Source: Pirellulales bacterium
GTDB lineage: Bacteria > Planctomycetota > Planctomycetia > Pirellulales > JAICIG01
Direction: 5' to 3'
Assembly (NCBI GenBank): GCA_025924495.1
Contig: JAICIG010000056.1
Location: 1 to 24,222 of the forward strand
Length of the DNA stretch: 24,222 nt
Below, one piece after another: positions 1-24,222 of the stretch. The notes beneath the pieces were generated by a model. That model saw nothing but the letters and a program-made list of their open reading frames with translations, had not been told where the DNA came from and made no database searches. Within the stretch, counting starts at the first letter, position 1, and every line of letters starts with the position of its first letter. The position numbers and the translations under genes are program-made.

Positions 1-9
1 GTCAACCTC

Positions 10-123
10 AGCCGGCTTTAGCCGGCTTCTTCGTTTGAGCATTGTCGGAGCTTCCAAGGCCGGCTGAAACCGGTAGCACGACATTTCGTTGTCGGCATTG
101 CTACCACTAGCTGAAGCTAGTGG
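10..123. repeat. Cluster of short stem-loop repeats (three related hairpins)
   Basis: Seen directly: a hairpin with 7-bp arms AGCCGGC/GCCGGCT and loop TTTA at 10-27; a degenerate relative GCCGGC-TGAA-ACCGGT at 59-74; and a perfect 8-bp stem CCACTAGC-TGAA-GCTAGTGG at 104-123 followed by CAAAC. A further nested stem pairs GGTAGCA (72-78) with TGCTACC (99-105) and CGACA (79-83) with TGTCG (90-94). The first and third hairpins recur at 2103-2172 with variation. The cluster lies just downstream of the stop codon of the minus-strand gene at 142-441, so a transcription-end or mRNA-stabilising role is possible, but no U-tract is present. Confidence 0.75.
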
Positions 124-141
124 CAAACAAAGATGCATATC

Positions 142-441
142 TCACTCAGTTGCCTCCGCTTGGGAGGCTCGCTGGATCGCGAACTCCGTTTCCAACCGAG
201 ATCGAACGTGCTTTGCCTGCTTGGCGCCCTGTCGCCAATAATCCGCCATCGTCTTGATGCCGAATCGTATGGTAAAGGAACAGCAGGCTAAGAGGACCGT
301 ACCGAGGAGGAGACCGGCGACAGCGATTCCTCGAACGCCAAGCGGCCCGTTGTTGAGACCGAGCGCCGCTGCGCGGGCCAACGTCACGCAGAAGAATGCG
401 AGCGCTGCCAGCAACGGGGCGCCGGCGACGATCGCGATCAT
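142..441 (-). CDS. Small two-helix membrane protein, unknown function
   Basis: The 99-residue product is not recognised. Two hydrophobic segments are visible, about residues 3-25 and 36-59, separated by a short loop containing NNGPLG, followed by a charged, probably cytoplasmic tail rich in Lys, Arg and Glu. The frame stays open upstream to a TTG at 549, but the extra 36 residues are Pro/Arg/His-rich and do not resemble a start region, so the first ATG, at 441, was chosen; no clear Shine-Dalgarno site precedes it. It lies 119 bp downstream of the DUF1501 gene on the same strand and could be the last gene of that transcript. The antisense frame over this region is a shadow. Existence is likely but not certain because the protein is short and has no family match. 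Confidence 0.5.
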   Translation of the reverse strand: MIAIVAGAPLLAALAFFCVTLARAAALGLNNGPLGVRGIAVAGLLLGTVLLACCSFTIRFGIKTMADYWRQGAKQAKHVRSRLETEFAIQRASQAEATE

Positions 442-560
442 GGGCTTAGAGTTTGCGTCGAGTTGACATTGTCGTACATGTCGTTGATTGAACGGCGCCG
501 AGGGAAATGGAGGCTGACGCCTCGGGCTCGCCGAATGGTGAATTATCAACCGATCAAGAC

Positions 561-1991
561 TCAGGCCATGATCTCGTGCACGACGTTGCCGGCGACGTCG
601 GTCAGGCGGAAGTCGCGGCCGGCGTGGCGGAAGGTGAGTCGCTCGTGGTCAAGGCCGAGCAAGTGGAGCAGCGTGGCGTGCAGGTCGTGGATGTGGACCT
701 TGTTCTCCACGGCATAAAAGCCGTAGTCGTCGGTGGCGCCATAGCGATAGCCGCGTTTGACGCCGCCGCCGGCCAGCCACATGGTAAAACCTTCCGGGTT
801 GTGGTCGCGGCCATCGGCCCCTTGAGCCGTCGGCGTGCGGCCGAACTCGCCGCCCCACAGCACCAGCGTGTCGTCGAGCAGGCCACGCGACTTCAGGTCG
901 GTAAGCAGTCCGGCGATCGGCCTGTCGACCTCCAGGGCATTCTTGGCATGGCCGTTCTTCAAGTCGCCGTGCTGGTCCCACTGCACCTTCGAGTCGCTGT
1001 GCGTGACCTGCACGAACCGCACGCCGCGTTCGGCAAAACGGCGAGCCAGCAGGCACTGGCGGCCGAAGTTAGCGGTCGTTGGATCGTCGAGCCCGTAAAG
1101 CTGACGCGTAGCGGCCGACTCGCTCGTGATGTCTTCGATCTCCGGCATGGCCGTTTGCATGCGGAAGGCCAGTTCGAAGGTGTTGATACGGCCCTCGAGT
1201 GCGAGGTTCGGCCCCGAGGCGGACAAATGCTCGCGGTTGATCTCGGCCAGCGCATCGAGCTGAGCCCGCTGCACGTCGCGCGGCGTAGACGGATTGTCGA
1301 TGAAACGGACGCGGGCCTGGTCGGCGGGGATGCTGGCGTTGCCCAGCGGCGTCCCTTGATAGGCGGCCGGCAAAAAGGCCGAGCTCCAGTTGTTCACGCC
1401 GCCATGAGCCAAGGTCGGGCAGATGGTGATGAAGCCTGGCAGGTCGGCGTTCTCGGTTCCCAGACCGTAAGTGATCCACGAGCCCATGCTCGGCCGCACG
1501 AAGTTGTCGCTGCCAGTATGCAGCTTGAGCAACGCTCCGCCGTGCGCGGCATTCGTGCCGTAGAGCGAATGGATGAAGCAAATATCATCCACGTGCTTTG
1601 CCACGTGCGGAAACAACTCGCTGACTTCGATTCCGCTTTGGCCGTATTTCGCGAACGTCCAGGGCGACTTGAGCAGGTTGCCGGTCGGGGCGAACTGCAC
1701 TCGCGGCTTGTCGAAGGGGAGCGGCTTGCCGTCGTCCCGAGTTAAAAGCGGCTTCGGATCGAACGTGTCGACGTGCGAAGGGCCCCCTTTCATAAACAGG
1801 AAGATCACCCGTCGAGCGCGTGGGGCGAAGTGGGGCTTACGAACGGCCAACGGATCGCGGGCCCGATTGTCACTCGCCGCGGCTCGGCCCTGCTCGCTCA
1901 GGAGCGATGCCAGCGCCAGGTTGCCAAAACCCAGGGCCGTGGCTTTGAGCAAGCTGCGGCGGGAGAGACAGGAGCAATTTTCATGGTGCAT
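561..1991 (-). CDS. DUF1501 family protein with Tat-type signal
   Basis: A 476-residue DUF1501 protein, an alkaline-phosphatase/sulfatase-like fold abundant in planctomycetes. The N terminus has a twin-arginine motif (SRRSLLK, residues 10-16) followed by a hydrophobic stretch, pointing to folded export by the Tat pathway. The family signature FLFMKGGPSHVDTFDPKP lies at residues 64-81, and the C-terminal part has GGEFGRTP and GRDHNP, which hold probable metal-ligand residues, and then HIHDLHATLLHLLG. Length is normal. The frame extends to a TTG at 2009, but the ATG at 1991 is preferred because it leaves the Tat motif close to the N terminus. In planctomycetes DUF1501 genes typically follow a DUF1549/DUF1553 gene, and that is the arrangement here, with a 202-bp gap. 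The biochemical activity of the pair is not established. Confidence 0.95.
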   Translation of the reverse strand: MHHENCSCLSRRSLLKATALGFGNLALASLLSEQGRAAASDNRARDPLAVRKPHFAPRARRVIFLFMKGGPSHVDTFDPKPLLTRDDGKPLPFDKPRVQFAPTGNLLKSPWTFAKYGQSGIEVSELFPHVAKHVDDICFIHSLYGTNAAHGGALLKLHTGSDNFVRPSMGSWITYGLGTENADLPGFITICPTLAHGGVNNWSSAFLPAAYQGTPLGNASIPADQARVRFIDNPSTPRDVQRAQLDALAEINREHLSASGPNLALEGRINTFELAFRMQTAMPEIEDITSESAATRQLYGLDDPTTANFGRQCLLARRFAERGVRFVQVTHSDSKVQWDQHGDLKNGHAKNALEVDRPIAGLLTDLKSRGLLDDTLVLWGGEFGRTPTAQGADGRDHNPEGFTMWLAGGGVKRGYRYGATDDYGFYAVENKVHIHDLHATLLHLLGLDHERLTFRHAGRDFRLTDVAGNVVHEIMA

Positions 1992-2102
1992 GGAGGTGGC
2001 CTGGATCAATGTTAATTGCCGCCAGCCTAGCTGGTGGTTTGAAGCTCATTTAACCAAGATGTCTTTAGCCTGCTTCCTGGTCCTGCATCAGTTGCAGTAA
2101 GA

Positions 2103-2172
2103 AGCCGGCTAAAGCCGGCTCGTGACTACAACAGGGTTTGGGAGACCGCCGACCACCAGCTAAAGCTGGTGG
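2103..2172. repeat. Second copy of the paired stem-loop repeats
   Basis: Two perfect hairpins are visible: AGCCGGC-TAAA-GCCGGCT at 2103-2120 and CCACCAGC-TAAA-GCTGGTGG at 2153-2172, the latter followed by CAAAC. The first is the reverse complement of the hairpin at 10-27, and the match includes flanking bases. The second corresponds to 104-123, with one stem base pair changed from T-A to C-G on both arms and the loop changed from TGAA to TAAA. The block sits in the 202-bp gap between the cytochrome c/DUF1549 gene (stop at 2194) and the DUF1501 gene (start at 1991), both on the minus strand. Confidence 0.8.
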
Positions 2173-2193
2173 CAAACGAGACCGCTTCCTGTT

Positions 2194-4629
2194 TCATCGC
2201 AAATATACGAACTCATTCGCCGCCAAAATCACCTGGCACAGCAAGGCCCAGGATTTTTGTTTCCGTTTGCCGGCATCCATCTCACCCGCGGCAAGCAACG
2301 AGTCGAAGCGGCTCAACAGCGATTGAGCACGGCTCGTTTCCACCGAACTCGGCGGCCGGGCATAAGCGACCACGTACAGCCGATTGACACGTCCGGCATC
2401 GTCCGGCTCGGCCCGCGCCAGGAGATCTTTCGCCAGCGAATCGGCTGCCTGGCTCACGAGTTCGCTGTTCATCATGAACAGCGCCTGGGGCGCCACGGTG
2501 GTTGTCACGCGATTGCCCTCGGGCACGCTCGCATCGGTTGAATCGAACAGTTGGAACACGTCGTAAAGGTGATTGCGAATCACTGGCAGGTAGACGGAGC
2601 GGCGGCGGGTATCGTAGCTCGTCCTATCCTTCGACGTGTGATCAAATAGGTAATCGCGGTTCTTCACTTCCAATAGCGAACCGCCCACGGTGCGATCGAG
2701 CTGTCCGGAGGCGGCTAGCAACCCGTCGCGAATCTCCTCGGCCTCCAGCCGGCGCGCATCCATCCGCCAGTGCAGACGGTTGTCGGGATCGGCGGTAGCG
2801 GCCTGCTCGTCGTAAGCCGAACTCATCTGGTAAGCGGCCGAGAGCATCAGCAACCGGTGCATGGCCTTGACCGACCAACCGCTGTCGATGAACCGCAGCG
2901 TCAACCAGTCGAGCAACTCGGGATGCGAAGGCTGTTCGCCCAGCCGGCCGAAGTTGTCGGTCGAGCGCACGATGCCTTGGCCAAAATGCCAGCGCCAGAT
3001 GCGGTTGATCATCACTCGAGCGGTCAGCGGATGGTTCTTGTTGACCAACCATTCGGCCAATTGCAGCCGGCCGCTATGCTTGGCATCGAGCGGCGGCTGG
3101 TTCTCGCCGGCGAGCACGTGCGGAAACCGCCTCGCTACAACCGGCCCGAGCGTCAGATGATTGCCGCGAATATGCACCGCAACATCGACCGGCTGCCCTT
3201 CGCAAACGCCCATCGCCGAGGGTATTTCCGGCGCCTGCTTTTCGAGCGCAGCCAGCGCATCGCGCAGTCGTTTCAACTCGGCCTTCGTCCCCTCGGGATA
3301 GCGGACCTCACGATCTTTCTCGTTCTCGCCCGCAGGCGCTTCTCCGCCAGCTGACTTGAGTTGTTCATCAGCCGCTGCGACTAATTTCGAGATCGCTTGC
3401 TTCTGCTCGGCCACCTGGCAGTCGTGCTCCGCCTTGCGGGCCAGGTCTTCTGGCGTGGGAATCGGATTCTCGTACCAGCGGGCGACTTTCTTAAAGTTCT
3501 CCATCGTCCGCGTGCTTTTGAAGATGCCGGCCAGGGCGTAATAGTCTGCGGTCGGGATTGGATCGAACTTATGGTCATGGCAGCGGGCGCAGCCGAGCGT
3601 CAGGCCGAGCACCGCGCGGCCGAACGTATCGAGTTGCTCATCGATGATGTCCATTTCCATCTTCTGTTCATCGACTTCGGCCAGCACCTTCGGCCCGAGC
3701 GCCAAAAAGCCCGTGGCGATCAGTCGCTCGTACTTCGTCGCCATGTCTTCGACCGGCGGCAATAAGTCCCCGGCGATTTGTTCCCTTAAGAACTCGTCGA
3801 ACGGCTTGTCCCGATTGAATGCGTGCACGACGTAATCGCGATAGCGCCAGGCGTTGCCGTGGGCCACGTTCTCGTCGAGGCCGTTGGAGTCGGAATAGCG
3901 AGCCACGTCGAGCCAGTGTCGGCCCCAGCGCTCGCCGTAATGGGGCGAATCGAGCAGCCGCTCTACCACCTTGGCAAACGCCTCGGGAGATTCGTCGGCC
4001 AGGAAGGCGTCGATCTCTTCGGGCGTCGGCGGCAGGCCGGTTAGATCGTAAGTAGCGCGGCGAAGGAGCGTCCGCTTATCTGCCGGCGGGGCGCGATGCA
4101 GTTGGCTTTCTTCAAGCTTGGCGAGAATGAAGCGGTCGAGCGGGGATTTGACCCAGCTTGGGTCCTTGACCCCGGGTAAAACCGGTTCGCGGGCCGGCTG
4201 AAAAGCCCAATAATCGCGTCCGGCGTCGGCCGCCGCGGCGATCGCCTCGGGAAACACGGCGCCTTGTTCGACCCAGCGGCGAAGCTGCGCGATCTCGCGA
4301 TCCGGCAGCTTCTCACTGGGCGGCATTTGCAAGTCTTCGTTGGCATAGCCGATCGCCGAGATCAGCAGGCTTTCATCGGGCTTGCCTGGCACGACCGGAG
4401 GACCTGAAAAACCGCCCGACATCAGGCCTTCGCGAGTGTCAAGTCGCAGATCGCCTTTTTGCTTGTTGGCATCGTGGCAACGGAAGCAGCGTGCGGCCAG
4501 GATGGGCCGGACGCTCGTTTCAAAGAAGCGGACCTGTTCCGCCGCCGGTTCCTCGGCGTCTGCGGGCGTCGGGCAGAGTGCCGCAAGCGCCGCAACCAAC
4601 ATTGCAAACGGTCCGTGTGCACGCGGCAT
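2194..4629 (-). CDS. Planctomycete-type cytochrome c protein with DUF1549 and DUF1553 domains
   Basis: An 811-residue exported protein of the PSCyt1-PSCyt2(DUF1549)-PSD1(DUF1553) architecture. A signal peptide is visible (hydrophobic run at residues 9-20, probable cleavage after ADA at about 25). The cytochrome-like domain spans about 33-122, with a CxxCH haem motif (CFRCH, 48-52) and a probable axial Met in MPPSEKLPD (from 102). DUF1549 covers about 162-365 and holds a second CxxCH (CARCH, 347-351) before DHKFDPIPTADYY. DUF1553 occupies roughly 535-790 and includes NRIWRWHFGQGIVRS. The start was set at the ATG at 4629, which has an AGGTG-type ribosome site just upstream, rather than the TTG at 4659. 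It is the first gene of a probable transcript with DUF1501. The family is thought to act in the periplasm, possibly in redox-linked polymer degradation, but its substrate is unknown. Confidence 0.95.
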   Translation of the reverse strand: MPRAHGPFAMLVAALAALCPTPADAEEPAAEQVRFFETSVRPILAARCFRCHDANKQKGDLRLDTREGLMSGGFSGPPVVPGKPDESLLISAIGYANEDLQMPPSEKLPDREIAQLRRWVEQGAVFPEAIAAAADAGRDYWAFQPAREPVLPGVKDPSWVKSPLDRFILAKLEESQLHRAPPADKRTLLRRATYDLTGLPPTPEEIDAFLADESPEAFAKVVERLLDSPHYGERWGRHWLDVARYSDSNGLDENVAHGNAWRYRDYVVHAFNRDKPFDEFLREQIAGDLLPPVEDMATKYERLIATGFLALGPKVLAEVDEQKMEMDIIDEQLDTFGRAVLGLTLGCARCHDHKFDPIPTADYYALAGIFKSTRTMENFKKVARWYENPIPTPEDLARKAEHDCQVAEQKQAISKLVAAADEQLKSAGGEAPAGENEKDREVRYPEGTKAELKRLRDALAALEKQAPEIPSAMGVCEGQPVDVAVHIRGNHLTLGPVVARRFPHVLAGENQPPLDAKHSGRLQLAEWLVNKNHPLTARVMINRIWRWHFGQGIVRSTDNFGRLGEQPSHPELLDWLTLRFIDSGWSVKAMHRLLMLSAAYQMSSAYDEQAATADPDNRLHWRMDARRLEAEEIRDGLLAASGQLDRTVGGSLLEVKNRDYLFDHTSKDRTSYDTRRRSVYLPVIRNHLYDVFQLFDSTDASVPEGNRVTTTVAPQALFMMNSELVSQAADSLAKDLLARAEPDDAGRVNRLYVVAYARPPSSVETSRAQSLLSRFDSLLAAGEMDAGKRKQKSWALLCQVILAANEFVYLR

Positions 4630-4853
4630 CAAACACCTATCTTCAAGGACTCGATACAAAGGCAGGCACGATGCGCCAAGCTGGCGTCGTTATCGATCGA
4701 GGCGGCGGGTTCGCTGGTTACGTAAGCATTATCTCATGCTTCGCCGGGCTTGACCAGAGAGTTGGGCTCCATTCCCGCTTGCCGGGCGTCGCCCGATGAC
4801 GCACGAGATCTCAGTTCGCCGCGCGTATTCATGCCGGCTGACCAGCAGTTTAC

Positions 4854-4901
4854 GGCATTTCTAAAGATGCCAACTGCGAAAGAATTTGGGCCAGCCAAAT
4901 T
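4854..4901 (-). terminator. Two tandem hairpins after the kinase-receptor gene
   Basis: Immediately after the TAA stop of the kinase gene (4902-4904, minus strand) there is a perfect 7-bp inverted repeat, AATTTGG (4883-4889) and CCAAATT (4895-4901), with a 5-nt loop. A second stem, GGCAT (4854-4858) and ATGCC (4867-4871), follows. Position fits a transcription terminator, although only a short T-run follows the first stem, so a rho-independent mechanism is uncertain. Confidence 0.5.
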
Positions 4902-7277
4902 TTACGGCTGAGATGTTGACGGCGATGCCGAATCGTCGGGCGCCGACCAACGATTTCCCCATGAACTATAAAGATCGTGCAGAAATGCTCGCCAATCTTC
5001 CGCGCTGCGGGTGGGCGGGTAGGGGACCGGCGGCAATGGGTGTGGGGCCTCCCACACGATTTTGAACTGACCGTCCGCTTCAATCTGGCCGATCCGCGGC
5101 GTTTTGAAGCAATGTTGAGTATCAGCGTCCAGCCGCACTTCGCCTCCTGGACCCTGGAATCTTTGCGTCAGCATCGCACGGCGGATTTTCTTCGGTTCCA
5201 CGCTCTTGGCGTCTTCCACCGCTTTGGCCCAAAGCTTGACGCCGTCGTAGGCCGCCTCCATGGCATCGGTCACCGGACGCTGCGGATACTTCTCGTGGAA
5301 GCGTTTGACGAACGAAGCATTCGAGGGCGTGTCGATCGATTGGAAGTAGGTCCAGGCGGCGTAGTCGCCGACAATGTCGGCCAGGCTGAGCGTCCGCAAT
5401 TCTTGCTCGCCGACGCTGAACGACAGCACCGGAGTTTCGCCCGTCTTAATTCCCGCCGACCGCAGCGCGCGGAAAAAGGGAGTGTTGGTGTCGCCATTGA
5501 TGGTGTTGAGGATCATGTCCGGCTTAGCCGTCACGATTTGTTCGACAACCTGATACACTTCCAGGCTTCCCAGCGGCAAGTAGGCCTCGCCCACGACCTC
5601 GCCGCCCAGACGGGCCAGGTAGTCTTTGATGACGGCATTCGCCGTGCGTGGAAATACATAATCGGATCCGATGAGGAAAAACCGTTTCTTGCCCAGCTCT
5701 TTTACGGCCCACTCGACGGCGGGAATGATCTGCTGGTTCGGCGCCGCGCCCATATAGACAATGTTGGGAGACGTCTCGCAGCCTTCGTATTGCAATGGAT
5801 AAATCAGCAGATGGTCGTGCCCTTCGAAGACCGGCTTCACCGTTTTGCGCGATGCAGAAGTCCAGCAGCCGAAGACGGTGCAGACTTTTTCCTTGGTGAT
5901 CAGTCGTTCCGCCTCGCGAGCGAAAGTTTCGGGGTCGGATCGCCCATCGGCCACCATGGCCTTGATCGGTCGACCGAGCAAGCCGCCCTGTTGGTTGATT
6001 TCATCGATGGCGAACAAAGTCGCGTCGACAACGACCATTTCGCTGTTCGCCATCGCTCCCGTGAGCGAATGCAGAATGCCCACCTTGATCGGTTCGCCCG
6101 TCGGGGCTGCAATTGGCATCGGCTGCGACGACCCCCTTACAGACCGCCAGGCGAAGAACGCCGCGGCGCCTGCGCCGCCAATTACAAACAGCGCGAGAAT
6201 CGCCACCAATATCCGCCGCCGAGGACGCAAGGCCGGCTGCTCGACGTTTGTCAACGTCGATACCAACGCGGCGCCGCTCTGACTCGGCAGCGCGATCTGC
6301 GTTTGTCCAGAGAGGGTCGCTGCCACGGCCGCCAGATCGGCCTGCATCTCACGGACCGACTGATAACGGTCGTCAGGCGACTTGGCCATTGCCTTGGCAA
6401 TGATGTGCGTGCAGGCAATGGGAATCTCGGGCGAGACCGAGCGTGGATCGGGGATTGGCCCGTGGCAATGGTTGTACATTACCTGGGGCACGCTCTCGGA
6501 ATTAGGGTAGGGACTTTGACCGGTAAGCAGCGTGTAGTACGTCGCGCCGAGCGAATAAATGTCGCTGCGCGCGTCGACCTTTTGCGCCTGGCACTGCTCG
6601 GGGCTCATGAAAAACGGCGTGCCGATGACCAGGCCGGCCTGCGTCAACTGCTGCGAAGCCTCAGCGGCCGCTACCTTGGCCAGACCGAAGTCAGTGATCT
6701 TTACGGAGCCATCGGCGGCCCAGAGAAAATTGGCGGGTTTGATGTCGCGATGAATCAAGCCGACCGCATGAGCGGCGATCAGGCCTTTACAGGCGTCGAG
6801 CACCGCCTTGGTCGCTTCCAGAACGGAGTAGACTTTGCCTTCGGTCAATCGATCGTTAAGGCTGCCGCCGGGTACGTATTCCAGCACCAAAAAATGGCGG
6901 TCGCCATCCTGGCCAATCTCATAGATGGACACGACATTCGGGTGATTTAATTTGCCCGCAGACTTGGCTTCCGCCTGGAACCGGCTTAACGCCCGTTCGT
7001 CGGCGGCAAGTTGTTCGGCAAGCAGCTTGATGGCCACGTCGCGATCAATCTGCGGATCGTGCGCTTTGAGCACGAGTCCCATGCCGCCGCGGCCCAGAAT
7101 GCCCGTGACTTCGTATTTGCCGAGATTCTTTACCGGCCAGGCAGGAATGGCGGGAGGCGGCGAGGCGGGCGGCGGGTTCACCGGAGTATGCTGTCCACTT
7201 AGCAACGTCTCGGAAAGCTGCGGCAGGACGGGCTCCGCCTTGCTCTCTTGCGTCACAGCGAGCTGTTTCTCATTCAT
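4902..7277 (-). CDS. Ser/Thr protein kinase fused through one membrane segment to a UrtA-like ligand-binding domain
   Basis: A 791-residue predicted receptor kinase. Residues about 55-320 form a Hanks-type kinase with GRGGMG (62-67), the ATP-anchoring Lys in VAIK (84), IHRDIKPAN (175-183), DFG (196-198) and SPE in place of APE (225-227), so all core catalytic residues are present. A basic patch RPRRR (351-355) precedes a single hydrophobic segment (about 356-377). Residues about 396-750 match the whole length of UrtA-type urea/short-amide ABC-transporter binding proteins: VGILHSLTGAMA, the VFGCWTSASRKTVKPVFE region (468-485), IYPLQYEG, AAPNQQIIPAVEWA, GSDYVFPRTANA, ILNTINGDTN, and DYAAWTYFQSI. 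Topology should put the kinase inside and the binding domain outside. The start is the ATG at 7277; the longer TTG frame is rejected. No urt transport genes adjoin it, so sensing rather than uptake is inferred. Ligand and phosphorylation targets are unknown. Confidence 0.93.
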   Translation of the reverse strand: MNEKQLAVTQESKAEPVLPQLSETLLSGQHTPVNPPPASPPPAIPAWPVKNLGKYEVTGILGRGGMGLVLKAHDPQIDRDVAIKLLAEQLAADERALSRFQAEAKSAGKLNHPNVVSIYEIGQDGDRHFLVLEYVPGGSLNDRLTEGKVYSVLEATKAVLDACKGLIAAHAVGLIHRDIKPANFLWAADGSVKITDFGLAKVAAAEASQQLTQAGLVIGTPFFMSPEQCQAQKVDARSDIYSLGATYYTLLTGQSPYPNSESVPQVMYNHCHGPIPDPRSVSPEIPIACTHIIAKAMAKSPDDRYQSVREMQADLAAVAATLSGQTQIALPSQSGAALVSTLTNVEQPALRPRRRILVAILALFVIGGAGAAAFFAWRSVRGSSQPMPIAAPTGEPIKVGILHSLTGAMANSEMVVVDATLFAIDEINQQGGLLGRPIKAMVADGRSDPETFAREAERLITKEKVCTVFGCWTSASRKTVKPVFEGHDHLLIYPLQYEGCETSPNIVYMGAAPNQQIIPAVEWAVKELGKKRFFLIGSDYVFPRTANAVIKDYLARLGGEVVGEAYLPLGSLEVYQVVEQIVTAKPDMILNTINGDTNTPFFRALRSAGIKTGETPVLSFSVGEQELRTLSLADIVGDYAAWTYFQSIDTPSNASFVKRFHEKYPQRPVTDAMEAAYDGVKLWAKAVEDAKSVEPKKIRRAMLTQRFQGPGGEVRLDADTQHCFKTPRIGQIEADGQFKIVWEAPHPLPPVPYPPTRSAEDWRAFLHDLYSSWGNRWSAPDDSASPSTSQP

Positions 7278-7371
7278 ACCCGCGGACCTTTTGCAAACGC
7301 CGATCGACGGCGCCAATCATTCTTCGCTGGTTTTTAGACGCGCTCGTCGCTCGGCTAAATCTAGCATATCT

Positions 7372-7394
7372 AATCCATTGAGTGCCAATGGATT
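7372..7394 (-). promoter_or_regulatory. 9-bp perfect inverted repeat upstream of the kinase-receptor gene
   Basis: AATCCATTG (7372-7380) and CAATGGATT (7386-7394) are perfect complements separated by AGTGC. The centre lies about 105 bp upstream of the ATG at 7277. On the minus strand the spacer region contains TTGGCA, which could serve as a -35 element, but no well-spaced -10 box was found. A dimeric regulator's operator or an RNA hairpin are both possible. Confidence 0.45.
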
Positions 7395-7483
7395 GCACCA
7401 AGACGAATGCTCCAGTCGGCGGCCTGCCCGATCGCCGCGCAGGAGTGCACCGCATACAAAGACTACGTATGGCATGAATTGCA

Positions 7484-7506
7484 GCATCCGCCTGGCGGCG
7501 GAATGC
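7484..7506 (-). terminator. Hairpin downstream of the acyltransferase gene
   Basis: GCATCCGCC (7484-7492) pairs with GGCGG plus ATGC (7497-7501 and 7503-7506), with one bulged base and a 4-nt loop. It lies about 95 bp past the stop of the minus-strand gene at 7601. There is no U-tract, so it is only a candidate transcript-end structure. Confidence 0.35.
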
Positions 7507-7600
7507 TCAAGGCCGGATGCGCTAATCGTAGCAATCAAATGCAATACACAGCAGCCAGCCCCGCGTCAGGTTCTCAATGACCGGAAGCGAGCCCGAGGCG

Positions 7601-8815
7601 TCAGCCGATTGCCTGATCGAGCAGCCAGTCTTCGAGGGTCACGTGCACAATATAGGGAGTGCGGAGCAGTGCGGCGCGATTCGACAACAGCTTGGCGACC
7701 CATGGTCGCGCGATCATGTTGGAGACGGCCCGCATGCCGAGCTTCCTCAAAGAGCGGCCGTTGAGTTCCGAGATGACGTTGTCGCTGAGTCGCTTGAAGG
7801 TGGCGGGCAGCAGATTGGGATCTGGCCCGACGTGGATAATCACCTCGACGCCCATTGACAGCAGTTCGTAGATGCCATCCCAGAGTCGTTGCGGCTCATC
7901 AATCCAACGACTTAAAATCGCCCGGCTATTGTAATCGTTGTAGTTCGCCTTGCCGGTTACCAAAGAGAGCACCGGAGGCGTCGGCGCCCGAAAGCCGCCA
8001 TTGCTGGAATACATCATCATCGCGGCACGATCGGGGATGTTGCGCTGCCGCAGCAAGGGCGTGTGCAACGGGGGCCAGGCGCCGCTGTTTTTACGCAAAT
8101 GAATCTGGCCTTTTAAATGTTGGGCGAGGCGCTCCTTGAGCCGATCGACGGTATCGCCTTGGCCAAGGACCAGCACGGCGTTGGGCGCCAGATACGAGGA
8201 TATCGAAATCATGCCGCGGCGCTGGGTGGTAATCTCCAAGCAGAGCCGCTCGACGGCTTCGAAGTCGATCGCCTTGCCTCGCGAGAAGACGACGCCCATG
8301 GTCACGTCGCGCGCCAAATCAGCGCTTTCATCGGCCATGGCGACCAGCGGCGGCAGCACGTCAGCCATGTTAAACACGCCGCTCGTCACTAAAGCCGTCA
8401 CTTCGCCCAGGCTATAGCCCAAAGCGATGCGCGACTGGCGATAACTGATGTCAAAGTGCTGCTCGAGCAGCTCGATTTGCGCCAATTCCGCGGCGACGAT
8501 CAGCCCAATGTCTTCGCCAAACGACTCGAGCGTGCTTTCGCGCTTCTCGCGAACGCGCGCAACCAGATCGAACGGTCGGCGCAAGATGTCTGTGCAGATC
8601 TGCGAGGCTTCGCGCAAGTAACGTTCGACGACCGGGCCGTAGATGCGATGGGCCAGCAATTCGGGAGTGCGGCCGAGATTCGTCTGGTTATACCCGCGGA
8701 AGGCGAATGCCGTGTCGCCCAACCGGTCGCTGATCTCGAACGGTTTCAGGCGATGGGCGGTGGCCATAACGTTAACAGGACCCTGCTTTCGGCGGGCAAT
8801 TCGAGCGGCCATCAT
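7601..8815 (-). CDS. FabD-like acyltransferase (malonyl-CoA:ACP transacylase-type fold)
   Basis: A 404-residue protein with the acyltransferase nucleophile elbow GYSLGEV (Ser135 within GxSxG) and a second catalytic-type His in PPLHTPLL (His251), the Ser-His pair used by malonyl-CoA:ACP transacylases and polyketide synthase AT domains to shuttle acyl groups between CoA and a carrier protein. It is longer than FabD (about 310) and has a distinctive N-terminal region (RGYNQTNLGRTPELL) and C-terminal tail. No acyl carrier protein, ketosynthase or reductase is next to it, so the acyl substrate is unknown and a role in a complex lipid or polyketide pathway elsewhere is only possible. ATGs at 8815, 8812 and 8767 are all plausible starts and none has a strong ribosome site; 8767 would remove a short basic leader. 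It is divergent from the downstream SDR gene. Confidence 0.8.
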   Translation of the reverse strand: MMAARIARRKQGPVNVMATAHRLKPFEISDRLGDTAFAFRGYNQTNLGRTPELLAHRIYGPVVERYLREASQICTDILRRPFDLVARVREKRESTLESFGEDIGLIVAAELAQIELLEQHFDISYRQSRIALGYSLGEVTALVTSGVFNMADVLPPLVAMADESADLARDVTMGVVFSRGKAIDFEAVERLCLEITTQRRGMISISSYLAPNAVLVLGQGDTVDRLKERLAQHLKGQIHLRKNSGAWPPLHTPLLRQRNIPDRAAMMMYSSNGGFRAPTPPVLSLVTGKANYNDYNSRAILSRWIDEPQRLWDGIYELLSMGVEVIIHVGPDPNLLPATFKRLSDNVISELNGRSLRKLGMRAVSNMIARPWVAKLLSNRAALLRTPYIVHVTLEDWLLDQAIG

Positions 8816-8930
8816 AGCCGATGCGGACGCCCCGACCAGCCCCGGGTCGCTCCTTGCTGGCCGGCGACGCCCCGACTACAAACAAGTATAGGTCCCGCCC
8901 CGTCGCAACTGGCCGCCGCAAGTTAATTTG

Positions 8931-9719
8931 ATGTCCGATTTCCCCCCACGCGAACTAGCCGGCCTGACCGCCGTCGTGACCGGTTCATCGAGCGGCATCG
9001 GGCGCGCGGTGGCGCTGGAATTAGCCTCGGCCGGCGCCGACGTTGTGGTTCATGCCCGCAGTTCCCAGGCGGCCGCCGAGCAGACTGCCGAGGAAATCCG
9101 CACCGCAGGCGTCGACGCACTGGTTGCCATGGCCGATCTGGCCGACTCGAGTTCGCACGAAGGGCTGGTCGAGCGAGCTTGGAACTGGCGCGGCAAGGTG
9201 GACATTTGGATGAATAACGCAGGGGCCGATGTGCTGACGGGCGAAGCGGCGCGATGGTCGTTCGAACGCAAGCTCGAACAGTTATGGCGCGTCGACGTGA
9301 CGGGCACGATGCGCCTGTCGCGATTCATCGGCGCTCGCATGAAGGCCGAGGGCAGCGGAAGCATTATCAACGTCGGCTGGGACCAGGCCGAATTTGGGAT
9401 GGCCGGCGATAGCGGCGAACTCTTCGCCGCCGCGAAAGGGGCCATCATGGCTTTCACCCGCAGCCTGGCTCGCAGCCTGGCGCCGGAAGTGCGCGTGAAC
9501 TGCGTGGCGCCAGGGTGGATTAAAACCTCCTGGGGCGCGCAGGCCAGCGACGCCTGGCAACAGCGCGCCATTGCCGAAAGCCTGTTGGCTCGTTGGGGCG
9601 CGCCCGAAGACGTCGCCCGCGCGGCGCATTTTCTCAGTTCGTCCGCATCGTCCTTCATCACTGGCCAGATTTTGAACGTGAACGGCGGCTTTGTCGGACA
9701 AGTGAAGAATAAGGAGTAA
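8931..9719 (+). CDS. SDR-fold protein with degenerate catalytic site
   Basis: A 262-residue short-chain dehydrogenase/reductase-fold protein. The Rossmann glycine motif TGSSSGIG (17-24), NNAG (95-98) and the C-terminal APGWIKT (from about 193) are intact, so nucleotide binding is likely. The active-site Tyr-xxx-Lys is replaced by Phe165-AAA-Lys169, and the usual catalytic Ser region reads INVGWDQA instead of a Ser-bearing strand end. Both the Tyr and the Ser are therefore absent while the Lys is kept. Classical SDR catalysis looks impaired; an altered reaction, a pterin- or NAD(P)-binding role or a regulatory role are alternatives. It starts the plus-strand run leading into the H4MPT genes, 87 bp upstream of the DHPS-like gene. 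The ATG at 8931 was chosen over the TTG directly before it; no strong ribosome site is visible. Confidence 0.88.
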   Translation: MSDFPPRELAGLTAVVTGSSSGIGRAVALELASAGADVVVHARSSQAAAEQTAEEIRTAGVDALVAMADLADSSSHEGLVERAWNWRGKVDIWMNNAGADVLTGEAARWSFERKLEQLWRVDVTGTMRLSRFIGARMKAEGSGSIINVGWDQAEFGMAGDSGELFAAAKGAIMAFTRSLARSLAPEVRVNCVAPGWIKTSWGAQASDAWQQRAIAESLLARWGAPEDVARAAHFLSSSASSFITGQILNVNGGFVGQVKNKE

Positions 9720-9799
9720 GGAGCGAGGAGCAAGAGAAAGACAGAGAGGCGCGCCACAGCGTCCGCCACTCGTCCTTCATCCTTCCGCCTTCATCCCTT
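9711..9799 (+). repeat. Inverted pair of imperfect 7-nt repeat arrays (SDR/DHPS-like gap)
   Basis: The left array reads AAGGAGT, AAGGAGC, GAGGAGC, AAGAGAA (9711-9738) and overlaps the SDR stop codon. The right array reads GTCCTTC, ATCCTTC, CGCCTTC, ATCCCTT (9772-9799), and on the opposite strand has the same purine-rich heptad character. The two halves could pair across a 33-nt spacer. It lies just before the start of the DHPS-like gene at 9807, which has no ordinary ribosome site. Confidence 0.6.
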
Positions 9800-9806
9800 T
9801 TTTCTG

Positions 9807-11225
9807 ATGCATATTCATTTTGTCACGGGACGGTTGGCCGAGTATTCGCTGCGCAAACTGCTGGCGGACCTGGCGCCGAAAGCCGGGTTCAAGTACTCGA
9901 TCGACGTGCTTGGCATCACAGTGGCTGCTTTGATGACTCCCGAGTGGATTGCGCGCCACATCCGCGTGCCGGCTGAAGCGACGAAGGTCCTGCTGCCCGG
10001 CTACTGCCATGGCGATCTGGCTCCGGTGGAAGCAGTAGCCCGCATCGCCGTCGAGCGCGGCCCGAAGGATCTGCGCGAACTGCCGGCTTACTTTGGCCGT
10101 CCGGCGGTCGATGCAAGTCAGTATGGCCGCCACGACATTCAGATTATCGCCGAAATCAATCATTGCCCGCGGCTAACGCGCGATGAGATATCGAGGCAGG
10201 CTGCGGCGCTAGCTGCCGATGGCGCCGATCTGATCGACGTCGGTTGCGATCCGGGCATGACCTGGCCGTTGGTGGGCGACGTGGTGTCGATGTTGCGCGA
10301 CGCGGGACACCGAGTTAGCATCGACAGTCTGAACCCCGACGAGATTGCTCCCGCCGTTCGCGCGGGCGCCGAATTGGTGTTGTCCGTTAATTCGTCGAAT
10401 CGCCAGTACGCCGTCGATTGGGGGTGCGAGGTGATCGCCGTCCCCGATGTTCCTGAGACGCTCGCAGGACTGGACGACACGATCGAGTTTCTCGCCCGGG
10501 CCGGCGTGCCGTTGCGAATCGATCCGGTGTTGGAGCCGATCGGTTTTGGCTTTGCCCGCAGCTTGGGCCGCTACCTGGCCGTGCGCGATCGCTATCCCGA
10601 CGCCGAGATGATGATGGGGATCGGCAATCTCACCGAATTGACCGACGCCGACTCGGCCCCGATCAACGTGCTGCTCCTGGGTTTCTGCCAGGAGTTAGGC
10701 ATCCGGAGCGTGCTCACGACCCAAGTGATCAATTGGGCCCGCACGTCGGTGCGCGAGTGCGACTTGGCGCGGCGGCTGGTGCATTACGCCGTCGAGCAGC
10801 GCTCATTGCCGAAGCATGTCGAGCCGCGGCTGGTGACGCTCAGGGATCCGGCGGTGCTCGAAGCGGGCATGGACGAACTGGACCGGCTCGCCGGTCAGAT
10901 CAAGGATCATAGCTATCGACTGTTCGCCGAACAGGGAGAACTGCATGTGGTCGGCGCGGAGCTGCACCTGCACGACCGCGATCCGTTTGAGTTGTTCGAG
11001 CAACTACAAGCCAGCGGCGTCAAGAATCTCGACGTCGGGCATGCCTTCTATTTAGGCTTCGAGTTGGCCAAGGCCCTCACAGCCCTGGCATTGGGCAAAC
11101 AGTATCGCCAGGACCAGGCGCTGAACTGGGGCTTTTTGACGGCCCCCGAACAGAGCCATCGCGGGCGCAAGGCCGAGCGTGCGAGGCGAGGACTCGCGCC
11201 GGCCGCAGAGCAGGAGGAGATTTAG
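9807..11225 (+). CDS. DUF6513/dihydropteroate-synthase-like protein, H4MPT pathway
   Basis: A 472-residue protein whose central part (about 112-330) is a pterin-binding TIM barrel of dihydropteroate-synthase type: IIAEINHCPRLT (113-124), GADLIDVGCDPGMTWP (139-154) and VSIDSLNPDEI (170-180) match the DHPS strand-end motifs. An N-terminal extension (1-110, with FVTGRLAE at 5-12 and LLPGYCHGDL at 62-71) and the C-terminal part correspond to the DUF6513 architecture. Archaeal and planctomycete relatives are linked to methanopterin rather than folate synthesis; the inferred role is joining the pterin diphosphate to the beta-RFA-phosphate product of MptG. The immediate neighbours pabB, pabA and beta-RFAP synthase support that. 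The start is the ATG at 9807, preceded by a pyrimidine-rich stretch rather than a Shine-Dalgarno site. The stop abuts the pabB ATG. Confidence 0.9.
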   Translation: MHIHFVTGRLAEYSLRKLLADLAPKAGFKYSIDVLGITVAALMTPEWIARHIRVPAEATKVLLPGYCHGDLAPVEAVARIAVERGPKDLRELPAYFGRPAVDASQYGRHDIQIIAEINHCPRLTRDEISRQAAALAADGADLIDVGCDPGMTWPLVGDVVSMLRDAGHRVSIDSLNPDEIAPAVRAGAELVLSVNSSNRQYAVDWGCEVIAVPDVPETLAGLDDTIEFLARAGVPLRIDPVLEPIGFGFARSLGRYLAVRDRYPDAEMMMGIGNLTELTDADSAPINVLLLGFCQELGIRSVLTTQVINWARTSVRECDLARRLVHYAVEQRSLPKHVEPRLVTLRDPAVLEAGMDELDRLAGQIKDHSYRLFAEQGELHVVGAELHLHDRDPFELFEQLQASGVKNLDVGHAFYLGFELAKALTALALGKQYRQDQALNWGFLTAPEQSHRGRKAERARRGLAPAAEQEEI

Positions 11226-12662
11226 ATGCCTCCTGCCAGTCCAGGTCAGTCAGTAATCGCCAGCGAGCCGGCGGTCCCGCTCGTCGAAGAACTCTCTCCA
11301 GGCTTGCATGCGCAGGATGTGTTCTTGCGGCTCGCGAACAAGCCCCATTGCCTTTTTCTTGATAGTGCCCGGCGCGATCCAAAACTCGGCCGCTATTCGT
11401 TTGTGACGGCAGATCCGTTTGAGTACTTGGAACTGCGGGCTGATTCGACAGACGCCTTCGAGCGTCTGGCCACCCAGCTCGTGCCGTTTCGCTCGGCAAC
11501 TCAGCCAGGATTGCCGCCGTTTCAAGGCGGTGCGGCGGGATTATTCAGCTACGATCTTGGTCGGCAATTAGAACGCTTGCCGGCGCCTTGCAAGGATGAA
11601 TTCGGCGTTCCAGCCTTGGCCGTTGGGATGTACGACGTCGTCGTTGCCTTCGATCATCTCCGCGAGCAAAGCTGGCTGATCTCGCACGGTTGGCCGGAGG
11701 CCGATCCTGCGCGCCGGCGCTATCGAGCCGCGGCCCGCTTGCACGAGTTCAAAACCTGGCTTGCATCGCCCCCCTCGGCAATTCGCCGCCAGTCGTCCGC
11801 GAGGGTGCGCCCAGAACAATTGTCGCCGCAGTTTCCCACGAACGTCGCGGACCTGACGAGCAACTTCTCGCGAGACGGCTACCTGCAAGCCGTCGAGCGA
11901 GTGATCGAATACATCGCCGCCGGAGACATTTTCCAAGTTAACTTCGCGCAACGATTGCTCCATCCGGCGATTGACGACGCCGTGGCGCTCTATCTGCGTT
12001 TGCGCGAGCGTAACCCGGCGACATTCGCCGGCTACTTCGATCTCGGCGAGTTTCAGATCGCCAGTGCATCTCCCGAGCGGTTCCTGCAAATCCAGAATCG
12101 GCGCGTCGAAGCTCGGCCGATTAAAGGGACGCGCCAGCGGACTCGACTGCCCGAGGCCGATCTATTCGGCGGCGACGAGTTGCAGGCCAGCGAAAAAGAT
12201 CGCTCCGAAAACGTGATGATCGTCGACCTGTTGCGCAACGATTTGGCGCGCGTGTGCCGTCCAGACAGCGTGCAAGTCACGCAGCTCTGCGGCCTGGAGA
12301 CGTATGAATTCGTGCAGCATCTCGTTTCGGTCGTGTGCGGCGAACTGCGCACCGACCAGCAGCCGCTCGACGTACTCAAGGCCGCGTTCCCCGGCGGCTC
12401 GATTACCGGCGCTCCGAAAGTTCGCGCCATGGAGATTATCGCCGAGTTGGAGCCGACGGCGCGAGGCGCCTACTGCGGCGCCATGGGCTACCTGGGGTTC
12501 GACGGCTCGCTCGATGCGAACATTCTGATCCGCACCTTCACCGCCGGTCGCGGCTGGTGGCAAGCGCCGGTCGGCGGCGGTGTCGTCTTCCAGTCGACGC
12601 CCGCCCTAGAATATGAAGAAACCTGGCACAAGGCCGAAGGCCTGATTCGTTCGCTGCAATGA
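11226..12662 (+). CDS. pabB: Aminodeoxychorismate synthase component I
   Basis: A 478-residue chorismate-binding enzyme of the PabB/TrpE family that converts chorismate and ammonia to 4-amino-4-deoxychorismate. The diagnostic PIKGT (298-302, Lys300) favours PabB over anthranilate synthase, which has PIAGT. Other family motifs are ASEKDRSENVMIVDLLRNDL (321-340), PGGSITGAPKVRAMEII (389-405) and the EYEETWHKAEG C-terminal motif (462-472). Full length for the family. Its ATG immediately follows the stop of the DHPS-like gene, with GGAGGAG-type ribosome sequence inside that gene's end, and its last 4 bases overlap the pabA start, so translational coupling is likely. No separate lyase (PabC) is visible in the window. 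In this context the 4-aminobenzoate is probably destined for methanopterin as well as, or instead of, folate. Confidence 0.94.
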   Translation: MPPASPGQSVIASEPAVPLVEELSPGLHAQDVFLRLANKPHCLFLDSARRDPKLGRYSFVTADPFEYLELRADSTDAFERLATQLVPFRSATQPGLPPFQGGAAGLFSYDLGRQLERLPAPCKDEFGVPALAVGMYDVVVAFDHLREQSWLISHGWPEADPARRRYRAAARLHEFKTWLASPPSAIRRQSSARVRPEQLSPQFPTNVADLTSNFSRDGYLQAVERVIEYIAAGDIFQVNFAQRLLHPAIDDAVALYLRLRERNPATFAGYFDLGEFQIASASPERFLQIQNRRVEARPIKGTRQRTRLPEADLFGGDELQASEKDRSENVMIVDLLRNDLARVCRPDSVQVTQLCGLETYEFVQHLVSVVCGELRTDQQPLDVLKAAFPGGSITGAPKVRAMEIIAELEPTARGAYCGAMGYLGFDGSLDANILIRTFTAGRGWWQAPVGGGVVFQSTPALEYEETWHKAEGLIRSLQ

Positions 12663-13318
12663 TTCTGCTGATCGACAATTACGACAGCTTCGTTTTCAAT
12701 CTCGCTCGTTACTTCGAGCGACTGGGGCAGCCGACGCGCGTCGTACGCAACGACTCCATCGACGCGCGGCAGGCGCGCTCGCTACGGCCCCGCGCGATCG
12801 TGCTGTCGCCCGGACCTTGTGCGCCGCAGCAGGCGGGCTGTTCGCTGGAAGTAGTGCGGCAATTGCACGGCGAGTTTCCGATTTTGGGCGTTTGTCTCGG
12901 ACATCAAGTGATCGCGGAAGCCTTCGGCGGACAGATCGTGCGCGCACCCGAACCGGTGCATGGTCGCGCTGCGGAAGTCTTGCACGACGGCAGCGGGTTG
13001 TTTGCGGACTTGCCTAATCCGTTTCGCGCATGCCGCTATCATTCGTTGGCTGTCGAAGAAGCGTCTTTGCCAGAGTGCCTTAAAGTGACCGCGCGCACTA
13101 AAGACGGCGTGATCATGGGGCTCCAGCACAAGACATTGCCAATTTTTGGCCTGCAATTCCACCCAGAATCTGTCCTGACCGAAGGCGGATTTGAACTCTT
13201 GGCCGGATTCCTGCGGCTCTCGGGGCTGAAGTTGCCAGCCGCAATTCCCGACATCGCCAGCGAACGTCACGAGCCTGAGAGCGATCAGCGGCTGCCTGAA
13301 TCGCCCGTTACTTTTTGA
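12659..13318 (+). CDS. pabA: Aminodeoxychorismate synthase glutamine amidotransferase
   Basis: A 219-residue class I glutamine amidotransferase that hydrolyses glutamine and channels ammonia to PabB. The start MILLIDNYDSFVFNL is typical of PabA/TrpG. The nucleophile Cys79 lies in GVCLGHQ, and the His168/Glu170 pair lies in FHPES; all three triad residues are intact. SPGPCAP (50-56) is the oxyanion-loop region. A tail of about 25 residues beyond the family core is polar and of no known function. It overlaps pabB by 4 bp (ATGA), the usual coupled arrangement of a two-subunit enzyme. PabA and TrpG can be interchangeable in some bacteria; the pairing with a PIKGT-type pabB makes the pABA role the more likely one. 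Confidence 0.94.
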   Translation: MILLIDNYDSFVFNLARYFERLGQPTRVVRNDSIDARQARSLRPRAIVLSPGPCAPQQAGCSLEVVRQLHGEFPILGVCLGHQVIAEAFGGQIVRAPEPVHGRAAEVLHDGSGLFADLPNPFRACRYHSLAVEEASLPECLKVTARTKDGVIMGLQHKTLPIFGLQFHPESVLTEGGFELLAGFLRLSGLKLPAAIPDIASERHEPESDQRLPESPVTF

Positions 13319-13325
13319 GACCATC

Positions 13326-13414
13326 GAATGCGGAACGCGGAATGCGGAATTCGGACATGGAACCGCGGGCGTCCAACGGATGCCCGCGCCGCATCCCGCA
13401 CCCTGCGTTCCGAA
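13326..13414 (+). repeat. Inverted pair of imperfect 7-nt repeat arrays (pabA/DUF447-MptG gap)
   Basis: Left array: GAATGCG, GAACGCG, GAATGCG, GAATTCG (13326-13353). Right array: GCATCCC, GCACCCT, GCGTTCC, GAAT (13391-13414), an imperfect reverse complement of the left. The arrays are separated by about 37 nt and occupy most of the 115-bp gap between pabA and the next gene. The heptad sequence differs from the array at 9711-9799, but period, copy number and inverted layout are the same. Confidence 0.6.
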
Positions 13415-13422
13415 TGGGCATC

Positions 13423-13428
13423 GGGAGG
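13423..13428 (+). promoter_or_regulatory. Ribosome binding site that fixes the DUF447-MptG start
   Basis: GGGAGG ends 5 nt before the ATG at 13434. An in-frame ATG at 13380 has no such site and would add 18 Pro-rich residues encoded by repeat sequence, so the 13434 start is chosen. Confidence 0.8.
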
Positions 13429-13433
13429 TCCCG

Positions 13434-15008
13434 ATGATCCTTGAAGGACTGATCACGACGATCAACGAAGACGGCAGCGTCAATATCTCGCCGATGGGGC
13501 CGATCGTCGATGAGGCGATGAAAGAACTCGTCTTGCGGCCGTATCAGACGTCGACCACCTATCGCAATCTCAAACGGACCGGGCAGGGCGTGTTGCACGT
13601 GACCGACGACGTCGAGCTTTTGGCCCGCACGGCGGTTGGCAAACTTGTTCCGGCGCCAAAACTTCTTCCGGCTTACAGAGTACAGGGGCAAATCCTGGCT
13701 GATGCGTGCCGTTGGTACGAATTTCAGGTGCGGTCCATTGACGACCGGCAGGAGCGGACGACGATCGTCGCCGAAGTCGTAGAGACCGGACGAATACGCG
13801 ATTTCTTCGGCTTCAATCGAGCCAAGCACGCCGTGCTCGAGGCGGCGATCCTGGCGACGCGCATCAAGTTTCTGCCCGCCGCAGAAATCCTCGCTGAATT
13901 CGACCGCCTGGCCATCGCCGTCGAGAAAACGGCGGGGCCGCAAGAACGTCGGGCCTTCGAATTCCTTGCCGAATATGTTCGCAACTCCCTGAGCGGCGCC
14001 CGGCCGTGCGAGCGAATAGCCGGTCCTGCAGCCTCGGCTCCCGCCGTCCGCATCGTGTCTCCTAGCCGGCTGCATTTCGGCATGTTTTCCTTCGGTCGTC
14101 CCGAAGTGCGCCAGTTCGGCGGAGTAGGGGCGATGATCGACCAGCCGCCGCTCGAGCTTCGGTTTGGCCCTGCCGAGCGTTTGGAGACAGTCGGTCTAGG
14201 AGCCGCCCGAGCGCGCCAATTCGCCGAGCATGCGGCACAGCAGGCCGAGTGGCTGCCAGAAGGAATCCCCTGCCGGATTGAAGTCGTCAGCGCGCCGCCC
14301 TCGCATGTAGGACTAGGGAGCGGAACGCAACTGGGAATGGCCGTGGCGCAAGGTCTGAATGCGTTTTTCGGCGGTCCTTGGCGTACGCCGCAGGACTTTG
14401 CTCGGGCCGTGGGACGCGGCCGGCGCTCGGCGATCGGACTTTATGGCGCCCTTGCCGGCGGGCTGATCATCGAAGCGGGAAAATACGCGGCAGACCAGAT
14501 TTCGCCGCTGATCAGCCGGGTCGAGTTGCCTCTTGATTGGAGGTTTGTCCTCGCCTGGCCGCGCGCCGTGCAAGGACTCTCCGGAGAGGCCGAAACGAAT
14601 GCGTTCGAAAGGCTGCCGCCGGTTGCGGCCGAGGCCACTCGGGCGCTGACCAGCGAGGCGTTGCTGGGGCTGGCGCCCGCCGCCGCAACGGGCGACTTCG
14701 AGCGGTTCGGCGAAAGCCTTTACCGCTTTGGCCGCCTGGCCGGCCGCTGTTTCGCCGCTGAACAAGGCGGCGATTATGCTAATCCGCGGGTTGCTCAGCT
14801 CGTCGACTGGCTGCGCCAGCAGCACGTTCGCGGCGTGGGGCAATCTTCGTGGGGACCCGCCGTATTTGCTCTGACCGCCGATCTCGCCGCCGCCGAGGCT
14901 TTGACCGCGAAACTTCGCAGCAATCGCGATTTTCCCGACTTGGAATTCGCGATCGCCGCGCCCGCAAACCGAGGCGCCATGATCACCGGATATGGCGATT
15001 CTAATTAG
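13434..15008 (+). CDS. DUF447 protein fused to beta-ribofuranosylaminobenzene 5'-phosphate synthase
   Basis: A 524-residue two-domain protein. Residues 1-185 match DUF447 (MILEGLITTINEDGSVNISP, then GVLHVTDDVELLART and FFGFNRAKHAVLEAAI), a flavin-reductase-like family restricted largely to organisms with H4MPT. Residues about 205-520 are a GHMP-fold beta-RFAP synthase (MptG type): SPSRLHFGMF (209-218), the phosphate-binding motif PSHVGLGSGTQL (289-300) and GRGRRSAIGLYG (328-338). MptG condenses 4-aminobenzoate with PRPP, losing CO2 and diphosphate, and commits pABA to methanopterin. A linker rich in Ala/Pro (186-204) joins the domains. The fusion sits at the end of the pabB-pabA run, so the enzyme that uses pABA is encoded directly after those that make its precursor. 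DUF447 function is not established. The fusion itself suggests that the two domains act in the same pathway. Confidence 0.92.
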   Translation: MILEGLITTINEDGSVNISPMGPIVDEAMKELVLRPYQTSTTYRNLKRTGQGVLHVTDDVELLARTAVGKLVPAPKLLPAYRVQGQILADACRWYEFQVRSIDDRQERTTIVAEVVETGRIRDFFGFNRAKHAVLEAAILATRIKFLPAAEILAEFDRLAIAVEKTAGPQERRAFEFLAEYVRNSLSGARPCERIAGPAASAPAVRIVSPSRLHFGMFSFGRPEVRQFGGVGAMIDQPPLELRFGPAERLETVGLGAARARQFAEHAAQQAEWLPEGIPCRIEVVSAPPSHVGLGSGTQLGMAVAQGLNAFFGGPWRTPQDFARAVGRGRRSAIGLYGALAGGLIIEAGKYAADQISPLISRVELPLDWRFVLAWPRAVQGLSGEAETNAFERLPPVAAEATRALTSEALLGLAPAAATGDFERFGESLYRFGRLAGRCFAAEQGGDYANPRVAQLVDWLRQQHVRGVGQSSWGPAVFALTADLAAAEALTAKLRSNRDFPDLEFAIAAPANRGAMITGYGDSN

Positions 15009-15334
15009 TCCGCGCGATCATGGCTTGAGCCGACGGCGAGAGGAATGCCCTGAGCTTCGCCGGCCGCGCCCATCAATCTTTCCCCTTTTTACCGGTTTCA
15101 GTCGCCTGGGGTTCGCAACTCGGCCCCGCCATCAGGTGTCTGCAGAAATTCAGTTTTTTTTATTGGGATTTGAGCCAAAACAGGGTAACGTAACAGTTGT
15201 GAGGGTCAACCTACGATAAGGGGACGCTAGGGGTACTTACTCGGTACAGAGGTCGCAAGGCAGGAATTGCCTTGATCGGCGAAGAGGCATTCGCCCTGAA
15301 TCCTGGTTTGTCATGGTGCAAACGGGAGATTGCG
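15009..15334. other. 326-bp gap between the H4MPT operon and the zinc-ribbon gene
   Basis: No gene is supported. The gap contains a T-rich run (near 15151-15162) that could mark the end of the operon transcript, and a 7-bp perfect inverted repeat at 15256-15274 upstream of the next gene. No convincing sigma-70 promoter could be assigned by eye. Confidence 0.55.
15256..15274 (+). promoter_or_regulatory. 7-bp perfect inverted repeat in the leader of the zinc-ribbon gene
   Basis: CAAGGCA (15256-15262) and TGCCTTG (15268-15274) are exact complements around GGAAT, about 60 bp upstream of the ATG at 15335. It may be an operator or a leader hairpin; nothing in the sequence decides between them. Confidence 0.35.
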
Positions 15335-15829
15335 ATGTCGATCCGTTTCAAGTGCCCCAATGGCCACGAGATGAACGTGAAGGACAAGTATGCCGGTCTT
15401 ACCGGCCTTTGTCCGCACTGTCAAACTCGCGTGCTCGTCCCCAGCTCAACGCCCGACAAGCTGAGCGACGACGCCATTCTTGAATTGCTCGGGCCGCCCG
15501 CGGAAGATCCCGATGGCTTGCCCGTTCATCAGGACGCCAGGCATCGCAATGTCGGACCGGACGATACCAGCGCCTCTTCTGGTAGCAGCCTGGCGGGCAT
15601 GTCGCCGCTGCATCGCGGCATGAAGACCTGCCCCAAGTGCAAAAAGGAAGTGCGGTCGGTCTACGACATTTGCCCGCATTGCCGGACTTACTTCACCGAC
15701 CTCTCCGAAATAGTCCGTCGCATGGACCTGACCTGTAAGAAGTGTGGAACCGAATACGAGCACCATCGTACGGTGACCAAGTGCGAAGTCTGCGGCGCCG
15801 AATTGGGCGAACCTCAGAAGCGCAGATAG
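15335..15829 (+). CDS. Triple zinc-ribbon protein, unknown function
   Basis: A 164-residue small protein with three predicted zinc-binding units: an N-terminal one with Cys7/His11 and CPHC (26-29), a middle one with CPKC (99-102) and CPHC (113-116), and a C-terminal one with CKKC (134-137) and CEVC (150-153). The 40-90 region is low in structure and rich in Asp, Ser and Gly. No signal peptide or membrane segment is seen, so it is probably cytoplasmic. Such proteins are common in planctomycetes without a known role; nucleic-acid or protein binding is possible. The ATG at 15335 follows a GGGAG ribosome site by 6 nt; an upstream in-frame start at 15272 lacks one and would overlap an inverted repeat, so it is not used. 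It lies 163 bp before the SH3-like gene on the same strand. Confidence 0.85.
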   Translation: MSIRFKCPNGHEMNVKDKYAGLTGLCPHCQTRVLVPSSTPDKLSDDAILELLGPPAEDPDGLPVHQDARHRNVGPDDTSASSGSSLAGMSPLHRGMKTCPKCKKEVRSVYDICPHCRTYFTDLSEIVRRMDLTCKKCGTEYEHHRTVTKCEVCGAELGEPQKRR

Positions 15830-15991
15830 CGGCGCGGGTGCGCCTTCTCTCCCTGCCAGAGAACGCTCCTGCGAGCGCCAATTGCCCTTGAGCCGCGGCC
15901 GCGATTTCAGTACAAGGCCGGTTCTTCACCTTTCTTTAAGCATTTCCAGCGTTTTCTCTCTGGAGAGCATCCACGGCATGGAGGCTCGGCG

Positions 15992-17401
15992 ATGATGTTG
16001 CGCGCTGTCATTCTGACGATCGTGGGCGGCATTTTTGCCACCGACGCGCGAGGCGAACAGCAATTCCCCTACACGGGATATATCAACGCTTCCGACGTCT
16101 ATCTGCGCAGCGGGCCGGGCGAAAACTACTACCCGGTGTCGAAACTGGATCGAGGTCAGGCCGTCGAAATCTATCGCCACGACCCGGGCGGCTGGTATGC
16201 CATTCGTCCCACGGAAAAATGCTTCAGTTGGGTTTCGGGCGATTGCATCGAGCCCGGCGAAGGCAACCTGGCGGTCGTCACCAAACTCCGCGTTGTCTCG
16301 CGAGTGGGCAGCCAGTTCAGTGATGTCCGCGATGTGATCCAAATCCGGCTGGATCAGGGCGAGGTCGTGGAAGTGATCGAAGCCAAGCGTTTTAATTCAG
16401 GGCCTGCAGCGCAAACGTGGTATAAAATCGTGCCGCCCGCCGGCGAATTTCGCTGGATTTCAGGCAAGTTCGTCGACCGCGAACCGGCGGAAACGAAACC
16501 GCGAGAGGCCAGTCCCGACAACAATCTGCTGATTTCGCGGCATTCGCAGCATGACGATGTCGATCAGGAAGCCAGCGACGACGCCGACGAAGAAGAACTG
16601 GCGGACGACGATCATTCGGTGCGCCAAGCAGGGCATCGCGAGTCGAGGCGCGGCGACGGCGCAAAACACGCGCGGTACGATCGCGACGAAGAAGCAGACG
16701 ACGACCGCGATCCGCTGCAGGCCTCCGATGATGATGCCGATAGCAACGATGATCGCTGGACGCGCCGCGGCGGCGTGCCGATTGAGCGCTCGCGGAATAG
16801 GAAACGTGCAGATCGCGCCGACGAAGAAGTTGAACTCGACGACGCCGATCTAAGCATCAAGGACGTCGCGGCAGACCTCGATCTGGAACTGTCGGCGATG
16901 GTCGCCGCGGAGCCGACCGCCTGGGAATTCTCGGCGCTCAAGCGGCGCGCCGAATCGGCGCTGACCCGGGCGGAGACGGCGCTTGATCGCGGCCGCATCC
17001 GCCGCGTGCTGCACAAGATCGAAAACTTCGCCGACTTGCAGCGGCGCTATGCCACCGTGATGAATGTGCGCAGCGAGACCGATCGGGCGAACGACAAACT
17101 GGCGCGGCTCGATCGCTCCGCGCGTAGTTCCTTGAGTTCTTACCGCAACGGCCCTCGCTACGACGGCGTGGGTCGGCTGACGCAAGTGCTCTCGCGCGAT
17201 CCGGGTTCGCCGCAGTTCGCCTTGCTGAATGAAAGCGGTCAGGTAGTTTACTATGTCTCGCCTTCTCCGGGCGTCAACCTGCGCCGCTACTTGAATCAGG
17301 ACGTCGGCATCCACGGCACGTTAGGCTACCTGCCCGAGCAGCGCGCCCAACATGTCACGGCGCAGCGCATCGTCAATATCGACGCACGGACGTTGCGGTA
17401 G
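15992..17401 (+). CDS. Secreted SH3-like protein with acidic linker and C-terminal beta domain
   Basis: A 469-residue exported protein. An N-terminal signal peptide (about 1-21) is followed by two SH3b-like modules (about 25-88, with VYLRSGPGENYYPVSKL typical of bacterial SH3 domains, and about 92-162). Residues 186-290 form a highly charged Asp/Glu/Arg stretch with no expected fold. Residues 290-380 are predicted helical, and 385-465 form a small beta-rich domain (DGVGRLTQVLSRDPGSPQFAL, then QVVYYVSPSPG). Bacterial SH3 domains often bind cell-wall or envelope components, so a periplasmic scaffold or envelope-associated role is plausible. Start: ATG 15992 with GGAGG at 15980-15984. The acidic linker raises the proportion of GAC/GAT codons but is in frame throughout. 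A partner is not evident from the neighbours. Confidence 0.85.
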   Translation: MMLRAVILTIVGGIFATDARGEQQFPYTGYINASDVYLRSGPGENYYPVSKLDRGQAVEIYRHDPGGWYAIRPTEKCFSWVSGDCIEPGEGNLAVVTKLRVVSRVGSQFSDVRDVIQIRLDQGEVVEVIEAKRFNSGPAAQTWYKIVPPAGEFRWISGKFVDREPAETKPREASPDNNLLISRHSQHDDVDQEASDDADEEELADDDHSVRQAGHRESRRGDGAKHARYDRDEEADDDRDPLQASDDDADSNDDRWTRRGGVPIERSRNRKRADRADEEVELDDADLSIKDVAADLDLELSAMVAAEPTAWEFSALKRRAESALTRAETALDRGRIRRVLHKIENFADLQRRYATVMNVRSETDRANDKLARLDRSARSSLSSYRNGPRYDGVGRLTQVLSRDPGSPQFALLNESGQVVYYVSPSPGVNLRRYLNQDVGIHGTLGYLPEQRAQHVTAQRIVNIDARTLR

Positions 17402-17703
17402 CCGCTCGCAAGCAGCAGCCAGCCTTCGCTCTCCATCGCATCCGGCATTCTGCCGGCGAGAACTGCTCGGCAACGCCGTCTTGCGGCCTAAGGCACTCAT
17501 ATGGCAGCAGACGCTCTTTAGTTTCCAGAGGCCGAGGCCAGTCCCAGGGGCTCAGGCGGTTTGTCCTTTGCTTGCGGCTAGATATTCGCAAAAATGGCCG
17601 CCGTTGATTAAAACTAGTGGTCGAATGGCTCGGCTGAGAATTCGCTCCGCTGGCCGGCCTCTTGCCATTGCTCGTCCCGGAACATCTAGTAGGCTTAATT
17701 CCC
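17402..17703. other. 302-bp gap before the GH88 gene
   Basis: No gene, repeat or clear promoter was seen. The end of the SH3-like transcript and the promoter of the GH88 gene are expected here, but no box could be assigned with confidence. Confidence 0.5.
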
Positions 17704-18840
17704 GTGGAACAAGCTGAAACCACCAAGATCGATTCCCGCAGCGAAAAATTCACTCGCGCACTCGATTTCGCTCAGTGCCAGGTCGCGGCGCTCATCGAGA
17801 ATGCGCCCGACTATTTTCCCATCTACACCACGGGCGGTCGCTGGCGGCACGATGGCGAGTTGTGGACCGATTGGACTGGCGGTTTTTTTGCAGGGATGAT
17901 GTGGAAGTTCTTCGAGCGGTCCGACGATGAGCGCTGGCTGCGGCGCGCTAAGCACTATTCTCAACTGCTCGAACATCGCCAGAACGACCGCCAGGTGCAC
18001 GATCTGGGGTTCATCTTTCTCAACACGTATCGGCCCTGGTATGAGCTGACGGGCGACGAGCACAAACAGGAAGTGCTGGTGCGGGCCGGGCGCACGCTGG
18101 CGTCGCGGTTCATGCCGAAAGGGCGGTATCTGCGGTCGTTCGTAGCGCCCGAATCGTTATTTATCGACATCATGATGAACGTGCCCTTGATCTTTTACGC
18201 AGCGAACGAAACGGGCGACAAGCAGCTCGAGCGCATCGCCGCCGCCCACTGTCGCACGACGCGAGACAAGATCGTTCGCGCCGACGGCTCGACGGCGCAC
18301 GAGGGCATCTTCGATCTCGAGACGGGCGAGTTCTTGCGCGAAGACACTCACCAAGGTTGGCGGCCCGATAGCGCCTGGGCGCGCGGGCTGGCCTGGTCGC
18401 TGTACGGATATAGCCAATGTTACGCGCTCACCGGAACCGAGGAGTTCCTGGAGGTCGCCGAGCGGAACGCCGCGTTCTGGCTGGCCAATCTGCCTGCCGA
18501 CAAAGTGCCGCATTGGGATTTCCGCGCCGACGTCAGCCAACCGCTTCCCTGGGGTGCGCAAAAAGACAGCTCCGCCGCCGCGATTGCCGCCAGCGGCTTG
18601 CTCGATCTGGCCAATCAAACCCGTTCGATGCAAACCGCCTCGCAATATCGCGAAACCGCGCTCGCCATGCTCGATGCGCTGGTCGAACCCGAGTATCTAG
18701 CCAATGAAACTCCGGATTGGGAGGGCATTTTGAAGCACGGCGTCTACCACACCAAAAAGAATCTGGGCGTCGACGAGTCGGTAATGTGGGGTGAATTCTT
18801 CTTCGTTGAGGCAATCGGCAAAGCGCTCGAAGCCAACTGA
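17704..18840 (+). CDS. GH88 unsaturated glucuronyl hydrolase
   Basis: A 378-residue glycoside hydrolase family 88 protein, an (alpha/alpha)6-barrel enzyme that removes 4,5-unsaturated uronic acid from oligosaccharides released by polysaccharide lyases, by hydration of the double bond. Family motifs: WTGGFFAGMMWKFFE (57-71), VHDLGFIFLNTY (98-109) with the catalytic-type Asp100, SLFIDIMMNVPL (151-162) with Asp155, GSTAHEGIFD, and WARGLAWSLYGY. There is no signal peptide, so a cytoplasmic site is likely, after uptake of unsaturated disaccharides. A GTG at 17704 was taken as the start because the family normally begins close to this point; a TTG at 17662 would add 14 residues. No lyase, sulfatase or transporter is adjacent, so the natural polymer is not shown. 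It converges with the minus-strand gene at 18863 across a 22-bp gap. Confidence 0.9.
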   Translation: MEQAETTKIDSRSEKFTRALDFAQCQVAALIENAPDYFPIYTTGGRWRHDGELWTDWTGGFFAGMMWKFFERSDDERWLRRAKHYSQLLEHRQNDRQVHDLGFIFLNTYRPWYELTGDEHKQEVLVRAGRTLASRFMPKGRYLRSFVAPESLFIDIMMNVPLIFYAANETGDKQLERIAAAHCRTTRDKIVRADGSTAHEGIFDLETGEFLREDTHQGWRPDSAWARGLAWSLYGYSQCYALTGTEEFLEVAERNAAFWLANLPADKVPHWDFRADVSQPLPWGAQKDSSAAAIAASGLLDLANQTRSMQTASQYRETALAMLDALVEPEYLANETPDWEGILKHGVYHTKKNLGVDESVMWGEFFFVEAIGKALEAN

Positions 18841-18854
18841 AGCCATGCGGCTTT
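18840..18854 (+). terminator. Short hairpin at the end of the GH88 gene
   Basis: AAGCC (18840-18844) pairs with GGCTT (18849-18853) across the loop ATGC, starting at the last base of the stop codon. The stem is short and only one further T follows, so this is a weak terminator candidate in a convergent gap of 22 bp. Confidence 0.3.
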
Positions 18855-18862
18855 GCGGACGA

Positions 18863-19381
18863 TTAGCGGCTGAATCTCGGCGCGCGGTAAGGATTGCCGC
18901 TGTCGATAGGAAAGGCCAGGGGGGCCGCAAACGAGGCCCCGCCATAGCCGAGCTCGCGCAGTCGATCCGCGATCGACTGCGGCGTATCGGGTGCGAACGC
19001 GATCAAGTCGATGCGACCCTCGGCAAAGTCAATGGTCAGCGTGCTGCCGCCGTATAACGTCGTCCAGCTTTTGCGGCGGTCCGTCGGTTGAAAGTCGGCG
19101 ATCGACGACCGGGGCAGGAAAAAGTTGCGGCCATCTCTGGCCAACAGTCGCTGCGGTTCGTCCTTTAAGCCGTCATATATTGATTCGCGCCTTCTCCTGG
19201 CGGCGAGCGCCCAATAAGCCAGCGGCGTAAAGACCAGTAGTTGTGCCGCTGCCGCACGCCAACTGAAAACCTGCCCTGCCACCCATGCGCCATAGAGCCC
19301 GTCGGAGCATGCGTAGACCTTGAAGAAACGGTCTCTCTCGACATAGAACGGCTGCAATGCATGGAAAGAGAATTCAGCCAT
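18863..19381 (-). CDS. Membrane protein of unknown function (intact parent of the 3' repeat copy)
   Basis: A 172-residue protein beginning MAEFSFHALQPFY. One clear membrane helix is visible at about 43-61 (AAAAQLLVFTPLAYWALAA), with a weaker hydrophobic stretch before it, followed by the basic ARRRR and a soluble C-terminal part with alternating hydrophobic residues (STLTIDFAEGRIDLIAF) that could be a small beta domain of PH-like type. No family was recognised with confidence. The ATG at 19381 has no strong ribosome site. The first 19 codons and about 93 bp upstream are repeated at 23242-23391, where the rest of the gene is missing. Convergent with the GH88 gene. Confidence 0.7.
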   Translation of the reverse strand: MAEFSFHALQPFYVERDRFFKVYACSDGLYGAWVAGQVFSWRAAAAQLLVFTPLAYWALAARRRRESIYDGLKDEPQRLLARDGRNFFLPRSSIADFQPTDRRKSWTTLYGGSTLTIDFAEGRIDLIAFAPDTPQSIADRLRELGYGGASFAAPLAFPIDSGNPYRAPRFSR

Positions 19382-19474
19382 CGCGCTTCACACTCGCAGA
19401 CCTGTCGGCTGCAGCCATTCTACAGCGCCGATCGACCCATTGCGAAACTGCGTGACGCGCTCGATGGCGCGCCG
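19325..19474. repeat. Direct repeat, copy A (start and upstream region of the membrane-protein gene)
   Basis: Aligned by eye without gaps to 23242-23391 at a constant offset of 3917 bp, with about 20 mismatches in 150 positions. Same orientation in both copies. It covers the first 19 codons of the minus-strand gene at 18863-19381 plus about 93 bp upstream of its ATG. Confidence 0.9.
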
Positions 19475-19496
19475 CGAACAATCGGGGTCAAAAGGT

Positions 19497-19539
19497 GCCG
19501 GGGCTCCTGACAGCTTTTCTTGCCTTTTCCGGCCCCGGC
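19497..19539 (-). repeat. 8-bp inverted repeat with flanking motif, REP-like or terminator
   Basis: GCCGGGGC (19497-19504) pairs exactly with GCCCCGGC (19532-19539) across a 27-nt loop. On the minus strand it lies about 20 bp past the stop of the gene at 19560, and is followed by ACCTTTTGACCCC, so it could end that transcript. The composition also resembles dispersed REP-like elements of environmental bacteria, but that is a recollection and not a tested match. Confidence 0.45.
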
Positions 19540-19559
19540 GCGCCCTTGCGCTAGCCTAG

Positions 19560-19919
19560 CTACTCGGAGCGCCAGTCCCAGTCGACATTCGTCGGAGTGG
19601 AGTAGCCCATTCGCCGCCATGCCGTTTGCAAATCTGGAGTGCGAGGAATTCGATAGCCGTTCTGCGTCATGATCCAGCCGACGCGCAGGGCTTTTCCATC
19701 GCGTATCACGTGTGCTGTGTGCGCGACAACACCCGGTTGGCTGCGCATCCATTCCTCAAGCTTTCGGTCGCTGGCTGGCAAGTCGGCGAACTCCGCCCTA
19801 ACGACGTACCCGCGCGAAGCGGGGATCAGACGCAGTCCTGCGCAAAACGCGATAATAACTATAAAGGCGCCGGCAACGGACGCGAAGCAAAACAGAGATG
19901 GTTTCACCGTCGTCTTCAT
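19560..19919 (-). CDS. Small membrane-anchored protein, unknown function
   Basis: A 119-residue product, not recognised. The N-terminal 35 residues contain a single hydrophobic segment (about 9-30: LFCFASVAGAFIVIIAFCAG) after a short basic start, giving an uncleaved anchor or signal peptide; the remainder is a polar domain containing LEEWMRSQPGVVAHTAHVIRDGK and ending NVDWDWRSE. The frame extends upstream to 20096 and would overlap the next gene, but the ATG at 19919 places the hydrophobic segment at the N terminus, so that start is used. It is one of several small, apparently lineage-specific genes between the direct repeats. Confidence 0.6.
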   Translation of the reverse strand: MKTTVKPSLFCFASVAGAFIVIIAFCAGLRLIPASRGYVVRAEFADLPASDRKLEEWMRSQPGVVAHTAHVIRDGKALRVGWIMTQNGYRIPRTPDLQTAWRRMGYSTPTNVDWDWRSE

Positions 19920-20064
19920 GTAAGCGCCACTTTGCGTTGCGAAGTGAGGCGATTTCTTCGCGAATTTCCAGAGCACAAATAAAAGGGTTTGAGCTAAGGA
20001 ATCGAGCCTTGCGGCAATCAGGTGTCGTGGACAAACAATTCGACAATGATTTTGCACAGGACGG

Positions 20065-20406
20065 TCAACCGTGCCATTGAAATGCCCCAAGTACAAGGGC
20101 GGCTAGTTCCCGAACTTTCCCCCACCGAGAATCATGCTCCACCGCACTGTCGGTCCAGAGTTCCTCGTCTCCAAGACCACTCAATGTGGACAAGAGACTG
20201 TCCAAGTCACTCAGCGCTTTCGTTTGCTGCTCATCCAAAGAAATCCCCGAGGAGATGAGCCACCCATGCCAGTGATCGAATTCTAGCGCAAGTTCATCTG
20301 CTTTGCATATTCCATCGGGCAGCGCCGCTAGTTGTATGGATGCAGGCGCCGCGAGCAGTTCCACTGTGCTCTTGAAGCGGTATAACTGAATCGGCTTCTC
20401 GTCCAT
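20065..20406 (-). CDS. Small hypothetical protein, soluble
   Basis: A 113-residue acidic protein with no membrane segment and no recognised family. It is rich in Leu, Asp and Glu and probably helical (LDEQQTKALSDLDSLLSTL). A GAGGA ribosome site lies 4 nt before the ATG at 20406, the best initiation signal in this group of genes. Small acidic proteins in runs of unrelated small genes are often immunity proteins of contact-dependent toxins, but no toxin is present in the window and this is only a possibility. It lies 64 bp downstream of the gene at 20471. Confidence 0.6.
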   Translation of the reverse strand: MDEKPIQLYRFKSTVELLAAPASIQLAALPDGICKADELALEFDHWHGWLISSGISLDEQQTKALSDLDSLLSTLSGLGDEELWTDSAVEHDSRWGKVRELAALVLGAFQWHG

Positions 20407-20470
20407 AATTCCTCAGAATTCGCTTTAGCCGAAGCACACATGCAGAAACTGCCGCACCCTCTTTCGTCCC

Positions 20471-20890
20471 CTACTCCGCACCATTGCACCTGTTCTCAAT
20501 AATGAGCGTTCCTCGCAGATCTTGCACTTTCACTCGCATCGTGACCCCCTCATACGTTAGTAGCTCAATGGTGTTGGCTGCTGGATCGAATTCGATACCG
20601 CCAATCGTGTGATGCTTTGGTTCTTTGTCGCTAGCTCGAATAAATTCGTAATCGAGCGCGGCACTGACTTCCAGCACAATCTGACGTGTGCGCGATCGCC
20701 TCTGCCAGAAGAACAGGCATCCACGCGCAGAATCCCCACTGTCCGGCACCGTTTGCCGCAGCCGAATGGCTAATATTCTCGTATGCGGCTCAAAGATGAC
20801 GGCCTCCTCATCAAATTCCGCATCACGAATGAGGTCAACGATACGACCCAATCCGACATGGGAATCAAACTCTTGACGAGTATTTGTCAT
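20471..20890 (-). CDS. Hypothetical soluble protein
   Basis: A 139-residue product with mixed alpha/beta character and no recognised family. The C-terminal half is beta-rich (HTIGGIEFDPAANTIELL, then VTMRVKVQDLRGTLIIEN). No signal peptide or membrane helix. The frame reaches a TTG at 20920, but the ATG at 20890 is preferred; neither has a clear ribosome site. A repeat at 20971-21015 lies about 80 bp upstream of the start and is shared with the region upstream of the gene near 21860. Function unknown. Confidence 0.55.
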   Translation of the reverse strand: MTNTRQEFDSHVGLGRIVDLIRDAEFDEEAVIFEPHTRILAIRLRQTVPDSGDSARGCLFFWQRRSRTRQIVLEVSAALDYEFIRASDKEPKHHTIGGIEFDPAANTIELLTYEGVTMRVKVQDLRGTLIIENRCNGAE

Positions 20891-20970
20891 TTTGAGAACT
20901 TGCAACGCGCAACATGGCAAACATCAACCAGACCTCCATCCTTTGCATAGTCGGTTCCGGACGTGTCGGG

Positions 20971-21015
20971 CGGCAGATACCGTCGCCGCTCGCACGAGCG
21001 ACGCCTCAAGGCGGG
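20971..21015. repeat. Intergenic repeat, copy C
   Basis: This stretch shares the 16-base core CCGTCGCCGCTCGCAC and flanking similarity with 21940-21984, in the same orientation. Weaker similarity continues over about 40 bp on the lower-coordinate side. It lies in the gap upstream of the minus-strand gene starting at 20890. Confidence 0.65.
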
Positions 21016-21073
21016 GCACGTCTGGATAGAAAAAAGAGTCCGACCTTCTCACCCCTTTCTGACTAGGGAGCGC

Positions 21074-21385
21074 TTACGCGCTATGTTGCACTTTAATCGT
21101 CCCACACGTCGAGCACAGGAAGAATACAATTTGAATTGAATCATACGTAATTCTCACTCCGGCCTCGTTGTCGTTCGTAAGGCTCGCCAGAAAATACATC
21201 GTCTGCCGTCCCAGACCGGCGCGCTTGCATCCGGGGCAGCCTGGATCGTCAAGTCGTTGGCAAAGGAAGGAGCGACCGCCAAGCTGGTTAATCACATCTA
21301 CGATCGGGTAACCTCCGACCGCTGGCCGAGCATAGTTTCCCGTGAACGATGCCACTTCGGCTTCTTCGGACTTGGAAAGAATCAT
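21074..21385 (-). pseudogene. C-terminal part of a split DUF1963/YwqG-like protein
   Basis: A 103-codon frame that looks like the second half of a protein whose first half is encoded by the overlapping frame at 21288-21860. Visible features are VGGYPIVDVINQLGG, a CPGC pair, TMYFLASLTND and a FFLCSTCGTIK C-terminal motif, broadly resembling the end of DUF1963/YwqG-like proteins, although this assignment is by eye. Reading on from LRELYDRLNAGDD in the upper frame to ILSKSEEAEVASF here would need a +1 shift near 21375-21390. It could also be a separately initiated, overlapping gene (ATG 21385, directly after a GTG and an AGG). Frameshift mutation, sequencing error or coupled overlapping genes all remain possible. 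Confidence 0.55.
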
Positions 21386-21860
21386 CACCTGCGTTCAGAC
21401 GATCATATAACTCTCGTAGACGCGCCGGAATTGGGGCCAATTGCACCGCCCTCCGCTCGATTACGTCGCCAGCGCCGCCGTCGGAGTACCACTCGTCCCA
21501 GGTCGTTTCGCCGCGGAACTCCTCGATAATCTCGATTTCGCTATCCGCAAGTATGCGGTAAGAAAAATCGTGCCAGGAAAGTGAGCACCGCATGCAATAA
21601 AACAGTGGCAGCTCGCCGCACGGCATGAACGACAAAGACAATGATGGGTCGGAACAGTCGATGCTCAAGTGCAACATCAGCGGCAGCTCGCAGTTCGTAC
21701 ACCAAGCTCCTTCGCATGAGTGCCTCCCACCGAGCCAGTGCCGTGCGCTGCTCTTATTACCGAACTTGATAAACTGGCCCGGGAAAAGCTCTCGGTGTTT
21801 CATGTTATTTGGGATCGTAACGATTCGGGAGAGAAGCGAAGACATCCATCCTTTTTGCAT
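21288..21860 (-). pseudogene. N-terminal part of the split DUF1963/YwqG-like protein
   Basis: The frame encodes about 190 residues from ATG 21860; ATGs at 21845 and 21803 are also possible, and 21803 (MKHRELFPGQF) may be the family start. Two Cys-containing pairs (CTNC and YCMRC) and an acidic segment (ADSEIEIIEEFRGETTWDEWY) lead to PARLRELYDRLNAGDD at about the point where the lower frame starts. Past that point the residues become Arg/Ser-rich and unlike a natural C terminus, which supports a frame break there. Together the two parts would give about 260-290 residues, close to the usual length of this kind of protein. No toxin, secretion or membrane feature accompanies it. Confidence 0.5.
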
Positions 21861-21939
21861 TGCCACGCGGCTCGCTGCCCATGGTAGACTTCAAATCGGA
21901 TACCCATCCTTACATTCCCTGCTCCCGGGGATTTTGGAG

Positions 21940-21984
21940 CGGCACATCCCGTCGCCGCTCGCACAAGTGGCGATTCAAGCTGCG
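21940..21984. repeat. Intergenic repeat, copy D
   Basis: Partner of 20971-21015, sharing the core CCGTCGCCGCTCGCAC. If the downstream gene starts at 21860, the repeat is 80 bp upstream of the start, the same spacing as copy C has from the gene at 20890. Confidence 0.65.
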
Positions 21985-22080
21985 GCGTTTCGGCGGTAGA
22001 ATCTGGATGTCTAGGTTTGCCTTTCGCGGGGACGGTAGGGCCAAGGCGAATGGCTGGGTGACTGCTATTCTGAGCTTTTC

Positions 22081-23154
22081 TTACTTGTCGCCGGGAAGCA
22101 AATCTCTCATCCTCCAAACCTTGACAAGCCCGCCAAACCCTACCGCGGCGAGCAAGTTCCCATCCGGAGATATCGCCATCTGACTTATCGCCTTTGGAAA
22201 TGCTACGAACTCGGCCTTTGCCTTCCCAGAGTCGGAGTCCCAAAATACGATTCGTCCTGGATCTTCTACGCTTTCCGCACTGTCACTTATTACCCAGCGG
22301 CCTTCTTGGGTGCAGATAATCTGCGAAATATCGCCTTGCGACCGCTCGAAGCGCCTAGTCACCCGTTCGGTGACAACATCGACGAGTATTATCCTCTTTG
22401 ATGCTGCGCCGTCACTTGGATCAAGCGTCGCTATCGACCGGCCGTCGGATGCAAACGAAACAACCTTGCTTCCGCGAAAAGAGTGCACGCTATCGCGCGT
22501 TGCAACGTCCCAAATAGTCCCCCGGCCGCCGAGAGTGACCGTAGCAATCGTCCTGCCATCCGGCGATATGGCGGCGCCGCTGATTGAGTCGAGAGCATTA
22601 TCGTCAACAACTTTGATTGTGCCGACCCGGCTCAACGTGGGGGGGTCCCAAAACGCAATCTCCGTTCCGGAGCTGCTCACGAGAACACGATCTCCCGCAG
22701 CATATGCGAGCCATTCCACTCCATCGGCATGCGCGTTCTTCACTAACCGGGTCGTTCCTCCCTGAACTCGATCAATTCGAATGTCGCCACCTGCGGGAGG
22801 AGGCAGGAAGAAGCTCGCCGACACAAGAAACCTATGATCGGCACTGAATGCGAGACCTTCAATTTGTGATCTTTGCGACTCCCAGCCACGATGTGGAGGA
22901 AAACTTTCCGGGGTCCCCCAGCGTCCTACTCTCACAAGGAAGATCTTAGCATCGGACGTCCCCCACGCTAAGAGGGCGTTGTCGCTCGAGTAGGTCAATG
23001 CAGTTACAACAGCATCAGATCCTTGAGACTTATATATGGGCGCCGGGTTGACGCGGCTTGTACATGCCACCGCCACAAGAGTTAATGGAAGCAAAGCGAC
23101 GACGCTGGAGCGCGCTAGGGATTGTTTGTAACGTCGTGAAAAGTCCATATGCAT
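22081..23154 (-). CDS. WD40-like beta-propeller lipoprotein
   Basis: A 357-residue predicted lipoprotein. A basic start (RRYKQSLARS) and hydrophobic core lead to a weak lipobox ending in Cys31 (LVAVAC). The remainder contains about six or seven WD40-like blades, with recurring units such as VTALTYSSDNALLAW, AAISPDGRTIATVTL followed by GTIWDV, and QMAISPDGNLLAAVG followed by VKVWRM at the C terminus. Such propellers act as protein-binding platforms; the partner is unknown. The frame stays open to 23556, but the ATG at 23154, which has an AGGTG ribosome site and gives the signal peptide, was chosen. The truncated repeat copy upstream is in the same frame, which explains the long extension. It is the first gene of the minus-strand run between the direct repeats. 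Confidence 0.82.
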   Translation of the reverse strand: MHMDFSRRYKQSLARSSVVALLPLTLVAVACTSRVNPAPIYKSQGSDAVVTALTYSSDNALLAWGTSDAKIFLVRVGRWGTPESFPPHRGWESQRSQIEGLAFSADHRFLVSASFFLPPPAGGDIRIDRVQGGTTRLVKNAHADGVEWLAYAAGDRVLVSSSGTEIAFWDPPTLSRVGTIKVVDDNALDSISGAAISPDGRTIATVTLGGRGTIWDVATRDSVHSFRGSKVVSFASDGRSIATLDPSDGAASKRIILVDVVTERVTRRFERSQGDISQIICTQEGRWVISDSAESVEDPGRIVFWDSDSGKAKAEFVAFPKAISQMAISPDGNLLAAVGFGGLVKVWRMRDLLPGDK

Positions 23155-23241
23155 GCACCTGTCTTCACATGCGACGCAGTGAGAATTAGGAGAACACTGA
23201 CGGCTTCTGGGATAAGATTTTGGTGTCTTGATTCGCCTCCG

Positions 23242-23298
23242 GAAACGGTCTCTCTGGTCGTAGAACGGCTGCAACGCATGAAAAGAGAACTCAGCCAT
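23242..23298 (-). pseudogene. 19-codon remnant of the membrane-protein gene
   Basis: From an ATG at 23298 the minus strand encodes MAEFSFHALQPFY then DQRDRF, matching the start of the intact gene at 19381 (which has VERDRF). After this the sequence has no similarity to the intact gene. The remnant keeps its ATG and its upstream region, and its frame runs without a stop into the lipoprotein gene, so initiation here would add 48 residues before the lipoprotein start. Confidence 0.75.
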
Positions 23299-23391
23299 GG
23301 CGATTCGCACTCGCAGACTTATCGGCTGCAACCATTCTACAGCGCCGATCTCACAATTCCGAAACTGCGTGACGCGTTCGCAGGCGCGCCG
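23242..23391. repeat. Direct repeat, copy B
   Basis: Ungapped counterpart of 19325-19474, about 87% identical by hand count. The match stops on the lower-coordinate side within codon 19-20 of the embedded reading frame, and fades on the upper side after GGCGCGCCG. Confidence 0.9.
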
Positions 23392-23554
23392 AGGCCAAGC
23401 GGGACGCGATGCTTGACTGTTCCCCTCGAGTTCGCATGATGGTTTCCGGCTATGCTGGCGAGTGGGCCAGCGACATGGAAGCCAAGGCGCAAAGGAACAC
23501 GCTTGGCGAAGGAACAGGCCGAACGCGGCGATCCGAATCAACACGAGAGACCGC

Positions 23555-24222
23555 ATGCAACAAGTTTCCGCTTTGCCGCTGGTTTATGAATTCAGCCGCC
23601 ACCTGGCGCGGCGCTGCACGATTCAGCCGGGCGAAACGCTGCGCGTGGAATCGGAAGATGCGCTTTCAGGTCAGATTCACACCCCGGGCGATCGGCGCGA
23701 TAAGACGAAGGTTCCGTACAGCAATCCGGTCGCGGGCCCGATTTATGTCGAGGGCGCTGAGCCGGGCGACTTATTGGCTGTGAAGATCCTTGAAATTCAA
23801 TCGCGAGACGGCCAGTGCGCCACCTACACGGGCGCCCCGAAGCAGTTGAGCGAATGGCTCGGCGCCGATGTGCCGCACGGCGCCCATGTCTGCCCGATTC
23901 GAGACGGCTGGATTTTTTGGAGCGACGAGATCGCTATTCCCTACCAGCCGATGCTCGGCTGCATCGGCACGGCGCCCGATTGGGGCGTGCCCTCCACGTC
24001 TCCTGCCGGATCGCACGGCGGCAACCTCGATCTGGTGGAGGTCGCTCCGGGCAGCACCATCTATTTGCCGGTCTCGGTTCTTGGCGGCTATCTCTATCTG
24101 GGCGATGCGCACGCGGCGATGGGGCATGGCGAGCTGTCGGCCACGGGCTTGGAGATGGCCGCTCAAACGGTCATCACGGTCGACATCGTCCGCGAGTCGC
24201 CGCTTGTCGGCGTGCGAGTTGA
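23555..24222 (+). CDS. Acetamidase/formamidase family protein, partial (open at window end)
   Basis: The first 222 codons of an FmdA/AmdA-type amidohydrolase, running off the window without a stop. The family hydrolyses formamide or acetamide to ammonia plus the acid. Visible motifs: HTPGD (42-46), NPVAGPIYVEGAEPGDLLAV (57-76), MLGCIGTAP (133-141), GSHGGNLDL (152-160) and GDAHAAMGHGE (183-193), the last corresponding to the GDxHAxxGDGE metal/active-site segment with His at the usual first Asp of DGE. No signal peptide. The ATG at 23555 is preceded by a GAGAG stretch. It is transcribed away from the lipoprotein gene. Substrate cannot be decided, because many family members have untested specificity; a link to the amide/urea-type sensor at 4902-7277 is only suggestive. 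Confidence 0.9.
   Translation, partial: MQQVSALPLVYEFSRHLARRCTIQPGETLRVESEDALSGQIHTPGDRRDKTKVPYSNPVAGPIYVEGAEPGDLLAVKILEIQSRDGQCATYTGAPKQLSEWLGADVPHGAHVCPIRDGWIFWSDEIAIPYQPMLGCIGTAPDWGVPSTSPAGSHGGNLDLVEVAPGSTIYLPVSVLGGYLYLGDAHAAMGHGELSATGLEMAAQTVITVDIVRESPLVGVRV

Follow-up and report, generated by a model that had tools for sequence, protein, structure and literature searches.

How does a binding domain of the type that normally delivers its ligand to an ABC transporter come to form the outer half of a Ser/Thr kinase, and what would such a receptor sense? The question is raised by a gene of a Pirellulales bacterium on a contig of 24,222 nucleotides (JAICIG010000056.1, assembly GCA_025924495.1), the whole of which was analysed and is referred to here as the window. 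The original prediction, made from the DNA letters alone, placed the gene correctly at 4902–7277 but gave no strand. The gene is located on the minus strand, with an ATG at 7277, the sequence AAAAGG ~10 bases upstream and a stop codon ending at 4902, and encodes a protein of 791 amino acids without an internal stop.

Kinase, membrane helix and ectodomain in one chain

The N-terminal half of the protein contains a Hanks-type Ser/Thr kinase domain (residues 55–306; 6360–7115, minus strand), which matches the Pfam Pkinase profile over positions 1–253 of 263 (E 2.4e-48) and in which the catalytic Lys, the Glu, the HRD Asp, the Asn and the DFG Asp are present as K84, E103, D178, N183 and D196. A protein search gave 5664 matches among 7999 candidates scored, and from the best 120 of these, which were listed, together with the query translation, 110 kinase rows were drawn. 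All core kinase residues had been predicted to be present, and in this alignment the five residues, as well as E227 and D239, are invariant in every covering row (104 to 107 rows per site), the invariant sites belonging to the catalytic Lys, Glu, HRD, DFG, SPE and F-helix positions. Foldseek places the kinase half with PknB, and the protein is a predicted PknB-like Ser/Thr kinase. The cut-off of the PASTA kinase model NF033483 is missed (311 of 450 bits, with only residues 53–325 matched), and Pfam finds no PASTA repeats in the 791 residues.

The kinase domain is followed by a juxtamembrane stretch (residues 307–355; 6213–6359, minus strand), for which model confidence is mostly low, and by a single membrane helix (residues ~356–378; 6144–6212, minus strand) whose flank towards the kinase is positively charged. 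Hydrophobicity over 19 residues peaks in windows that begin at 354–360, directly after an RPRRR run, and the AlphaFold model has a helix at 354–383, so that sequence and model agree on the one helix and the positive kinase side expected of a ligand-gated receptor kinase. Among the matches listed, a hydrophobic 19-mer lies between the two domains in 98 of 103 rows, query included, and in 92 of these 98 the Lys/Arg count on the kinase side equals or exceeds that on the other side. We infer that the UrtA-type domain is located outside and the kinase inside the membrane. Helix and ectodomain are connected by a linker with many Gly, Ser, Pro and Ala residues, which is ~18 residues long in the window protein (379–396; 6090–6143, minus strand), the median being 22 in the 98 rows with a clear helix (103 examined, query included). 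In the AlphaFold model, which was built from 36 aligned sequences (mean pLDDT 79.6), the kinase and the ectodomain are mostly confident, the ends and linkers are loose and the kinase loop 205–217 falls below a pLDDT of 50; with a pTM of 0.54, the model does not fix the placement of the two halves relative to each other.

The C-terminal half is a UrtA-type ectodomain (residues 397–757; 5007–6089, minus strand), which matches Pfam Peripla_BP_5 over profile positions 1–361 of 363 with 505 bits, over the cut-off. Pfam, hydrophobicity and the open frame thus agree with the original prediction that an intact Hanks-type kinase, one membrane helix and a full-length UrtA-like domain are joined in one chain. 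Residues 380–791 are 96% identical to another database record (P0005), and given this match and the full-profile matches, the fusion is far beyond chance. Decay of either half, which had also been considered absent, is ruled out by the open frame, the nearly complete profiles and the intact kinase core and binding pocket.

UrtB, UrtC, UrtD, UrtE and urease alpha gave no match in the 232 window ORFs (≥60 codons, E up to 10), in keeping with the prediction that no ABC transporter is encoded nearby, and two histidine kinase references and one chemoreceptor reference were likewise unmatched in these ORFs (E up to 10). The only match to the reference set is a gene of the FmdA/AmdA (acetamidase/formamidase) family at 23417–24220 on the plus strand, which is cut by the window end and lies ~16 kb from the kinase gene. 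A cluster at 9807–15008 (plus strand) contains a DUF6513/pterin-binding gene and a DUF447/GHMP-kinase-type gene, with what we take to be pabB/pabA-like genes between them, and looks like pterin or C1 metabolism. Two ORFs on the minus strand (18863–19381 and 22081–23556) share the stretch MAEFSFHALQPFY, followed by similar residues, and may have arisen by a local duplication. A conserved neighbourhood was sought and rejected, as shared neighbours were limited to close relatives in the nine fusion loci compared (L096 and L099 long runs, L003 and L006 a single gene). When 13 window genes were tested, L004 had matches to the DUF1501-type and PSD1-type genes, and L097 to the DUF1501-type gene and to the SDR-type gene, which there directly follows the fusion; a PSD-type gene adjoins the fusion in L101. 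These families are very common in planctomycetes, and the shared neighbours are therefore not read as a link to the fusion. According to Pfam, a Porin_O_P gene adjoins the UrtA-type gene in L006 (9121–10563, minus strand) and in L105 (10928–12193, minus strand), and a gene of L003 (3015–4544, minus strand) is 87% identical to that of L006.

The binding pocket and its conservation

The structure closest to the ectodomain in Foldseek is 8tg1 (52% identity, named a periplasmic urea-binding protein), followed by 7s6e, 7s6f and 8hic and then by AmiC; the NCBIfam UrtA model TIGR03407 has a cut-off of 492.75 bits, which the window protein misses with 468.4. For Prochlorococcus UrtA, nine residues have been named that lie near the bound urea (PMC10392092), and all nine are found in the window protein when it is compared with the urea-bound structure 8hic, as W472, S474, Y493, Q496, E498, Y540, F542, N594 and S621 (spanning 5415–5864, minus strand). 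The complete UrtA-type binding domain that had been predicted is thus present with its ligand-contacting residues, the lack of which would have spoken against the prediction.

The two-domain architecture was confirmed, but it is not a single oddity: in our own profile search a kinase is present in 109 of the best 120 of 5664 relatives, and the fusion belongs to a large family. Across the 111 ectodomains of these 109 kinase-bearing proteins, 102 have all nine pocket residues, whereas nine core columns drawn at random were fully conserved in a mean of 5.5 domains and never in more than 85 (5000 draws; 111 domains among the matches listed). Conservation in the listed matches ranges from 0.94 to 1.00 at the pocket sites, against a core median of 0.85. 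To judge from these alignments, the nine residues are held by selection much more tightly than an average column. The pocket is changed in nine of the 111 domains among the matches listed, comprising three with WSYKEYFAS, single other changes and tandem copies. P0002 and P0004 are kinases with two tandem UrtA-type domains, and the first copy of each is among the nine exceptions, as is the second copy of P0002, which has E for Q; the second copy of P0004 has an intact pocket.

The pocket signature of the window protein is also found in UrtA-type genes beside UrtB/UrtC and urease, and we infer that urea is the probable ligand of the ectodomain. The same cannot be said of every relative. The kinase fusion of genome G145 (L101, 8690–11122, minus strand), whose frame is intact, has the pocket CSYNEYFTG, which suggests another ligand; the UrtA-type gene next to FmdA in L111 (genome G110) has WSYFEYWVS. 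Relatives adjacent to chemoreceptors have WSYAEYWV[SA], so there is no one ligand common to the branch in its entirety.

A second feature of the family is located in the C-terminal tail (residues 758–791; 4905–5006, minus strand), which contains a W...WGxxW element and, in the model, a helix at 759–772. The element follows the domain in 10/10 kinase-fused loci, in 119/124 domains of the listed matches and in 0/24 transporter-linked domains, counts that describe rather than test, as the pattern was written from the kinase-fusion family itself. Elsewhere it was found in 3/6 histidine-kinase-adjacent, 2/3 chemoreceptor-adjacent and 1/2 L017/L105-type loci and in the one TrmB fusion (1/1), and it was found in none of the histidine-kinase-fused (0/3) and sigma-54-fused (0/2) genes or in L015 (0/1).

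Signalling and transport relatives of the ectodomain

The neighbours of UrtA-type genes were labelled by comparison with UrtB, UrtC, urease, FmdA, histidine kinase, chemoreceptor and Ser/Thr kinase references, and sensor neighbours were checked with Pfam. A Ser/Thr kinase is fused to the UrtA-type domain at ten loci (L001–L006, L096, L097, L099 and L101), of which L001–L006, from a named genome collection, are all planctomycete, L004 being cut at the contig start. A stand-alone UrtA-type gene lies just before a gene for a dCache-HAMP histidine kinase in L007, L008, L009, L016 (where the neighbour is a hybrid histidine kinase) and L103, and just before a dCache-HAMP-MCP chemoreceptor gene in L011, L013 and L014. 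In L010 it precedes a dCache fragment with receiver and kinase genes behind it, and in L015 a gene for a dCache-HAMP-PAS protein that is cut by the contig end. L017, at a contig end, and L105, where a histidine kinase is encoded on the opposite strand at a distance of 1.5 kb, were placed in neither the signalling nor the transporter class. UrtB and UrtC gave no match in the 21 signalling loci (the ten kinase fusions, the ten stand-alone genes and the TrmB fusion L012) with flanks of up to 10 kb (short in L001, L003, L004, L013, L015 and L103); in 24 other loci UrtB or UrtC is found near the UrtA-type gene, often together with urease. Scored against the window ectodomain, transporter-linked genes reach at most 401 bits and signalling or L017/L105-type genes at least 402, with the exceptions of the kinase fusion L101 (387), of L098, L100 and L102 (281–350) and of L038 and L045 (234–243).

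Several further fusions were observed. L012 (5057–7000, plus strand) encodes a protein that joins a TrmB-type DNA-binding domain to a UrtA-type domain with the pocket WSYEEYYNS. An N-terminal UrtA-type domain is fused to hybrid histidine kinases in L098 (6642–9881, minus strand), L100 (8638–11523, plus strand) and L102 (7545–10415, minus strand), which have no apparent signal peptide, two receiver domains (and, in L098, an Hpt domain) and the pocket WSYQEYFNS or WSYQEYYNS. In the Bacillales loci L038 (2392–4794, plus strand) and L045 (9998–12352, plus strand) it is fused to a sigma-54 activator, with the pocket YSYLEYYVI; in L038, activator and Fis-type HTH were identified by Pfam, and L045 was read by eye only. 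In P0003 (1252 aa), a trypsin-like peptidase domain and a likely membrane helix are combined with two UrtA-type domains, of which the first has an altered pocket.

Trees of the ectodomains included 24 of the 120 listed matches and were midpoint-rooted for drawing only. In the 80-row tree, the 31 kinase-fused rows, one of which (P0019) is a fragment that lacks the kinase domain, form one group (support 100/99); a core of 47 signalling rows is supported at 99/95; 53 rows including the histidine-kinase fusions group with a support of 83/94, 22 transporter rows are set apart (89/76) and three FmdA-type rows are found elsewhere. When four rows with long branches are retained (both L040 rows, AmiC and L017; 84 rows), 48 rows stay together (98/88), L017 included, and L015, L016 and the histidine-kinase fusions fall outside the signalling branch, which they join at 83/94 only after removal of the four; the sigma-54 fusions are outside in both trees. 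The signalling core is hence clear, the branch around it is not firmly established, and a split between signalling and transport branches that counts all signalling rows appears moderately supported (83/94). The nearest relatives in the tree carry a fused kinase, protease or TrmB regulator, or are encoded just before membrane histidine kinases or chemoreceptors, which suggests that the window ectodomain belongs to a signalling branch and is more than a component taken over from a transporter. The contrast that the original prediction drew with UrtA of transporters is therefore sharper than was claimed, since the relatives of the ectodomain are themselves signalling proteins.

In 104 proteins among the matches listed, query included, both domains were measured, and in five of them (P0024, P0084, P0027, P0002 and P0004) the kinase is 34–41% and the ectodomain 62–72% identical to that of the window protein; the remaining kinases are at least 60% identical. 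P0084 and P0027 were left out of the trees, and the tandem forms P0002 and P0004 are placed directly beside the main kinase-fused group. P0024 sits within this group despite its divergent kinase, and the ectodomain has therefore been joined to a different kinase at least once.

Among 244 planctomycete genomes, for which 85% completeness was requested, the kinase fusion is found in five (G002, G132, G145, G178 and G223). UrtB is over the cut-off in 15 and urease alpha is found in 16 of the 244, none of the five fusion genomes being among either; as urease is present in only 16/244, its absence from these five cannot serve as proof. A Peripla_BP_5 match above 340 bits is present in 23 genomes, 13 with UrtB (11 of these with urease) and ten without UrtB, all of which also lack urease: the five fusion genomes, G237, G033, G211, G007 and G082. 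Histidine-kinase fusions are found in G237 and G033, and also in G223, and the genes of G211 and G007 are sensor-adjacent. When the genomes of L001, L003, L004 and L005 are added, the UrtB cut-off of 250.3 bits is reached in none of nine fusion genomes and none has a clear urease (G223 is marginal at 22.6 bits, or 23.1 with neighbours, for a cut-off of 23), although several are metagenome assemblies and may lack genes. Use of urea via urea carboxylase was rejected, as 15/15 genomes match only about the first 440–455 of 1201 positions and none is over the cut-off. Searches for urease, UrtB and urea carboxylase thus revealed no obvious use for urea in the fusion genomes, a point against urea as the signal.

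A proposed receptor kinase for urea and its alternatives

We lean, by a small measure, towards a membrane receptor kinase that senses urea without importing it and whose activity is controlled by the ligand. The UrtA-type domain, outside the inner membrane, would bind urea with the pocket that transporter UrtA uses, and close around it, as has been proposed from simulation for the two lobes of UrtA (PMC10392092). Through the single helix, closure would alter how the PknB-like kinases in the cytoplasm pair or are oriented, and these would then phosphorylate themselves and cytoplasmic targets; ligand control of the kinase is what this arrangement would imply. In PknB, it is pairing that brings the kinases together. 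As the linker looks short and flexible, ligand-dependent pairing of the ectodomains seems the likelier route here, over a rigid push through the membrane.

The same receptor might instead respond to another small amide such as formamide or acetamide, perhaps in connection with the FmdA-family amidase at the window end, ~16 kb from the kinase gene. FmdA is matched in two of the five fusion genomes of the sample (G002 and G223) compared with 16/244 overall, and structure titles show the related AmiC with acetamide and butyramide. However, the window pocket has the urea signature, from which the FmdA-adjacent gene of L111 differs, AmiC has Y, P and V where the pocket has W, Q and N, and three of the five fusion genomes are without an FmdA match at the threshold used; the link to formamidase is weak, and we consider this alternative unlikely. 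That the chief role of the ectodomain is to offer a surface for docking or pairing, for example to a partner protein, with no small molecule as the main switch, would fit the loose linker and the strongly conserved tail, whose element is confined to the kinase-fused loci when these are compared with transporter-linked domains. Such a role would hardly account for a pocket conserved so far above the core median, and it seems to us less likely again. It is most improbable that the ectodomain continues to supply an ABC permease from another part of the genome, with the kinase reporting on transport: the domain folds like a transporter binding protein and distant UrtB-like permeases (130–133 bits) are encoded in G001, G002 and G003, but these scores are far from the 250.3 bits that none of the nine fusion genomes reaches, and in G001 and G003 the permease has its own weak Peripla_BP match on the same contig.

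The urea receptor kinase that we favour can be placed between several known systems. It resembles UrtA of UrtABCDE and the solved urea-binding proteins (8hic, 7s6e, 7s6f and 8tg1) in fold, domain length and the nine 8hic pocket residues, but it is fused to a kinase, tethered by a helix and under the NCBIfam UrtA cut-off, with no UrtB over the cut-off in the fusion genomes searched. With PknB/PASTA-type receptor kinases it shares a PknB-like kinase inside, one membrane helix and an ectodomain outside, which is of the UrtA type instead of PASTA repeats. AmiC of Pseudomonas aeruginosa is the amide sensor that controls AmiR (1pea and 1qo0), and thus, like the window ectodomain, a UrtA relative used for sensing and not for transport; it differs in acting on AmiR and not on a kinase, in its amide ligands and pocket residues and in being a separate chain. 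In the GlnH-GlnX-PknG system of actinobacteria, a binding protein outside has been proposed to control a Ser/Thr kinase inside, but through three separate proteins, with another binding protein and with Asp, Glu and Asn as ligands (PMC6069109). An actinomycete survey reports five genes in which SBP_bac_3, a binding-protein domain of another class, is combined with Pkinase in one gene (PMC13293324), and a survey of AI-2 receptors includes dCache_1 with Pkinase among predicted pathways (PMC12268683). Accessory domains of planctomycete kinases have been sorted into 105 groups (PMC11032199); 'Peripla_BP' is absent from the main text of that survey, the domain lists of which are in supplementary tables. 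In searches of an open-paper library, most results of which were judged only on title and opening lines of the abstract, no paper was recognised as describing a UrtA-type–kinase fusion, and GlnH-GlnX-PknG and AmiC are the nearest precedents.

Extended to the family, and with rather less confidence than we place in the urea receptor kinase itself, we tentatively propose that UrtA-type domains comprise a transport branch and a sensing branch, the latter being a urea and small-amide sensor module for many outputs, including Ser/Thr kinases, histidine kinases, chemoreceptors, a TrmB regulator and a trypsin-like protease. Planctomycetes would have built from it a one-chain urea receptor kinase in cells with no usual means of importing or splitting urea. 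The main value of the kinase–UrtA fusion is that crystal structures have defined the ligand and pocket of the ectodomain family, so that what stimulates a large set of receptor kinases becomes predictable and directly testable. If the proposal is true, urea would be a signal, read as information, in bacteria without the usual urea transporter and urease.
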